Below are positions 1 through 64,000 of a stretch of DNA of 64,000 bases, one piece after another. The stretch spans positions 1,054,001 through 1,118,000 of the forward strand of contig NZ_CP070228.1 of the NCBI RefSeq assembly GCF_016904675.1. Direction: 5' to 3'. A program made the translations under genes and the position numbers. The stretch is from Arcanobacterium phocisimile. GTDB lineage: Bacteria > Actinomycetota > Actinomycetes > Actinomycetales > Actinomycetaceae. The notes below the pieces were generated by a model. It was given only the letters and a program-made list of their open reading frames with translations, did no database searches and was not told where the DNA came from. Positions within the stretch are counted from its first letter, which is position 1, and every line of letters begins with the position of its first letter.

Positions 1-359
1 CCGTCAATCAAACTTGAGAGCACTGCCATCAGTTCATGTTGCGCATCTGTGATAGCAACACATTTTTCCTCGCGAATTCCACTTGCGTGCGCAACATCCC
101 AACTCCATTCGGGGATACCAACGTGCGCAACCCAGCCACCATGTTGAGCAATAACTCCTGCTAGTAACATACATATCGCTAATGAACCCGAGACCTCGAT
201 AACGCTTCCGCGGGCGATCCCATAGGGAAATACTTCAGAAAGATAGGCAGGAACCAGGTAGGCCGATTCATCATGCTCGTAGGTTGGGACTGAACGTACC
301 CCAGTACGAACCTCTGCTTGTTTCAACACATCACGTGCTAGCGCTAATCGGTTAGCCAT
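1..359 (-). CDS. ImuA-like SOS mutagenesis protein, N-terminal part (runs off window)
   Basis: The frame is open from ATG at 357-359 to the window edge, giving about 119 residues. It contains an ARGSVIEVSG stretch (about residue 52) followed by a hydrophobic helix and WVAHVGIPEW. This pattern fits the RecA-like ImuA' proteins that actinobacteria place before imuB and dnaE2 for SOS mutagenesis. No Walker A lysine motif is visible, as is usual for these proteins. The start has a strong ribosome site (GGAGGGGG) and a perfect LexA box directly upstream. The partner genes imuB and dnaE2 would lie beyond position 1. The family call rests on sequence pattern and the SOS box, without a search; another RecA-fold SOS protein is possible. 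Confidence 0.68.
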   Translation of the reverse strand, partial: MANRLALARDVLKQAEVRTGVRSVPTYEHDESAYLVPAYLSEVFPYGIARGSVIEVSGSLAICMLLAGVIAQHGGWVAHVGIPEWSWDVAHASGIREEKCVAITDAQHELMAVLSSLID

Positions 360-370
360 TCCCCCTCCTT

Positions 371-386
371 TCGAACGTATGTTCGA
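371..386. promoter_or_regulatory. LexA (SOS) box
   Basis: TCGAACGTATGTTCGA is a perfect 6-4-6 palindrome and matches the actinobacterial/Gram-positive LexA consensus TCGAAC-N4-GTTCGA. It lies 11 bases upstream of the ImuA-like start codon on the minus strand, so LexA binding there should block transcription or early elongation. The plus-strand trmL gene starts 58 bases away and could also be affected. Confidence 0.9.
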
Positions 387-444
387 TATCCTAGCGGAGA
401 GCTCCCACATAAAACCAGTGACGTTTTTGCGCTACTCTTAAGAG

Positions 445-921
445 GTGTTAAATTTTGTCTTTCATGAACCAAAAATTCCAGGAAACACCGGCAACGCTAT
501 CCGCCTCGCTGCTTGCACGGGCGCCCGCCTTCATTTAATTGAGCCGTTAGCATTTAATTTCGACGATGCCCACCTACGCCGCGCAGGATTGGACTATCAC
601 GACCTTGCCGACGTCGTCATCCACCCCAACTGGGAAGCTGCAAAAGCCTATTTCGGAGATGATTGCCGCGTATTCGCATTCACCTCACACACCGAAAATT
701 GCTATGCAGACGAACGCTATCACGACGGCGATGTGCTGCTGTTTGGTACCGAACCTACCGGTTTACCTGACGAGATCCTCAACGACCCATACCTCACCAA
801 GCATTTGCGCATCCCGATGCTACCAGGGCGCCGCTCGCTAAACCTCGCCAATTCTGCCTCGATTGCTGTTTATGAGGCGTGGCGCCAACTCGGATTTAGC
901 TCTGCCGCTAACATCTCATAA
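445..921 (+). CDS. trmL: tRNA (cytidine/uridine-34-2'-O)-methyltransferase TrmL
   Basis: This 158-residue SPOUT-class enzyme should transfer a methyl group from S-adenosylmethionine to the ribose of the wobble nucleotide in leucine tRNAs. The family landmarks are in order: IPGNTGNAIRLAACTG near the N terminus, LLFGTEPTGLP (about residues 98-108) and the knot region PGRRSLNLANSASIAVYEA near the C terminus. The length is typical of TrmL (about 155 residues). The start is GTG at 445 and places HEPKIPGNTGN at the usual position; the ribosome site (AAGAG) is weak. It is transcribed alone, divergently from the SOS-controlled gene. Confidence 0.92.
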   Translation: MLNFVFHEPKIPGNTGNAIRLAACTGARLHLIEPLAFNFDDAHLRRAGLDYHDLADVVIHPNWEAAKAYFGDDCRVFAFTSHTENCYADERYHDGDVLLFGTEPTGLPDEILNDPYLTKHLRIPMLPGRRSLNLANSASIAVYEAWRQLGFSSAANIS

Positions 922-1034
922 GTTAACGATCCCACTGATAGGAAGTTGGTGCTTCTACCAGTAAAGTGCGTCGACAAAATGGTGTCAGCAATAATACTCA
1001 CACGCCGGGCATACCCCGCAGACTTTTGCCGGTT

Positions 1035-1055
1035 ATGCCTCAATGCTTGAGGCAT
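1035..1055. promoter_or_regulatory. Perfect 9-3-9 palindrome over the XRE start codon
   Basis: ATGCCTCAA, a TGC spacer, then TTGAGGCAT form a perfect inverted repeat. Its last bases are the AT of the downstream start codon at 1054. The element also contains the only Shine-Dalgarno-like GAGG before that gene. It could be the operator of the small regulator itself, or an mRNA hairpin hiding the start. Confidence 0.6.
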
Positions 1056-1353
1056 GACTGAACATTCATATGCAGAACGTATTTTAGGAACAATTCTCGG
1101 CAAGACTCTTGCTAAACGCCGTAAAGAACTTGGCATGACTCAGGAAGAAGTGGCTTATAAAGCGCAGATCAACCGCGAGCACTACCAGCAAATGGAATAC
1201 GGGCGCTCAGACCGCAAACGCAATTCACCACTGAACCCGAAATTGAGCACCCTGCTCAAACTCGCTGATGCACTAGAGATTCCTGTCGAAGTACTGCTTC
1301 GAGATGCCCTAGCGGCCTATGCCGAAGCTAAAAAACACGAAGAAATATTCTAA
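1054..1353 (+). CDS. XRE-family helix-turn-helix regulator
   Basis: The 99-residue protein has one HTH_3/XRE domain over about residues 15-75: LAKRRKELGMTQEEVAYKAQ forms the first two helices and the recognition region is NREHYQQMEYGRSD. The helix LSTLLKLADALEIPVEVLL follows, a typical Cro/C1-type ending, and there is no ligand or metalloprotease domain. It is a single gene; the next gene is convergent, with 2 bases between the stops. The palindrome over its start suggests autoregulation. The GAGG preceding the ATG is only one base away, so translation may be leaderless or weak. Its targets are unknown. A role as antitoxin was considered, but no toxin-like partner is present. Confidence 0.85.
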   Translation: MTEHSYAERILGTILGKTLAKRRKELGMTQEEVAYKAQINREHYQQMEYGRSDRKRNSPLNPKLSTLLKLADALEIPVEVLLRDALAAYAEAKKHEEIF

Positions 1354-1355
1354 TA

Positions 1356-2201
1356 TCAGCGAAGTCGGAGTTCCCACGCGGCAACCGCACCTGCAGCAGC
1401 AACATTAAGTGAATCAACTTCGCCGGCCATCGGGATAACAACCGCATGGTCAGAATGGGCAATCGTGGCGTTACTCAGGCCATCACCTTCGGTTCCTAAA
1501 ATGAGTGCCACTTTGGAATCCGGAGCATTGACCTCGGGTAGCTGCGCAAATTCATCGAGCGTGAGCGCATCGTTTCGCAACGCCAATGACGCAGTTATCC
1601 AGCCGTTATCTTTCAGCACCTGCATGGAACGTGGCCAGTTTTCGATACGTGTCCACGGCACTTGGAAAACTGTCCCCATTGAGACACGCACAGCACGGCG
1701 GTAGAGCGGATCAGACGCCGAATCAGTCAAGAGCACCGCATCGAAACCGAGAGCTGCCATCGAGCGGAACACCGCCCCCACATTTGTGTGATTGACCAGA
1801 TTTTCTAATACAACAATACGTCGCGCAGAACTATGCGAACCGATAAAAGACTCAAGTTCAGGCAAATGCGGGCGATTCATTGCTGCTAAGGCGCCACGAT
1901 GCACGTGGAAACCCGTGAGCTCCTCAATGAGTTCTTCGCTAGCAACATAGACCGGAACGTCCCCACCGTCGGAATTTCCGGTAGCTTGTTCAATAATGGG
2001 CTGGAGTGGTTCAAGCCAACGCTTGGACATAATAAACGATCGTGGAGTGTGCCCGGCGTTAACCGCACGTGCGATGACCTTATCACCCTCGGCCATATAT
2101 AACCCACGTTCAGCTTCGAGGCTTTTACGCAACGCAACATCTGTTAACGAAGTGTAATCGACCAACCGGGAATCATCTAACGAATCAAGCTCAATAATCA
2201 C
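1356..2201 (-). CDS. TrmH/SpoU-family RNA 2'-O-methyltransferase
   Basis: At 281 residues it has the SpoU arrangement: an N-terminal substrate-binding part (MAEGDKVIARAVNAGH, about 37-52) and a C-terminal trefoil-knot domain with ENLVNHTNVGAVFRSMAALG (motif 1, N and R catalytic region), LILGTEGDGLS (motif 2) and IPMAGEVDSLNVAAAGAVA (motif 3). It should methylate ribose in rRNA or tRNA using S-adenosylmethionine; the target nucleotide cannot be read from sequence. A second member of the family lies at 58930-59778. The gene stands downstream of the NfeD/SPFH pair but is separated from it by a hairpin, and its stop is 2 bases from that of the convergent regulator. Confidence 0.88.
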   Translation of the reverse strand: MIIELDSLDDSRLVDYTSLTDVALRKSLEAERGLYMAEGDKVIARAVNAGHTPRSFIMSKRWLEPLQPIIEQATGNSDGGDVPVYVASEELIEELTGFHVHRGALAAMNRPHLPELESFIGSHSSARRIVVLENLVNHTNVGAVFRSMAALGFDAVLLTDSASDPLYRRAVRVSMGTVFQVPWTRIENWPRSMQVLKDNGWITASLALRNDALTLDEFAQLPEVNAPDSKVALILGTEGDGLSNATIAHSDHAVVIPMAGEVDSLNVAAAGAVAAWELRLR

Positions 2202-2219
2202 AGCCTTAAGTCTACAAGA

Positions 2220-2250
2220 CTCCCCACCACAATCAGTATGCGGTGGGGAG
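2220..2250 (-). terminator. Hairpin between SPFH gene and TrmH-family gene
   Basis: CTCCCCACC and GGTGGGGAG form a stem around a 13-base loop. It lies 35 bases after the SPFH stop and before the next minus-strand start, so it probably ends or attenuates the nfeD-SPFH transcript. On the minus strand the stem is followed by TCTTGT, a poor U tract. Confidence 0.6.
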
Positions 2251-2285
2251 CCTCAAAGTTGACAAAGAGCGTTTGAGCCCGGCAG

Positions 2286-3332
2286 TTACTTACTGGATTC
2301 TTCAGCTACTTCGGTCGCACGGCTAGCTTCACCTTTAGCATCAGCTAACGCCTCATCAATGTTTTGCAGGTTAGTTTCAGCCAACGAGGCCGCAAATTCG
2401 CCATCGTCAAGACCGCTGAAATCAACTTCGACGTCGCCCTCACTCTTTCCGTTGAATCCAGCGGTTACCGCATTAAGTGCAGCCGTAAGTTCGGTTGGGA
2501 CAATCCACAACTTCGACGACGACGATTCGGCGATTTGCGGAAGCATCTTCAAGTACTCATAGGAAAGCAACTTCGGATCAGCGTTACCACGGTGAATAGC
2601 ATCAAAAACTTGAAGAATAGCTCGAGATTCGCCTTGTGCTTCAAGAATTGCCGCCTGGGCTTGACCTTCAGCTCGCAAAATTTGTGACTGTTTTTCACCT
2701 TCCGCCGTCAAAATTGCGGACTGCTTGATACCTTCAGCGGTCAAAATTGCAGCACGACGGTCACGCTCCGCCTTCATCTGCTGTTCCATTGCTGATTGGA
2801 CGGTCGTCGGTGGATCAATAGCCTTGAGTTCGACCCGCGAAACACGAATTCCCCACCGTCCAGTTGCTTCGTCGAGAACGCCGCGAAGCTGGCTATTGAT
2901 TCGATCGCGACCGGTAAGTGCCTGCTCCATATCCATCGAACCGATGATATTACGCAAGGTAGTGACTGCTAGCTGTTCGATTGCCGCCATAGGGTTGGCA
3001 ATTTCATAGGTCGCAGCTTCTGGCTGCGTGACTTGGTAGTAGATAACCGTATCGATGCTCACCACAATGTTGTCGGAAGTAATGACTGGCTGTGGCGGGA
3101 ATGGAACGACTTGCTCACGCATATCAATGCGTTGACGCACCGAATCGACAAACGGCACAAGAAAATGCAGACCGGGTTGGAGCGTTTTGTGATACTTTCC
3201 GAGCCGCTCGATAATGACTGTGTATCCTTGATGAACTTGAATGACAGCGCGCCAAATCGCCACGAAAATGAAGACGACCAATAATGCGAGCACGGCCAGA
3301 AGAATGATGGAAGAAACTGCTGCTGGTTCCAT
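2286..3332 (-). CDS. SPFH/band-7 (stomatin-like) membrane protein, QmcA type
   Basis: The 348-residue protein has an N-terminal membrane helix (about 8-30) and then a stomatin/prohibitin domain with VIIERLGKYHKTLQPGLHFLVPFVD. A charged coiled coil follows with repeated ILTAEGxKQ/ILRAEGQAQ units (about 205-245), and the last 50 residues are acidic. Such proteins oligomerise into membrane microdomain scaffolds. I start at ATG 3332 because AAGGGGAGA lies just upstream; an in-frame GTG at 3350 would place that ribosome site inside the gene. It follows the nfeD-like gene by 25 bases, the classic pairing of this family, in which the NfeD OB-fold domain works with the SPFH oligomer. Confidence 0.9.
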   Translation of the reverse strand: MEPAAVSSIILLAVLALLVVFIFVAIWRAVIQVHQGYTVIIERLGKYHKTLQPGLHFLVPFVDSVRQRIDMREQVVPFPPQPVITSDNIVVSIDTVIYYQVTQPEAATYEIANPMAAIEQLAVTTLRNIIGSMDMEQALTGRDRINSQLRGVLDEATGRWGIRVSRVELKAIDPPTTVQSAMEQQMKAERDRRAAILTAEGIKQSAILTAEGEKQSQILRAEGQAQAAILEAQGESRAILQVFDAIHRGNADPKLLSYEYLKMLPQIAESSSSKLWIVPTELTAALNAVTAGFNGKSEGDVEVDFSGLDDGEFAASLAETNLQNIDEALADAKGEASRATEVAEESSK

Positions 3333-3357
3333 TATTATCTCCCCTTTCACCTAAATT

Positions 3358-3777
3358 TTATGCGGGAGCAACGACGACATGCGCGCCTTGCACCGCGGTA
3401 ATAACTACTTTTTCGCCGGCTTTGATGGGACCTGCAACACTGACTGCGCTCCATGTATCGCCACCGATTTTCACTTGGCCGCTGGATTCGTCAAGAGCCG
3501 TGATAGCAGTTGCATATTGGCCGGTGAGAGCATAGACGTTTGATTCGCCATGCGATGAATTGTTGATGTGTTTGCGCATCCACGGGCGCACCACTACAAG
3601 TAAGAGAGCAGAAACTATAACAAAGGCAATGACCTGAACGACGAGATTCGCCCCCAGAGCCGAGCTAATAGCAGCAACTAGAGCGCCACCGGCAACCATG
3701 GTGAACGTGAAATCCACAGTCAGCATTTCTAGGATCAACAAAACCACGAGGATAATCGCCCAAATTCCCCAAGCCAT
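3358..3777 (-). CDS. NfeD-family membrane protein
   Basis: The 139-residue protein has two or three membrane segments in residues 1-65 (WGIWAIILVVLLILEMLTV, then VAGGALVAAISSALGANL and VIAFVIVSALLLVVV) and a C-terminal OB-fold domain from about residue 80 (LTGQYATAITALDESSGQVKIGG). This is the short NfeD type without a protease domain. It is the first gene of a two-gene operon with the SPFH protein and probably forms a complex with it in the membrane. No substrate or process can be assigned from the sequence. Confidence 0.87.
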   Translation of the reverse strand: MAWGIWAIILVVLLILEMLTVDFTFTMVAGGALVAAISSALGANLVVQVIAFVIVSALLLVVVRPWMRKHINNSSHGESNVYALTGQYATAITALDESSGQVKIGGDTWSAVSVAGPIKAGEKVVITAVQGAHVVVAPA

Positions 3778-3856
3778 ATTTGTCCTTTCTTCGGACGGCT
3801 AATTAGTTAAGTCTATCAATACCGGCCGCTGGCACCAATAGTTTTTGAAGATAGTG

Positions 3857-4642
3857 TTATCGGCGTGCGGTAGCAAAGTAACGTCCGTCTACGTTGGAAA
3901 GTTTCGTAGGCACCCCAAACAACTGGGAAATGTTCCCCTCGGTCATAACCGAATCAATCTCACCGGAGGCAAAAACACGCCCATCTTTGATGAGTAATGC
4001 ATGCGTAAAGCCCTGCGGGATTTCTTCGACATGATGGGTCACCATAACCATCACCGGTGCATACGGCGCGCGAGCTAAATCTTCTAAAGTAGAAATAAGC
4101 TGCTCGCGGCCACCAAAATCCAAACCAGCCAGCGGCTCGTCAAGGATAAGAAGTTCCGGATCAGGCATCAGTGCCCGAGCAATACCAACACGCTTGCGCT
4201 CACCGGAAGAAATCCGCGCAAACGTCCGCTCTGCGAGTGAATCAACACCTAATGAAGCAAGCAAGCCACGGGCACGATTAGTATCTTCGTCGTCATACTC
4301 TTCAGTCCACGTAGCGCTGCGCCCGTAGGTAGCGGTACGAACTACGTCGAGCACTTTTTCACGCCCAGAGATACGCGCATCCACACCAGCAGACGATACG
4401 CCAACCATCGATTTCAGTTCGCGTAAGTCCGTATCGCTCGTCGTCTCGCCAATAATTGATACGCTGCCAGAGGTGGGCATCGACCAGCCAGAGATGAGAG
4501 AAACAAGCGTCGTCTTTCCGGCGCCGTTTGGCCCGAGCACCACCCAGTGCTGTCCTTCATCCACTTGCCATGTCACATCGGTCAAGATTGAGGCCTGTTC
4601 GCGGGCAACCGAAACGTTATTTACCTTTAGCACATCACTCAT
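3857..4642 (-). CDS. ABC transporter ATP-binding protein
   Basis: This is a 261-residue single nucleotide-binding domain. It has Walker A GPNGAGKTT (about 37-45), a signature SSGERKRVGIARAL, Walker B LLILDEPLAGLD and a switch VTHHVEE. The C-terminal part ends with a short extension. No permease or binding protein adjoins it, so its partner is unknown; stand-alone ATPases of this kind (YlmA/ModF-like) are common in actinobacteria. I prefer ATG 4642 (MSDVLKVNN) over a GTG nine bases upstream, since the ABC fold begins right after it; neither has a strong ribosome site. It follows glgA on the same strand in gene order but is separated by 39 bases from it and is not functionally linked to glycogen. 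Confidence 0.85.
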   Translation of the reverse strand: MSDVLKVNNVSVAREQASILTDVTWQVDEGQHWVVLGPNGAGKTTLVSLISGWSMPTSGSVSIIGETTSDTDLRELKSMVGVSSAGVDARISGREKVLDVVRTATYGRSATWTEEYDDEDTNRARGLLASLGVDSLAERTFARISSGERKRVGIARALMPDPELLILDEPLAGLDFGGREQLISTLEDLARAPYAPVMVMVTHHVEEIPQGFTHALLIKDGRVFASGEIDSVMTEGNISQLFGVPTKLSNVDGRYFATARR

Positions 4643-4681
4643 AATTCTCACTTTAGTCTTGTTCGGTATTAAGTAGCTGGA

Positions 4682-5905
4682 TCAACGAGCCAAAATCTCG
4701 TTATAGAACGCCATCGTTTTCACAGCGATGGACTCCCACGAAAAAAGCTCTTCAGTGCGTTTGCGTCCAGCTAGACCCATCTGGTGCGCTTTAACCGGAT
4801 CGGAGACCATTTGAGCCAATGCAGTTCCCAGATCGCGTTCAAACGTATCAGGATCTAACGGAGTCCCCGTACCGTCATCCATCTGCTCGATTGGCACCAA
4901 AGTTCCAGTAACGCCGTCATCGATACAATCTGGGATACCACCAGTGTTTGTGCCAACGACTGGCAAGCCCATAGCCATAGCTTCAAGGTTGACGATACCG
5001 AGCGGTTCGTAAATAGATGGCGTGACGAACGTCGTCGAGCATGCGAGTAACTGCTGGATCTGGATACGCGGAAGATGCTCATCAATCCAAACGATTCCCG
5101 AACGAGAAGCCTGTAGATCTTCAACGAGTTGACGAGTTTCAGCCAAAATTTCTGGCGTATCTGGAGCACCTGCACACAAAATGACCTGGACGTCAGCCGA
5201 CACATATTGTAAGGCGCGTAACAAGCCAGGAACTCCCTTTTGCCGAGTAATACGCCCCACGAAGATAATCGTCGGCTTATCAGGATCTAGTCCATACGAC
5301 GCCATGTATTCGCGTGCTTCATCACGCTCTTCATCAGTTTGCGGTGCTTGCCAGGCTTGCAGATCAATACCGTTATGAATCACCTGGACTTTTTCCGGAT
5401 CAAGATCTGGATAACAAGAGATGATGTCTTTGCGCATGGCATGCGAGACGGCGATAATTCCATCGGCACCTTCATAGGCAGTTTTTTCTGCCCATGACGA
5501 GACGTTATAACCACCACCAAGTTGTTCTCGCTTCCACGGGCGCAGTGGCTCTAACGAGTGTGCCGAAATAACATGAGGGACTCCGTGAAGTAGCCCTGCC
5601 CAGTGTCCGGCCATATTCGCATACCACGTGTGCGAGTGAACGATATCTGTTCCAGCAACATTACCGGCCATAGCAAGATCAATGCCCAAAGTTGTTAATG
5701 CACTGTTGTACCCGTGAAGTTCCGGTAAGTAATCGTAGCCAGAAACCGTGATCGGATCATACTCTCCAGCAGCCCGAGGACCGTCAAAAGCGTGAACGTA
5801 CACATCGGCATGTGTGGCTAAGACTTTCGACAATTCCGCAACATGGACTCCTGCGCCGCCGTAAATATGGGGCGGGAATTCGCGGGTTAGTAGATCTACA
5901 CGCAT
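4682..5905 (-). CDS. glgA: GT4-family glycogen / maltose-1-phosphate synthase
   Basis: The 407-residue GT-B glycosyltransferase begins MRVDLLTREFPPHIYGGAGVH, with the glycine-rich acceptor loop of the actinobacterial GT4 enzyme. The C-terminal half has IIFVGRITRQKGV (about 218-230) and the donor-site EPLGIVNLEAMAMGLPVVGT (E-x7-E motif, about 296-315). The enzyme uses ADP-glucose. In mycobacteria the orthologue (Rv1212c, GlgM) is known to make maltose-1-phosphate for the GlgE pathway rather than to extend glycogen, so the classical name may mislead. GAAAGGA precedes the ATG. It is divergent from glgC, which supplies its substrate. Confidence 0.9.
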   Translation of the reverse strand: MRVDLLTREFPPHIYGGAGVHVAELSKVLATHADVYVHAFDGPRAAGEYDPITVSGYDYLPELHGYNSALTTLGIDLAMAGNVAGTDIVHSHTWYANMAGHWAGLLHGVPHVISAHSLEPLRPWKREQLGGGYNVSSWAEKTAYEGADGIIAVSHAMRKDIISCYPDLDPEKVQVIHNGIDLQAWQAPQTDEERDEAREYMASYGLDPDKPTIIFVGRITRQKGVPGLLRALQYVSADVQVILCAGAPDTPEILAETRQLVEDLQASRSGIVWIDEHLPRIQIQQLLACSTTFVTPSIYEPLGIVNLEAMAMGLPVVGTNTGGIPDCIDDGVTGTLVPIEQMDDGTGTPLDPDTFERDLGTALAQMVSDPVKAHQMGLAGRKRTEELFSWESIAVKTMAFYNEILAR

Positions 5906-6009
5906 GGGTTTTCCTTTCGCTTTACTACTCTCCTAACAATAGCGTGAAATAGAATTTTAAGCGCGGAAGATACTCGCTAACTTTATTTTTTATCCGCACT
6001 AAAATATCG

Positions 6010-6051
6010 TTGCACAAAACTAAAAAATTCATGGAAGGTAATTGCACAAAA
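6010..6051. promoter_or_regulatory. Two direct repeats TTGCACAAAA before glgC
   Basis: TTGCACAAAA occurs at 6010-6019 and again at 6042-6051, 32 bases apart (about three helical turns), in the space between glgA and glgC. Spacing and identity would suit an activator or repressor site on one face of the helix. No known regulator motif is recognised. Confidence 0.35.
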
Positions 6052-6090
6052 TTGCCCCGCAGTTACCGAAATTTAGATATGGTTATAACC

Positions 6091-7350
6091 ATGTATAGAC
6101 CAAAGCGATCAAAACCACGCGTCCTCGCAATCGTTCTTGCCGGTGGCGAAGGAAAACGCCTCATGCCACTGACACAAGATCGTGCAAAGCCAGCAGTTCC
6201 GTTCGGCGGAATTTACCGTCTAATCGATTTTTCTCTGTCAAACCTGGTGAACTCCGGGTACCTCAAAGTCGTGGTACTCACCCAGTACAAGTCTCACTCC
6301 CTCGACCGCCATATTTCCCAAACTTGGCGTATGTCGACTCTGCTTGATAACTACATCGCACCAGTCCCAGCACAGCAGCGTGTGGGAAAAAGTTGGTTCT
6401 CTGGTTCAGCGGATGCCGTGTTCCAGTCACTCAATATTCTCGACGACGAACGTCCCGATTACGTTGTGATAACCGGTGCTGATAACATCTACCGGATGGA
6501 TTTCTCCCAGATGGTTGAACAACATATCGAGTCTGGTCGTGGTTTGACCATTGCTGGCCTGCGTCAACCACTCGACTTATGTTCGTCGTTTGGCGTCATT
6601 GATACTGATCCTGAAGATTCCACAAAAGTACGCCAATTCCTTGAAAAGCCTGACCGAGTAGATGGCTTGCCAGATTCGCCGAATGAATTCCTTGCTTCTA
6701 TGGGAAATTACGTATTTTCTGCTGATGCGTTAGTTGAAGCTTTGTATGCTGACGCTTCTAATGCCGAATCTACCCATGACATGGGTGGCGATATTGTTCC
6801 AATGTTTGTCTCCCAAGGAGATTGCGGAGTCTACGATTTCACATACAACGAAATTCCAGGGTCCTCTGACCGTGATCGCAACTATTGGCGTGACGTCGGT
6901 ACCATTGATATGTTCCATGAAGCTAATCAAGATCTCATCTCGATTAGCCCAATTTTCAATCTATATAATACCGATTGGCCGCTTTACACCGGCTACACCG
7001 GTCTACCACCAGCAAAGTTCGTTTATGGTCACCATGAGCGTCTCGGGCATGCACTCGATTCGATTATCTCCCCCGGAGTCATTATCTCTGGTGGTGAGGT
7101 CATCGCCTCGGTGCTCTCGCCGCATGTGCGCGTCAACTCGTGGTCTTCTGTACGTGATTCGGTACTCTTCGACGGTGTGAACGTCGGTCGTAACGCCACT
7201 GTTGTCCGCGCGATAGTTGACAAGTATGTCAAGATCGACGAAGGCGCACAGATCGGTATTGATCACGAACATGATAAAGCGCGCGGCTGTTGGGTGTCTG
7301 AAGGCGGAATTGTCGTAGTGCCAAAGGGCGTCCACATCACACGCGAATAG
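6091..7350 (+). CDS. glgC: Glucose-1-phosphate adenylyltransferase
   Basis: This enzyme makes ADP-glucose from ATP and glucose-1-phosphate, the committed step to glycogen or maltose-1-phosphate. The 419-residue protein has the nucleotidyltransferase loop [20 protein letters not shown] near the N terminus, GSADAVFQS, the glucose-1-phosphate site [11 protein letters not shown] and a C-terminal left-handed beta-helix (SPGVIISGG to [11 protein letters not shown]). Orthologues begin just before [14 protein letters not shown], so I start at ATG 6091 (MYRPKRS). Upstream in-frame TTG 6010 and ATG 6031 would add residues with no family counterpart. No ribosome site is seen before 6091; a leaderless transcript from TTAGAT at 6073-6078 is possible. 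A strong hairpin follows the gene. Confidence 0.93.
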
Positions 7351-7377
7351 AAAAACTCTATCTGCAAGAATGAACTA

Positions 7378-7417
7378 CTGGGGTGGTTGCATATAGCAAT
7401 ATGCAAAACCACCCCAG
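7378..7417 (+). terminator. Terminator after glgC
   Basis: CTGGGGTGGTT...GCATAT / ATATGC...AACCACCCCAG form a long two-part stem with a 4-base loop, 28 bases after the glgC stop. It lies between convergent genes (glgC and the SixA-type gene) and may work in both directions. Confidence 0.75.
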
Positions 7418-7456
7418 AGCTTTACCTATTGGTTGTGACGTTGAATTCGTGTAAGC

Positions 7457-7948
7457 CTATTCGGTGGATAGTTTTTCCCACACTGGCAACATTCCCATCT
7501 CAACTGCTCCCCACGGGAAATCCATCTGCGCAATTCCGACCGTGGCTGGGCTAAAGCCGCGCATTAGCGTACGGGTAACTGGTGTTGAGGTATCTCCCAG
7601 ATAGCTCACAACCGAACTAACACCAGGTTCGTGTGCAACGATCAAAACGGCCGCACACTCAGGCGGTGAACCGTGCACACAGTGCACAAGATCGAGATGA
7701 CTACCGTCGTATAAATCTGGACTCACCTGCACCTGCCCAAACCGAGCTCCGCCAACTTCAAGACCAGCGAGCGTCTGGCGCGTGCGTAGCGCATCCGATA
7801 CCCACACATAGTCGATGACTGGGAAGCGTTGTGCCAACATGCTCCCCATGACTCGAGCCTGACTTTGGCCATAGTCGGTCAACGGACGGTCATGATCGGC
7901 ATAGCCGAACGCCGCTTCCGCATGTCGCATCACAATCAAGTTTTTCAT
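7457..7948 (-). CDS. SixA-type histidine phosphatase
   Basis: The 163-residue protein belongs to the histidine phosphatase superfamily: it has the RHA variant of the RHG motif at the N terminus (LIVMRHAEA, His-8 as phospho-acceptor), a second-subdomain Arg in SDALRTRQTLAG (about 56-67) and the second catalytic His in VAHEPGVSS (about 106). The size matches SixA-like phosphohistidine phosphatases. Its phosphoprotein or metabolite substrate is not apparent. It is the second gene after the ABC-F gene, with a 3-base gap, so the two are very probably co-transcribed. Confidence 0.88.
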   Translation of the reverse strand: MKNLIVMRHAEAAFGYADHDRPLTDYGQSQARVMGSMLAQRFPVIDYVWVSDALRTRQTLAGLEVGGARFGQVQVSPDLYDGSHLDLVHCVHGSPPECAAVLIVAHEPGVSSVVSYLGDTSTPVTRTLMRGFSPATVGIAQMDFPWGAVEMGMLPVWEKLSTE

Positions 7949-7951
7949 AAG

Positions 7952-9565
7952 CTACGCCAACGTGATGAGGTCGAAATAGTCATCGGACCACAGATCTTCG
8001 TCGCCGTCTGGAAGCAACAAAACTCGCTCAGGGTCTAATGCTTCGACTGCGCCTTCATCGTGGGTAACAAGAATGACTGCGCCCTCATACTTGCGCAACG
8101 CGTTGAGGATTTCTTGGCGCGACGCCGGATCTAAGTTGTTCGTCGGTTCGTCCAAAAGTAGCACGTTGGCTGCCGAGACCACCAGCATCGCCAACGCCAA
8201 GCGGGTCTTCTCGCCTCCAGACAAAACACCGGCTGGCTTATCGGCGTCGTCACCAGAAAACAGGAACGAGCCTAGGACGGAACGCACGCCGGTATCGTCA
8301 AGCTGGGGAGCAACATACCTGAGATTCTCAACAACTGATTTCTTCGTATCAATCGTTTCATGTTCCTGCGCATAGTATCCAAGCTTGAGACCGTGACCAG
8401 CAATCACGTTGCCAGTATCGGGTTCTTCAACGCCGGCAAGAATCCGCAACAACGTCGTTTTACCAGCGCCGTTGTATCCGAGAACGACGACGCGCGACCC
8501 ACGGTCAATCGCCAGGTCGAGGCCTGCAAAAATCTCAAGAGAGCCATACGATTTCGTCAGCCCCTCAGCCATCAACGGAGTTTTGCCCGACGGAGCCGGT
8601 TCCGGGAACCGCAAATGCGCGACCTTGTCGACCGCGCGCTCCTGCTCCACATTCTCCATCAGCTTTTCAGCACGCTTGAGCATATTGTGTGCCGCAACCG
8701 CTTTCGTTGCCTTCGCCTTCATCTTTAACGCTTGCGCAGTGAGTGCTGTGGCTTTCTTTTCTGCATTGGTGCGTTCCCGACGACGACGGGCCTCATCTGA
8801 TTCGCGTTGCTTAAGATACGCATCCCAGCCCATTGAATAAATATCAATCACCGACCGGTTCGCATCCAGATACCAAATCTGGTTGACCGTTTCGCGCAGG
8901 AGTTCAACCGAGTGGGAGATAACAATATATCCACCCGAATATGATTTCAGCCAGTCACGTAGCCATAAAATAGAATCGTGATCCAAGTGGTTGGTCGGTT
9001 CGTCCAGCAAGAGCGTTTCGGCACCTGAGAAAAGTACACGGGCCAGTTCAACTCGTCGTCGCTGACCGCCAGAAAGTGTCTGCAATTCTTGATCGAGTAC
9101 TTGTTCATCGAGGCCGAGCGAAGCCGCAATTTGGGATGCCTCCGATTTGGCCGCGTAGCCACCAGCAGCCGTAAACTCCATATCCAGCCGAACATACTTC
9201 TCCATCGCTTTTTCTTGCTTTGGACCAGTAAGCGTGGACATATCGTGCTCAGCGCGTTGGATCGAACGCAACATTCGTTCAATGCCACGAACTGAAAGAA
9301 TACGATCACGCGCCATCTGCGTCGGATCACCAATACGCGGATCTTGCGCAAGATAACCAATAGAGCCCTTACGGCTAATCAAGCCGCCGTATTCGACCAC
9401 TTCCGACGTCGTTCCCTCACCGGCAAGCAGGCGAAGAAGCGTCGTCTTCCCGGCGCCATTACGCCCGACCAGGCCGATAGCTGAACCCTTATCGACGTGT
9501 AGCGTAGCATCGGTTACCAGAGAACGGGTGCCGATATTCATTGATAGCTCTTGAGTATGAATCAC
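7952..9565 (-). CDS. ABC-F family ATPase (ribosome-associated)
   Basis: The 537-residue protein has two ABC domains and no membrane segments: Walker A VGRNGAGKTTLL (about 33) and LGYNGAGKTTLL (about 348), signatures LSGGQRRRVELARVL and LSGGEKTRLALAML, and Walker B LLLDEPTNHLDHDS and LLLDEPTNNLDPAS. A lysine/alanine-rich linker (about 250-320, EKKATALTAQALKMKAKATK) joins them. This is the ABC-F pattern, proteins that bind the ribosomal E site and act as translation factors or antibiotic-protection factors. Size and start resemble the mycobacterial Rv1473 group. Whether it is housekeeping or protective cannot be decided. It leads a two-gene operon with the SixA-type phosphatase. Confidence 0.9.
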   Translation of the reverse strand: MIHTQELSMNIGTRSLVTDATLHVDKGSAIGLVGRNGAGKTTLLRLLAGEGTTSEVVEYGGLISRKGSIGYLAQDPRIGDPTQMARDRILSVRGIERMLRSIQRAEHDMSTLTGPKQEKAMEKYVRLDMEFTAAGGYAAKSEASQIAASLGLDEQVLDQELQTLSGGQRRRVELARVLFSGAETLLLDEPTNHLDHDSILWLRDWLKSYSGGYIVISHSVELLRETVNQIWYLDANRSVIDIYSMGWDAYLKQRESDEARRRRERTNAEKKATALTAQALKMKAKATKAVAAHNMLKRAEKLMENVEQERAVDKVAHLRFPEPAPSGKTPLMAEGLTKSYGSLEIFAGLDLAIDRGSRVVVLGYNGAGKTTLLRILAGVEEPDTGNVIAGHGLKLGYYAQEHETIDTKKSVVENLRYVAPQLDDTGVRSVLGSFLFSGDDADKPAGVLSGGEKTRLALAMLVVSAANVLLLDEPTNNLDPASRQEILNALRKYEGAVILVTHDEGAVEALDPERVLLLPDGDEDLWSDDYFDLITLA

Positions 9566-9680
9566 GTACCTAGTTTACCTGCCCACTACCGCTAAGCCCC
9601 GATTCCTAACCGTGTAGCTTAACACAACGCCAAACCGATATACTCTGCGTGTAACAAGGCAACTCAATTAAGGGACACTT

Positions 9681-10574
9681 ATGAGTTTCAATGACAATAT
9701 TCACCTCGATACGTCCGGTACTCAGCGGCGTTCCGGTGGAAAGCTTGCCGCCGGTGGTATCAGCGGAATCGGACTCGCTGGAGTGTTGATCTACTTCCTG
9801 TTCACCGGGCAACTTCCGCCCATTGATGCTCTCACTGGGGCCCAAACTCAGCAAGCACCCAGTTCAACCTCTCAGACTTCATTAGCTGAAGAATGCCAAG
9901 CTGGGCAAGATGCAAACACGAAGGTCGAATGCCGAATGGTTGCCGGGCAAAATTCGTTGAATCACATGTGGAACGATCAGCTGCCTGCCGATACCGGAAT
10001 TGCACACAAGACACCAGGTTTTGTGTTGTTCTCGGGAGCAGTGAGCACCGCGTGCGGCGATGCATCCTCCCAACAAGGACCATTCTTCTGCCCTGGTGAT
10101 GACTCGATCTATATTGACGTATCCTTCTTCGATCAGCTCGAGCGTTTCGGAGCACGCAATGCGCCCCTCGCCCAACTCTATATTCTGGCCCACGAATGGG
10201 GACACCATATTCAACTGCAGACAGGTGACCTCGCCAAGATTCATCACCAGTCCTCTGGTCCACAATCGTCTTTGGTACGCTCTGAACTCCAAGCCGACTG
10301 TCTCGCTGGAGCGTGGATTCACCATGCTTCGACCACGATCGATCCACAAACTGGAGTTCCGTTCATGAAAACGCCAACCGACGAACAGCTGCGCGATGCG
10401 CTCTTAGCTGCCCAATCCGTTGGCGATGATCACCTTGCAGAAATCAGCGGGCACAACGCCCACCCAGATAGTTTCTCCCACGGTTCGTCAGCCCAACGCT
10501 TCAACTGGCTCAAACGCGGAATTGACAAGGGAAGCTACACTGCCTGTAACACCTGGGATGTTGGCCAACCATAA
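9681..10574 (+). CDS. Neutral zinc metallopeptidase (YpfJ family), membrane-anchored
   Basis: The 297-residue protein carries the zinc-binding HEXXH motif in LAHEWGHHIQLQTG (about residues 170-183) and a downstream ELQADCLAGAWIH segment that supplies the third ligand. Residues about 30-46 (GISGIGLAGVLIYFLFTG) form one membrane helix, so the catalytic domain is outside the membrane. Two cysteines near CxxxxDAN and a pair around CGDASSQQGPFFCPGDD suggest disulfides. This is the widespread YpfJ/DUF-type metalloprotease of unknown substrate. It is monocistronic, divergent from the ABC-F gene, and closed by a strong hairpin. Confidence 0.9.
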   Translation: MSFNDNIHLDTSGTQRRSGGKLAAGGISGIGLAGVLIYFLFTGQLPPIDALTGAQTQQAPSSTSQTSLAEECQAGQDANTKVECRMVAGQNSLNHMWNDQLPADTGIAHKTPGFVLFSGAVSTACGDASSQQGPFFCPGDDSIYIDVSFFDQLERFGARNAPLAQLYILAHEWGHHIQLQTGDLAKIHHQSSGPQSSLVRSELQADCLAGAWIHHASTTIDPQTGVPFMKTPTDEQLRDALLAAQSVGDDHLAEISGHNAHPDSFSHGSSAQRFNWLKRGIDKGSYTACNTWDVGQP

Positions 10575-10610
10575 CACGCAAGTATGCCGACAACTCGCTG
10601 TTAGACATGT

Positions 10611-10647
10611 AGTGAGGGCGCCACGTATCGACGTGGCGCCCCTCACT
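10611..10647. terminator. Bidirectional terminator between metallopeptidase and SUF operon
   Basis: AGTGAGGGCGCCACG and CGTGGCGCCCCTCACT pair around a TATCGA loop with one bulged base. The hairpin lies between the stops of two convergent genes and on the plus strand is followed by TTTG. Confidence 0.75.
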
Positions 10648-10679
10648 TTGAGCTTTAATAGCGCGTAGCGCCGCAAACA

Positions 10680-10997
10680 TCAGACATTGAAGCCTAGTGC
10701 GCGTAGCTGGTCACGGCCATCTTCGGTGATCCGGTCTGGACCCCACGGCGGCAACCATACCCAGTTAATCCGAAACTCAGATACGAGGTTTGCTACCGCC
10801 ACCGCGGCCTGCTCTTCAATAACATCGGTCAACGGACACGCTGCAGATGTCAGCGTCATATCGGCTACTACGGAATCTCCGTCGATACTCAGGCCGTATA
10901 ATAAGCCTAGGTCGACAATATTAATCCCGAGTTCTGGATCGATCACATCTCGAAGAGCTTCTTCAATCTCTTCGATAGTGACGTGAGAGTCAGTCAT
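10680..10997 (-). CDS. sufT: SufT-like MIP18/DUF59 Fe-S assembly factor
   Basis: This 105-residue MIP18 (DUF59) family protein has the conserved VIDPELGINIVDLGLLYGL (about 17-35) and TSAACPLTDVIEEQ with the reactive cysteine (about 50-63). Such proteins help mature Fe-S targets after cluster assembly. It is the last gene of the SUF operon, 80 bases after sufU, and has its own good ribosome site (GAGGAG). Membership of the PaaD group was considered; the SUF position argues for SufT. Confidence 0.88.
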   Translation of the reverse strand: MTDSHVTIEEIEEALRDVIDPELGINIVDLGLLYGLSIDGDSVVADMTLTSAACPLTDVIEEQAAVAVANLVSEFRINWVWLPPWGPDRITEDGRDQLRALGFNV

Positions 10998-11077
10998 ATT
11001 TTTCTCCTCAGCTTCACAGCCATTGTGGATATCGGATTACTTCATTAAACAAGATTGGGGATGAAACAAATGTGGGG

Positions 11078-11539
11078 TCAGTTTTGCTGTCGTGCAATAG
11101 CTTGATCAGTCGCATCACGCAACGCCATCCAGCCTAGCAACGCACACTTGATACGCATGGGAAACTTTGAGACGCCCTGGAACGCGGCAGCATCGTCAAG
11201 CAAGTCTGCCATATCGTCGTCGAGCTCTTCCCCACGCTGATCCATCATATCGCGGAACGCAGCAACTAATTCATCGACCTCAGCTACAGACTTACCTTCA
11301 ACAAGATCATGCATAATCGACAGCGAGGCTTGGGAAATCGAGCAACCATCACCGTCCCAAGCGACTTTCTCAAGTCGAGTACCGTCTTGGGAGAGGCGGA
11401 CCTGCATTGTTGTCTGATCGCCGCAGGTAGTATTCACTTGGAAAGATTCCCCTTGAGCGTCGTCAATATGGCCTTCGCCGTGGCGCTCGCGCGATGCATC
11501 GAGAATAATCTGTTGATACATTTGGTCGAGTTCGCTCAT
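11078..11539 (-). CDS. sufU: SufU Fe-S / sulfur-relay protein
   Basis: The 153-residue IscU-like protein has the three metal-site cysteines in WDGDGCSISQASLS (about 60-73), KCALLGW near the C terminus and the earlier TTCGDQTTMQV loop. In actinobacteria and Firmicutes SufU binds zinc and takes persulfide sulfur from SufS. The gene starts 2 bases after the sufS stop with ribosome site GGAAGG, so it is translated with it. The longer insertion between second and third cysteine is usual for the SufU type and separates it from IscU. Confidence 0.93.
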   Translation of the reverse strand: MSELDQMYQQIILDASRERHGEGHIDDAQGESFQVNTTCGDQTTMQVRLSQDGTRLEKVAWDGDGCSISQASLSIMHDLVEGKSVAEVDELVAAFRDMMDQRGEELDDDMADLLDDAAAFQGVSKFPMRIKCALLGWMALRDATDQAIARQQN

Positions 11540-11541
11540 AG

Positions 11542-12810
11542 TTATCCTTCCAATCCAAAATAAGGACGTACATCCGCTAACGCATCGATAAATGCATCGA
11601 CATCCTCAGATGTATTGTACGGGCCGAACGAAACCCGCGAAGATGAGAATACACCAAAATGTTGGTGAATTGGTTGCGCGCAATGGTGTCCAACTCGGAT
11701 CGCTACACCTCGAGCATCAAGGAGCTGACCGACGTCGTGTGGATGCACCCCATCAACTGCGAAAGTGATGACTCCTACCCTGCCGTCTGCTAACTGCGGG
11801 CCAAGAATACGAATCCCTGGGATATCTTTAAGCTTGTCCAAAGCATAGGTTGTCAATTCTTGTTCATGGCGAACAATATTGTCCATCCCGATATTTTGCA
11901 GGTAGTCAACCGCCCGGCCCAACCCAACAATCTGAGAAACTGCCTGAGTACCAGCCTCAAATCGTGCTGGTGGAGCCGCGAAAGTCGTCTTTTCCATCGT
12001 GACGATCTCCACCATTGACCCACCGGTCAAGAATGGTGGCATCTGCTCACCAATCGCAGACTTAGTGTAGAGAACTCCGATACCCGTTGGGCCAAGCATT
12101 TTGTGCCCCGAAAATACTGCGAAATCGACGTCGAGCTCATGAAAATCTACCGGCATATGCGGCACTGACTGGCACGCATCAAGCACGACAAAAGCGTTAT
12201 GCTCGCGGGCGCGTGCTACCAGCTCAGCAACCGGAGCAATCGCACCGGTGACGTTGGAAACGTGACCGAAAGCAACCACCCGCGTATGCTCGTCAATCAC
12301 CCAGGAAGTTGAAAGATCAATACATCCCGCATCATCGAGGTCAAGCCAGCGTAGCTCCACTCCGGTGCGGTGCGCAAGCTGTTGCCAGGGAATCAAATTC
12401 GCATGATGCTCAGCACGAGTCACAACTATGTTATCGCCAGCGTGAAGCGCGAACATAGACGACGTGCCAGACATACGATGCTCATACGTTTCGTTTAAGA
12501 ACGTATACGCGATCGCATTCAGCGACTCCGTGGAATTTTTCGTCCACGAAATCTCAGTCGGGTCGACGCCGACGAATTGGGCGACCTTCTGGCGTGCGTC
12601 ATCTACAGCATGGGTCGATTCACCAGCCAACATATGCGAACCACGATTCACGCCACCATTGTGTAACAACGCGTGGTCGCGCATGGCATCGATAACTTGA
12701 ACCGGCTTTTGCGCGGTAGCAGCAGAATCAAGGTAGACGAGGCGTACCCCATCGTGAACCTCACGGCTCATGATGGGGAAATCGTCGCGAGCAACAAGTG
12801 CCCCAGTCAC
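11542..12810 (-). CDS. sufS: Cysteine desulfurase SufS
   Basis: This group II cysteine desulfurase (422 residues) releases sulfur from cysteine for Fe-S clusters. Visible landmarks are the PLP-binding lysine in FSGHKMLGPTGIG (about 232-244), AEHHANLIPWQ (His stacking on PLP, about 135-145) and the persulfide-forming cysteine in RVGHHCAQPIHQHF near the C terminus. The gene is separated from sufC by only 3 bases and from sufU by 2, a translationally coupled block. Confidence 0.95.
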   Translation of the reverse strand: MTGALVARDDFPIMSREVHDGVRLVYLDSAATAQKPVQVIDAMRDHALLHNGGVNRGSHMLAGESTHAVDDARQKVAQFVGVDPTEISWTKNSTESLNAIAYTFLNETYEHRMSGTSSMFALHAGDNIVVTRAEHHANLIPWQQLAHRTGVELRWLDLDDAGCIDLSTSWVIDEHTRVVAFGHVSNVTGAIAPVAELVARAREHNAFVVLDACQSVPHMPVDFHELDVDFAVFSGHKMLGPTGIGVLYTKSAIGEQMPPFLTGGSMVEIVTMEKTTFAAPPARFEAGTQAVSQIVGLGRAVDYLQNIGMDNIVRHEQELTTYALDKLKDIPGIRILGPQLADGRVGVITFAVDGVHPHDVGQLLDARGVAIRVGHHCAQPIHQHFGVFSSSRVSFGPYNTSEDVDAFIDALADVRPYFGLEG

Positions 12811-12813
12811 TTT

Positions 12814-13563
12814 TTAGCCTTCGTATTTCTCGTAGCCGTCAGCTTCCAGAACAGCAGCCAGCTCCGGACCACCGGATTCAGCAACCCGGCCATCGACGAA
12901 CACATGCACGAAATCAGGCTTGATGTAGTTCAAAATGCGGGTGTAGTGGGTGATCAGCAAAACACCGTTATTGGTGTTTTCGTGAACCCGGTTCACACCT
13001 TCGGAAACCAAACGCAAAGCGTCGACGTCGAGACCAGAATCGGTTTCGTCGAGCACAGCAAACTTTGGCTTAAGCATCTCAAGCTGAAGAATTTCAACAC
13101 GCTTCTTTTCGCCACCGGAGAAGCCTACATTGACGTCGCGCGATGAGAAGTTGTCATCAATCTTGAGGTCGCTCATCGCCTGCTTCATCGACTTCACCCA
13201 CTCACGGAGCTTCGGAGCTTCGCCATCAACAGCGGTCTTTGCAGCACGCAAGAAGTTGGTTACAGTCACGCCAGTAACTTCAACCGGGTACTGCATCGCG
13301 AGGAACACTCCGGCACGAGCGCGCTCGTCAGCAGACATCTCGACAATATTCTTACCATCAAGCAGGATTTCACCGTCGGTAATGTCGTACTTCGGGTGGC
13401 CGGCGATAGCGTATGACAAGGTGGACTTGCCAGAACCGTTCGGACCCATGATCGCATGGATTTCGCCAGAATTAATGGTGAGGTTAACTCCACGCAAAAT
13501 TTGCTTCGGACCTTCGGCGGTTTCTACAGATACGTGTAAGTTCTTAATTTCTAAGGTGGACAC
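12814..13563 (-). CDS. sufC: SufC ATPase of the SufBCD scaffold
   Basis: The 249-residue ABC-type ATPase has Walker A GPNGSGKSTLSYAIAGHP (about 40-57), the SufC-specific Q-loop region AMQYPVEVTGVTV, signature GFSGGEKKRVEILQ and Walker B FAVLDETDSGLDVDAL; the ET in place of EP is typical of SufC. It drives shape changes in SufB/SufD during cluster assembly in the cytosol. The start is GTG with ribosome site AAGAGAAGAG a few bases upstream. It follows the Rieske gene by 37 bases. Confidence 0.95.
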   Translation of the reverse strand: MSTLEIKNLHVSVETAEGPKQILRGVNLTINSGEIHAIMGPNGSGKSTLSYAIAGHPKYDITDGEILLDGKNIVEMSADERARAGVFLAMQYPVEVTGVTVTNFLRAAKTAVDGEAPKLREWVKSMKQAMSDLKIDDNFSSRDVNVGFSGGEKKRVEILQLEMLKPKFAVLDETDSGLDVDALRLVSEGVNRVHENTNNGVLLITHYTRILNYIKPDFVHVFVDGRVAESGGPELAAVLEADGYEKYEG

Positions 13564-13600
13564 GAGTAATTCTCTTCTCTTTAACGTTTAAAATTCGGTT

Positions 13601-13924
13601 CTAGACGGTGATATAGACGTTATCGCCGTCTACGCGCACCGGATAAGTTGTCAGCTTTTGTGTGGCTGGCAAAGACATCACGTCTCCACTAGCAAGATCA
13701 AAAACTGCTCCATGACGAGAACATTCAATGGTCTCTTCTTCGAGCCAGCCATCAGATAGCTTGACTCGGCCGTGAGTGCACTGATTATGCGTGGCAAACC
13801 AGTTACCCTTTTCAGATTGAATAATGGCAACAGCGAGTTTTTGATCTTCAGCGAGATGCAGCTCAAAGCCCACAACAGACCCTGCCGCTACATCAGTTGT
13901 TGAACAGACTCGATATTCAGCCAT
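13601..13924 (-). CDS. Rieske-type ferredoxin of the SUF operon
   Basis: The 107-residue protein is a small Rieske [2Fe-2S] protein with ligands in NQCTHGRVKL (CxH, about 48-57) and ECSRHGAVFDL (CxxH, about 67-77). It is fused to nothing and resembles the ferredoxin subunits of non-heme oxygenases. In actinobacterial SUF operons it sits, as here, between sufD and sufC, and is presumed to supply electrons for assembly or to be an early client. It overlaps the end of sufD by 8 bases. Confidence 0.92.
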   Translation of the reverse strand: MAEYRVCSTTDVAAGSVVGFELHLAEDQKLAVAIIQSEKGNWFATHNQCTHGRVKLSDGWLEEETIECSRHGAVFDLASGDVMSLPATQKLTTYPVRVDGDNVYITV

Positions 13925-15047
13925 TATGGGTACCGCTCGTTGTCAGATCAAGCTCATCTTCGATAGCAACCATCAAATCCTGTTCAACAGTCTCCACACC
14001 AATTTGGTGGATGAGCTCAGCGAAGAATCCGCGCACCACGAGGCGACGAGCTTCTTCTTCACCAATACCACGAGACATCAGATAGAACAGCTGTTCGTCG
14101 TCAAAACGTCCGGTAGCTGAAGCGTGCCCAGCTCCTTCAATTTCACCAGTCTCGATTTCGAGGTTTGGTACCGAATCTGCACGCGCACCTTCGGTAAGCA
14201 ACAGGTTGCGGTTGAGTTCGTAAGTACTGGTGCCGATGGCTTCGGGGCGAATCAGTACGTCACCGATCCATACTGAGTGTGCATCCTCGCCCTGCAACGC
14301 TCCCTTGTAGGTGACGTTAGAGATAGCCTTTTCGACGCTGTGGTCAACCAGCAAGCGGTTTTCAATATGCTGGCCGCCGTCGACGAAGTACGCACCGAGC
14401 ATATTCACGTCAGCGCCTGGCGCAGTGTATTGCACCGATGAGGTGATACGAACGAGATCGCCGCCGAGAGAGACCACAATATGCTTTAGTTTCGCGTCAC
14501 GGCCCATACGGATGCGATGCGATGCGGTGTGTACCGCGTCGTTATCCCATTGTTGAACGGAAACGAACGTCAGGTGAGCACCGTCGCCGACGACGATTTC
14601 CACACCTTCGTTGACCTGTCCAGTACCTGAGTGATGCAAGACAACGGTAGATTCAGAATGCGCCTCAGCATGCAGGTAAACATGCAACGGTGTCACACCA
14701 GTACCCGCCTTGCCGACAGCAGAGATCGTTACCTCGTGACCGAGCTGGGTATCTTGCGGAATCGTAACCATGTGGGCGTCACGGAACGAATTCCATTCCA
14801 CCACAGAAGTGCGATCCTCTGGTGCGAAACCGGTACCGAGCCGAGCGTCATCACGTCCAGCGACTTTGTAGGTAGCTTCACCGGTGAGGGAAACGTCGAC
14901 ATTGTTCGCCCTCGCCATCTCAAAAAGTGGCTCCACGCGCTCTAGCGGAGTAAAACGCCATTCTTCTTCACGACCATGCGGGACCGGGAAAGCTTCGAGA
15001 TCAAATGACAGTACGCGATCCGCGCGAGAATTCATAACAGTAGCCAT
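13917..15047 (-). CDS. sufD: SufD scaffold subunit
   Basis: This 376-residue beta-helix protein partners SufB. The core has the family segment QYTAPGADVNMLGAYFVDGGQ (about 205-225) and the C-terminal block [21 protein letters not shown] (about 308-328) with the SufC-contact region after it. It pairs with SufB and SufC to form the SufBC2D scaffold. The start shares a base with the sufB stop and the end overlaps the Rieske gene, so translation is coupled throughout. Confidence 0.94.
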   Translation of the reverse strand: MATVMNSRADRVLSFDLEAFPVPHGREEEWRFTPLERVEPLFEMARANNVDVSLTGEATYKVAGRDDARLGTGFAPEDRTSVVEWNSFRDAHMVTIPQDTQLGHEVTISAVGKAGTGVTPLHVYLHAEAHSESTVVLHHSGTGQVNEGVEIVVGDGAHLTFVSVQQWDNDAVHTASHRIRMGRDAKLKHIVVSLGGDLVRITSSVQYTAPGADVNMLGAYFVDGGQHIENRLLVDHSVEKAISNVTYKGALQGEDAHSVWIGDVLIRPEAIGTSTYELNRNLLLTEGARADSVPNLEIETGEIEGAGHASATGRFDDEQLFYLMSRGIGEEEARRLVVRGFFAELIHQIGVETVEQDLMVAIEDELDLTTSGTHNG

Positions 15048-16486
15048 CAGCCAACCGATCCTTCCATCTGAAGCTCAATAAGGCGATTCAATTCAAGTGC
15101 GTACTCCATCGGTAGCTCACGAGCGATCGGCTCAACGAATCCACGAACAATCATCGCCATTGCTTCAGTTTCTTCAATACCGCGCGACATCAAATAGAAC
15201 AGCTGCTCTTCAGAAACCTTCGACACGGTTGCTTCGTGACCCATTTCGACGTCGTCGACGCGAACATCAACATACGGATACGTATCCGAACGCGAAATGG
15301 AATCAACCAAAAGTGCATCACACAAAACGTTCGACTTCGAGTGCTTAGCCTCCGGGTTCATCTGGACCAAGCCGCGGTAGGCGGAACGGCCACCACCACG
15401 GGCAACTGACTTCGAAACGATCGATGAGGAGGTATGCGGTGCCATATGGACCATCTTCGAGCCGGTGTCTTGGTATTGACCTGCACCAGCGAATGCGATC
15501 GACAGTGTTTCGCCGCGAGCATGTGGGCCGGTCAAGTAGACAGCCGGATACTTCATGGTGACCTTGGAGCCAATGTTGCCGTCGATCCATTCCATGGTGC
15601 CGCCTTCTTCGACGATCGCACGCTTGGTAACCAAGTTGTAGACGTTGTTCGACCAGTTTTGGATCGTGGTGTAGCGAACGCGAGCGTTCTTCTTAACGAA
15701 GATTTCTACAACAGCAGAGTGGAGAGAATCGCTCGAATAGATAGGGGCAGTACAACCCTCGACGTAGTGCACATACGAATCTTCATCAGCGATAATCAGG
15801 GTGCGTTCAAACTGGCCCATATTTTCGGTATTAATACGGAAATATGCCTGCAGTGGGATCTCGACATGAACCCCCTTAGGGACATAGATGAAGGAACCGC
15901 CTGACCACACTGCTGAATTAAGGGAAGCGAATTTGTTATCTCCCAACGGGACAGCAGTGCCGAAGAATTCTTGGAAGATCTCTGGGTGTTCACGAAGGCC
16001 AGTGTCAGTATCGAGAAAGATGACGCCTTGTTCTTCAAGATCTTCACGGATCTTGTGGTAGACGACTTCAGACTCATACTGCGCAGCGACGCCCGCAACG
16101 AGGCGTGCTTTTTCTGCTTCTGGTATACCAAGCCGATCGTAGGTATTCTTAATTTCTTCAGGAAGATCTTCCCACGTATTTGCTTGACCTTCAGTGGACT
16201 TCACATAATATTTAATGGAATCGAAATCAATCCCCGAAAGGTCGGCACCCCAGGTTGGCATCGGCCTACGCTCGTAAAGTTTCAGAGCCTTCAGGCGCTT
16301 TTTCAGCATCCACTCCGGCTCGTTTTTCTTTGCTGAGATATCGCGCACGATGCCTTCATCCAAGCCACGCTTCGCGCGCTCACCAGCAACATCGGTGTCA
16401 TGCCAGCCATACTGGTACTTTCCGCCGACAGCCTCGATTGTTTCTTCTTGGGTCAGCTGAGCTGAACCCGTGCCCGTTTGGGTCAT
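15047..16486 (-). CDS. sufB: SufB scaffold subunit
   Basis: The 479-residue protein is the main cluster-building scaffold. It has the N-terminal SufB stretch [20 protein letters not shown], the beta-helix core with [21 protein letters not shown] (the conserved cysteine used for sulfur transfer) and the C-terminal [20 protein letters not shown]. Length is normal. It overlaps the end of sufR by 4 bases (ATGA), so regulator and scaffold come from one transcript. Confidence 0.95.
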
Positions 16487-17214
16487 TTATTTCCTTCCCG
16501 ATCGTCAGATAAATCTGACGTTGTTCTTTGCGCGCCTGCACGGGAACGCAAATTCTGCGGAATACCTAGATGGATATTCGTTGTACACACGTGGCCACCG
16601 TTAGCTAGCGTCGATAACCGTTGAATTGGAACTCCTAGTAAACGTGCAAACGCCTGTGTTTCTGCTTCACACATTTCCGGAAAATCCCGAGCGACTTCTT
16701 GGATGGGGCAATGCCCTTGACATAACTGGATAGCAAGCGCGTTGGGTCCACCACGACGCAATGTCGCTACAAAGCCATCTTTAGACAGGGCCTGAGCGAG
16801 AGTTGCAGTCTTCTCTGCAGTCGAAGTTCCTGAATTTTCTAAGATTGATTGATAACGCGATTCGAGTTTATCCGTGCGCGCACGGACGAACTCCTCAACC
16901 CCTTCATCTCCGAGCTCGGCACGTAAAAATATGAGGGCCTGATTAGCTAAATCCGCATAACCTTGCCCAAGTAGCTCCTGACCCGCAGATGTTGCGACGT
17001 ATCGTCGAGAAGGACGACCACGGCGCGACGGACCTTGATTGTTACTCTCATACTGCTCAATATTATTCTGCGCAACTAGCGAAGAAATGTGTCTGCGCAC
17101 TGCAGCGGGCGTGAGAACTAGAACTTTTGCCAGTTCACCTGCGGTAATCGGACCACGTTCGACAATCAATCGTAGGATTTGATCACAGGTACTGATATCT
17201 TCTGTATCTGCCAC
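16483..17214 (-). CDS. sufR: SufR-type Fe-S sensing transcriptional repressor
   Basis: The 243-residue regulator has an N-terminal winged helix (about 8-75, [24 protein letters not shown]) and a C-terminal domain with three conserved cysteines in [22 protein letters not shown], the Fe-S binding pattern of actinobacterial SufR. Holo-SufR represses the operon and loss of the cluster relieves it; this is known for mycobacterial and streptomycete relatives. I start at GTG 17214, preceded by a strong GGGAGG; upstream in-frame starts reach to 17268 but lie over the promoter. It is the first gene of the SUF operon. Confidence 0.92.
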
Positions 17215-17244
17215 AGTTACCTCCCACATTGATCTCTCTTTACA

Positions 17245-17277
17245 CAACATCTTTGTTGCAAAATTCAATTATTGCAA
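17245..17277 (-). promoter_or_regulatory. Likely SUF promoter with inverted-repeat operator
   Basis: On the minus strand TTGCAA (17272-17277) lies 17 bases from AAAGAT (17249-17254), a plausible -35/-10 pair. The inverted repeat CAACA-AAGA-TGTTG (17245-17258) covers the -10. Its position suits autorepression by SufR, though I cannot match it to a defined SufR consensus. Confidence 0.45.
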
Positions 17278-17336
17278 GTCGGTAGTTTGGATTTTCGCCA
17301 CAGTCGAACAAAAACTATAGGTCTTGCCGCTCGCTT

Positions 17337-17954
17337 TTACTGACGACTGAGCAAAATATCCTTGGCAGCTAAAACGCCTGTCACCAGGGCCGGACTGGTG
17401 AGATGGCCCCGATAGATCGCAGCAATGACCTCGTCAATTTCCACCCAATGTGCAGTAATCTCACGTTCTTCTTCAACTCGATCAAAATCGACGTCCGAGG
17501 CGACAGTGACGTCTTGTGCTAAGAAAATAGTCACTACCTCATCGCTAACACCAGCCGAAGCATGAAAACGTACCAGCTGCTGCCATTGAGCTGCAGAATA
17601 TCCAGTTTCCTCAGCCAATTCCCGTGCAGCCGCAAACTGAACATTTTCACCTGCGACGTCGCAAAGACCAGCTGGAACCTCCCACATCATAAGCCGTGAG
17701 GCATGTCGATATTGATGGATGAGCAAAACTTCCCACGTCGCCTCTTTAGGCCTGACTGCGACAATAGCGACGGCGTCGTCATGCGTCATATACTGACGCC
17801 GCGCACTATCGCCAGCTGCAAACGTAATTTCGTCGTCGTAAATATCGAAAATTGGACTATGAAACTTATGTGACGACGAAACAACCTTGACGTGCCCGGA
17901 CACCGAAACATCTTTCAGCTCAGTCTCGCCCAACACCGTTTGATACGTCTTCAT
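17337..17954 (-). CDS. NUDIX hydrolase, ADP-ribose pyrophosphatase type
   Basis: The 205-residue protein has a Nudix box in PAGLCDVAGENVQ...AAARELAEETGY (about 96-120) with the REL-EE core. The spacing before the first Glu is one residue longer than the plain consensus (DVAGE instead of DPGE), as in mycobacterial Rv1700-like ADP-ribose hydrolases. VLLIHQYRHASRLMMWEVPAG is the usual substrate-lip segment. It overlaps the murJ end by 4 bases and closes the long minus-strand cluster. The enzyme probably splits ADP-ribose to AMP and ribose-5-phosphate. Confidence 0.88.
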   Translation of the reverse strand: MKTYQTVLGETELKDVSVSGHVKVVSSSHKFHSPIFDIYDDEITFAAGDSARRQYMTHDDAVAIVAVRPKEATWEVLLIHQYRHASRLMMWEVPAGLCDVAGENVQFAAARELAEETGYSAAQWQQLVRFHASAGVSDEVVTIFLAQDVTVASDVDFDRVEEEREITAHWVEIDEVIAAIYRGHLTSPALVTGVLAAKDILLSRQ

Positions 17955-19522
17955 GCGAACGCCTTCCTCCGAAAATCAGAACCCAACATGTACGCCATCG
18001 GGCCTAACACGATCAACGCACCTACCCCGGCCGCGACAAAAGCACCTACAATACTCTGACCGAGCACTCCGGAAAGATAGTCCTCTAACCACGGGACAAC
18101 GAACCATGCGACGCCACCTGCGATCGCAAGAACGATGAAACCGGAGACGAGCTGGCGCTGGTAATCTCGGACAATAGATGCGCCGGTAACTCGTTGCAAA
18201 ATCCCAATCAAAACAATCGCACCGACTGTCATGCCAATCGACATCGATAAGCCAACCCACTCCAGCGTCATATATCGGCCGCCAACGCCAACAAAATATG
18301 CAAGTGATAAAGAAACGATCACAGCAAACCATGCAATGGAATTACTAATCATGACTAATCGCGGACGGCCCAATGCATACAACACCCGCGCCCCGTGATA
18401 CAAAAGCGAGAATCCCACTGCGCCGAAAGCCATTGTTTGTAAGGCAATATCGAGCCCCGTAATGGAATTACCCAGCTCGATAACCGTCTTGGCTGGTACC
18501 GACAACGCCGCAATCAAGACTGCAGCAGTCGCGCCCATCATCAAAACCAAGTATGTCGAACGTCCAACAAGCTGACGCAACTTACCCTGCTGCCCGAGCT
18601 CATGCGCCTCCGAGATACGCGGAAAAACGGCTGTCGCGATTGGCACAGCCAACACCGCGTAAGGCACCATGAACACCGCATAAGCATAATTAAAGGCGGC
18701 AAACGTTCCCGAATCAGATAACGCATTGGTCGAATACATGATAAAGATGATCGCCAATTGTTGTGCCAAAAGTGCCGCTAGACCAGCGCCCCCCATCTTG
18801 AGCGTTTCGCGCGCAACATCATTCGGAAATTTCCATGTCAAGCGAATGCTCACACTACGTAAAACCGCAGGAAGCTGGACAAGAGAAAAGATCACAACAC
18901 CAACCGTTGTACCCCACCCGAGCAATGCGATGGCCAGTGAAGTCATTTCGTCGGGCTGAGTTTGGGCACCGAAGGAGAGTGCATACCAAATAAAGACTAC
19001 GACGACGACCAGCGACGACAAGAGAGGAGCCAACGCGGGTAACACAAACTTCTTATGTGCCTGCAAGACGCCCGAGAAAACAACCGACAAACCATACAAT
19101 GGAATCTGCCAGGCAAATATGCGCAATAATGATGCTCCCAATTGGAGTTGTTGCGGTATCGCTGACGAGAGTAAAAAACCGATGATATTCTCAGCGAACA
19201 ATACCACGAGCAACACTATCGGTAAGGAAACTGTCAAGAGCCACGTAATCAACGCAGAAACTGTTTGCGACGCTTCATGTTTAAGATTTCGGGCTAAAAA
19301 CCGAGAAACCAGCGGTATGACCGCACCTGCTAGTGCGCCACCGGCCGCAACCTCAAAGAGAACATTGGGCACAGTATTTGCTGTATCGTATGTGCCTGCA
19401 ACAACACCGTCGGACATGGCCCACGACTGCGCGAGCTTACGCACTAATCCCATCATCCGAGCACCCAAGGTGAGCACAGCAATTATTCCTGCAGCGCCGA
19501 GAACCGAAGAGACTTTTTTCAT
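17951..19522 (-). CDS. murJ: Lipid II flippase MurJ (MviN family)
   Basis: The 523-residue polytopic protein has about 14 membrane helices of the MOP/MviN family. Typical features are the N-terminal GLVRKLAQSWAMSDG (positively charged cavity region), ALAGAVIPLVSRFLARN, and AVPIATAVFPRISEAHELG at the start of the second half. It carries undecaprenyl-linked peptidoglycan precursor across the membrane. Actinobacterial MurJ often has a long pseudokinase tail, which is absent here. The gene ends inside the NUDIX start and begins 26 bases after the preceding gene. Confidence 0.9.
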   Translation of the reverse strand: MKKVSSVLGAAGIIAVLTLGARMMGLVRKLAQSWAMSDGVVAGTYDTANTVPNVLFEVAAGGALAGAVIPLVSRFLARNLKHEASQTVSALITWLLTVSLPIVLLVVLFAENIIGFLLSSAIPQQLQLGASLLRIFAWQIPLYGLSVVFSGVLQAHKKFVLPALAPLLSSLVVVVVFIWYALSFGAQTQPDEMTSLAIALLGWGTTVGVVIFSLVQLPAVLRSVSIRLTWKFPNDVARETLKMGGAGLAALLAQQLAIIFIMYSTNALSDSGTFAAFNYAYAVFMVPYAVLAVPIATAVFPRISEAHELGQQGKLRQLVGRSTYLVLMMGATAAVLIAALSVPAKTVIELGNSITGLDIALQTMAFGAVGFSLLYHGARVLYALGRPRLVMISNSIAWFAVIVSLSLAYFVGVGGRYMTLEWVGLSMSIGMTVGAIVLIGILQRVTGASIVRDYQRQLVSGFIVLAIAGGVAWFVVPWLEDYLSGVLGQSIVGAFVAAGVGALIVLGPMAYMLGSDFRRKAFA

Positions 19523-19548
19523 CCAGAACCACTAACCGAAAACGATAT

Positions 19549-20364
19549 TCAGTGACGGCCTAGCTGATCAATGGCTCGAAGAAAGGTATTGTTATCGATA
19601 ACAGCCGAGAACGATATTTTTTCCGATGCCATTGTCAGCCCACTAATCACCGAAAATAACGCAAATTTCAACGGCGTCGAGCTCGAACGAGTCAACAATA
19701 CACCAAGTTGCGCACCAAGTACGTTCGCTCCAAAATCACCGAGCATCGTGCGTCCCGCAAGATCATCACGAACTGTGCCAAGACAAGTAGCAATTAAGGC
19801 CACGGCTGCCGGACGTGACTGCTGAGACAGACAAGCAACAGGTAGCGCTCCTAAAGCTGTTACTTTCAAAGCCCGCCCAGGGCGCAAATCGAGCAAATTA
19901 ATCAAATTAGCACTACCAGCAATCATTGCGGCATCGAGTCCAGCAATAACGAGGCCACGGACATGACGGGGCTTTTCCAGTGCAACCCCGGAGAATGCTG
20001 CGCCTGCACCGATAATCGCAATTTTAGCGACTCCGGACGTGACTCGCCCCCTTTTAAGCGCGCCCAAGTGACCGCGGAAACCTTTACCTTGGGCAGAAAA
20101 CTGTTCTTCCATGTGGTCATCGATATAGCCAGCCGCTGCGGAGCTAACGGTGGCACTCATACCAGCAACACGGGCCCAGCCGTCCTCAGCTAACGCGGTT
20201 CCCGCCAGAACACCAGCTACCGCTTGAAGTCCACCGGTTAACGAAACTACCGACCCAGTATACGAGTCACGATCCCACGTCGGTAACGGCATTCGCCTAA
20301 CGACTTCTCCCACTCCTGCAGATACAGCAAGTGCCGAAAAGCCAGCTAGTAACGATCGTTTCAT
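19549..20364 (-). CDS. Short MraY/WecA-like membrane protein, function unknown
   Basis: This 271-residue membrane protein has perhaps seven or eight hydrophobic segments. Near residue 203-220 it contains MLGDFGANVLGAQLGVLL, which recalls the GDxGANxLG signature of the MraY/WecA polyprenyl-phosphate phosphosugar transferase family, and LINLLDLRPGRALK (about 160) resembles the preceding N-x-x-D-x-x-PGR segment of that family. It is shorter than working family members (about 320-360) and other catalytic motifs are not clear. It overlaps steB by 4 bases and precedes murJ, so an envelope role is likely. It may be a degenerate transferase or a small active one. Confidence 0.6.
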   Translation of the reverse strand: MKRSLLAGFSALAVSAGVGEVVRRMPLPTWDRDSYTGSVVSLTGGLQAVAGVLAGTALAEDGWARVAGMSATVSSAAAGYIDDHMEEQFSAQGKGFRGHLGALKRGRVTSGVAKIAIIGAGAAFSGVALEKPRHVRGLVIAGLDAAMIAGSANLINLLDLRPGRALKVTALGALPVACLSQQSRPAAVALIATCLGTVRDDLAGRTMLGDFGANVLGAQLGVLLTRSSSTPLKFALFSVISGLTMASEKISFSAVIDNNTFLRAIDQLGRH

Positions 20365-21389
20365 GAGGCTGGCTGTTCGGCTGGTTCTTCTGCAGGCTGG
20401 GCTGGAGCTTGTTCTGCAGGAGCTTCAGCTGGCTTAACAGACTCTACGCGCTTCGATAGGGCCGCCTGTGCACCCTCATCGAAGCCAAAATGTACAGTCA
20501 TATCATTGAGTTCGCTTGCCACAGCCATCACAACGTTGACTGTTCCAACAGCGAGAGAATCGGAAACATTATCCACTGTCGATGTACCATCAGTATCGCG
20601 TACGATACGCGCAGCATCAGCAGGTGAATCAGCAGAACCGACAACCACAGTAGGTACTTTTCCTGCCATACGAGCTGCAAGAGCGGCATAGGTTTGTGCA
20701 TCATATGTCGCCTGGGCCTGGACTTCGGGGTCTTTAGTAGCCCGAGTGTCAATATCATCTTGATCAGTATCGGGAGACAAAATCACGACTGCTTGGGCCG
20801 GTGCGTCAGTTGCATTGATAATAGTCATCATCGGCTGGTCCGATCCGCTGAGGATGTCACGTAACGTTGCATTTTGGCTATAGGCCATTCCATTCACCGT
20901 GAGCTGGTACAACGCGTCCGTCATAAGAGTATTGGCATCCATCTCCTCACTTGCACCATCAATATAGGTAGCAAGTTGTGAGGCAAAAGTAGTTCTGTAC
21001 GCAGTCTGGTCAGCTGCGGTCCAAGAACTATTGAGCGTCACCTGCATATTAATTGACGCGCCAGCTTCAGTCAGGCGTTCTGAAACAGCGGTAATTTCAT
21101 CGTTAGAAACGCCAGGAAGTGAGACGAGTGCAATTGATCGGTCAGTGAGAGTTCCTTGAACTAACTCGGGAGCCAAATCACTCCATGCTGCCTCGTGCTG
21201 CGCAATCGTCGATTTGTATTTGCTCGCGTCCCCTTTTAACTGCGAGTTGGCCTCTGACAAGGCTTGAACCTGAGAGCTCAGCACATTACCAATGGAGTTT
21301 TGCAACGGCCCAGCACCGAGGATGATGCCCACAGCCAGTGCAATGAAAACGGCACCTAATGAAACAAGGTGATAACGGAAGTCAATCAT
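20361..21389 (-). CDS. steB: SteB/MctB-family envelope protein
   Basis: The 342-residue protein has one N-terminal helix (LVSLGAVFIALAVGIILGAGPLQ, about 7-29) followed by a coiled coil (VQALSEANSQLKGDASKYKS) and an outside domain. The C terminus is rich in proline, alanine and glutamate (about 315-342). It corresponds to Rv1698 (MctB, proposed copper efflux channel) and to corynebacterial SteB, which works with SteA in cell division. The Pro/Ala/Glu tail is not a general feature of that family as I know it. The neighbouring steA gene supports the SteAB reading over copper export. Confidence 0.82.
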   Translation of the reverse strand: MIDFRYHLVSLGAVFIALAVGIILGAGPLQNSIGNVLSSQVQALSEANSQLKGDASKYKSTIAQHEAAWSDLAPELVQGTLTDRSIALVSLPGVSNDEITAVSERLTEAGASINMQVTLNSSWTAADQTAYRTTFASQLATYIDGASEEMDANTLMTDALYQLTVNGMAYSQNATLRDILSGSDQPMMTIINATDAPAQAVVILSPDTDQDDIDTRATKDPEVQAQATYDAQTYAALAARMAGKVPTVVVGSADSPADAARIVRDTDGTSTVDNVSDSLAVGTVNVVMAVASELNDMTVHFGFDEGAQAALSKRVESVKPAEAPAEQAPAQPAEEPAEQPAS

Positions 21390-21398
21390 ATCTCCACC

Positions 21399-22577
21399 CT
21401 AAAAAAGATTCTTCAACCAGAAAATAGTATCTGAGAACCAGACTTTAACTAAACCAAATAAGATCTGACCGGCATCTGTCACAGCTAGCGACGCGCTGAT
21501 AACCAAAAGACCTGCGATGAGAAGAAAGGCAACCTGCCAATTCGATATCCGTGAACGATATAACTGGCTAACGCCCTTTGCATCGATAAGCTTAGAACCC
21601 ACTTGTAAGCGAGTTAAAAAGGTAGAGGCCATTCCCCGGCGTCCTTTGTCTAAGTACTCGATCAGTGTGGAATGAGTACCTAAGGCTACTATCAGATCAG
21701 CGCCCTTGGCGTCGGCTAGGAGCATCGCAATGTCCTCGGATGTCCCAGTAGCAGGGAATACCACATGTTCGATTCCTAAATCTTCGACACGCTTACGTCC
21801 TGGGGCGCGGCCATCTCTATACGCATGGACAACTACCTCTGCTCCGGATTTTAATGCTTCATCGGAGACGGAATCCATATCGCCAACAATCATGTCTGGT
21901 TTATAGCCGGCTTCTATTAAGGCATCTGCTCCGCCATCAACACCGATAAGAACCGGTCGGTACTCACGGATATAGGTGCGTAACGCCTGCAGGTCTTCCT
22001 TATACCGATAGCCCCGCACAACAATCAACGCGTGGCGAGACGTAAATACGGTTCGAACATCTGGCATACCGATGCCATCAAGAATTAAGTCCTGCTCCCG
22101 CTCGACGTACTCCATGGTATTTGTCGCAAACGCCTTAAGTTGCGTTGGCATGCCTGCACGGGCGGCATCTCGAGCCTCTTGAATTGTCTGTGCAGTTTGC
22201 ACAACACCTTCAGCTATTACGTCGTCGCGATGGGTGACCACACCGTTTTCGTCTACCGATACTGTCTCCCCCTCACGAACATCCATAATCGCAGACCCGA
22301 GATCGTCGATTAACGGAATGCCGGCTTCATTGAGAATAATCGGACCAAGATTTGGGTAACGTCCTGAAGTTGATTTAGCAGCGTTGAGAACAGCGCTCGG
22401 TTTGCACTCGACAAGAGCCTCAGCAGAGACCCGATCGAGATCTTCGTGATCAATAACCGCGATATCACCCGTTGCCAGGCGCTTAGTGAGATTCTTCGTA
22501 CGTGAATCTACCTTCACAGAGCCTTCATATGTGCCAGGAACGCTCTTCGCCGCTTTCTTATGACGTTTGAATACCAT
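21399..22577 (-). CDS. steA: SteA-like protein (thiamine pyrophosphokinase fold, membrane-anchored)
   Basis: The 392-residue protein has a central domain related to thiamine pyrophosphokinase with GVDGGADALIEAGYKPDMIVGDMDS (about 213-237, the aspartate-rich nucleotide site) and a C-terminal membrane helix (WQVAFLLIAGLLVISASLAV, about 345-365). This matches Rv1697/SteA. SteA and SteB are known in Corynebacterium to recruit peptidoglycan hydrolase activity for cell separation. I start at ATG 22577 (MVFKRHKK); another in-frame ATG at 22595 overlaps the end of recN and cannot be excluded, as neither has a clear ribosome site. Confidence 0.82.
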   Translation of the reverse strand: MVFKRHKKAAKSVPGTYEGSVKVDSRTKNLTKRLATGDIAVIDHEDLDRVSAEALVECKPSAVLNAAKSTSGRYPNLGPIILNEAGIPLIDDLGSAIMDVREGETVSVDENGVVTHRDDVIAEGVVQTAQTIQEARDAARAGMPTQLKAFATNTMEYVEREQDLILDGIGMPDVRTVFTSRHALIVVRGYRYKEDLQALRTYIREYRPVLIGVDGGADALIEAGYKPDMIVGDMDSVSDEALKSGAEVVVHAYRDGRAPGRKRVEDLGIEHVVFPATGTSEDIAMLLADAKGADLIVALGTHSTLIEYLDKGRRGMASTFLTRLQVGSKLIDAKGVSQLYRSRISNWQVAFLLIAGLLVISASLAVTDAGQILFGLVKVWFSDTIFWLKNLF

Positions 22578-22584
22578 ACATTTA

Positions 22585-24279
22585 TCATGACACATGAACG
22601 CTAAGAAGTAGCTCAGCTGCGTGTGCGAGTGCCGCCTCAGATTCTGTATGTCCAGAAAGCATACGGGCTAATTCTGCAGTACGTTCCTGATCGTTTAAAA
22701 CCCTTACTTCGGTGGTCCCACCTCCAGCTTCTGGGTCTTTCCGTACTGTGATGTGTCGAGCCGAATATGCCGCTACCTGCGCTAAGTGCGTCACTGCAAT
22801 CACTTGGAAACCTGTACCTAAACGCGAGAGCCGTTGACCAATAGAAAGTGCTGTTTTCCCGCCGATTCCCGCGTCCACTTCATCGAAAATAAAAGTATGT
22901 TCAGCTGCCGTGTTCCCTTGTGCAATCACAACTTCAAGCGCCAACATGACACGGGACATTTCACCGCCAGAAGCTGTACTGCCCAGAGATAATAACGGAC
23001 TGCCCCGATGAGGGGATAATTTAAATTCGACAGCATCGAGGCCCTGCGAATGTGGACTGTCAGCTGCCGTAACTTCAACAGAAAATGTGGCGTCTTTCAT
23101 TGCTAAAGCGACGAGTTCGCCGGTAACAGACTTACTCATTTTTTGCGCATACTTTACCCTAGTCTTGAACAGGTTCTTGCCTAAAAGACGCACTTCTTGT
23201 TGAGCCTGTTCCAGCTCACGCTCAATATCGTCCAGAGTTGCTTGCGGATCTAAGATCTCTTGTAAACGATCATCGGCTCGTGCTCGACGTTCGAGGATTT
23301 CCGGAATGCTCAAACCCAAATCGCGTTGCAACGCACGCAACTCAGCGCGTCGCTCGTGAATCATATTGAGCTGATGGGGATCAGCATCTAAAGACTCCAA
23401 CCGGCTTCCAAGATCGTTCGAAATATCCGATGCTTGCGAACTAATGTCACGCAACAACGCAACCATAGCCTGAATCTGGCCATCATTTTCCGATATTTTT
23501 GCTAACTCGTTGGCAGCAACATCCAACTGCAATAAAGCACCATTGGTATCATCGTCGAGCGCATGCACCGCACTGGTAATCGACAATCGAACATCTTCAA
23601 TGTTTTCAAGGAATAACGCACGATCCTTCAGCTCATCTTCCTCACCAAGATGCGGCTCGATAGCGTCAACGCGCTTAATGAACGCCTCTAATGCCAAACG
23701 TTGCGTACTGGCCTCTGAAATCTTATGTTGAAACTCAACGAATTTTCGTTCTGCCTCCTGATATTTCGCCCATGCCACGTGATAGGCGTCAAGAGCCTGC
23801 GCAAGTTCTGGCCCACCGAACGAATCCAGGGCTTGACGCTGAGCAGACACAGATTTCAAGCGTAGTTGATCGGCCTGGCCGTGCACTGTCACCAAATGCT
23901 CACTCAGCTCTTTCAGTACCGCTAATGGGACCGCATGACCGCCAACATACGCCCGCGTCCGTCCCTGAGCCGGAACATGCCGACTAATATATATGGCTGC
24001 GTGTTCGTCGTCGATATCGACATCGCCGCCAGCGTTACGCACGATCTCTACCGCAGGGGAATCAACCGCAACGAGAAACGTACCTTCAACGATCGCAACG
24101 TCTGCACCGGTACGAACCTTAGCTGAATCAATCTTGTGTCCCATGAGCATTGCCAGGGAAGTCAGTGCCATGGTTTTACCCGCACCAGTTTCACCAGTCA
24201 ACGAATTCAAACCAGGCCCGAAAGCAACCTGTGCATTTTCAATAACGCCTAGATTCGTGATGCGCAGTTCTTCAATCAT
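22585..24279 (-). CDS. recN: DNA repair protein RecN
   Basis: This SMC-like ATPase of 564 residues takes part in double-strand break repair. Walker A is GETGAGKTMALTSLAM (about 30), a long coiled coil spans roughly 150-400, and the C-terminal head has ASGGEMSRVMLALEV and Walker B TFIFDEVDAGIGG. I start at ATG 24279 (MIEELRITNLG), preceded by GGAGAAAAG; an upstream in-frame extension to 24357 has no family match. It overlaps the nadK end by 8 bases. Codons and length are normal. Confidence 0.94.
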   Translation of the reverse strand: MIEELRITNLGVIENAQVAFGPGLNSLTGETGAGKTMALTSLAMLMGHKIDSAKVRTGADVAIVEGTFLVAVDSPAVEIVRNAGGDVDIDDEHAAIYISRHVPAQGRTRAYVGGHAVPLAVLKELSEHLVTVHGQADQLRLKSVSAQRQALDSFGGPELAQALDAYHVAWAKYQEAERKFVEFQHKISEASTQRLALEAFIKRVDAIEPHLGEEDELKDRALFLENIEDVRLSITSAVHALDDDTNGALLQLDVAANELAKISENDGQIQAMVALLRDISSQASDISNDLGSRLESLDADPHQLNMIHERRAELRALQRDLGLSIPEILERRARADDRLQEILDPQATLDDIERELEQAQQEVRLLGKNLFKTRVKYAQKMSKSVTGELVALAMKDATFSVEVTAADSPHSQGLDAVEFKLSPHRGSPLLSLGSTASGGEMSRVMLALEVVIAQGNTAAEHTFIFDEVDAGIGGKTALSIGQRLSRLGTGFQVIAVTHLAQVAAYSARHITVRKDPEAGGGTTEVRVLNDQERTAELARMLSGHTESEAALAHAAELLLSVHVS

Positions 24280-25207
24280 TCTTTTCTCCGTTACGTCGCC
24301 AACCCTGAGTAGGCAAATCAAACTTACGGACAAGTCGGCCAGTGAATGGCATTTCATTCAAGCGAGCCAACTGAACTCGATGTGAATCCCGGGTGACAGT
24401 AACACGGGTGCCTGCCGGTGCCGCGAAAAGCCGGCGACCATCGCACCACACATGAGCATTTTCGCTATTGATTCGCACCGAAACATGCGAATCCGGGCTG
24501 ACTACCAACGGCCGGGCAAACAAGGCATGCGCTGCAACCGGTGTCACCACAAGCGCATCAACGTCAGGCCATACAACCGGCCCACCGGCAGAAAAAGAGT
24601 ATGCGGTGGAACCTGTAGGAGTCGAAACTAAAACTGTGTCACAACTAAACGCCGAAAGCGGAACGTCGTCAATCGCAATATCGGCTTCAACCATACGCGA
24701 CAACGGATCTTTTTCAATCGAAGCTTCGTTCAACGCCCAGCTTGTAACCTGTTCTCCATCCGGAGTTTGAACAATGACCTGGACGGCCATACGAGTATCA
24801 ACGCTCCACTGCCCGTTAACAATTGCAGAAATAACGTGATCCATCGATTCGGGATCTGCTTCTGCCAGGAAACCCATATGACCATAGTTAATACCCATAA
24901 TCGGCACCTGCGTACCGTAGGTGAGTTCTGCAGCGCGCAAAATTGTTCCATCGCCGCCAATGACCAGAACAAGTTCGACGTCGTCAATATTGACAGCTGA
25001 CGACGATACGTCCTGATTATTGCGACTTCCAGCTCCAGTAATGCTTCCGGCATCGGCGATACTTCCGACCTCACGCACCGTACTGGGCGCGGTTGGAAGC
25101 CACGACACTGAAACTCCCGACTCATTGAGTGCATCAGCTATCTGATGTGCGGACGCAATGACATCAGGATTCTTATCGTGCGATAGGAGAGCAATTTTTC
25201 GAGTCAT
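24272..25207 (-). CDS. nadK: NAD kinase
   Basis: The 311-residue enzyme phosphorylates NAD to NADP. It has the family GGDGT motif in LVLVIGGDGTILRAAEL, NYGHMGFLAE, and the substrate region STPTGSTAYSFSAGGPVVWP. I start at ATG 25207 (MTRKIALLSHDKN), which has ribosome site AGAGGTAG; the open frame continues upstream to 25324 without similarity. A low-complexity insert (GSIADAGSITGAGSRNN, about 50-66) is unusual and lies in a loop before the GGDGT strand. In the same order as Rv1695-Rv1696, it precedes recN with overlap. Confidence 0.94.
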   Translation of the reverse strand: MTRKIALLSHDKNPDVIASAHQIADALNESGVSVSWLPTAPSTVREVGSIADAGSITGAGSRNNQDVSSSAVNIDDVELVLVIGGDGTILRAAELTYGTQVPIMGINYGHMGFLAEADPESMDHVISAIVNGQWSVDTRMAVQVIVQTPDGEQVTSWALNEASIEKDPLSRMVEADIAIDDVPLSAFSCDTVLVSTPTGSTAYSFSAGGPVVWPDVDALVVTPVAAHALFARPLVVSPDSHVSVRINSENAHVWCDGRRLFAAPAGTRVTVTRDSHRVQLARLNEMPFTGRLVRKFDLPTQGWRRNGEKND

Positions 25208-25280
25208 AACTACCTCTGCGTTGATCCTGCTGCCTCTTAGTATAGTTGGTGCCTCACCGCAAAAGCGGAACAGGGAAGAA

Positions 25281-26120
25281 TTATTGGCGGGCGGCGAAAT
25301 CGGCGCCCGCTGGACCACTGGCAACCGCTTCGCGTACGGCCTTCTCTAGCTCATCGCCGAGCATATCTGCCATGCCAGCTTTCATATGAATAAAATATTC
25401 CACGTTTCCAGCTGGACCGGGCAACGGTGACGGCGCGATAGCACAGATACCCAAGCTTGCTTCACGCCCGGCCTGGGCTACATTCAACACAGTCTCCACA
25501 TGGTGCTCTGGATTACGCACAACTCCCCCGGCGCCAAGCCGATCCTTACCGATTTCAAACTGTGGTTTAACCATGAGTAGGAAATCTGCGCTTGGCGATG
25601 CGCATTCAGCCAACGCCGGAATCACGAGAGTCAACGAAATAAAAGATAGATCGCCGACGACGAGGTCAGGAGCCGGAGCGACCAGTTCCGGATCGAGGGT
25701 GCGGACATTTGTCCGTTCATGCACTTCTACGCGTGGATCTTCACGCAACCGCCACGCTAACTGGCCGTAACCCACATCAACAGCAACGACGGACGCAGCG
25801 CCCTTACGCAGCAAAACATCAGTGAAACCGCCAGTAGAGGCGCCAGCATCTAACGCGCGCACGCCGGCAACAGTTGGTGCTTTATTCCCGAGATATTCCA
25901 ACGCGCCCAGCAACTTGTATGCGCCACGAGAGGCGTAATCGTCACGATCTTGCGTGCTCACAAGGAGTGCTTGCGCTGGATCCATTTGTCGAGCAGGCTT
26001 GTTGACAACATTCTTATCAAGAAGGACACGTCCAGCCCGAATCAGTTCGGAGGCTTCGGTACGTGACCGGGCTAATCCTCGTCGAACAAGTTCTGCATCA
26101 ACTCTAATTAGTTTCGCCAT
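25281..26120 (-). CDS. tlyA: TlyA-family rRNA 2'-O-methyltransferase
   Basis: The 279-residue protein has an N-terminal S4 RNA-binding domain (VDAELVRRGLARSRTEASELIRAG...) and a Rossmann methyltransferase domain with the S-adenosylmethionine loop ALDAGASTGGFTDVLL (about 88-103) and VGDLSFISL. TlyA methylates cytidines in 16S helix 44 and 23S helix 69 in mycobacteria and so makes ribosomes sensitive to capreomycin; the older name hemolysin is a misnomer in most cases. It follows the 56-residue gene by 8 bases and precedes nadK, matching Rv1693-Rv1695. Confidence 0.92.
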   Translation of the reverse strand: MAKLIRVDAELVRRGLARSRTEASELIRAGRVLLDKNVVNKPARQMDPAQALLVSTQDRDDYASRGAYKLLGALEYLGNKAPTVAGVRALDAGASTGGFTDVLLRKGAASVVAVDVGYGQLAWRLREDPRVEVHERTNVRTLDPELVAPAPDLVVGDLSFISLTLVIPALAECASPSADFLLMVKPQFEIGKDRLGAGGVVRNPEHHVETVLNVAQAGREASLGICAIAPSPLPGPAGNVEYFIHMKAGMADMLGDELEKAVREAVASGPAGADFAARQ

Positions 26121-26128
26121 GCTTCTTC

Positions 26129-26299
26129 TTATGCTTGAGCTCGACTCAACATCGCGGTCAATTCCCGGTGAAGGTCTTCGAGTTCCGAGATCTGTTGAGA
26201 TACGTCTTTATCTGCCATAGTGTTCAGAACTTCTTCTGGCTCGTATGGCTTGGCTGGTTTTGGAATATTTACTGCGGATGGAGTTGGGGGCTGTTCCAT
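26129..26299 (-). CDS. Conserved small protein (56 aa) between HAD and tlyA genes
   Basis: A 56-codon frame begins at ATG 26299, nine bases after the HAD-gene stop, and ends at TAA 26129, eight bases before the tlyA start. The predicted protein starts MEQPPTPSAVNIPKPAKP (proline-rich) and continues with a helix rich in charged residues (VSQQISELEDLHRELTAML) likely to form a short coiled coil. M. tuberculosis has a 58-residue conserved protein (Rv1693) at the same place, which supports it as real. No function is known. Confidence 0.75.
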   Translation of the reverse strand: MEQPPTPSAVNIPKPAKPYEPEEVLNTMADKDVSQQISELEDLHRELTAMLSRAQA

Positions 26300-26308
26300 A
26301 GCAAGATC

Positions 26309-27319
26309 CTATAGGGATGGCGTAAATTCCGGAATCCACGACATCTCGTGGCCGCGATCGACACGGTCCCACACTGCCGCAACCAGTGCTTGATATTGGT
26401 ACAGCGTTAGTGCTTTGCCCTCGGACGTAACAGCTTCGCCTTCAATCTGAATAGACTTTTCTGTAACCGCTACTCGAGCGTCACCCACCGTAACAGTGTC
26501 TCCAGAAAACTCCGGCTGGTACGCGCTGGAACTTAGGTCACGCAGATCGAAAATCGGATGTGTCGGGCGTTGCGAAACGTCAGTCAACATCACTTGGCGC
26601 ATCGACGTGACACCAGTGAGTACATGTGCCGAGTCGTATCCGGCCCGGTTCGCACCCAAAATATCGGTATCGAGACGATCACCGATAGCTAACGGGCGCG
26701 TTCCACCAGATTTCTCTAAAGCTAACTGATACATCTCCGGTTCCGGTTTGCCTGACGACGGCGGTACCACGCCTGTTGCGTGGGATATCGCAGCTACCAG
26801 TGAACCGTTACCCAAATACTCACCTCGTTCTTTTGGCAGTGTCGCATCGATATTCGTCGCAACGTATTGCGCTCCACGCTGGATCGCCAAAGCGGCTTCG
26901 GACAGCTGTAGCCATGTTGCTTCCGGATTCAGGCCATGTAAAACAGCTGCTGGTTCGTCATCAGCAGACTCGACGAGGGTAAAACCGCCCTCCCGCAGCG
27001 CTTCAACAACACCCTTGGCACCAAGCGGAAGTACTTTCGATCCTGCTGGGATGAGCGTTGACAGGAGCATAACTCCCGTGATTGCGCTCGTAACGACATC
27101 GTCACCGTCGGTAGGAATGCCGAGTTCGGTGAGGTGCTGTGCGGTGTCTTGTGGCATGCGTGCCGAATTATTGGTCATATAGACAACGCGCACACCACAA
27201 TCTTTTGCGTATTGGTAGCCTTCGACAGCTCCAACCGCGGCACTATCGCCACGATACGCTACACCGTCGAGGTCAGAAAGAATGACATCGTAGGGTGAAA
27301 GAATGGTTGACTCAGTCAT
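26309..27319 (-). CDS. HAD-family sugar/nucleotide phosphatase
   Basis: The 336-residue protein belongs to the NagD/PGP group (class IIA) of HAD phosphatases: nucleophile motif DVILSDLDGVAYRGD near the N terminus, VYMTNNSARMPQ (motif II), GKPEPEMYQLAL (motif III) and IGDRLDTDILGANRAG (motif IV). An extra C-terminal domain of about 70 residues is present. ATG 27319 has ribosome site GAGGA; the much longer open frame upstream is an out-of-frame shadow of the acidic tail of the preceding gene. In M. tuberculosis the orthologue Rv1692 acts on glycerol-3-phosphate. It overlaps the stop of the preceding gene by 8 bases. Confidence 0.9.
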   Translation of the reverse strand: MTESTILSPYDVILSDLDGVAYRGDSAAVGAVEGYQYAKDCGVRVVYMTNNSARMPQDTAQHLTELGIPTDGDDVVTSAITGVMLLSTLIPAGSKVLPLGAKGVVEALREGGFTLVESADDEPAAVLHGLNPEATWLQLSEAALAIQRGAQYVATNIDATLPKERGEYLGNGSLVAAISHATGVVPPSSGKPEPEMYQLALEKSGGTRPLAIGDRLDTDILGANRAGYDSAHVLTGVTSMRQVMLTDVSQRPTHPIFDLRDLSSSAYQPEFSGDTVTVGDARVAVTEKSIQIEGEAVTSEGKALTLYQYQALVAAVWDRVDRGHEMSWIPEFTPSL

Positions 27320-28640
27320 CGACATCCTCGACACCAAAAAGCTCTTCGAAAGCCCCGTCGAATTCTTCGTCGGCTGCTGGTTCTCCAGCGAGATCCTCGT
27401 CGTCGAAATCGCCGTCGAGTTCGTCATCGTCGAAATCGGCATCAGCAAAATCTTCTTCGAAGTCTTCGGCCTCATCCTCATCATTTTCGCGAAGCTCAGC
27501 GAAATCATCGTGTTCGTCTGCGAATTCAGAATCGAGATCGAGATCTTCTTCTGGCAAATCATCGAGTACTTCGTCGAGGTCGACCATCATAGAGAAGTCG
27601 TTACCATCATCGAGCATAGCTTGCCATTCTTGACGAAGTTCTTCAGCCTCATCAGTACGACCGAGCTCTTCTAGACGGTCGGCCTTGGTGAGCTGGACGC
27701 GAGCAGCAACGCCGTCATCGAGGTTCTCAACGAGAATCCTCTGAAGGACTGACAGGCCACCTTCGATGTCGCCGGTTTCGGCGCGGGCGCCAGAGGTAAC
27801 GATAGCAAGCTCGATCTTCGCTTCAGCATCGAGTCGGGCTAATGGAATGTCTTCGATAAAGCGTAGTGCTTTTTCTGGACGACCTAAGCCTCGCTCGGAA
27901 TCAGCTTCGATTGGGACGTGGGAGTAGTCATCGCTCATCCTGCGGTAAGTGCGCAGTTCACGCAATGCCTCGGCGTAACGGCCGGTGACGTATGCGGTGA
28001 GTCCCAGTGCTTCACGCACGACGTCCACGCGTGCGGCGCGCATGTAAGCAGCGTGCGCGTGAGTGTAGGCGACTTCTGGATCGATGTCCATCATTTCGCC
28101 AGCATATGCGAGGTGCCGTGCAACGCGTTCACCATTTTCCTTGGTGAGGCCAAGGAGACGACGACGAACGTCTGCGTCGAGGGATTGGGAGGTGATTGAT
28201 TCCGGAATCTCATCGAGGAGTTGACGGGAATCCGGTTCTTGGGAGCGCACGTCTTCCGCGTTATGGGAGTCTTGGTTGTTGTCCCAACGACGACCACCCC
28301 GGTCATCATCACGACGACTATCGCGGCGATCATTGTCCCAACGACGCGGTCCACGATCATCACGGCGCTCATCACGCCCACCACGACGATCATTATCCCA
28401 ACGACGACCACCCCGGTCATCATCACGACGACTATCGCGGCGATCATTGTCCCAACGACGCGGTCCACGATCATCACGGCGCTCATCACGCCCACCACGA
28501 CGATCATTATCCCAACGACGACCACCCCGGTCATCATCACGACGACTATCGCGAGCAAAAGGGCGGGATGAGGACTGCCAGCCTGAGGAATCATTAGCTC
28601 TCGAAGCGCGACGGTCGTTAATATTACGGTAATCAGACAT
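27312..28640 (-). CDS. TPR-like protein with Arg/Asp-rich repeats and acidic tail
   Basis: The 442-residue protein has three parts. Residues about 30-125 are Arg/Asp/Gly-rich and consist of 38-residue repeats of RRDDDRGGRRWDND-type units. Residues about 135-370 form helical TPR-like repeats (HAHAAYMRAARVDVVREALGLTAYVTGRYAEALREL). Residues about 370-442 are almost wholly Asp/Glu. The middle part corresponds to Rv1691. ATG 28640 is preceded by CTGAGGA. The very basic/acidic alternation near the N terminus and the strongly acidic end suggest self-association or RNA/ribosome contact, which is inference. It is the first gene of the long cluster ending at the NUDIX gene. Confidence 0.85.
   Translation of the reverse strand: MSDYRNINDRRASRANDSSGWQSSSRPFARDSRRDDDRGGRRWDNDRRGGRDERRDDRGPRRWDNDRRDSRRDDDRGGRRWDNDRRGGRDERRDDRGPRRWDNDRRDSRRDDDRGGRRWDNNQDSHNAEDVRSQEPDSRQLLDEIPESITSQSLDADVRRRLLGLTKENGERVARHLAYAGEMMDIDPEVAYTHAHAAYMRAARVDVVREALGLTAYVTGRYAEALRELRTYRRMSDDYSHVPIEADSERGLGRPEKALRFIEDIPLARLDAEAKIELAIVTSGARAETGDIEGGLSVLQRILVENLDDGVAARVQLTKADRLEELGRTDEAEELRQEWQAMLDDGNDFSMMVDLDEVLDDLPEEDLDLDSEFADEHDDFAELRENDEDEAEDFEEDFADADFDDDELDGDFDDEDLAGEPAADEEFDGAFEELFGVEDVDD
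28282..28553 (-). repeat. 114-bp in-frame tandem repeat (2.4 copies)
   Basis: Position i equals position i+114 from 28282 to 28553 with no mismatch that I can find, giving 2.4 copies. The period is exactly 38 codons, so copy-number change would keep the reading frame. Each copy has inner sub-repeats (CCCAACGACG...CGATCATT...). The near identity at silent positions points to recent expansion or ongoing conversion. Confidence 0.92.
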
Positions 28641-28813
28641 AAATTCCTCAGGTAAGTTATAAAAACAATGCACATACAAAGTGTGCCCACTGAATATCTT
28701 ACACTACAGTGAACGAGCCTTGTCGCATAAAAATCGACATGTGACTTGTCCGTATCTTGACTTATCAGCATGAACCAGGATATCGGACCGGAAATACTGT
28801 CGAACTAACGATT
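28641..28813. other. Spacer upstream of TPR gene
   Basis: This 173-base spacer separates the TPR gene start from the rRNA terminator. It should hold the promoter of the long cluster; on the minus strand TAAGAT near 28698 could be a -10, but no matching -35 is convincing. I see no RNA gene in it. Confidence 0.4.
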
Positions 28814-28861
28814 AAGGGGAGGGCTGGTAGGAAACAGTGTTTCTTACCAGCCCTCCCCTTT
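28814..28861 (-). terminator. rRNA operon terminator
   Basis: AAGGGGAGGGCTGGTA and TACCAGCCCTCCCCTTT pair with a 16-base inner part (GGAAACAGTGTTTCT, itself partly paired) to give a very stable hairpin. It lies 13 bases after the 5S 3' end, as expected for the terminator of this operon. Confidence 0.8.
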
Positions 28862-28874
28862 ATTGATGTTTGAA

Positions 28875-28993
28875 TGACGGCGGTGTCCTACTCTCCCACA
28901 CCCCCTCGGGTGCAGTACCATCGGCGCTGGAAGGCTTAGCTATCCGGGTTCGGAATGGAGCCGGGCGTTTCCCTACCGCTATGACCACCGTCA
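28875..28993 (-). rRNA. rrf: 5S ribosomal RNA
   Basis: The minus strand gives about 119 bases with TGACGGTGGTCATAGCGG at the 5' side and GGACACCGCCGTCA at the 3' side, which pair as helix I. CCATTCCGAACCCGG and CCCTCGGGGG-type loops are recognisable 5S elements. Ends are set by the helix I pairing and may be off by a base or two. Confidence 0.93.
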
Positions 28994-29087
28994 AAAATCT
29001 TGGGATCAATAATCCTGTATTAAATTATCTACTGCTATTGTTGTGTGGGGGTTGGGAATCGTATAGTGAACGCGAAACATACTCGAA

Positions 29088-33975
<4,888 letters not shown>

Positions 33976-34339
33976 AAACCAAACACCCCAAAGGGTATCC
34001 AATCAATACAGTCCGAAAAGCCAAAACAGGCTCAACAAAACAGACAAACCAAAACTAGCTCATCCAAAATAAAATAAAGAAAACACACCAACCAAAAACA
34101 GTCAGCATGCAATCCAAACAAAAACAATCATTATAAAAAGCTGACACACTATTGAGATATCAAACAACACACCCACACCCAACAACCACCCAGAAAAACC
34201 AGGCAACCATCAAGAAGGATAACCCCACCAAACTAACACACAACCACACTCAAGTCAAAACCCAAGCCAGTCACACATCAACAAGGAAGGAAACCATCAC
34301 CACCAGAACACTAACCGCGCTCCTCGGCGACAAGAAAAA
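33976..34339 (-). other. rRNA operon leader
   Basis: The leader runs from the likely promoter to the 16S 5' end, about 365 bases. The plus strand is nearly only A and C for long runs, so the transcript is G/U-rich. It should contain the pre-16S processing stem and antitermination signals. A 97-codon plus-strand frame (34152-34445) lies in it but is the mere result of a C/A-rich strand with few stop codons. Confidence 0.6.
34143..34169 (-). promoter_or_regulatory. boxA-like antitermination element in rRNA leader
   Basis: The minus strand reads TGTTGTTTGATATCTCAAT followed by AGTGTGTC. This resembles the TGTTGTTTGAGAACT-type boxA conserved in actinobacterial rRNA leaders, where NusB-NusE bind. 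The pre-23S spacer has a related copy. Confidence 0.6.
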
Positions 34340-34369
34340 ACAATACCCACCCACACAACCAACCGTCAA
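34340..34369 (-). promoter_or_regulatory. Likely rRNA promoter
   Basis: On the minus strand TTGACG (34364-34369) is followed after 18 bases by TATTGT (34340-34345). It is the best -35/-10 pair upstream of the rRNA operon. Additional start sites nearer to 16S (for example a TATAAT near 34133) are possible. Confidence 0.5.
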
Positions 34370-34506
34370 ACCAAAACAACGTAAGCCCTATCACATAGCT
34401 CGAAACGATGGCCTTATCTTAGAACCCTATATGCAAAAGCATTAATCTATCTCCCCAAAGCGGCTATTATTATTAGGAAAATACGTTCCGACAGAGATGA
34501 TACCCA

Positions 34507-35085
34507 ATGACCAGTCAACGAATGGAAGCCTTTAGTGATGGTGTCCTCGCCATCGTCATTACCATCATGGTCCTCAAACTTGAGTTACCAGTCGACCTCG
34601 ATATATCGAGCTTATATTTAATCGCCCCCACATTGTTGGCGTATGCTCTCAGCTATATATACGTCGGAATATACTGGGCCAACCATCACCACTTAGCTGG
34701 TGTCTCAAAAACTATTTCTGGATCCACTTTGTTAAAGAATTTGCACTGGCTTTTTTGGATAACACTCATCCCGGTGGTCACAGAATGGGTAGGAACTCAT
34801 CCTTTTGCACCCATGCCGGCCATGTTCTATGGCGTTATTCTATTCATGTGTTCAGTAACGTACCACTTCCTCCAACGCGACATCGTTCGACGTTTGAGTC
34901 ACGACGATCCAGGATCGCTGGAATGGGATCGTGATCTAAAAGGAAGAATTTCAATTACTGCCTATTTGATTGCTGCAACCACCGCAGTTTTCATACCTGC
35001 CGTGTCTTATATCATCTATGCCGCTATTGCTCTCATCTGGCTCATCCCAGATACACGCCTTGAAAAACTTTTCGGAGAAAGCTAA
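34507..35085 (+). CDS. TMEM175-type (DUF1211) potassium channel protein
   Basis: The 192-residue protein starts with RMEAFSDGVLAIVITIMVLKLELP, which includes the FSDGxxAI signature of the bacterial TMEM175/DUF1211 family. It has about six membrane helices (residues 12-32, 40-60, 75-95, 105-122, 150-170, 172-190). Bacterial members form tetrameric cation channels with potassium preference. It is a single gene with no linked partner, between the rRNA operon and a dead insertion sequence. ATG 34507 is preceded by a weak GAGATGA ribosome site. Confidence 0.88.
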   Translation: MTSQRMEAFSDGVLAIVITIMVLKLELPVDLDISSLYLIAPTLLAYALSYIYVGIYWANHHHLAGVSKTISGSTLLKNLHWLFWITLIPVVTEWVGTHPFAPMPAMFYGVILFMCSVTYHFLQRDIVRRLSHDDPGSLEWDRDLKGRISITAYLIAATTAVFIPAVSYIIYAAIALIWLIPDTRLEKLFGES

Positions 35086-35439
35086 GAATCAAATTGGGCA
35101 AGAGAGCTCCAACACGTCGTCCCATATGGACCATCGTCGATTAGAGGCTTGTGCGATGGTCCGACGGACATACGAATTCGTTCTTTCCAGGATTTTCTAC
35201 ATTGTTTCCACATGAGCCCTGTGGGATCAACGTCAGGAAGTTAGCGAAAATTTCTAGCGCAACATTTCGATAATTGTGTTCAAAGACGTTGCAGACGAAC
35301 TCGATTTCCCAAACTGCTCAGTAACAACAACATCATTCAATTGACACAGTTGCACTTTTACTTTAACCAAGACTATAGCGGACCGAACCAAATCCACTGT
35401 ATAGACGAAGATGAGCTACGTCCGTAACGAAGGTCTATT
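35086..35439. other. Gene-free stretch with one hairpin
   Basis: There is no frame with a ribosome site or recognisable product. GGACCATCG (35128-35136) and CGATGGTCC (35154-35162) form a 9-base stem 42 bases after the TMEM175 gene, possibly its terminator, though no U tract follows. The rest up to the IS end shows nothing I recognise. Confidence 0.5.
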
Positions 35440-35462
35440 TGAAGTGCCCCGGGTTTTGTTCC
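35440..35462. repeat. IS3 element, left inverted repeat
   Basis: TGAAGTGCCCCGGGTTTTGT followed by TCC. It pairs with the right end at 36729-36751, with a single G/A difference at the twelfth base. The orfB stop codon (TAG on the minus strand) overlaps its inner end. Confidence 0.92.
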
Positions 35463-36386
35463 TAGGCACGTGCCTTGATTTCTATTATTTCATGGCCGGT
35501 GTTGCCGTTCCAAAACTCCTGTTCAACCTCAGCCGGTGTACGGTAGCCCAAGCTCTGGTCAAGCCCTGACTCGTTCGGCCACGAAACCCATTCAAACGCC
35601 CGCGATTTCAACATCCAACCACGCCCCGCCCATGACCGCCTATGAATCAGCTCATTCTTGAAATGAACCGTTGACGTTCTCAGCCAAAGCATTGTCATCC
35701 GAATCGCCAACCGTCCCTGTCGAGGTAAGTAATCCCATGCTCGGCAAGACGCTCATTGTAAACAATGGACACATACTGCGAGCCGTGGTCGCAATGGTGA
35801 ATCAGCCCAGTTGTTTTCTTCGCACATACGATCGCCTGATAGTATGCCTGCAACAGTAACGCTTTACGTTCGCATTGAACCGACCAGCGCCCACCCGATA
35901 AATCCGTCCGTAGAGAACACATCGGTCACAAAAGCGGTGTAGAGAAAACCCCTTACGGGTACGGACATAGGTAATGTCGCCCCACCCACAACCGATTCGG
36001 CCTCGAAAGCTCGACATTCACGTCACGCCAAGTCTAGGCGAGTATCTCACCCCTTGAGGTTTACGAGTTCTCACAAGCAACCTGGCCTTTACCTTTACCC
36101 CTAACTCCAGCAAGGCGCATCAAACGAGCGGTATGCTTCACGACCAATATCTTTTCCCCTCACGGCGCAACGCGTGCCACATCTTACGAATCGGGTAGAC
36201 ATTGTAGTTACTTTCATAAATCTCAGATGTGTCCTATCGGCAGCAGCATCACGCAGGCTACGAGCACTCACACCACGGGATTTTGATTGACGATAGCCAC
36301 AAACCACCAACACGGTGAGTGTTTAACGTCTTGCAGATGAACTGAGTAGAGAAACGATTGCGATACTCATCAATGAACCGAATCAT
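35462..36386 (-). pseudogene. IS3 orfB (DDE transposase), multiple frameshifts
   Basis: Fragments of the IS3 orfB integrase core appear in three frames in the right order. They are MIRFIDEYR-like start, GDITYVRTRKGF (first Asp region), TTGLIHHCDHGSQYVSIVYNERLAEHGI (second Asp region), and a tail with ELIHRRSWAG and LGYRTPAEVEQEF. At least four frame changes separate them, and the segment with the DDE glutamate is altered. No functional protein can be made. Confidence 0.88.
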
Positions 36387-36701
36387 TTACCAATGTTTCG
36401 GGGCCAGTTCCGACGCGAAAAAAGCCGACGCTGCTTATCTGAACTCATGAGTATCGCGAAGCTCCTGATTTTCACGGCGTAGCCGCGCATTTTCGACTTC
36501 CAAGTCCTCCGGCAAGCGTTCAAGAACGCGTCCTTCACGACGAGCTACCTGAGTCCATTGCGCAGCAGTGTGCCAAGAAACACCTAGTTTCGGTGCCACA
36601 ATCTTGCACGCTTCTTGCAAGGAAACATTCTCCGCCACAATACGGTCTTCTACCAAGCGGACGACACGATCCTTCGCATCCTGATCAAATTTCTTTGGCA
36701 T
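36387..36701 (-). pseudogene. IS3 orfA with premature stop
   Basis: The frame from ATG 36701 gives 88 residues with an HTH (KDRVVRLVEDRIVAENVSLQEACKIVA, then GVSWHTAAQWTQVARREG) and a leucine-zipper helix (LEVENARLRRENQELRD). It stops with TAA at 36435 after HEFR, where relatives continue with FLKAASAFFASELDR; the DNA after the stop still encodes AASAFFASELAP in frame for 16 codons. So the stop is a recent substitution. TTTTTTC in that tail would be the frameshift site of the working element. Confidence 0.85.
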
Positions 36702-36728
36702 AGTCCAGATTGTCCCATCTACTCAAAC

Positions 36729-36751
36729 GGAACAAAACCTGGGGCACTTCA
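36729..36751. repeat. IS3 element, right inverted repeat
   Basis: GGAACAAAACCTGGGGCACT followed by TCA. It is the reverse complement of the left end with one mismatch and lies 27 bases upstream of orfA. Confidence 0.92.
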
Positions 36752-37590
36752 TGGGCTCCCGACAGACCCCTTTCTTTCCATCACTAGATAACCGAATCTG
36801 CAGAAGGCACAGTTGATATTGCTGCTTCATAGGGTAGCTGCAAAGAATACGACCGCCATCGCCCCACCAAGAGGTGTACCGCTAGGTGCAAAGAACACAC
36901 GATAAGAACTGGTGTATTCAACCGCGTTGTTTTCATTCGGCAAGCGTCGTTACCCTGCACCCGTTGGCAAAGCGATTCAAATTCACTCGAAAAATTCTTG
37001 CCGGTCCATCGGAAGCGATCGATCGCCTATCTGGGAGTCAGACTATGATTTTATACGCCTCCGAGACGAAACGATAAACAACCAGCACACATGCAAATTG
37101 TCAGCGGTCTCCATCTGGAACGTAATCTCGCCTCAAAAGATTACTCGTTATTCTTGGTTATTGAGCACCGGCGGCTAGGTGGCTAGAGGTTGAGAATACG
37201 ATTGTGAAGTTGCGGTGACAATCTGGCTGTCACATTGTTCTCCGGCTGCATCCGAAATGTTAAGGCTGGATGCCCCATTATTTATGTAGCTCGGTGGCGG
37301 ACCAAAGCTCGAGATTATTCTCAATGAGGGAGACCGCGGCAAAATTCTCGATTTTCGAGAAAAATAATCAGCCGACCTGCACCGTTCTGCTTGCCCAATG
37401 ACGAGCGATCAATGACAGCAGGGAATCCCAGTAAACTTAGCGTCTTGGTATCGATCAGATTTATCTCATCATCGACACAATACATACCAACGGTGCTGCA
37501 GTTGAGAACCTGAAATTCTAACTTAGAGCACTCCAACTTGTACCATGCATTTAGCCCTGGTCTGTCAAATGGTCAGGTCTTGTCCAAAAA
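36752..37590. other. Gene-poor stretch of about 840 bp
   Basis: Only short frames are present: 36912-37178 plus (88 codons) and 37321-37536 minus (71 codons, starting MECSKLEFQVLNC). Neither has a clear ribosome site or a recognisable domain. The stretch lies between the dead IS and the terminator of the membrane-protein module, so it is probably debris of earlier insertions. A small RNA cannot be excluded. Confidence 0.45.
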
Positions 37591-37625
37591 TGTTACGGAG
37601 GCGAACATACGTCGCCTCCGTAACA
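37591..37625 (-). terminator. Terminator of the membrane-protein/SRPBCC operon
   Basis: TGTTACGGAGGCGA and TCGCCTCCGTAACA form a 13-14 bp stem around a short loop. On the minus strand it is followed by TTTTTGG, and it is 27 bases beyond the stop of the membrane protein gene. Confidence 0.85.
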
Positions 37626-37652
37626 ATTTTGAGTAACTAATTCGACGTGACT

Positions 37653-38684
37653 TTAAAATTGTCGTTTTTTGGTGGTATTAGAAACACGGTCCTGGATCCG
37701 GGCTTGAGTTTCTGCAGTAGCATGGGTGGCTATCAGTTTCTGATACTCTGCAGTGTCATAATAGACCTCTTGACGTGCCGGATTACGACGACGAGAGACA
37801 CAGAAATAAATGTGATAGAGGAAAACACCTACGTTGCATACCAGTGCCGCTAGAGATACGAGGAACAGTGCAGTTCCGTTGTGGGAAGACTGATGTTCAA
37901 ATATAGAGGCATTGGTGAACGTCGGAACGGTAAGAACGAACCCGGTCCACAACGTCAATGTATATGAACGATATTGAATCCATGCCCCGCGTCCCATCTT
38001 CATAAATGCCGGTACGGTACACGAAGCCAATAGTGCGACACCCGAATACCATGCATGGTCAGAGATACAGTTGTAAACGAACGCAAAATTCCATAGATCG
38101 TAACCGATGATCCACCAAATAGTGAGATCACCCCAAATGACCGTCCTATCACGGTTCTTCGATACAAAGATTCCGAGCCAGCCGGAAATTGCTAGCAAGT
38201 TGAGAACACCTGCGATCGCGTTCATAATATTCCACGATCCGCCCCAGTTGACCATTCCACCTTGATAGGGGTCAATTCCTTGAACCCAATATCCTTGGAT
38301 GTCGCGTACAACGGCCTCTAAAATATTTCCGGCAAGCAAAATTGGCGGGAATAAAAGATACCAACGGTTATTACGCAGACGTGGCACAAGTTGAATTCCG
38401 ACAAGTGAAAGCGAACCCAGTAAGGCCGAATAATGCTTAACGACGGGGAACCAGCCCGCCGTCGTCGTCCCTGCGGTTGAATATGGCCACCAGAAGATTC
38501 CAAGTGTAATTGGCAAAATAATAAAGAACAACACAATTGCCCACTTATAACGGATAATTAGCCAGGCTCCTACTGCAAGTGCAACCGTTGTCACAATAAG
38601 CGCAAGATAGTCGTACCACTCGCCAACTTCGAAGAAAAATAGGGTCGGGTAATCCGGAGGCACAATCGTAAATAAACTAGACAT
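37653..38684 (-). CDS. Polytopic membrane protein, DUF5692-like (paralogue A)
   Basis: The 343-residue protein has about nine membrane helices. Shared with the protein at 39969-41327 are GWFPVVK (about 78), NILEAVVRD (about 118), GGSWNIMNAIAGVLN (about 144), WWIIGYDLWNFAFVYN (about 188) and VPAFMKMGRGAWIQYRSYTLTLW (about 222-245). I recall this pattern from proteins named DUF5692, but could not search. The conserved charged and aromatic residues inside helices (E in NILEA, D in YDLWN, R in YRSYT) suggest a buried polar site. The start has ribosome site GAAAGGA. It is the second gene after the SRPBCC gene, past a hairpin that may reduce its expression. Confidence 0.75.
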   Translation of the reverse strand: MSSLFTIVPPDYPTLFFFEVGEWYDYLALIVTTVALAVGAWLIIRYKWAIVLFFIILPITLGIFWWPYSTAGTTTAGWFPVVKHYSALLGSLSLVGIQLVPRLRNNRWYLLFPPILLAGNILEAVVRDIQGYWVQGIDPYQGGMVNWGGSWNIMNAIAGVLNLLAISGWLGIFVSKNRDRTVIWGDLTIWWIIGYDLWNFAFVYNCISDHAWYSGVALLASCTVPAFMKMGRGAWIQYRSYTLTLWTGFVLTVPTFTNASIFEHQSSHNGTALFLVSLAALVCNVGVFLYHIYFCVSRRRNPARQEVYYDTAEYQKLIATHATAETQARIQDRVSNTTKKRQF

Positions 38685-38711
38685 AGAAACAAATCCTTTC
38701 TCTAGTATTGA

Positions 38712-38754
38712 ACAGATGACGGTAGGTGGCGGTTAACCACCTACCGTCATCTGT
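38712..38754 (-). terminator. Strong intercistronic hairpin
   Basis: ACAGATGACGGTAGGTGG and CCACCTACCGTCATCTGT form an 18-bp perfect stem with a CGGTTAA loop, between the SRPBCC gene stop (3 bases away) and the membrane protein start. With no U tract on the minus strand (TTCAATAC) it may be a partial terminator or an mRNA-stabilising end for the upstream gene. Confidence 0.75.
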
Positions 38755-38756
38755 GC

Positions 38757-39803
38757 TCAATGCTTCTTTCCCCATCCATGCAGATATGTTTTCTCGTTCT
38801 TCTGACGAATCTGCTCATCCCATGAGAACTCGGGCTCTTCCCAGTCGACGTAGTAGTCTTCGTCTAGGCGCCCATCCCACGGTGTTTCCGGGCCCGACGG
38901 TGGCCAGTGTGGATTATCGGTCACCGGAGGCCTGATCTCAGCAACTGCCGGGTTACGACGGCCAAACCGCATCCACTGCGTTTCTGTTTCTTCGAATAAC
39001 GGTGTTCCGTCCCACCGTCCAGCCGGAGTTTGCGAACCGAAGAACCGACCACCGAGTAGACCACGCATAATCCGACCGCTAAGCTGTGGTTTCTTCCGAA
39101 ACTCTGCAACGCGTTTGAGGTAAGCGTTTTGCATGTTCGTCATACATCCGCCAACAAGCTCAATATTGAGCCAGTTAACAACTTTGTTAAACAAATTGTC
39201 GTCTTCATATCCAATGCGCCAATGATTGATTAAGCGGCATCGCTCACCTTTGAGCGGGACGAGATAGAAGCACCATGCTGCAGCGAAATGTCTCATTCCT
39301 GGGAAGCGGAACGCATACGATCCAGGGGCAGCTGGCGGCATTTTGGTATCAGTCCATGACACCAAATATTTACCCGGTACGATATCAGTCCACTCCATCG
39401 TCATACCGTGATAATCGAAGGCTGCGACGTCACCAGGCGCGATCGCATCTGCAACTTGGAATTCTTCCTGGATCTCATACGAGTTAAAGAAAGGTAGGCG
39501 GGCAAAGGTGCGCTCAAGGAATTCCGATGAAAAAGAACCGGTTCGGTTACATCCGAGTTGTTTCAGGTAACGGTATACCGCATATGCAGGTGCGTCGATG
39601 TCGATTGCATACGTCGACGAATAACCGTTGTCGTAGTTCGCGTCAATTAAGTCGTCTGCCGGATAACGAAAGTCTTGCTCTTCCTGTGTTGCCTTGCCAT
39701 GCATCTGGCTATAGGCATAGAGGAAGCCAAATGTACTAGCACCCAGCACTCCCCCAACCTTCATAGCTTTCTTACAAAATTTCAGTGGAGAACTTTTTCC
39801 CAT
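38757..39803 (-). CDS. Membrane-anchored SRPBCC-like (START/Bet v1 fold) protein
   Basis: The 348-residue protein begins with a basic stretch and one membrane helix (KKAMKVGGVLGASTFGFLYAYSQ, about 11-33), so the remainder is probably outside the cytoplasm. Residues about 60-230 look like an SRPBCC ligand-binding domain: YAIDIDAPAYAVYRYLKQLGC at the start, then alternating strands such as GKYLVSWTD, HFAAAWCFYLVPL and RCRLINHWRIGY, and a final long amphipathic helix (NKVVNWLNIELVGGCMTNMQNAYLKRVAEF). The C-terminal about 90 residues are Pro/Trp/acid-rich and unstructured. It is first in an operon with paralogue A and divergent from paralogue B. A bound hydrophobic ligand is inferred from the fold. 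Confidence 0.7.
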   Translation of the reverse strand: MGKSSPLKFCKKAMKVGGVLGASTFGFLYAYSQMHGKATQEEQDFRYPADDLIDANYDNGYSSTYAIDIDAPAYAVYRYLKQLGCNRTGSFSSEFLERTFARLPFFNSYEIQEEFQVADAIAPGDVAAFDYHGMTMEWTDIVPGKYLVSWTDTKMPPAAPGSYAFRFPGMRHFAAAWCFYLVPLKGERCRLINHWRIGYEDDNLFNKVVNWLNIELVGGCMTNMQNAYLKRVAEFRKKPQLSGRIMRGLLGGRFFGSQTPAGRWDGTPLFEETETQWMRFGRRNPAVAEIRPPVTDNPHWPPSGPETPWDGRLDEDYYVDWEEPEFSWDEQIRQKNEKTYLHGWGKKH

Positions 39804-39888
39804 TACTCACGCCTTTGTCAGTTTCGGATGACCACTCCATTGCGGTCGCGATTACTTAACTATAAAGCATAAAATCTCCCTAACGTGT

Positions 39889-39923
39889 GACCTAAATCCC
39901 AATATAAATTGGAATTCTAGGTC
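39889..39923. promoter_or_regulatory. Candidate operator in the divergent promoter region
   Basis: GACCTA (39889) and TAGGTC (ending 39923) flank an inner inverted repeat CCAAT-ATAA-ATTGG. The arms are offset by one base. It is between the divergent SRPBCC and paralogue B genes, where one regulator could control both transcripts. On the minus side TATAGT near 39860 could be a -10. Confidence 0.45.
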
Positions 39924-39968
39924 TATTCTGGTTTATTAATGACGAAATTACTATGAGGAGAATGCTCA

Positions 39969-41327
39969 ATGACGACATTCCTTGGCCTATGGGAAATAGG
40001 CACTCCCCGATTATGGATAATGCTCATCGTCGTGTTTATCGCACAAGTAGCAGTAGCTGAAATTAACCGACGATGGCTATGGACGTGTTTTGCCATGTGG
40101 ATGGTTGGAGGTGTACTACTGATTCCATACGTTGCTTACCATGCCGTCCCCCTCGTTGGCTGGTTCCCAGTGGGCAAATACATGATCATGGTCAGTGTTT
40201 CTATCCTCAATGGCTATCTCGTGTGGCTCGGACGCAACAATCCGCATAAATTCCATCGCAATATTATGCTCATCGGTTTTGTCTCATGGCTAGGCGTAGC
40301 AACCAACATTATGGAAGCCAATGTTCGTGATGTTGCGATTTACTTTAATACCGAATCTTATAATTCGTGTGCCGCTGACTGGCAATGTCTCAAGGAAGTC
40401 AATGATTCCCATGCCCTAGACATGATCGAAGGCTTACCAGAAACCCGCAACACCACCGCTCCGCTACATTCAGATGAATGGTATCAGGAAGTAGCACAGA
40501 ACTTTGCCGACACTAACGTCGGAATCGATCCAGAAACCGGATTCCGCACTATCGGAGGCTGGTGGAACCTCGCTTCGGCAGCCGCAGGCTTACTCAACAT
40601 CATAACGATGACAGGTTGGGCAAAAATCACTGTCTCTACACGTAAAGACCAAAAAGTCAAAGGCCTAATTTGGGCAGATATGATTTGGCCTTGGGTTATC
40701 GCCTACGATCTGTGGAATCACGCATTCCTCTACAATGCGCTCGCCGATTACACCTGGTATTGCACATTCGCTCTCCTCATGGCAGCAACAGTCCCAGCAT
40801 TCTTGTGGGCAAAGGGACAATGGCTATGGTTTAGGTGTTACACACTCATGTTCTGGATCGCGATGAATAATGTTATTCCAGAGTTACTCATTTCTCCGGA
40901 GCAAAACAACTTCGCTACCATGAATCCAACAGCAAATATTGTCTGCTCAATGCTTGCCCTTATCGCAAATATCGCACTCTTTATTTACTGCGCCTACGTT
41001 GTTATCGTCAAACGCCGCCAACCATACACAACAGGCCTATTCCAAGACTTTGGTGCTTATCGAACAATAGTCAAGGAGCACTGCAGCGAAGAAGACAAAT
41101 ACTGGATGTGCGATCTTATCAAGGAGACCCCACAAGAACTCGGATTTGAACCTGATTCACCACTACCACCCGCAACGACCGGGTTTATCACACATCTACC
41201 GTGGTGGGGTAAGAACGATAAACGTTATCCAAAGCTGCGAACTCCAGTGTCAGTCGATCCACTACTCGTCGCTAAAGGTGTTAAAAGCGACCCACAGTGG
41301 GACGTAACTCCACAAACGCTGCGGTGA
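39969..41327 (+). CDS. Polytopic membrane protein, DUF5692-like (paralogue B)
   Basis: The 452-residue protein has about nine membrane helices and shares a chain of motifs with paralogue A: GWFPVGKY (about 63), NIMEANVRDV (about 117), GGWWNLASAAAGLLN (about 197), WVIAYDLWNHAFLYN (about 243) and VPAFLWAKGQWLWFRCYTLMFW (about 276-297). It differs by an insert of about 50 residues after NVRD (about 130-190, with SCAADWQC, two cysteines that may pair) and a soluble C-terminal tail. The start ATG has ribosome site GAGGAGA. It is single, divergent from the other two genes and ends at a perfect palindrome. Confidence 0.75.
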   Translation: MTTFLGLWEIGTPRLWIMLIVVFIAQVAVAEINRRWLWTCFAMWMVGGVLLIPYVAYHAVPLVGWFPVGKYMIMVSVSILNGYLVWLGRNNPHKFHRNIMLIGFVSWLGVATNIMEANVRDVAIYFNTESYNSCAADWQCLKEVNDSHALDMIEGLPETRNTTAPLHSDEWYQEVAQNFADTNVGIDPETGFRTIGGWWNLASAAAGLLNIITMTGWAKITVSTRKDQKVKGLIWADMIWPWVIAYDLWNHAFLYNALADYTWYCTFALLMAATVPAFLWAKGQWLWFRCYTLMFWIAMNNVIPELLISPEQNNFATMNPTANIVCSMLALIANIALFIYCAYVVIVKRRQPYTTGLFQDFGAYRTIVKEHCSEEDKYWMCDLIKETPQELGFEPDSPLPPATTGFITHLPWWGKNDKRYPKLRTPVSVDPLLVAKGVKSDPQWDVTPQTLR

Positions 41328-41376
41328 TAACTACTGCGACACTCACACTCATTCTAGTTATCTATAGTTGAGACAT

Positions 41377-41414
41377 AGTTGTGGGAGGTACTCACGTGAG
41401 TACCTCCCACAACT
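41377..41414. terminator. Perfect 38-bp palindromic terminator
   Basis: AGTTGTGGGAGGTACTCAC is followed directly by its reverse complement GTGAGTACCTCCCACAACT. It is between the convergent stops of paralogue B and tyrS and probably ends both transcripts. Confidence 0.8.
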
Positions 41415-41488
41415 TACATCACATTCAAGCAACTCACATGCCGCTAGAACATTAAACGTTAGACTATCCAAGCTAACGCTAGAGCGTT

Positions 41489-42748
41489 TCAGACAAGGTG
41501 AATAACTGCCATATTCTTCCGTCCCTTACGAACCAGAATCAGGCTGTCTCCAAGAGCATCACCAGCTTCCAGAGCGCGCTCTTCATCAGTAACTTTGACG
41601 TTGTTAATAGCTACGCCACCTGAAGCTATGGTTCGACGGGCGGCACCGCGCCCTTTTTCAAAGCCAAGGCTTACTAGGACGTCTTGTACACTCGTTCCCA
41701 GAGACGCCTCGACTGACGGAAGCTCAGCAACTGCGTCCCGTAAAGTATCCGCGTCTACCTCTTGTGGATCCTTCTTTCCGAATAGAACCGAAGAAGCGTC
41801 CTTGACGCGAGCAGTAGCCTGCGCCCCGTGAACCCACGTTGTGACTTCATCAGCTAAGACACGCTGTGCTTGACGGGTATGTGGCCGCTCAGCGACTTCG
41901 ACTTCCAGATTTTCAATTTCTTCGCGCGAAAGGAAGGTAAAGACTTTCAGCATGCGGATAACATCGGCATCTGCCGTGTTGAGCCAGAACTGGTAGAACT
42001 TGTAGGGGCTCAGCATCTGCGGATTGAGCCAGACAGCGCCACCTTCGGTCTTTCCGAACTTTGTTCCATCAGATTTAGTAATCAACTGGTTGGTCAGTAC
42101 GTGAACGCTAGCGCCTTCAACCTTGCGGATCAGGTCCATTCCGCCGACGATGTTACCCCACTGGTCGTTTCCGCCAAGCTCGAGTGTGCATCCGTAACGG
42201 CGGTAAAGTTCGAGATAATCATTTGCTTGCAAAATCTGGTAAGAGAACTCGGTGAACGAGATACCCTCATCGGATTGAAGGCGCCGAGCAACAATATCTT
42301 TAGAAAGCATTGTCCCCATGCGGAAATGCTTGCCCAGATCGCGCAAGAAATCAATTGCACTCATTGACTGCGTCCAGTCCAAGTTATTGACAGTGATTGC
42401 CGCGTTTGGCCCCTCAAAATCAAGGAGCGACTCAAGTTGGTCACGCAAGGCTTGAGTCCATTGCGCAACAGTTTCACGAGTATTTAAGGAGCGCTCACCT
42501 TTGGGACGTGGATCGCCGATCAGGCCGGTAGCACCGCCAACCAAGACAATCGGCCGATGGCCTGCCATCTGCAAATGCCGCATCATTTTTACGGCAACAA
42601 GATGGCCGTGATGTAGTGAAGCCGCAGTTGGATCAAAGCCGCAATAGAACGAAATAGATCCCTCAGAAAGAGCCTTTCGTAGCTCGTCGATATCTGAATG
42701 CTGAGCAATAAGCCCACGCCATTGGAGTTCATCAAGGATGTCAGCCAA
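41489..42748 (-). CDS. tyrS: Tyrosyl-tRNA synthetase
   Basis: This class I synthetase of 419 residues charges tRNA-Tyr. The HIGH-type motif is in FDPTAASLHHGHLV, the KMSKS-type motif is KFGKTEGGAVWL, the tyrosine pocket includes YQILQANDYLELY, and a C-terminal S4 domain (from about 355) binds RNA. I start at TTG 42748 (MADILDELQWRGLI) since AAAGGAA lies 5-6 bases upstream and orthologues begin there; an ATG at 42775 would add nine residues without family support. It is monocistronic. Confidence 0.95.
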   Translation of the reverse strand: MADILDELQWRGLIAQHSDIDELRKALSEGSISFYCGFDPTAASLHHGHLVAVKMMRHLQMAGHRPIVLVGGATGLIGDPRPKGERSLNTRETVAQWTQALRDQLESLLDFEGPNAAITVNNLDWTQSMSAIDFLRDLGKHFRMGTMLSKDIVARRLQSDEGISFTEFSYQILQANDYLELYRRYGCTLELGGNDQWGNIVGGMDLIRKVEGASVHVLTNQLITKSDGTKFGKTEGGAVWLNPQMLSPYKFYQFWLNTADADVIRMLKVFTFLSREEIENLEVEVAERPHTRQAQRVLADEVTTWVHGAQATARVKDASSVLFGKKDPQEVDADTLRDAVAELPSVEASLGTSVQDVLVSLGFEKGRGAARRTIASGGVAINNVKVTDEERALEAGDALGDSLILVRKGRKNMAVIHLV

Positions 42749-42950
42749 GGGATTTCCTTTCGCTTGCAGTCGCATGTTTCTTCGCTATGACGCTATTGTG
42801 CCTTAATCCCACCGCATACTCCAACTCTCAAGGCGATGTGTGTGCTACGGAATGTGTAACGTATCGCAGTGCCTTTACCTTCACAGGTTCCGATAAGCTC
42901 ACCGCGTAGACTACGGTGTTGGTGAGATAAACGTTCGAGATCAGAAGTAA

Positions 42951-44387
42951 GTGGAGACCTTGTTAAAACAAGCTATTGTTATTGCACTCGCATTCATGGG
43001 CCTCATCATTGGTGCGGGATTCGCCTCGGGGCAAGAATTGCTCGTCTATTTTATTGCTTTCGGAGTGCCCGGTATTTGGGGTGCACTCGCGGCGGCCGTG
43101 CTTTTTGCTCTCTCGGGCTATGTTGTCATGCAGCTAGGTTCATATTTTCATGCCAAAGAACACTCGGCAGTGTTCGACGAAGTTTCACATCCAATCGTTT
43201 CTCGGATGCTCGATGTCTTCACAATCCTCGTGCTTTTCACGATGGGTTTTGTCATGATTGCTGGAGCAGGTGCAAACTTCCACCAGCAGTACGGCTTACC
43301 CACCTGGGTTGGATCGATCGTGCTCGTTGGGCTCATTATCTTCGCAGGTATGCTTGACGTTGATAAAGTGACGACGGTGATCGGCTTGATAACGCCGTTT
43401 ATTCTGATCTTCATTGTACTTGCATCCATACATGCATTCACCGATGCAACGTTATCCATTAGTGCACTCGAACCAGTTGCGAAAGAGCACCTCACTCCTG
43501 CTATTTCATCATTGGTGTTATCAACCGTTAACTATGTAACGATGTCAATGGCTCTTGCGATTTCAATGGCCTTGGTTATGGGCGGAAACTTGCTCAATAC
43601 TCGGGTAGCCGGGCTCGGAGGTCTTATCGGTGGCGGTATTTTCGGTATCATTCTCATGCTTGCGGTGCTGGCAATATTCACTCAAGTAGACAAAGTCTAC
43701 GGCGCTCCAATGCCAATGCTTGAAGTTGTCAATCAAATTCATCCACTAGCCGGTATCGCGATGGCAGTAATCGTTTACGGCATGATTTTTAATACTGCTA
43801 TCGGCCTTTACTACGCACTAGCTAAACGTGTTACTTCAACTGCTCCGAAGCTGTTCCTCCCCGCAATCGTCATCTTTTCATTTATTGGATTTGGTTTATC
43901 GTTCTTCGGTTTCGAATCCCTCGTGGGCACGCTCTATCCGATGGTTGGATACGTAGGGATCATCATGATGGGCATCTTAGGTTACGCTTGGTTTACTAGA
44001 CGTGAGGCTATCAAGCAAGAGAACAAGATCCGCAACAAAATCCGTAAGCTGTTGCGTGTAAAATGGGATGTCACCCGAGTTTTTACTCGAAAACATGAGG
44101 CTGCACTCGTGAAAGCCTTGGATGCTTCAAACGTCGATTCTCTCGAACAGCACCGCGAAGTTTCAGCCGAGGTGGTCGCTGAGATCGAAGAAGACGACAA
44201 CGCCGATGTGGAGCCGGCGTGGGAAGCAATCTCCCAGCAATGGGAAGAAGAGGCTGAGGCTGTGGAAAACGGCGAGGACTTCGACCCGGAAAATGTTGAT
44301 CGAACTGAAGCTCGAGTCCAAGAGTTAGAAGCACAGCACGAAAAAGAAACCGACGATGATGAAAACGCCACACCGCCGTCGCAGTAA
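42951..44387 (+). CDS. YkvI-family permease with acidic cytoplasmic tail
   Basis: The 478-residue protein has ten or eleven membrane helices in residues 1-350. The N-terminal GLIIGAGFASGQELLVYF is the unwound-helix motif of the APC-superfamily YkvI group, and VNYVTMSMALAISMALVMGG resembles the pseudo-repeat partner. The last 120 residues are soluble, charged and strongly acidic (EEDDNADVEPAWEAISQQWE). The substrate is unknown, perhaps an amino acid with a cation. The start is GTG 42951 with a weak AGAAG ribosome site. The tail is longer than I would expect for the family. Confidence 0.82.
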   Translation: METLLKQAIVIALAFMGLIIGAGFASGQELLVYFIAFGVPGIWGALAAAVLFALSGYVVMQLGSYFHAKEHSAVFDEVSHPIVSRMLDVFTILVLFTMGFVMIAGAGANFHQQYGLPTWVGSIVLVGLIIFAGMLDVDKVTTVIGLITPFILIFIVLASIHAFTDATLSISALEPVAKEHLTPAISSLVLSTVNYVTMSMALAISMALVMGGNLLNTRVAGLGGLIGGGIFGIILMLAVLAIFTQVDKVYGAPMPMLEVVNQIHPLAGIAMAVIVYGMIFNTAIGLYYALAKRVTSTAPKLFLPAIVIFSFIGFGLSFFGFESLVGTLYPMVGYVGIIMMGILGYAWFTRREAIKQENKIRNKIRKLLRVKWDVTRVFTRKHEAALVKALDASNVDSLEQHREVSAEVVAEIEEDDNADVEPAWEAISQQWEEEAEAVENGEDFDPENVDRTEARVQELEAQHEKETDDDENATPPSQ

Positions 44388-44418
44388 TTCATCGATAGAA
44401 TCGGAAAGTCCTCAGCGC

Positions 44419-44465
44419 AATAGGTTTGTCCCCAGCCATTAATCATGGCTGGGGACAAACCTATT
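44419..44465. terminator. Bidirectional terminator
   Basis: AATAGGTTTGTCCCCAGCCA and TGGCTGGGGACAAACCTATT form a 20-bp perfect stem with a TTAATCA loop, between the convergent YkvI and nitroreductase genes. Confidence 0.85.
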
Positions 44466-44479
44466 ATCAAAACTTCACG

Positions 44480-45226
44480 CTACTTGCTACCAAATCCTTG
44501 TGCTTGGATATGTTCCATAAAGCGATCCTTCAACTCCGTAGTTCGCAGCTTACGCACAATCTGAGTCGTGAAAGCATCTACCCGGCGATTAAGATCTCGC
44601 GAATCGTAGTAAGTCGTCATCTTTTCATCATATTCAGCTAACGTTTGAACCCAAGATTCAGGCTCAGCATAGGTATTTTCCATAACCCGCAAATTCGTAT
44701 CCATTCGTGGCTTGAGCTGAGGCGTTTGAGCAGGATGCCCGAAAATCATTCCCAGAGCAGGAAAGGTGAAGTTTGGAAGCTGCAATAACGAAATTACTGA
44801 TGGAATATCATTAAGAATAGAACCTAGTAGCGTCACCCCAAGCCCCATAGACTCTGCGGCAACCGTCATGTTTTGAATCATGAGAATGGCATCGGTGAAG
44901 CCTTCACGGAAAGCATCCATTGACTTTGCAGGGGTCGAATCCTGACCTAGTTCATCGAGAATACGCACACTACGCCGTGTATCTACGACCGCTACCACTA
45001 ACTCTGGGGCCTTGGCAATATACGGCTGGTTGCCTATCTCGGCGAGCCGGTCGCGAATCATTTGATCAGTAATCCGGATCAGTCCAGCATGCTGAAATCC
45101 CCGCGAAGTCGACGTTCTCATCGCAACATCGAAAATCGTTTCGACGACGTCGTTCGCTACGGGTTCGGAAGAAAACTCACGTATCGAACGATGTTGTAAC
45201 TGTTGAGAAATGGTTTCGTTGATCAC
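44480..45226 (-). CDS. Nitroreductase-family (NfsA-like) NADPH oxidoreductase
   Basis: The 248-residue flavoprotein starts with QQLQHRSIREFSSEPV (FMN-phosphate binding RSIREF) and has SRGFQHAGLIRITD, AESMGLGVTLLGSI (FMN contact) and FPALGMIFGHPAQTPQLKPRM, the GxPxxxPxxKPR pattern of the NfsA/FRP branch. It should reduce nitro compounds, quinones or flavin with NADPH. It is the last gene of a coupled operon, overlapping argR by 4 bases. A link between this enzyme and arginine control is not obvious. Confidence 0.87.
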   Translation of the reverse strand: MINETISQQLQHRSIREFSSEPVANDVVETIFDVAMRTSTSRGFQHAGLIRITDQMIRDRLAEIGNQPYIAKAPELVVAVVDTRRSVRILDELGQDSTPAKSMDAFREGFTDAILMIQNMTVAAESMGLGVTLLGSILNDIPSVISLLQLPNFTFPALGMIFGHPAQTPQLKPRMDTNLRVMENTYAEPESWVQTLAEYDEKMTTYYDSRDLNRRVDAFTTQIVRKLRTTELKDRFMEHIQAQGFGSK

Positions 45227-45732
45227 TTGGTTTCTCCAATAGAGGTATGAGCCAAGAGTAGCAATTCAGTTTTCAGTTCGATTGCGCGCTGAGTTGACGA
45301 GGAGATCACCAGGACTGTGTCATCGCCGGCAATACAGCCTAAGACGCCATCGATAACAGCACGGTCCAAAGATGATGCCAGAAGCTGAGCTGCACCGGGA
45401 GGGGTACGCAAAACAACCTGGTTATCAGCTTGCTGTGCACTAACCAAGAGCTCACGTGCCCAGCGTTTGAGTTGAGCACGAACACCGTTATCAGATTCGG
45501 CTAATTCCGTAACGCCCGGGACTCGGTAAACACGCTGTCCGGCAGAATTATGTTCTTTGAATGCCCGGAGTTCTTCAAGATCACGTGACAATGTCGCTTG
45601 AGTAACAACTATGCCTTGGTCGTGCAAAAGCTGGCGAAGTTCAGCCTGCGATGCGATAGGCGACTGATCAATTAAAGCTACTATCATTGCTTGACGTGCA
45701 GCGCGGGTTGTAGGGATTGTCCGATCCATCAC
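45223..45732 (-). CDS. argR: Arginine repressor ArgR
   Basis: The 169-residue protein has the ArgR winged helix (ARQAMIVALIDQSPIASQAELRQLL then GIVVTQATLSRDLEELRAFK, with the SRDL recognition helix) and the hexamerisation/arginine-binding domain (VLGCIAGDDTVLVISSST, GD motif). Other arginine genes (argC, argJ, argB, argG, argH) are not in the window. It overlaps the upstream ArgD-like gene and the downstream nitroreductase by 4 bases each. A local autoregulatory ARG box was not recognised. Confidence 0.92.
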   Translation of the reverse strand: MMDRTIPTTRAARQAMIVALIDQSPIASQAELRQLLHDQGIVVTQATLSRDLEELRAFKEHNSAGQRVYRVPGVTELAESDNGVRAQLKRWARELLVSAQQADNQVVLRTPPGAAQLLASSLDRAVIDGVLGCIAGDDTVLVISSSTQRAIELKTELLLLAHTSIGETK

Positions 45733-46874
45733 TTTATCTCCTGTATTTCGGCCATCGCTATCACGAACGGATGCAGGTCTTCACGAGTAATAATCAGTGG
45801 CGGCAACAGCCGGATTCTGTCATTACTCGTCGCAGATACTAAAAACCCACGCATCCGCAATTCTTGTTCAACCCTGTATGCTTCTGGGACTTCAAGGGAA
45901 AGCATCAACCCCTCGCCTTGCACTTCATAGCCTAGGTCGCTTAATTCCTGTTTCAACCATGCCCCAGTTAACGTGATTTGTGGAAGTAACGGTTCAAGCG
46001 TATCTATCACGCTTAGTCCCGCAGCCGTAGCGAGCGGACTTCCACCGGTGGCAGACGATTCCATACCACGCTGGATCAACCGACCAGCAGTTTGAAAACC
46101 GATTGTGACACCGATAGGAACACCGCCGCCTAAACCACGAGCTAGTGTAATCACATCGGCTACCACGCGCGGAGTGTGCGCAAACCAACGACCAGTTCTT
46201 CCAGCTCCGGATAGCGACTCATCAACGATGAGCAACGCACCATAGCGATCGCACAGATCACGAATTCGACCTAATTCTTCGTCACTTAGCCGCTCGATAG
46301 AGCGACCGTGATGTATATCGATAACGCAAGCAGCCACGTCGTCATCGAACGACTCAGCAAGCTCCGTCGCGTTCTGGAGCACTTCTACCCCGCCAACAAG
46401 CGGTTCGAACGGCGAACGCGATACTTCATCTGCCAACGACAGAGCACCCATTGTTCGGCCGTGATATGAACGGTTCAATGTCAAAATTCGCCCGCGAGGC
46501 TTATGCAATCTAGCTAGCTTGAGAGCCGATTCCATTGCCTCGGATCCCGAATTAGAGAAAAATACTCGAGCAGTAGCTCCTAAATATCCTTCATCGGACA
46601 AACACTGCTGAATACGTTCAGCTAACGCGACCTGTGGCTCTGTGGCATAAACATTTGCCACATGGAGGATTTTGTCAGCTTGTGCTGACACGGCAGCACG
46701 TAACTGGGGATGCTTGTGTCCCAACGATGTGACGCCACCACCAGAATCCAGATCGAGGTATGCATTGCCATCAGTATCCCACACTGTAATACCTTCACCG
46801 CGTGAAAGAACCAGCGGTGGCAACCCGTATGCTGCCATCATACTTTGATCGTAACGTGGTAATAGTCCCGACAT
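45729..46874 (-). CDS. ArgD-like class III aminotransferase homologue lacking the PLP lysine
   Basis: The 381-residue protein follows ArgD along its length: SGGGVTSLGHKHPQL, VFFSNSGSEAMESALKLAR (phosphate loop), RSYHGRTMGALSLA, LIVDESLSGAGRTG and the region VITLARGLGGGVPIG. In active enzymes that last motif reads LAKGLGGG and its lysine binds pyridoxal phosphate; here it is arginine (codon CGT). The usual DEVQTG is DESLSG, EPVQGEGG is replaced by DIHHGRSIE, and FGGNPL by TGGSPL. So I judge it an inactive or altered homologue, perhaps regulatory. It is first in the operon with argR. Confidence 0.85.
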   Translation of the reverse strand: MSGLLPRYDQSMMAAYGLPPLVLSRGEGITVWDTDGNAYLDLDSGGGVTSLGHKHPQLRAAVSAQADKILHVANVYATEPQVALAERIQQCLSDEGYLGATARVFFSNSGSEAMESALKLARLHKPRGRILTLNRSYHGRTMGALSLADEVSRSPFEPLVGGVEVLQNATELAESFDDDVAACVIDIHHGRSIERLSDEELGRIRDLCDRYGALLIVDESLSGAGRTGRWFAHTPRVVADVITLARGLGGGVPIGVTIGFQTAGRLIQRGMESSATGGSPLATAAGLSVIDTLEPLLPQITLTGAWLKQELSDLGYEVQGEGLMLSLEVPEAYRVEQELRMRGFLVSATSNDRIRLLPPLIITREDLHPFVIAMAEIQEIK

Positions 46875-46957
46875 TAGCCACCTTCACTTCCACTTAACAC
46901 TGTGCATAACTATACAAGGTAACGGATGGGAGCCATGGGTAAAGTAGTGTTAACCCG

Positions 46958-47746
46958 CTAACGTGACTGATCCGACCACGGGGTTAACCGTAACTTGCGC
47001 TCAGCGGCGCCAACCCCCTGCTTCGCCCGCGAACGCAACTCTTCTAAAGAATCAGTACCTGCACGCACCTGCGTTCCAGCAAGCGAGTCGAGCTCACCAT
47101 CAGCAATAGCCGCGATTATTTCAGATACTTCGTTTGGGGAATTCCATTCAGTACGGTTTTTATGCATCAACTGGTTATCCGTCATATCGGTCTTTACGAT
47201 GCCGGGGGCTACCGAGAAAACTCTTAAACCTGAATTATACCCAGCTTCGTGTAACGACCCAGCAAACCGCATTAACGCGGTCTTGGACACAAAATATGCT
47301 GAGGACATTGCGTTATCGAATACTGCTGCACCCGAAGAAAGGTCAACGATTCGGCCACCACCACGTGCCAACATGCCAGGAACTAAACCATGGGCGAGCA
47401 GATAAGGTGCCCGAACATTAATTTCTTGGGTCTTCCACCACGATACGGGGTCAGTTTCCCACGGTAATGCTTCCTCAAACATGACACCAGCATTATTGAT
47501 CATCATGTCGATGGGTTCGTCTACTACCTGCTCAACGAACGTAGCAATCTCTTCCGGTTGCGCTAGATCCACGCCGAAAGTCATCACTTGTGCACCGCGA
47601 GAATTGCACGCCTTCGCAGTGTCGTATAAGGCCTCGTGAGTACGTGCCAACAGTAGAAGCGTACGACCTGGGCAAGCGATCTTACGTGCAATATGTGCAC
47701 CAATTCCGCGAGATGCACCGGTAAGCAAAATAGTTGAAGAGTCCAT
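46958..47746 (-). CDS. Short-chain dehydrogenase/reductase
   Basis: The 262-residue SDR has the cofactor loop LLTGASRGIGAHIARKI (TGxxxGIG), NNAGVMFEE (NNAG), catalytic Ser-Tyr-Lys in VDLSSGAAVFDNAMSSAYFVSKTAL (YxxxK) and the PG motif VAPGIVKTDM. RTHEAL after the second strand fits NADPH use. Substrate is unknown. It lies alone after a strong hairpin that ends the pheST transcript; its own promoter would need to be in the 8-50 bases upstream, so read-through may contribute. Confidence 0.88.
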   Translation of the reverse strand: MDSSTILLTGASRGIGAHIARKIACPGRTLLLLARTHEALYDTAKACNSRGAQVMTFGVDLAQPEEIATFVEQVVDEPIDMMINNAGVMFEEALPWETDPVSWWKTQEINVRAPYLLAHGLVPGMLARGGGRIVDLSSGAAVFDNAMSSAYFVSKTALMRFAGSLHEAGYNSGLRVFSVAPGIVKTDMTDNQLMHKNRTEWNSPNEVSEIIAAIADGELDSLAGTQVRAGTDSLEELRSRAKQGVGAAERKLRLTPWSDQSR

Positions 47747-47754
47747 ATATAAAG

Positions 47755-47800
47755 TCTAGCGTGTGAAGCATCATTTTTTAGTGATACTTCACACGCTAGA
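47755..47800 (-). terminator. Terminator after pheST
   Basis: TCTAGCGTGTGAAG and CTTCACACGCTAGA form a long stem with further A/T pairing (CATCA...TGATA) around TTTTTTAG. It lies 87 bases after pheT and just before the SDR gene. A smaller hairpin, TCTGTGCA...TGCACAGA at 47855-47878, sits directly after the pheT stop. Confidence 0.75.
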
Positions 47801-47886
47801 TCTAAATTTCCGTGGCTGAACACGGGTAGTAGCCGAAAACTCCAGACTGACTCATCTGTGCACAATCTTATGCACAGATCAACCCA

Positions 47887-50469
47887 TCAGGCACGGAGCT
47901 GCGCTCCGAACTGCTTTCCAGTCTTCTTGATAATACGGTTACGCACCGTAGCGGTTTCCTCAGCGGTCAGCGTGTGATCGCGACCGCGTAGACGAAGCGC
48001 AAAAGCCAATGATTTTTTACCTTCTGGGATCTGATCACCGGAGTAGACGTCGAAGAGTCGGATATCTTCAAGAATATCGCCCGCAATAGTTGCGATTGCT
48101 GCTTGTAGCTTCGCTGCTGGTATTTCATTGTCCACGATAAGTGCGATATCTTCCTTGGCCGCTGGGAATGCGCTCACCGAAGTAATGGTCATTGTTTGAC
48201 CAGTGACCGCCGTGATCAACGCATCGGCGTCTGCTTCGAAAGCAACCGAACGTGGTGGCAGATCAAACGCCTTGCATACCTTCGGTGCAAGCTCGCCAGC
48301 ATGGCCAATTACCTGGCCGTTGACAATCGCTTGTGCACCGCGTCCCGGATGGAATGGTGCCCGAACCACGTTCGAGAACTCTACCGTTGCGCCAAGCGTA
48401 TTGGCCATAATATTTATTGCCTGCAGAGCGTCTCGCCAATCCCACGTTACGGCAGAGAAACCGGCACGTGCTTGAGTCGCGTGCGGTGTTGCCACCCCAG
48501 CAATATGGTGTGGTTGGTGTGGCATGGCGTTCTCAATTGCAACTAGCACCTCATCGCTTGGACGCTGCCCAACACCAGGATTAGCAACCGGAGTGAGCTC
48601 GTGTGGGCGCGTCACGATAGACGATTCGAAAATCGCAACACTGGGGTTGGACCGAGCAACATTGAGCTTGGCAGTATCAAGCAACGAATCCAATATCGAA
48701 GAGCGCATATATGGCGCTTCCTCTTGTAGCGGATTAGCAAGCTTGATAACTTCACGACGCGGATCTTCGGCGTCGATCTGTTGATTCTCGAACGCTGCTT
48801 GGGAAATGAACGGATAGGACAACACTTGAGTCCAGCCTTGTTCTGCCAATGCGCGGACGATATCACGGTGATGACGCTGGTCGACGGTTAGTCCAGCTCC
48901 CCCGGTAGGCATCGGCAGGATCGACTTGATTTCATCATAACCAACGAGTCGAGCGACTTCTTCAACAAAATGCGCCGGACCGACAAGATCTGGACGCCAT
49001 GGTGCAGGAGTGACGTTCAGTGTTGTCCCGTCACCTTCAATTCGACAACCGATATCGGTGAGGATACCGATGATCTTGTCGGTTGGGACCTGCAACCCAG
49101 TAAGACGTTCAACTTCAGAAACGTCGAACGTAATCGGCTCAATTCCAGGCACATCAGCGTATTCGAAATTATCAGTATCGATTGTGCCACCACCGAAATC
49201 AGCTAATATTTCGGCAACCAAATGGGCAGCAACATGGGTAATGGTTGGATCCACACCGCGCTCAAACCGCTTCGACGCCTCAGAAGGGAGACGGTGACGG
49301 CGAGCCATACGAGCTACCGACACCGGATCGAAGTGTGCAGCTTCGATCAAAATATCGACCGTTGAGTCGCCGATTTCAGTCTGCGCGCCTCCCATGGCTC
49401 CTGCGAGTCCGACTACTCGCCCACCATGACCACCTTCAGAATCTGCGATGACGAGATCTTCTGGGTCGAGTGTACGTTCGACGTCGTCAAGGGTAGTGAG
49501 CTTCTCGCCAGCGCGTGCACGACGCACTACCAACGGAGCAGTGATCTTGTCGAGATCATAAGCATGCAGTGGCTGACCAAGATCAAGCATGACATAGTTC
49601 GTGGCATCAACAACGAGGGAAATGGGGCGCATACCCGCAGCCGTCAAGCGATCTTGCATCCATTTCGGTGACTGGGCTTGTGGATCAACACCGCGCACAA
49701 TCGTGGTAACGAAACGATCTGCACCGGGCTTACCATGAATCGGACGCTCATCTTCCACGACAACTGGAAAACCGTTATTGTTCACCGCTGGCAGGTCACT
49801 TTGCAGATTTTCTGCCAGACCTGGATCGGTAAACTTCGCGCCTGTGGAGTGAGAATATTCGCGTGCCACACCACGCATAGAGAAGCAGTAGCCACGGTCT
49901 GGGGTGACGTTAATTTCGAGAACTTCGCCGGCCAATCCGAGATACGGCAAAACATTTTCACCAACCGCTGGAATACCGGCGTCCCTAGCTTCGGCTTCAT
50001 TGTGTGCCAGAACAATAATGCCATCGTGATCTTCGCCGAGACCGAGTTCGCGTGCGGAACAAATCATGCCATCAGAGATGTGACCGTAGGTCTTGCGGGC
50101 TGCGATCGCGAAATCACCCGGTAGGACGGCTCCCGGAAGCGAGACGACGACGTAGTCCCCTTCAACGAAATTGTGGGCGCCACAGATAATGCCGCGCGAT
50201 GGGAAGTCAACTGGTTCTTTACCTTCACCAGGCGCGTCGTTATGCTCACCGACGTCGACACGGCAGTAGTTAATAACTTTGCCGTTCTTTTGTGCTTCTT
50301 TAACAAGAGTGAGAACTTTTCCGACGACGATCGGGCCTGAGACTTCAGGAGCGTGGATTTCTTCTTCTTCCAAACCAACCTTGACGAGGTCCGCTGCTAG
50401 TTGGGTAGCGCTGAGATCTGCTGGAACTTCGACATGGCTAGCTAGCCAATCAATCGGGATGCGTGGCAT
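47887..50469 (-). CDS. pheT: Phenylalanyl-tRNA synthetase beta chain
   Basis: The 860-residue subunit has the N-terminal tRNA-binding (EMAP-like) domain about 40-160, B3/B4 editing domain (PDRGYCFSMRGVAREYSHST...), B5 domain with the catalytic-core mimic (VDATNYVMLDLGQPLHAYDLDKI) and the C-terminal anticodon-binding FDX-ACB domain (SAFPAAKEDIALIVDNEIPAA). It pairs with PheS to form the alpha2-beta2 enzyme. It abuts pheS, sharing one base at the boundary. Confidence 0.96.
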   Translation of the reverse strand: MPRIPIDWLASHVEVPADLSATQLAADLVKVGLEEEEIHAPEVSGPIVVGKVLTLVKEAQKNGKVINYCRVDVGEHNDAPGEGKEPVDFPSRGIICGAHNFVEGDYVVVSLPGAVLPGDFAIAARKTYGHISDGMICSARELGLGEDHDGIIVLAHNEAEARDAGIPAVGENVLPYLGLAGEVLEINVTPDRGYCFSMRGVAREYSHSTGAKFTDPGLAENLQSDLPAVNNNGFPVVVEDERPIHGKPGADRFVTTIVRGVDPQAQSPKWMQDRLTAAGMRPISLVVDATNYVMLDLGQPLHAYDLDKITAPLVVRRARAGEKLTTLDDVERTLDPEDLVIADSEGGHGGRVVGLAGAMGGAQTEIGDSTVDILIEAAHFDPVSVARMARRHRLPSEASKRFERGVDPTITHVAAHLVAEILADFGGGTIDTDNFEYADVPGIEPITFDVSEVERLTGLQVPTDKIIGILTDIGCRIEGDGTTLNVTPAPWRPDLVGPAHFVEEVARLVGYDEIKSILPMPTGGAGLTVDQRHHRDIVRALAEQGWTQVLSYPFISQAAFENQQIDAEDPRREVIKLANPLQEEAPYMRSSILDSLLDTAKLNVARSNPSVAIFESSIVTRPHELTPVANPGVGQRPSDEVLVAIENAMPHQPHHIAGVATPHATQARAGFSAVTWDWRDALQAINIMANTLGATVEFSNVVRAPFHPGRGAQAIVNGQVIGHAGELAPKVCKAFDLPPRSVAFEADADALITAVTGQTMTITSVSAFPAAKEDIALIVDNEIPAAKLQAAIATIAGDILEDIRLFDVYSGDQIPEGKKSLAFALRLRGRDHTLTAEETATVRNRIIKKTGKQFGAQLRA

Positions 50470-51551
50470 CAGTTTCCCCTTCCCGTGGTGCCAAATTGCT
50501 GTGAGAATCGAATATCGCCTTCTACCATGTCACGCATATCAGCAATAGCGTTACGCAACATGAGGGTCCGTTCAATTCCCATACCAAACGCGAAACCAGT
50601 GTATTCTTCAGGATCGATTCCAGCGTTTCGTAGAACTTCTGGGTTGACCATTCCACAGCCCCCCCATTCGATCCAGCCTGGTCCACCCTTCTTCTGCGGG
50701 AACCATAGATCCATTTCGGCTGACGGCTCAGTAAATGGGAAATACGATGGCCGCAGTCGAGTACGCGCCTGTTCGCCAAAGAGCTGTTGTGCAAAGTGGT
50801 CGAGCGTGCCCTTCAAGTGCTCCATCGTCAGGCCCTTATCCACGGCCAAGCCTTCGATCTGATGGAAGACTGGGGTGTGGGTGGCATCGAGAGCATCGGT
50901 GCGGAAAACCTTGCCTGGGCAGACAATGTAGAGTGGCACACCGCGTTCGAGCAATGCGTGTGATTGTACTGGCGAGGTGTGGGTGCGTAGAACGAGACCT
51001 GGCTGGGTTTCGACGTCGGCTTCCGAGCCAGCGTGGGCAACACCGTCGACGTAGAACGTGTCTTGCATCTGCCGAGCCGGATGGTCTGGACCAAAGTTAA
51101 GCGAATCGAAGTTAAACCACTCGTGTTCAAGCTCAGGGCCTTCAGCTACTTGCCATCCCATGCCGATAAACAGATCAGAGATATCTTCCATCAAAGCAGG
51201 GAGGGGATGCCGTGCACCGCTTGGCGTGCGAGTCACCGGTAGCGTGACATCAACAGTTTCTTCAACGAGCATCCTAGCTTCTACTTCAGCTTCAATACGT
51301 TCAGTAGCAGCTGTCAATGCAACCTGAATATCTTTGCGTGCTCGCCCCATAAGTTTTCCAGCAACCGGACGCTCGGATTTTTCAAGCCCTTTAATTCGCA
51401 TATTGGCTTGAGTAATCGGGGCATTATCGCCGGTATGCACCAGGCGAGCTTCTTTTAATTCATCGAGTGTTTGGGCATTCGAAAATGCTCTTTGCGCCGC
51501 AAGGACTGCTCGTGCGATCCCTGCTTCATCCAGTGGACTCAGCGGTTCCAT
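50469..51551 (-). CDS. pheS: Phenylalanyl-tRNA synthetase alpha chain
   Basis: The 360-residue catalytic subunit has an N-terminal coiled coil (about 1-90), motif 1 region with [19 protein letters not shown], motif 2 [26 protein letters not shown] and motif 3 [14 protein letters not shown]. Its active site binds phenylalanine and ATP. No T-box or attenuator is evident in the 229 bases upstream. It is first in the pheST operon. Confidence 0.96.
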
Positions 51552-51742
51552 AATGGCCTTTCATCCTGAAGAAATATCAGTACCTATTGTACGTTGTGGA
51601 GGAAAGAACCGCGGATTCGGAGAAGGATATACTTCGTCACGATTATTGAAGTGAAGAAAATTCCAGTCCTCGCCATGAGCTGAAAAAGTCACCCAGACAT
51701 GAAATCGGACACTGTTCCCGGTAAGGTGGAATGAAACACAGG

Positions 51743-51756
51743 TAACCGTTCGGTTA
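51743..51756. promoter_or_regulatory. Small palindrome upstream of LEA-like gene
   Basis: TAACCG-TT-CGGTTA is a perfect inverted repeat 24 bases before the LEA-like start codon. It could be an operator or a 5' UTR hairpin. GGAAT 15 bases before GTT in the same place would resemble an extracytoplasmic-type sigma promoter, but the match is weak. Confidence 0.35.
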
Positions 51757-51780
51757 TCTTAATCACGATAGGAGACCCCG

Positions 51781-52131
51781 ATGACTGACGAGAAGAATAT
51801 TTTTGATCGCGCAGCGGACGCAGCAAAAGGCGCTTTCGATAGCGTTCGTGACAAAGCAGAATCGAGTGAGCTACAGGAGAAACTGACGGACGCTAAATCT
51901 GCCGTAGTAGATGGTATTCGCTCGGCTGGCGAAAAAGCCACCGATGCTGTTCGCGAGACCAAGCACAAGGCTGAAGACATTCTCGGCAAGGATGATTCCG
52001 TCATCGAAAAGGCTGATCGCAAACTCGAGCATACTTCTGAAACCATGGGCGATAAAATTGATGGTGCGGCTAAGCGCGCCGAAGATTTAGGTGACGAGCT
52101 CGGTGACAAGCTAGAGAATGCTGGCGAGTGA
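51781..52131 (+). CDS. LEA/apolipoprotein-like stress protein
   Basis: The 116-residue protein is highly charged with repeating 11-residue helix units (AADAAKGAFDS, ATDAVRETKHK, AEDLGDELGDK) and no cysteine, tryptophan or membrane segment. This pattern is typical of group 3 LEA-like and YtxH/CsbD-associated stress proteins which are unfolded in solution and form amphipathic helices on membranes or when dry. AGGAGA precedes the ATG. The opposite strand is also open over this length but lacks a ribosome site. A palindrome upstream suggests regulation. Specific function unknown. Confidence 0.75.
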   Translation: MTDEKNIFDRAADAAKGAFDSVRDKAESSELQEKLTDAKSAVVDGIRSAGEKATDAVRETKHKAEDILGKDDSVIEKADRKLEHTSETMGDKIDGAAKRAEDLGDELGDKLENAGE

Positions 52132-52243
52132 GTAACCTATTGAGGTACAAAATGGCCAATTGGGCTCTGTTCGGTTGAACTAACTGGGTGGTCGCATCCG
52201 ATCATAGAGATGCTTAGGCCAGATTGAAAAGTCCATCTGTAAT

Positions 52244-52297
52244 ACGTATACACAGTGTGGGGATCGCTTCCGAGCGATCCCCACACTGTGTATACGT
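52244..52297. terminator. 54-bp perfect palindrome (bidirectional terminator)
   Basis: ACGTATACACAGTGTGGGGA continues to a TCGCTTCCGAGCGA centre and returns as the reverse complement without mismatch. It is between convergent genes (LEA-like, aldolase). It has no clear U tract, so termination would rely on stem strength or Rho. Confidence 0.75.
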
Positions 52298-52364
52298 TAT
52301 ATCGGCGAATTAAGTTGCCGGTGAGAGGTCTGGTGGCACCGAGCCACCACTTCCCTATCGACCG

Positions 52365-53282
52365 TCAGTCCATCAAACCAACATGGCGAAGAACCTGTGC
52401 GATTCCTTCTTCTTCCTCAGGAAGAAGAACGGAAACAGGTTCTGGCATCTTGTTGGATTCAAAAACGCCCAAGACCTTCAGCGCAGTCTTGAATGCTCCA
52501 ACGCCAGCACCAAAGCCGGTAGTTGATGAAGGAACCATAACGATGCGCATAAGGTCAGAAAGACGATCTTGTTCCTTACGAACGGTCTCCCAATCACCTG
52601 CTTGGTAGGCATTCCACTGGCGAACGTAGCCAGCAGGGTCAACGTTAGCAAGGCCTGGAACCGAACCATCAGCTCCACCGAGGTATGCGCCGTCGACAAC
52701 AACTTCGTGACCGGTGAGCAAAGACAGTGGGTGACCCGCACGCTCGTTGTCCTGAAGAAGGAACCGGAAGGAAACGTCGTCACCGGAAGAATCCTTCACA
52801 CCGGTAATGACTCCGTCTTCACCCAAGCGCATCAAGAGTGCTGGTGGAAGCTTGACGTGTACACATACTGGGATGTCGTAGGCGAACAATGGAAGATCGG
52901 TCGCTGCGCCAACCTGGCGGAAGTGACGTTCAACCTGTGGCATACCGCCAAGCGCATAGAACGGTGCGGTGGCAACAATGCCGTCGACGCCGATCTTCTC
53001 TGCTTGCTTGACATGTTCGATCACGCGATCAGTCTGGGTATCAATAACGCCAGCGAGAACCGGGACGCGACCAGCAACAACTTCGTTGGTTGCGCGTAGG
53101 ATCTCCTCGCGACGGCTAGGAGTAGCGAATGCACCCTCACCGGATGAACCTAGAGCGAAAACTCCATGAACACCGGCATGGATCATACGATCTAGGCCGC
53201 GCTGGTATGATTCTGCATCGAACGTGCCGTCTTCATGCTCGGCAACTACTACTGGTGGAATAACTCCACGAAATTCTGTCAT
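52365..53282 (-). CDS. DapA/NanA-family class I aldolase
   Basis: The 305-residue TIM-barrel enzyme has the DHDPS/NAL landmarks: FALGSSGEGAF (substrate carboxylate loop, about 43-53), LPLFAYDIPV (catalytic Tyr, about 130-139) and GVKDSSGDD (Schiff-base Lys, about 160-168). Relatives include dihydrodipicolinate synthase, N-acetylneuraminate lyase and keto-deoxy-sugar aldolases. It is 11 bases after the last transporter gene, so it probably acts on what is imported. Lysine synthesis is unlikely from that context; sialic acid or another 2-keto acid is suggested. The exact substrate cannot be read. Confidence 0.85.
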   Translation of the reverse strand: MTEFRGVIPPVVVAEHEDGTFDAESYQRGLDRMIHAGVHGVFALGSSGEGAFATPSRREEILRATNEVVAGRVPVLAGVIDTQTDRVIEHVKQAEKIGVDGIVATAPFYALGGMPQVERHFRQVGAATDLPLFAYDIPVCVHVKLPPALLMRLGEDGVITGVKDSSGDDVSFRFLLQDNERAGHPLSLLTGHEVVVDGAYLGGADGSVPGLANVDPAGYVRQWNAYQAGDWETVRKEQDRLSDLMRIVMVPSSTTGFGAGVGAFKTALKVLGVFESNKMPEPVSVLLPEEEEGIAQVLRHVGLMD

Positions 53283-53293
53283 GATCCTTTTCC

Positions 53294-54103
53294 TTATAGA
53301 GTCGGGTGGAGCAATGAAGGCGCAGCACCCAAAAGTTTCCTAGTATAAGCGTCCTTCGGGTTAGCTAACAGTTCGTCAGCTGGTCCTTCCTCGACGACGA
53401 GGCCCTTATTCATAACAGCGATACGGTCAGAGACGTAACGAACTGTCTGAATGTCGTGGGAGATGAACACCATTGCTAGGTTTAATTCTTTCTTCAGATC
53501 CGTCAGCAAGTTCAGGATCTGCGCGCGAACGGAAACGTCCAGTGCAGACGTTGGTTCGTCAGCAATAATCGCTTTTGGCTCCAGAGCCAGAGCGCGGGCA
53601 ATAGCCACGCGCTGACGCTGTCCACCGGAAAGCTGACCAGGCAGCGCATCGAGCGCAGAAGCTGGCAAGCCAACCATCGATATGAGGTCGCTTACGCGCT
53701 TCTTGCGCTCGGCCTCAGTACCGATCTTATGTACACGGAGCGGATCGGCGAGCTGATCTTGGACAACCATACGTGGGTTAAGAGCAGTAGCTGGATCTTG
53801 GAAGACGACGGAGACCACACGCCCGACGCGACGACGAGCATCGGCAGAGCGCTTGGTGATTTCTTCTCCGTTGAAGTACACGTGACCAGAGGTTGCCATC
53901 TGCAAACCGCACATAACGTTTGCGGTTGTTGACTTACCACAACCGGATTCGCCAACGATTCCGAGGGTTTGGCCAGGCATGACTTTCATGTTGACGCCGC
54001 GAACGGCCTGGATCTTGTTGGGCTTGAAAAGCGAGCCAGTACGAGTTGAGAAGGTGACTTTGACGTCCCTCAGCTCGATGATTGGAGTATCCTGTGAAGT
54101 CAC
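53294..54103 (-). CDS. Peptide-type ABC transporter ATPase (OppF/DppF family)
   Basis: The 269-residue ATPase has Walker A GESGCGKSTTANVMCG (about 52), signature LSGGQRQRVAIARAL and Walker B IIADEPTSALDVSVRAQ, and ends in the oligopeptide-type C-terminal segment (YTRKLLGAAPSLLHP) that in this family often precedes an Fe-S motif. It pairs with the ATPase half of the fused gene upstream, which it overlaps by 4 bases. Confidence 0.92.
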   Translation of the reverse strand: MTSQDTPIIELRDVKVTFSTRTGSLFKPNKIQAVRGVNMKVMPGQTLGIVGESGCGKSTTANVMCGLQMATSGHVYFNGEEITKRSADARRRVGRVVSVVFQDPATALNPRMVVQDQLADPLRVHKIGTEAERKKRVSDLISMVGLPASALDALPGQLSGGQRQRVAIARALALEPKAIIADEPTSALDVSVRAQILNLLTDLKKELNLAMVFISHDIQTVRYVSDRIAVMNKGLVVEEGPADELLANPKDAYTRKLLGAAPSLLHPTL

Positions 54104-56145
54104 AGTTCTTCACCTGCCTTTGCGGTATCGGTGTTTTGCGATTCTGGACGTGGAGGTAGCGCTGCGTAGTAGTGGCGCGGTCCGACTTCGGTCAGTACCG
54201 GACGGATATCCAATCCATAATCTGGGTGTGAGGAACGTGGAGCAAAGCGATCACCGCGTGGGAAGTCCTTCGGCGATGGAACTGTTCCAGGAACCTGGTG
54301 GAGGCGGCCAGAGCCAGACTCGATGGAGAGCACGGCACCGAGCAATCCACGAGTGTATTCGTGGGTTGGATTGAGCAAGAGTTCGCTTGTAGGTGCCTGT
54401 TCGATAACCTGGCCTGCGTACATAACTGTAATCGAATGCGCAACTTCAGCAACGAGAGCTAAATCGTGTGACACGAAGATCATGGCAAATCCGAGCTTTT
54501 CGCGCAGTTCGTTGAGCAACGCAATGACTTGCTTCTGAACCGTGACGTCAAGCGCGGTTGTCGGTTCGTCCGCAATGATGAGCTTTGGATCACGGGTAAG
54601 TGCCATTGCGATAAGCACGCGCTGGCGCTGACCACCGGAAAGCTCGTGTGGATAGGATTCCAAGGTACGCTTCGGATCAAGGCCAACAAGTTCGAGAAGC
54701 TCTTCTGCGGTGCGAGTGCCACCACGCGAAGTTAGCTGCTTCATCTGAGACTTAATAAGCATTGCTGGATTGAGCGAGCTCAGCGCATCTTGGTAAATCA
54801 TAGCCATCTCGTGGCCAAGAAGTCCCTGACGCTCTGCCACGCTCATTTCAAGGAGATTCTTCCCCTTGTAGAGCAACTCGCCCGAAAGTTCTGCCCGTGG
54901 GTCAATCAGGCCCATGATGGACAATGCCGTAATGGATTTACCACAGCCAGATTCACCAACCAGACCCATCGTTTCACCCGGCGAAACGGTAAACGAAACG
55001 TTATCGACGACGTTCACATCACCATGGCGGGGGAACTTAATGGAGAAGTTCTTAACTTCGAGGAGCGGTTGAACCTCTGGATCTGACATGAATCGATCGC
55101 TACGTTTGACTTCTACCTCGCGGAGCGCGTCGATGCGTGCCTGGAGTGATGCGGCTTGCTCTGCGTATGCCTTGCGTGGATCGAGAAGAAGCTTGTCTGC
55201 TTCACGCTTGGAGGTTGCGTCAACCTGAGCGACGGAGACACCCTTAGGTGCTGCGACCATTGCGTCGGTGATGCCTTCAGAGAGGATGTTCAAGCACAGC
55301 ACGGTAATCATGATCATGATGCCGGGGAAGAAAGCGGTCCACCACTTTCCGAGCATCACCGAGATGTTGGCTGAAGCATCTGACAAAACATTTCCCCAGG
55401 TTGGTACCATTGCTGACTGCAAACCGGAACCGATAAAGGTCAAGGATGCTTCGAGAATGATGGCGTCTGCAACAAGAACAGTTGCGAACACGAGCACTGG
55501 AGCTGCGGTGTTACGCATAACGTGCTGAGTAAGAATCCATGGTGCTCGTGCACCGGAGACGATGATTGCACGAACGTAATCTTCACCGTAGGCACTCATA
55601 ACGTTAGCGCGCACAATACGAGCTAGCTGTGGCGTGTAGACGAAGGCGATCGAACAGACAATCACGAGCAGGATACCTGCTAGGTTGTCGGAGCTGAAAC
55701 GTGCGGAGAACACCAGCACGGTCACAGCTGCCATAGCGATGCCTGGCACTGCCATGATGATGTCGAGGATACGCATGATGACTTCGGAGATCGACTTGCG
55801 AACAACTGCCGCGATCGAACCGATAATGGCGCCGAAGAACAATGCGATTGCTGTGGAACAGATACCGATGAGCATCGAGAAGCGGCCACCGTAGAGCAAC
55901 CGGCTGAGGATATCACGCCCGACGTGGTCAGTACCGAAGATATGCTCAGCGTTTGGTGGGGTCCACTTGCCAAAGATAGCATCTGGTTCGTAGGGGGCAA
56001 TCCACGGAGCAATCAATGAGATGAAAGCGATGAGTGCCAAGACTAAGAGCGCAATACGTGACCCCAGGCTCATATTACGGATGCGTGAGAAACGCGCACC
56101 TGGTTGAGTAACTTTTGCTAGCTTTTCTTTGTTTCCCATGATCAC
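54100..56145 (-). CDS. Fused ABC permease-ATPase (DppC-DppD type)
   Basis: The 681-residue protein joins two usual subunits. Residues about 1-305 are a DppC-like permease with six helices and the EAA loop (IIVSGARAPWILTQHVMRNTAAPVL). After a charged linker (about 305-355) comes a full DppD-like ATPase with GESGCGKSITALSIMG, LSGGQRQRVLIAMALTRDP, LIIADEPTTALDVTVQ and the family C-terminal HPDYGLDIRPV-type tail. This fusion is known in the sialic-acid SatC/SiaG branch and other actinobacterial transporters. It overlaps its neighbours by 4 bases on both sides. Confidence 0.93.
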   Translation of the reverse strand: MIMGNKEKLAKVTQPGARFSRIRNMSLGSRIALLVLALIAFISLIAPWIAPYEPDAIFGKWTPPNAEHIFGTDHVGRDILSRLLYGGRFSMLIGICSTAIALFFGAIIGSIAAVVRKSISEVIMRILDIIMAVPGIAMAAVTVLVFSARFSSDNLAGILLVIVCSIAFVYTPQLARIVRANVMSAYGEDYVRAIIVSGARAPWILTQHVMRNTAAPVLVFATVLVADAIILEASLTFIGSGLQSAMVPTWGNVLSDASANISVMLGKWWTAFFPGIMIMITVLCLNILSEGITDAMVAAPKGVSVAQVDATSKREADKLLLDPRKAYAEQAASLQARIDALREVEVKRSDRFMSDPEVQPLLEVKNFSIKFPRHGDVNVVDNVSFTVSPGETMGLVGESGCGKSITALSIMGLIDPRAELSGELLYKGKNLLEMSVAERQGLLGHEMAMIYQDALSSLNPAMLIKSQMKQLTSRGGTRTAEELLELVGLDPKRTLESYPHELSGGQRQRVLIAMALTRDPKLIIADEPTTALDVTVQKQVIALLNELREKLGFAMIFVSHDLALVAEVAHSITVMYAGQVIEQAPTSELLLNPTHEYTRGLLGAVLSIESGSGRLHQVPGTVPSPKDFPRGDRFAPRSSHPDYGLDIRPVLTEVGPRHYYAALPPRPESQNTDTAKAGEEL

Positions 56146-57092
56146 ACCGACCTAATACGAGGATTAATCAGCAAGTAGAGCATGTCAACGATGATGTTGA
56201 CGATGATGAACGCAATAGCAACAACCAGTGCGCCACCTTGTACCAAGTTCACCCAATTGTTCTGGATGCCCTTGATAAGAACCTGACCCATGCCATTAAT
56301 CGCGAAGATAATTTCAATAACGACTGCACCACCCATCAGGTAGCCGACTCGAAGACCGAGCACGGTGACTGGAGTAATGAGTGCGTTGCGCAGGACGTTG
56401 CGCCCGATGACGATGTGCTTTGGAATACCTGCACCCAGTGCAGTACGAACGTAGTCACGATCTAATTCTTCAACCATCGAGGTTCGAACCACGCGAGTCA
56501 TTTGACCAATGACAGGAATAGCGAGAGCAACTGCTGGGAGAAGCATGCGCAGGAACCAGCCCCCAAAATCATCAAAGATTCCAGGTAGAGCTCCAGAGAC
56601 TGGCAGCTTGCCGATAAATGCAAGAACAAGAAGAACGGCTAGCCAGAAGGATGGAGTACCGATGCTTATTACCGATAGGACGCGAATAACCTGATCTGGC
56701 CAACGGTCACGGTAAATAGCTGCGAGAACGCCGAGTGGGAAAGAAACTAAAACGGCCAAAATAAGGCCAAAGAAGGTCAATTGGAGAGTGACTGGAAGGG
56801 CTTGACCGATTAGAGAGGAAACGGTATTCGAAACACCAACACCGTAAACACCAAGATCACCTTGCACAAGATTAACAATATAGAGTCCGAGACGGACAAG
56901 AAGTGGTTCGTTCAGGCCTTGCTGTTCACGAAATGCTTCAAGCTCAGGAAGCGTTGCATTTTCACCAAGTGTTGCATAGGCCGGATCGATTGGCGATAAC
57001 GCCATGATAAGGAAGACGAGCACCGTCACGCCCAGCACCATCACTGGGAGCGCGACAAGGCGGCGTCCAATTAGTCTCAGTAGATTATTCAT
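56142..57092 (-). CDS. Peptide-type ABC transporter permease (DppB family)
   Basis: The 316-residue protein has six membrane helices (about 12-33, 98-120, 135-158, 175-200, 235-258, 278-300), the DppB N-terminal MALSPIDPA region and the EAA-type loop RTALGAGIPKHIVIGRNVLRNALIT. It forms the transmembrane heterodimer with the permease half of the next gene. A hairpin separates it from the upstream solute-binding protein gene. Confidence 0.93.
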   Translation of the reverse strand: MNNLLRLIGRRLVALPVMVLGVTVLVFLIMALSPIDPAYATLGENATLPELEAFREQQGLNEPLLVRLGLYIVNLVQGDLGVYGVGVSNTVSSLIGQALPVTLQLTFFGLILAVLVSFPLGVLAAIYRDRWPDQVIRVLSVISIGTPSFWLAVLLVLAFIGKLPVSGALPGIFDDFGGWFLRMLLPAVALAIPVIGQMTRVVRTSMVEELDRDYVRTALGAGIPKHIVIGRNVLRNALITPVTVLGLRVGYLMGGAVVIEIIFAINGMGQVLIKGIQNNWVNLVQGGALVVAIAFIIVNIIVDMLYLLINPRIRSV

Positions 57093-57125
57093 TCCATCTT
57101 TTCCTTACGACTATTCTCAACCGTT

Positions 57126-57161
57126 TGAGGGGCAGATGCGGCTCAACGCATCCGCCCCTCA
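57126..57161 (-). terminator. Attenuating hairpin after the binding-protein gene
   Basis: TGAGGGGCAGATGCG and CGCATCCGCCCCTCA pair with one mismatch, around GCTCAA. Placed 23 bases after the binding-protein stop and before the permease, it would let more binding protein than transporter be made, a common layout in ABC operons. Confidence 0.75.
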
Positions 57162-57184
57162 TTGGCTTTATTCAGATGTCTGAA

Positions 57185-58756
57185 TTACTTGTGGGTTGCA
57201 CTCAAGAGGTACAGACCCGTTGTAGCGATAGCGTCAACGCCATCAACGGTTGCTGGGTTGTAAGCAGTAATCATCTCACGGTGGAAGAGTGGGAAGATTG
57301 GAGCCTGCTCAGCAACGATATCCTGCAATTCGCCCCACTTGGCCTTGGCGTCAGCACCAGAGAGTGAATCGGCTTCGTTGATCAACTGCTGGATCTGTGC
57401 GTAAATCTCTGGATTCGAGTTAGCGAAGTTGGAACGCTTGTGCATCCAAGCGTTATCGCCGTACCACCAGGAGAAGAAGATGGCTGGGTCGTTACCGAAG
57501 ACCGATGGATCACCAGGAGCCAAAATCACATCGTAAGTTGGACTTTCAACGTCAGCGTTGTCTGCGTAGAGAGCTGCTGAAGCCTTGGACTCGATGTTGA
57601 CAGTGAGACCAAGCTTCTCCCAATCTTCCTTGATCTGTGGTGCAAGATTTGCAACCCATGGGTGATCTGTGGTGAGGAGGGTCATGTTGAGATCAGTTAC
57701 GCCAGCATCTGCAAGGAGCTTCTTTGCATCATCCATGGAGTAATCCATGTTCGTGGTTGGCTCCTTGAAGTCTGGGTTAACTTCTGGAAGGAAGGACTTT
57801 GCCTTCTTCGCCTTGCCCGATAGTGCGGAATCAATCAAACGCTGACCATCGACAGCCTTAATCAAAGCACGGCGAACTTCTGGCTTATCGAACGGGGCCT
57901 TGGTGGTGTTGAACATCAAGAACGGGTTGTTGTAACCCTCGACTTCCTTGACTTCCCAACCTGCACCCTTGAGCTCTTCGATGGTGGCAGCTGGAACTGC
58001 TTCCATGACGTCGATGGTGCCACCGAGGGCAGCTGCGAGACGCTGACTATCATCCTTTTGCGGATTCCAGACAATCTTCTCAAGCTTTGCTGGGTTCTTG
58101 CCGTTGTAGTGCTCGTTGACTACTGCGGTGATTGGGGTGCCTTCCTTAGGAGCGGATTCGAACTTGTATGGACCGGTACCGATCGGCATGGTCTTGAGTT
58201 CGTCGTCGCTCATTCCTGCAGGAACAACCTTCACCAAAGCCATACGCTCCTGGAGCTTAGCAAATGGGTAGTTGAGTTCTACAGTGACTGTGGAATCATC
58301 CTTTGCACTGACGGCCTTGATTGCCTTGAAGAATGGAGTGTAGAGACCACCTTCATTGGAGTTACGTTCAAATGACTTCACAACATCCTCAGCCTTAACT
58401 GGGGTGCCGTCTGAGAACTTAGCATCCTTACGAAGTGTGATTTCGTAGGTCAGTTCACCGACTTCCTTAGGCTCACCCTCAGCAAGAGCTGGGTGGGTGG
58501 AATAGTCTGCCATGTTGTAATCGTATAGGCCTTCGAGTATGTGCCAGTTGACACCGTTTGCAAGAGCAGAACCGGCGTGGATTGGGCTCCAGTTAGTTGT
58601 TTCGTATGCAACACCAGCGTTGAGAACACCAGATGGACCTTCAGAACCGGTCATCGCATCGTCAGTCTTCTTTTCTTCAGTTGATCCACCACAAGCACTC
58701 AGTGCCAAGGCAGTCGCTGCGAGGGTTGCAACGATTCGAGTCTTCTTTACAGACAT
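57185..58756 (-). CDS. Family 5 solute-binding lipoprotein
   Basis: The 523-residue protein has a lipoprotein signal peptide (KKTRIVATLAATALALSACGG; lipobox LSAC, acylated Cys at about 21) and the SBP_bac_5 fold: YEITLRKDAKFSDGTPVKAEDVVKSFERN (about 102-130, family signature) and GTGPYKFESAPKEGTPI. Family 5 proteins bind peptides, nickel, opines or, in the Sat/Sia branch, sialic acid. It is first in the operon, under a good promoter, and followed by a hairpin. Confidence 0.92.
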   Translation of the reverse strand: MSVKKTRIVATLAATALALSACGGSTEEKKTDDAMTGSEGPSGVLNAGVAYETTNWSPIHAGSALANGVNWHILEGLYDYNMADYSTHPALAEGEPKEVGELTYEITLRKDAKFSDGTPVKAEDVVKSFERNSNEGGLYTPFFKAIKAVSAKDDSTVTVELNYPFAKLQERMALVKVVPAGMSDDELKTMPIGTGPYKFESAPKEGTPITAVVNEHYNGKNPAKLEKIVWNPQKDDSQRLAAALGGTIDVMEAVPAATIEELKGAGWEVKEVEGYNNPFLMFNTTKAPFDKPEVRRALIKAVDGQRLIDSALSGKAKKAKSFLPEVNPDFKEPTTNMDYSMDDAKKLLADAGVTDLNMTLLTTDHPWVANLAPQIKEDWEKLGLTVNIESKASAALYADNADVESPTYDVILAPGDPSVFGNDPAIFFSWWYGDNAWMHKRSNFANSNPEIYAQIQQLINEADSLSGADAKAKWGELQDIVAEQAPIFPLFHREMITAYNPATVDGVDAIATTGLYLLSATHK

Positions 58757-58776
58757 AGACTTTCCTCTCCATTGAG

Positions 58777-58852
58777 CATATGAACGATATATCTATTTCG
58801 CTCGTATGTTGTCCGACAAATTCATACTAGATCCTCTACCCTTTGGTTGCAA
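58777..58852 (-). promoter_or_regulatory. Promoter and candidate operator of the transporter operon
   Basis: TTGCAA (58847-58852) and TAGTAT (58824-58829) are separated by 17 bases on the minus strand, a good sigma-A-type promoter. Downstream, CATACGAGCGA (complement of 58798-58808) and TCGTTCATATG (complement of 58777-58787) form an inverted repeat matching at 9 of 11 positions in the 5' untranslated region, a likely repressor site. Confidence 0.55.
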
Positions 58853-58929
58853 CGCATGAACACACCTTTTAGGTAACGATCTTATAACAGTTTGATATCG
58901 AGAAAACTTTACTGAAAACATCAAACGCA

Positions 58930-59778
58930 TTAGGCTCTGCGCTGAGCTCTAGCTGACGAATACAAGCACAGAGAAGTTGCCATAGCGACATTAAGAGACT
59001 CCGAAGCCCCCCACATCGGTATGCGTACGAGCGCATCAGCCCAGTTATATTGTTTGGCAGTGAAACCATGCGCTTCGTTACCCACAAGCCACATAGTCGG
59101 ACGACGTAAATCGATCGTCTCCAACGGGCGAGCGTCACGCCCGGCGAGGAAGGCGGCATCCGACAACTCCCCTAGGTCATACTCTCCATTTCCATCAGCT
59201 ATAAGTACTTGGAAACCCGCATGATGAGCACCGTTAACAACCCGTTCTACATCCTCATCTTCAATGATCGGAAGATGGAAATACGATCCAGCAGTAGCAC
59301 GCAATACTTTTGGATTTGTTGCATCGACGGATCCAGTGCCCAGAATAACCGCATCGGCAGCTGAGGCATCTGCTGAACGGATGATCGTACCTAAGTTTCC
59401 CGGATCTACCGTTTCAATCGCACAAACGAGCAAAGAGGCCTGTGCCATGATCTCGTCAAGATTTTCTTCATCGGGCACGGAGATTACCACGAACAAACCT
59501 TGAGCATTGGGAGCGACTTGCTGAGCTAAGTCTGCCGGCAATACGTGGGTATACGGATCGGACTCTTGTAATAGGCTGTCAATATCTGGATGCCGTCCCA
59601 AAGCTTCTTCAGTGACATACACATCGCGCACATTTGAGCGCATAAACACCAATGCTTCACGTACGCCCTGTGGTCCTTCAACGATCGCTTGACCATATTG
59701 ATGGCGAGCCTTGCGACGGTATAATCCAGTCACCTTTTTTAACTGGCCAGAATAGGTCATCATTGGTGTGCGCGGCAT
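58930..59778 (-). CDS. TrmH/SpoU-family RNA 2'-O-methyltransferase
   Basis: The 282-residue protein has an N-terminal substrate-binding domain (YRRKARHQYGQAIVEGPQGVREAL, about 20-43) and a SPOUT knot: VCAIETVDPGNLGTIIRSADAS (motif 1), WLVGNEAHGFT (motif 2) and VRIPMWGASESLNVAMATSLCLY (motif 3). It probably modifies 23S rRNA, as gene neighbours in actinobacteria (infC-rpmI-rplT-tsnR-like) usually do. It follows rplT after a terminator. It is a different subgroup from the gene at 1356-2201. Confidence 0.9.
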   Translation of the reverse strand: MPRTPMMTYSGQLKKVTGLYRRKARHQYGQAIVEGPQGVREALVFMRSNVRDVYVTEEALGRHPDIDSLLQESDPYTHVLPADLAQQVAPNAQGLFVVISVPDEENLDEIMAQASLLVCAIETVDPGNLGTIIRSADASAADAVILGTGSVDATNPKVLRATAGSYFHLPIIEDEDVERVVNGAHHAGFQVLIADGNGEYDLGELSDAAFLAGRDARPLETIDLRRPTMWLVGNEAHGFTAKQYNWADALVRIPMWGASESLNVAMATSLCLYSSARAQRRA

Positions 59779-59799
59779 CGATTCTCCTTGTACATAAAA

Positions 59800-59838
59800 T
59801 ACTACGCCCCCACTCTACTAAAGACTGGGGGCGTAGTA
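59800..59838 (-). terminator. Terminator of infC-rpmI-rplT
   Basis: TACTACGCCCCCA and TGGGGGCGTAGTA form a 13-bp perfect stem with a 13-base loop, 19 bases after the rplT stop. On the minus strand it is followed by TTTTATG. Confidence 0.85.
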
Positions 59839-59857
59839 AGTTTTATAACGCGTTAGT

Positions 59858-60238
59858 TCATGCGACCGGGGCGTTAACGTCAGCTGGAAGAGCCTTGCGT
59901 GCCGATTCAACAACAGCTGCGAAAGCTGCAGGATCGTTCACTGCCATCTCAGCAAGCATACGACGATCAAGTTCGATACCAGCGAGCTTGAGGCCCTGCA
60001 TGAAACGGTTGTAGGTCATACCGTTTGCGCGAGCACCGGCGTTAATACGAGCGATCCATAGCTTACGAAACTCGTTCTTGCGGACCTTGCGGTCGCGGTA
60101 GTTGTAGACGAACGAGTGCGTAACCTGCTCTTTTGCCTTACGGTACAGGCGGGAGCGCTGGCCACGGTAGCCAGATGCGCGCTCAAGGACTGTACGGCGC
60201 TTCTTCTTGGAATTAACAGCGTTCTTTACGCGTGCCAT
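59858..60238 (-). CDS. rplT: Ribosomal protein L20
   Basis: The 126-residue basic protein begins [19 protein letters not shown] and contains [18 protein letters not shown] and RIARINAG-type segments ([20 protein letters not shown]), all typical of L20, which binds 23S rRNA early in large-subunit assembly. In many bacteria it also controls its own operon. It follows rpmI by 27 bases. Confidence 0.96.
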
Positions 60239-60265
60239 GTTATATCTCCTTTAGTGCGAGCTGGC

Positions 60266-60460
60266 TCAGATGCCGAGCAATGACTTGACCTGCTTGACGT
60301 CTGCCCGTGCCACCGGCTGATCCGAGGACAGGCGGCGGGTACGGCGGGAGGACTTGTGCTCGAGAAGGTGGCGCTTGCCAGCCTGCTCACGCATAAGCTT
60401 GCCAGATCCCGTCTTGCGGAAACGCTTCTTTGCACCGGAGTGCGTCTTCATTTTTGGCAT
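60266..60460 (-). CDS. rpmI: Ribosomal protein L35
   Basis: The 64-residue protein begins [21 protein letters not shown] and has the [14 protein letters not shown] segment of L35. I start at ATG 60460 with ribosome site GAGGGA; an in-frame extension upstream to 60520 has no counterpart in the family. It is between infC and rplT, the standard order. Confidence 0.95.
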
Positions 60461-60552
60461 TTTATTTTCCCTCAATGCTGTCGTTAAACAGCGTTCTGTT
60501 CTAGCTTTCGGCATGACCAAAAGCGGTTCGTGTCAGCTTGTCTTACGTTAAG

Positions 60553-61194
60553 TTATTTTTCGTCGGAAGACTCAAGCAATGAAGCAACTCGTTCGGCGTT
60601 TTTCTGCGTTCGACGTACTTCTTCAGCGCGACGGTTTTCCCGGTCGGCTTCGCGACGACGACGCTGATCTGACTTTGCTTCGGACTTTCGACGAGTCGGT
60701 GCAAGCACCATCACCATCGAACGTCCATCAACGCGAGGCGCAGATTCCACTACAGCATCTTCTGTGGTGTCGGCTGCCAATCGCTCCATCAGCTTGATCC
60801 CAAGTTCTGGACGTGACTGCTCACGGCCGCGGAACCGTAGCTGGATCTTGACTTTATCTCCACCGTTGAGGAATTTGATAATCCGCTTCAACTTGGTTTC
60901 ATAGTCGTGATGATCAATCTTGAGGCTGAGTCGCATTTCCTTGAGCTGGGTATTGCTCTGGTTACGACGTGACTCGCGTGCCTTCTGGGCGGCCTCATAC
61001 TTGAACTTGCCATAGTCCATGAGTTTGGCTACTGGCGGGTTCGCGTTTGGTGCCACTTCAACAAGATCGAGGTTCGCTTCTTGAGCGAGTCGCAGTGCAT
61101 CCTCTACACGTACTACGCCAACCTGTTCACCGGCTGGGCCCACGAGACGTACTTCGGCCACGTTGATTCGATCGTTGATCCTTGGCTCGTTGAT
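60553..61194 (-). CDS. infC: Translation initiation factor IF-3
   Basis: The factor has its N-terminal domain from [24 protein letters not shown] and the C-terminal domain with [21 protein letters not shown], then a charged tail. AGAGGAG ends 5 bases before ATC (61194) and 2 bases before ATT (61197), with no ribosome site at the in-frame ATG 61248. I therefore place the start at the rare AUC codon (213 residues), similar to the AUU start of infC in other bacteria, which allows IF-3 to limit its own synthesis. If ATG 61248 is used, 18 residues ([18 protein letters not shown]) are added. Confidence 0.88.
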
Positions 61195-61420
61195 AATTGC
61201 TCCTCTAACTAACTTCGACGTGCGACGCGCACGGAGTCCAGAGGGCATACGGTACTAAGCCGTATTCTCATAACCCGATCCCTTAGGGACCCAGGTGGGA
61301 ATTTCTCCGCTTGCGTTCCGGCTTATGCCGGTCGGTCACTGCCTAACTGTACCAGCTCTCCACTTCATGCACCTCATGGAGACGCCCGCAAAGTCATTCC
61401 CCAGCGGTGAGCTTGCACAC
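61195..61420 (-). ncRNA. Structured leader of infC-rpmI-rplT
   Basis: The minus strand between the SseB-like gene and infC contains several small stems: CCGGC-ATAA-GCCGG (near 61330), TCCC-TAA-GGGA (near 61285) and TACGG-CTTAG-TACCGTA (near 61250-61266). Operons with rplT usually carry a leader bound by L20 or other control RNA. I see the structures but cannot assign a named class. Confidence 0.4.
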
Positions 61421-61422
61421 TT

Positions 61423-62142
61423 TCACGCTTGGCGTGGACGAATTTCGACAAAGTCTAGACGCGCTTTGAGGTACGGATCGAGTTCAAGTGCGCGCCCGAC
61501 TTCTTGGGCTGCCACCATAACTCGTTCTACCGCTGTGTGCGCCGGCAGATAAATTTCTATCACTGACCGCCCATTCATACCCGGGATAATCTCGATGGCA
61601 TCGGCACCCGCTACGTGTTGACCAAGCTCCGCTAGCTTTTGAGAGATTTTATCATCAGCCCAGGGAGCTAACCATTTCCCACCAGTTGCCAGTGAGATGA
61701 CCGCGCTACGGCCAATCCATGTTTCGCTATCACTACCTGGATCGAGAACAAGCTGCCCGCCGTGGTGTTTCAATGTTGCTAATGCAACCGATTCAATGCC
61801 CGCTGGTACTGGCCTCGCTTCGGGATTCCAAGAAAGCAGAGCATCGACTGCGGAAAACACTGCAACAGCTTTACGATTGTCGGCAATCACCTGGCATTCA
61901 AGCATCGTCTTTTCGTCTTGCAGGTCAAGCGCAGCCGTCTGATGGTCGTTGATTTTCCCATGCTCATCTCGTCCGGGGTGGGCATGCGGTATAACTGGTA
62001 CTAAGACCCGATCAAGCACACTGACGATAGCCTCGACCCGATGTGCCGTCGGTTGCTCAAAAGCGAGCTTCAACGCCCGTGGCAAGGATCCGTCATCACC
62101 AGCAAACGGGTTCGGGGTCAGTAGCGCAGCAATATCAGGCAT
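61423..62142 (-). CDS. SseB-family protein
   Basis: The 239-residue protein looks like the SseB N-terminal domain family common beside infC in actinobacteria: TLECQ-like core VLVPVIPHAHPG, DEKTMLECQVIADNRKAVAVFSAVDALLSWNPEARPV and the SVALATLKHHGGQLVLDPGS segment. ATG 62142 is preceded by GGGGGAG; the frame upstream to 62163 is not needed. It overlaps the end of the preceding gene by 8 bases. Function is not established. Confidence 0.78.
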   Translation of the reverse strand: MPDIAALLTPNPFAGDDGSLPRALKLAFEQPTAHRVEAIVSVLDRVLVPVIPHAHPGRDEHGKINDHQTAALDLQDEKTMLECQVIADNRKAVAVFSAVDALLSWNPEARPVPAGIESVALATLKHHGGQLVLDPGSDSETWIGRSAVISLATGGKWLAPWADDKISQKLAELGQHVAGADAIEIIPGMNGRSVIEIYLPAHTAVERVMVAAQEVGRALELDPYLKARLDFVEIRPRQA

Positions 62143-62713
62143 CCGCTTCTCCCCCATCCGCACTCAAGCTGGCCATAACAGCTTCAACTTCGGCTAACGT
62201 CATCTCAGTGATCGCACCAGGCAGATCGGCAGCCTTTTCTTCACCTAATATCAAAGCTTCGATAATCGGATCGAGACTGTTGAGCAATAAACCTGCAGGA
62301 ATATCTTCGCCTCGCCGCCCATTCAAGAACCGAACTGCGTTGACCATACCAGACGTACCACTTTCAGTTCCGATGTCGTCACCCAAATCCGCAGTAATTA
62401 AAACAACGCCGTAGGGAGAAAGCTCAGAAAAGAGCGATGCTACCAGTTCAGGGCTATCCGACAGTTCAGTCGGTTCAGATTCTGGGGTATCCCCTGAGCC
62501 ATCGAGAGTATCTATCTCGGGTGCAGGACTTGACCCCAGCAGCTCGGAGATATCCCAGTCGGCAAATTCTGGCACCGGAAGTTCACGCACAAGTGCCACG
62601 CCTGAGCTGGTGCTAACAGCAACTGCCTCAATTCCGCGTAATTTCGACACAGCTGCGATCATCTTGGTGTGGTTGAACGGAGTTAAAACGAGGTATCGCC
62701 GAGCAGAATTCAC
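62135..62713 (-). CDS. Conserved hypothetical acidic protein
   Basis: The 192-residue acidic protein has an N-terminal RRYLVLTPFNHTKMIAAVSKLRGI and an acidic linker (TLDGSGDTPESEPTELSDSPE, about 75-95), then a helix-rich C-terminal half (AGLLLNSLDPIIEALILGEEKAADLPGAI). No domain is recognised. The GTG start 62713 has a moderate GGAAGG ribosome site. It is translationally coupled to the SseB-like gene and precedes infC in the same orientation, so it may be expressed with the translation genes. Confidence 0.7.
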   Translation of the reverse strand: MNSARRYLVLTPFNHTKMIAAVSKLRGIEAVAVSTSSGVALVRELPVPEFADWDISELLGSSPAPEIDTLDGSGDTPESEPTELSDSPELVASLFSELSPYGVVLITADLGDDIGTESGTSGMVNAVRFLNGRRGEDIPAGLLLNSLDPIIEALILGEEKAADLPGAITEMTLAEVEAVMASLSADGGEADA

Positions 62714-62826
62714 AGCTGACCAGCCTTCCGATGTTATATCGCTTGCGGGGAGAACCCTCCCACCTTCATCAAGTTAACAGTCTAGACTGCCACAACGCAG
62801 GTATCAAAAACTTAGGACCACCGTCC

Positions 62827-62845
62827 CAAGGCTTGCCTAACCTTG
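62827..62845. promoter_or_regulatory. Candidate DtxR/IdeR box
   Basis: CAAGGCTTGCCTAACCTTG agrees at 13 of 19 positions with the DtxR/IdeR consensus TTAGGTTAGCCTAACCTAA, with the right half CCTAACCT intact. It lies 67 bases upstream of the VIT1-type transporter start, where iron-dependent repression or activation would be expected. Confidence 0.5.
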
Positions 62846-62911
62846 CTATCACAACGAAAAACAAACATCTAAACTGGTGATAACACTGATCAAGAGAGAA
62901 TGGAGAGCAAG

Positions 62912-63676
62912 ATGACTCTTACCTATGCTTCTTCCGAATGCGATTGCGAAATTAAGTTGCATGCTCCCGAACATCTTGATTTCACTGCTTCTACCGAAGA
63001 TGATTCAATGTTCGGTTCGCGCTTAAACTGGCTACGCGCTGGTGTTCTTGGAGCCAACGACGGTATTGTTTCAACCGCCGGTATCGTCATGGGTGTTTCT
63101 GGTGCAGCAGTAGATAGCCATGCACTGTTCGCTGCCGGTCTGGCAGGAATGGTAGCAGGCGCCTTGTCAATGGCAGCGGGCGAATACGTGTCTGTTTCTA
63201 CACAGCGCGACACGGAACAGGCTGCAGTGGCACGTCAGCGCTCTTTTTTCCGACGCGACCCGTACGCTGCTCAGCAACGCCTCGCTAGTTTGATTGCAGG
63301 TCGAGGAATTTCCAAGCCGTTGGCGTGGCAGATGTCGGCTGAACTCACGAAGAAAGATCCAATTCACGCCCTAGCACAATATGAGCATGGGATCGACGCC
63401 GATGAGTTAACAAACCCATGGCATGCCACGTGGGCATCAATGATTTCATTTATCCTCGGTGCGATCATTCCATTTTTGGTAATGATTCTCTCTCCAATTT
63501 CGATCGCCGTTCCGCTTACAGTCGCTTCAGTAAGCTTTGCACTAGCTATCACCGGTTCGGTGTCAGCCTGGCTTGGTGATGCACCGATTCTGCCTGCCAC
63601 TATTCGCAATGTTGTATGGGGCAATCTCGCAATGTGGGGTACTTACGGCATTGGATTACTTGTTGCGAACGTATAG
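62912..63676 (+). CDS. VIT1/CCC1-family metal (Fe/Mn) transporter
   Basis: The 254-residue protein has the family core LNWLRAGVLGANDGIVSTAGIVMGVSGA (about 42-69), a second helix AGLAGMVAGALSMAAGEYVSVSTQRDTE and three C-terminal helices (about 180-250). A soluble segment (about 115-160, RRDPYAAQQRLASLIAGRGI) carries the usual cytoplasmic helix. Such proteins export or store iron and manganese. An N-terminal cysteine pair CDCEIKLHAPEH adds possible metal ligands. ATG 62912 has ribosome site GGAGAG at proper spacing; ATG 62900 is less good. A DtxR-like box lies upstream. Confidence 0.88.
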   Translation: MTLTYASSECDCEIKLHAPEHLDFTASTEDDSMFGSRLNWLRAGVLGANDGIVSTAGIVMGVSGAAVDSHALFAAGLAGMVAGALSMAAGEYVSVSTQRDTEQAAVARQRSFFRRDPYAAQQRLASLIAGRGISKPLAWQMSAELTKKDPIHALAQYEHGIDADELTNPWHATWASMISFILGAIIPFLVMILSPISIAVPLTVASVSFALAITGSVSAWLGDAPILPATIRNVVWGNLAMWGTYGIGLLVANV

Positions 63677-63720
63677 GACGCGCATAGCACAGCCTGCACA
63701 TGTTGCCTTGGACGTACATG

Positions 63721-63751
63721 GTGGCTGGATCCACTTATGGGATCCAGCCAC
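63721..63751. terminator. Terminator between VIT1-type and prenyltransferase genes
   Basis: GTGGCTGGATCC and GGATCCAGCCAC form a 12-bp stem with a 7-base loop (ACTTATG), followed on the plus strand by TTTCT. It is between convergent genes. Confidence 0.8.
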
Positions 63752-63754
63752 TTT

Positions 63755-64000
63755 CTAGTTCGCTCCAGTCACGTTATCTATTGCTCCACCAAAGCGCCGG
63801 TTACGCGAGGCATAGTCGCTGATGCACCGCCACAGAGTAGTGCGGTCGAATTCTGGCCAGGCTTCGTCAACGAACATCATTTCCGCATACGACGACTGCC
63901 AAAGCATGAAATTCGAAATACGTTGCTCTCCCCCGGATCGGATGAACAAATCGACGTCGGGAAGCTCCGGTTTATAGAGTGCTTGCGCAATGGTTTCTTC
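63755..64000 (-). CDS. uppS: Isoprenyl (cis-polyprenyl) diphosphate synthase, C-terminal part
   Basis: The frame runs in from the window end and stops at 63755, giving about 81 residues. The segment PDVDLFIRSGGEQRISNFMLWQ is the conserved C-terminal signature of cis-prenyltransferases (RTSGExRxSNFLLWQ type) and WPEFDRTTLWRCISDYASRNRRFG is its usual end. The enzyme makes the C50 or C55 carrier lipid for cell-wall synthesis. The N-terminal part and start lie outside the window. Confidence 0.92.
   Translation of the reverse strand, partial: EETIAQALYKPELPDVDLFIRSGGEQRISNFMLWQSSYAEMMFVDEAWPEFDRTTLWRCISDYASRNRRFGGAIDNVTGAN

Follow-up and report, generated by a model that had tools for sequence, protein, structure and literature searches.

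The window, the whole 64,000-nucleotide stretch of Arcanobacterium phocisimile DNA that was analyzed, carries a three-gene module, and its interpretation as a conserved, self-contained envelope system is well supported. Three proteins without an assigned function, namely two paralogous membrane proteins (A and C) and an SRPBCC-like protein (S), form one conserved unit that is found in many animal-associated actinobacteria. The reading that we favor, to which we tentatively assign a probability of about 0.4, is that, outside the cell, S captures a hydrophobic ligand, which it then transfers to a membrane complex of A and C; the outcome of the ligand handling would be uptake, modification or protection. 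If confirmed, this would provide the first function for DUF5692, a family that is frequent in Coriobacteriia and for which no structural relative could be detected among PDB entries, as well as a START-type ligand capture step outside Gram-positive cells.

The open reading frames of all three genes lie where the initial annotation had placed them; S is read in the same direction as A, and S and C diverge. The parts of the locus are as follows (positions in the window):

37653..38684, minus strand: gene A, encoding a DUF5692 membrane protein of 343 aa
38757..39803, minus strand: gene S, encoding an SRPBCC-like protein of 348 aa
39969..41327, plus strand: gene C, encoding a DUF5692 paralog of 452 aa with an extra outer loop
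39804..39968: divergent S-C intergenic region, presumed from the gene layout, divergent in nearly all loci, to contain both promoters
37585..37631, minus strand: stem-loop 3' of A, a terminator-like inverted repeat with a T-run on the minus strand; likely terminator
38712..38754, minus strand: perfect 18-bp stem in the S-A gap, an inverted repeat without a T-run, which may act as a partial terminator or mark a processing site
41377..41414: perfect 19-bp palindrome 3' of C, an inverted repeat without a T-run; possible terminator

No promoter was identified in the S-C intergenic region (39804..39968). Each transcript had also been credited with a strong hairpin of its own: the three strong stems are indeed present, but the T-run of an intrinsic terminator is found only at the stem after A. 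Separate terminators for the individual transcripts are likely.

A scan of about 85,000 species genomes yielded 38 loci with S, in Actinomycetaceae, Corynebacterium and Austwickia as well as in two records labeled Xylanimonas and Sanguibacter. All three genes share one locus, nearly always as neighbors, in 37 of these 38 public-genome loci, so the linkage of A, S and C is far beyond chance; repeated co-occurrence in distant genomes, the test that had been set beforehand, is thereby observed. The sole locus without the full trio (L109) has no A nearby, and in one other (L108), A is located about 5 kb away. The divergent arrangement of S and C is retained in nearly every locus, and A switches side and direction. 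Among 99 related genomes, strong S hits and long C-type DUF5692 proteins were detected in the identical set of 20 (Fisher p 2e-21, without correction for relatedness). Across bacterial families, the identity of the three proteins is about 70%. The modules in the records of Xylanimonas cellulosilytica (L118) and Sanguibacter keddieii (L119) hardly differ from the ones in Actinomyces HPA0247 and a Schaalia, and these two records may be misnamed.

No conserved fourth gene was seen when the 38 module loci were compared: apart from A, S and C, they have no adjacent gene in common, for example of the IsrA type (with Pfam names available for part of the flanks), and the genes that flank the module are shared only by close relatives. 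One gene cluster represented in 19 loci was considered as a fourth member and rejected; its members differ greatly in length and lie at varied distances, and it was taken to be a common large family. In a broad sample of the class (n=297), the window's own genome was the sole one with S, and thus the distribution of the module is narrow and patchy. A plasmid-borne module was dismissed as well, given that in plasmids S showed only weak generic matches, and A only two lone DUF5692 matches.

Both membrane proteins belong to the DUF5692 family (PF18948, curated cut-off 27 bits), as the initial annotation had expected, with scores of 358 bits (E 4e-107) for A and 201 bits (E 3e-59) for C. The two proteins share 35% identity over 211 aa (BLASTP, E 1e-43) which, together with the common family membership, bears out the paralogy proposed at the outset. 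The signature of the family (WF, K83, N120, D128, N152, YD, WN, YN and R239 in the numbering of A) reaches a conservation of at least 85% in A and C as well as in 35 lone members; because it is kept in full in both A and C, neither paralog looks inactive. Hydropathy and charge predict an N-out/C-in topology with about nine helices, such that WF78-79, K83, N120, D128, G149, N152, YD195-196, WN198-199 and YN204-205 would face the outer side, and D186, G233, R239, N301 and P302 the inside. The extra outer loop of C carries Cys134 and Cys140, which are present in 40 of the 40 C proteins and absent from A; an invariant cysteine pair in such a loop fits an extracellular disulfide. The structure of A was modeled with confidence (AF2, pLDDT 87, pTM 0.88), and a search of the PDB with this model retrieved no match at E≤0.001; no sequence relatives of the module proteins were detected in the PDB either. 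The model suggests that the fold of the DUF5692 membrane part is one without a known relative.

Protein S consists of a single N-terminal membrane helix (approximately residues 6-34), an SRPBCC domain (approximately 46-235) and a conserved C-terminal tail of about 110 residues, with a mean column identity of 78% across 35 loci. The AF2 model of S, which is of moderate overall confidence (pLDDT 71.8; residues 85-119 poor and the middle of the domain of low confidence), includes the N-terminal helix and a helix-grip domain. The best Foldseek matches of this model in the PDB are SRPBCC/START/Bet v1 proteins (top E 6e-6, identity 10-17%), among them 3rd6, ZhuI (3tfz), PYL receptors and STARD10. 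The N-terminal helix and the SRPBCC/START-type fold that had been read from the sequence alone are thus recovered in the model, and the charge pattern agrees with the proposed extracytoplasmic location of the domain, which is predicted to lie outside the membrane by hydropathy and charge. No Pfam family (up to E 1) and no NCBIfam family was found for S; two of 10 distant S homologs touch PF10604 (Polyketide_cyc2), below the cut-off. Like the members of this superfamily, S has a predicted helix-grip fold, but it differs from them in its membrane anchor, its long tail, the lack of a Pfam family and the low identity. S may bind a hydrophobic ligand.

Under the mechanism that we favor, the N-terminal helix would hold S in the membrane, with the SRPBCC domain exposed on the outer face, where it would bind a hydrophobic molecule outside the cell. 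The two DUF5692 paralogs, both presumably functional, would form a heteromeric membrane complex with their conserved polar residues on the same outer side, and S would pass the ligand to this complex, which would take it up or modify it chemically. Of this picture, the gene linkage, the paralogy and the common conserved residues are direct observations, and the fold of S and the topology are computational predictions; the A-C complex, the transfer by S, the ligand and the outcome are inferred. Most of the conserved polar residues of A and C, the cysteine pair of C and the domain of S are predicted to lie on the outer side. The A-C complex is plausible because both paralogs keep the whole signature and the distance matrices of the three proteins correlate (r of 0.72 to 0.77 for A, S and C pairwise distances, compared to a permuted maximum of 0.35). 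Joint inheritance would explain this correlation, but part of it would also arise from a common species history alone. That a hydrophobic molecule is delivered, we infer from the fold of S, the predicted topology and the distant gene neighbors.

The neighborhoods of lone DUF5692 genes and of distant S homologs hint at unsaturated lipids because these homologs are found in gene clusters devoted to the chemistry of fatty acids or to the reduction of double bonds. DUF5692 is encoded in 63 of 200 Coriobacteriia genomes. The gene adjoining a lone DUF5692 gene falls into one of two clusters in 26 of 35 loci, and the tested members of these clusters are TetR regulators. Some of the lone genes in Coriobacteriia adjoin genes for an FAD reductase, cytochrome c3 and FMN-binding proteins; others adjoin genes for a 930-aa oxidoreductase, HypA and a CobW/HypB-type protein, a neighborhood that matches the loci of isoprene-reductase homologs (PMC10134865). 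In such neighborhoods, DUF5692 co-occurs with a frequency of 0.4, and two of these loci, in Acetobacterium, encompass an oleate hydratase (PMC10134865). In a separate case of paired paralogs, five Coriobacteriia loci (L196-L199, L203) combine a strong DUF5692 gene with a divergently oriented, barely recognizable second one (about 22-28 bits), without S.

The nearest S homolog outside the module (38% identity, tail included) is encoded in genome G291, within a gene run (L144:9060-15158) that continues with a homolog of a double-bond isomerase, an AMP-ligase and an acyl-ACP thioesterase, and is preceded by a regulator with a TetR domain. The isomerase homolog matches PDB 2b9w (E 9e-142), which is named 'putative aminooxidase' there and is known as a polyunsaturated fatty acid isomerase. 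The run looks like an uncharacterized fatty-acid gene cluster; a TetR gene is found also alongside a more distant S homolog (G605). The ligand of the module would most likely be an unsaturated fatty acid or another lipid of this kind. We treat this assignment as a lead because neither an oleate hydratase (PF06100 above the cut-off) nor the double-bond isomerase was found in the 20 module genomes, and the G291 genome has no DUF5692. The isomerase query does match in Coriobacteriia; a link of these other isomerase genes with S or DUF5692 was rejected, S being present only in G291 and no adjacency having been seen elsewhere. A more specific version of the favored mechanism, which we consider rather doubtful, is a cassette of mucosal actinobacteria in which the anchored SRPBCC protein captures host-derived lipids outside the cell and feeds a DUF5692-pair machine of unseen fold, with a duplicated version serving a second ligand.

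Several of the same observations can be read differently. A and C could be an enzyme that modifies an envelope lipid of the cell itself at the outer face, with S presenting or removing the substrate and no import involved; the charged and polar residues that are invariant and kept in both paralogs, in a membrane protein with about nine helices, the lack of a module gene for an ATPase or any other source of energy, and the close conservation of all three proteins would agree with such an activity. No similarity of A or C to a known enzyme was detected by sequence or fold, however, and a core envelope function is hard to reconcile with the patchy distribution, the two copies in one genome and the decayed copy in G005, which leaves this explanation on the doubtful side. 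Protection against a membrane-active hydrophobic compound on mucosal surfaces, whereby S would bind the compound outside and A and C would expel or neutralize it, appears unlikely. The patchy, accessory distribution and the ligand-binding SRPBCC fold of S are compatible with it, and TetR regulators, which commonly adjoin resistance genes, are found next to lone DUF5692 genes; yet no TetR gene is located beside the module itself, the module has no energy-coupling subunit, A and C match no known efflux family (Pfam), and PADLOC produced no match. The latter result, obtained for A, S and C alike, is also the reason why an anti-phage defense system was rejected.

S could also be imagined as a quinone-type carrier, a role that certain SRPBCC proteins (COQ10, for instance) play, with A and C tied to membrane electron transfer. 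The fold of S and the flavin reductase and cytochrome c3 genes next to lone DUF5692 genes in Coriobacteriia point in this direction, but conservation across the family reveals no His or Cys common to A and C that could bind heme or an iron-sulfur cluster, and there are no respiratory genes beside the module, so that we regard this role as very improbable.

A literature search found no description of a system of this make-up, in line with the initial annotation, and DUF5692 is named in just one of the papers searched. The module appears new in kind, having no described counterpart of like make-up and a membrane part without a known fold; its function may prove familiar. Both A and C share the signature with lone DUF5692 members, but the known members are single, of unassigned function and often located beside TetR genes, whereas here two forms, one of which (C) has a large outer loop, are combined with S. 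The IsrA-like loci with HypA, HypB and TetR (L189, L192, L205, L128; PMC10134865) likewise contain a DUF5692 gene, and Pfam places the IsrA-like oxidoreductase, HypA and HypB genes next to it in L189 and L192; these loci, however, have a single DUF5692 gene and no S, and the module lacks those reductase genes alongside. The G291 run shares with the module a homolog of S, in a genome without DUF5692, and the relatives that carry the module lack its isomerase. By way of analogy, in cholesterol delivery in mitochondria by StAR and TSPO, a START-fold carrier acts beside a tryptophan-rich membrane protein; here, there is no TspO_MBR match in Pfam and no TSPO among the fold matches listed.

The host genome contains a second, diverged copy of the module (approximately 385,636-389,218). 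In the tree of S, 38 rows form a supported group (97/92; type I) that excludes the S of the window. The latter belongs to type II, which comprises two groups outside type I (window, G007, G005, G027, L089/G056, L099 and L121). In the genomes found, a type II copy is always accompanied by a second copy, and this second copy is of type I in five cases (window, G005, TAE3-ERU4, Boudabousia liubingyangii VUL4_1 and S7A_St_2), the second copies of G007 and G027 having been left out of the tree placement. Because of this pairing, the tree suggests an old duplication of the module with specialization.

The chromosomal location of the module is shared only within Arcanobacterium, where it occupies the gap between the rRNA operon and tyrS in the window, G007 and G005. 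In the window, the rRNA operon side of the module also includes a TMEM175-like gene and a transposase remnant. The same gap is almost empty in G006, G001 and G003, in agreement with the accessory character attributed to the region at the outset, and in G008 it contains other DNA with a length of about 3 kb. The segment from the rRNA operon to tyrS (window 28875-41500) is a variable spot in Arcanobacterium. In G005, the module at the tyrS site (L062, L227) is decayed: A is reduced to short fragments and C is shortened, with the S frame mostly open. The TMEM175-like potassium channel gene (PF06736, E 1.6e-25; window 34507-35085), located between the rRNA operon and the module, is found at the same site in G005 and, partially, in G008; the region also has a match in G007.

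Follow-up and report, generated by a model that had tools for sequence, protein, structure and literature searches.

Introduction

The lysine that forms the Schiff base with pyridoxal phosphate (PLP) is not present in every fold type I protein. ColD-type PMP-dependent sugar dehydratases, which have this fold, carry His in its place. Mycobacterium tuberculosis Rv3778c, a fold type I relative of the cysteine desulfurases, also lacks the PLP lysine and is likely noncatalytic (PMC12910592).

The lysine is indispensable in ArgD, a class III aminotransferase of fold type I with solved structures from M. tuberculosis (7NN1) and C. glutamicum (8HT2). In Synechocystis ArgD, the K280A variant is inactive, Q254A and T308A retain 0.9% and 0.3% of kcat, respectively, and E223A/S substitutions leave 2-oxoglutarate binding almost unchanged but increase the Km for acetylornithine 65-73-fold; carboxylates are bound by R163 and R402 (PMC10057298). 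Similarly, K268A, D239A, G114A and T296A variants of Crocosphaera ArgD are inactive (PMC13412850). In both ArgD and AstC, the PLP phosphate of one subunit is bound by the Thr in the HGTTFGGNP loop of its partner (PMC10057298; AstC active-site contacts in PMC3590144).

Here we analyse an argD-like gene in a 64,000-nucleotide stretch of the Arcanobacterium phocisimile genome (contig NZ_CP070228.1, positions 1,054,001 to 1,118,000), hereafter the window. Its product resembles ArgD in full-length homology over 370 aa, in its ancestral operon position and in retaining the phosphate loop, the pyridine-N aspartate and the carboxylate-binding arginines, but it lacks the Schiff-base lysine, is changed in the N-terminal IAVN segment, in the Glu switch loop and at two cofactor contacts (the Gln at PLP O3' and the Thr that reaches the phosphate from the partner subunit), and has lost its pathway. 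With the ColD-type enzymes it shares the fold type and another residue at the lysine position; unlike them it belongs to a different family, carries Arg rather than His and shows further losses in the cofactor site. Like Rv3778c, it is a retained actinobacterial PLP-fold protein without the PLP-binding lysine, but for Rv3778c no link to argR or to a lost pathway is described (PMC12910592). Among the papers searched, we found no description of this protein.

Results

The gene occupies positions 45729-46874 on the minus strand of the window, in a genome of 1.99 Mb assembled as one contig. As the sequence-only reading had claimed, the reading frame is intact, encodes 381 aa and overlaps by 4 bp the arginine repressor gene argR (45223-45732, minus strand), whose product keeps the arginine-binding motif GCIAGDDT with its GDDT intact. 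Profile searches matched the protein over its whole length to class III aminotransferases (PF00202, 2e-70; PRK03244, 6e-109). The best models are those of acetylornithine transaminase, yet the scores fall below the curated cut-offs (364 bits versus 457 for NF002874 and 308 versus 410 for TIGR00707). Among solved structures, those nearest in sequence are the ArgD proteins of M. tuberculosis (7nn1_A, 1e-69) and C. glutamicum, and an AlphaFold2 model computed from five sequences was poor (mean pLDDT 60.8).

Alignment confirmed that Arg stands in place of the PLP lysine. The residue, Arg246, has the codon CGT at 46137-46139 (minus strand, like all features of the gene given below) and lies within VITLARGLGGGVPIG, so that the protein reads LARGLGGG where ArgD has LAKGLGGG; the lysine is present in 47 of the 48 other aligned ArgD homologues, the one exception being a second, independent Lys-to-Arg case (see below). 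The same alignment upheld the claim that three other active-site segments are altered while the phosphate loop is kept. First, DEVQTG is replaced by DESLSG (218-223; DESLS at 46209-46223), which retains Asp218 and turns the Gln into Leu221. Second, DIHHGRSI (186-193; 46296-46319) stands in place of EPIQGEAGV with one residue deleted, the EPIQGEAG motif reading D(I/V)HHG-RS. Third, HGTTFGGNPL has become ESSATGGSPL (ESSATGGSP, 272-280, at 46035-46061), with Ala or Ser at position 275 among the orthologues. The N-terminal GGIAVN segment is likewise changed, to SGGGVT (GGVT for IAVN, 46-49, at 46728-46739). Conversely, the phosphate-binding loop NSGSEA (NSGSE, 108-112, at 46539-46553), Asp218, Arg140 within HGR (46455-46457) and Arg355 (45810-45812) are retained and invariant among the orthologues; in ArgD, Arg140 corresponds to the arginine that binds the carboxylates of the substrate and of 2-oxoglutarate, and Arg355 to the second carboxylate-binding arginine (PMC10057298). 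We also considered a replacement lysine that could take over, and rejected it as far as conserved lysines show: none that is new to the Arcanobacterium proteins lies in a catalytic motif, and none near the pocket was evident from the sequence.

With residue equivalence assigned by motif, the positions of Synechocystis K280, Q254, T308 and E223 are all changed (Arg246, Leu221, Ala275 and the remodelled Glu loop), and those of D251, R163 and R402 are retained (Asp218, Arg140 and Arg355). Because mutants of the homologues at the changed positions are inactive or crippled, the protein has very likely lost acetylornithine transamination. The pocket may nonetheless still bind dicarboxylates, and ligand sensing is plausible since it keeps the arginines that bind them.

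The gene is found in six of nine Arcanobacterium genomes, each time with Arg246 and the same altered loops, and the substitution is thus fixed across the clade that carries the gene. The orthologues, among them that of Arcanobacterium phocae (L031, 80%), are 79-88% identical to the window copy. Three species use CGT for Arg246 and three use CGA, indicating that a synonymous change took place while Arg was kept. A sequencing error or a strain-specific mutation, which had been named as an outcome that would overturn the reading, was rejected on the basis of Arg246 in six species, and no orthologue carries the lysine or shows decay. A profile search of 213 genomes of the family recovered the six at 813-830 bits and, as the next best match, a Lys-bearing protein at 435 bits. 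The search for a second, normal argD that the earlier reading had proposed returned none in the rest of the genome; the argD-like gene is the only class III aminotransferase gene that any of the six genomes carries.

Strong purifying selection acts on the gene. Mean pairwise identity among the six species is 0.826 for the ArgD-like protein, above PheT (0.793) and the neighbouring short-chain dehydrogenase (SDR; 0.737) and nitroreductase (0.715), and the median dN is 0.144; most comparisons between Arcanobacterium species show saturation at synonymous sites, so that dN/dS by Nei-Gojobori counts is poorly estimable clade-wide. An essential catalytic residue has been lost from a protein that is itself conserved, as expected of a pseudoenzyme. 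That the gene is decaying, or survives purely as a leader frame for argR translation, is scarcely credible: its place directly upstream of argR, with the 4-bp overlap, and its deletion in three sister genomes would suit such a role, but it is intact in six of six species with low dN and amino-acid conservation above that of PheT, argR is by inference expressed without it elsewhere, and the gene of the second lineage described below is constrained too.

The pattern of change bears on another explanation, namely that the protein is a re-tooled, ColD-like enzyme whose lysine-independent reaction relies on non-covalently bound PLP or PMP, or on a different cofactor or substrate. Twenty-five family-conserved columns are altered in the six species, 20 of which are invariant among them, and the Arcanobacterium stem branch of the gene tree measures 1.08 substitutions per site; this refixation after a long stem branch, together with retention of Asp218, the phosphate loop, HGR140 and Arg355, speaks for such an enzyme. 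We consider it unlikely, however, as the protein is altered at Gln221, Thr275, the Schiff-base lysine and the region of Glu191 at once, and any one of these changes by itself disables or cripples ArgD (PMC10057298, PMC13412850), and the retained neighbouring genes point to no pathway.

Comparison of the locus with that of relatives revealed how much of the arginine pathway is gone. Relatives have the order pheS-pheT-(SDR)-argC-J-B-D-R-G-...-argH-tyrS, in some cases including argF and a nitroreductase gene, whereas the six species have kept only SDR, the argD-like gene, argR and the nitroreductase gene between pheT and tyrS. The SDR gene (46958-47746, minus strand), which lies upstream of argC in relatives, and the nitroreductase-family gene (44480-45226, minus strand) were both identified by HMM and locus comparison as ancestral neighbours of the arg operon. 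In the six species a gene for a YkvI-like membrane protein (42951-44387 in the window), which runs in the opposite direction, is inserted between the nitroreductase gene and tyrS.

When the six genomes were searched with argC, J, B, F, G and H combined into one query, there was no match to argC, argJ, argB or argF beyond aspartate-carbamoyltransferase-like similarity of about 30%, and the argJ/argB/argC route that supplies the ArgD substrate is thus missing from all six. A divergent argGH pair (40-47% identity) lies elsewhere in the genome in five of the six; in the sixth (G008), the search of the genome gave no argGH match either, leaving no arginine-synthesis gene. In the window genome this pair lies outside the window (G000:C1:582676-585254, L078) as divergent argG-argH genes with 41% and 47% identity to actinobacterial genes and two ARG-box-like sites upstream; its acquisition probably followed the loss of the native argGH.

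Two of the three Arcanobacterium genomes without the argD-like gene, G001 and G003 (L071, L070), read pheT-SDR-argR-tyrS, the argD-like and nitroreductase genes having been cleanly lost and argR left alone. The third, G002, has a separate argC-J-B-D cluster (L048) followed by a large 1076-aa ORF resembling carbamoyl-phosphate synthase and by an argF-like gene, besides its native argR-argG; the ArgD of this cluster is a divergent Lys-type protein (36% identity), and the cluster was possibly acquired.

The substitution of Arg for the lysine arose twice independently. When the motif scan of the 213 family genomes, which requires intact flanking motifs, allowed Arg or Ser at the lysine position, it returned exactly the six Arcanobacterium species and one genome of another genus (G221); no further case emerged when 396 genomes sampled from the order and 396 sampled from the phylum were scanned under the same requirement. 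In G221 the Arg codon is AGG, the gene again lies directly before argR, and the genome is the only one of its genus without argC, argJ, argB, argG and argH. The gene tree requires two Lys-to-Arg changes, and horizontal spread of a single Arg246 gene between the genera was rejected because the starred branches of the tree force two origins. The G221 branch measures 0.33 substitutions per site versus 0.07 for its near relative G218. Comparison of these two genomes gave dN/dS values of 0.115 for argD and 0.105 for pheT, which argues against decay in this lineage.

In part, the two lineages changed alike. Among columns at least 95% conserved, G221 is altered at 11, and 10 of these 11 are among the 23 altered in Arcanobacterium (hypergeometric p = 1.7e-6, in a test that takes columns as exchangeable, although catalytic columns are expected to change together once catalysis is lost); for all other sequences together the overlap is 15 of 77. 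The same residue arose in both lineages at three sites, A47G, K246R and G273S (273 being Ser or Ala in Arcanobacterium). Two lineages that had simply lost one and the same activity would be expected to converge to some extent at catalytic residues. The overlap demonstrates, at a minimum, that both were released from a common constraint; on its own it does not establish a new function common to them.

A further explanation is a residual aminotransferase of weak activity, with Arg246 or solvent carrying out the proton transfer. In its favour, the Thr and the Glu are still present in the G221 protein, and Lys-to-Arg variants of other aminotransferases keep traces of activity. This explanation is very unlikely for the Arcanobacterium proteins, which have lost more than the lysine; moreover, N-acetylornithine cannot be made without argCJB, and G008 lacks every arginine-synthesis gene.

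A 14-bp ARG-box-like palindrome, TGTATAGTTATGCA at 46903-46916 (minus strand) of the window, is found upstream of the argD-argR pair in six of six species as TGTATAGTTATGCA or TGTATAATTATACG, and an ARG-box-like site lies about 100 bp upstream of the lysine-less argD of G221. The same motif precedes argG in several of the six species and an amino-acid ABC transporter operon in the window genome, G004 and G007. Whole-genome counts at one mismatch exceed those of the reversed-pattern control only modestly and the motif alone is no proof; the case for a regulon therefore rests on recurrence at the same genes. With such an operator conserved at its promoter, the argD-like gene plausibly belongs to the ArgR regulon.

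These data separate two parts of the proposed coupling to argR. The shared ARG-box-like palindrome speaks for it. The 4-bp overlap, which had been read as a sign of functional coupling, does not: it is ancestral, because relatives with the full operon (e.g. L121, L120) show the same overlap between a catalytic argD and argR. A role as a dedicated protein partner or as a co-repressor of ArgR is conceivable but doubtful. It would explain why the two genes were kept together and adjacent behind an ARG-box-like site in both lineages, but the adjacency is as ancestral as the overlap, ArgR has its own arginine-binding motif, and G001, G002 and G003 retain argR without the argD-like gene, which indicates that ArgR does not need its product; the persistence of ArgR in G001 and G003 in particular weakens an obligate partnership.

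Discussion

On the basis of its sequence and its distribution, we think it probable that the ArgD-like protein is a pseudo-aminotransferase that selection maintains within the putative ArgR regulon for some function besides ArgD catalysis. The sequence-only reading of a dead transaminase retained for another role remains the best one, strengthened by fixation in the clade, conservation and loss of the pathway, and is still a prediction from sequence. We envisage that the Arcanobacterium ancestor lost argC, argJ, argB, argF and the native argGH, that the remaining ArgD lost its Schiff-base lysine and N-acetylornithine transamination in a burst of active-site change, and that strong purifying selection has since held the protein for its other job. 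It would be made together with ArgR from one promoter with an ARG-box-like site. Its dimeric fold and positive pocket (Arg140, Arg355, Arg246 and perhaps Arg191) might still bind a small anionic metabolite, e.g. 2-oxoglutarate or glutamate, and/or PLP non-covalently, in which case it could act as a sensor or buffer that tunes arginine acquisition.

As the gene was kept after loss of the pathway and has an independent parallel in another genus, its history suggests that the protein has taken on a new role in arginine control, either non-enzymatic or re-tooled. More speculatively, and with considerable reserve, we raise the idea of a recurrent route in which arginine biosynthesis is lost and the leftover ArgD, having lost its lysine, becomes a metabolite sensor, for instance of 2-oxoglutarate or glutamate, and operates together with the arginine acquisition genes under ArgR control. 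If true, a lysine given up twice independently, each time beside the repressor of the pathway, would constitute a natural experiment on the passage from enzyme to pseudoenzyme or sensor. Such genes are liable to be annotated as acetylornithine aminotransferase, and metabolic models would then credit an impossible reaction.

The ArgR regulon seems to take in argGH and an amino-acid ABC transporter as well. In three Arcanobacterium genomes (L155, L156 and L157) the ARG-box-like palindrome lies before an ABC transporter operon encoding a binding protein, a permease and an ATPase, which we name polar-amino-acid-type from the order of its ORFs and the look of their sequences.
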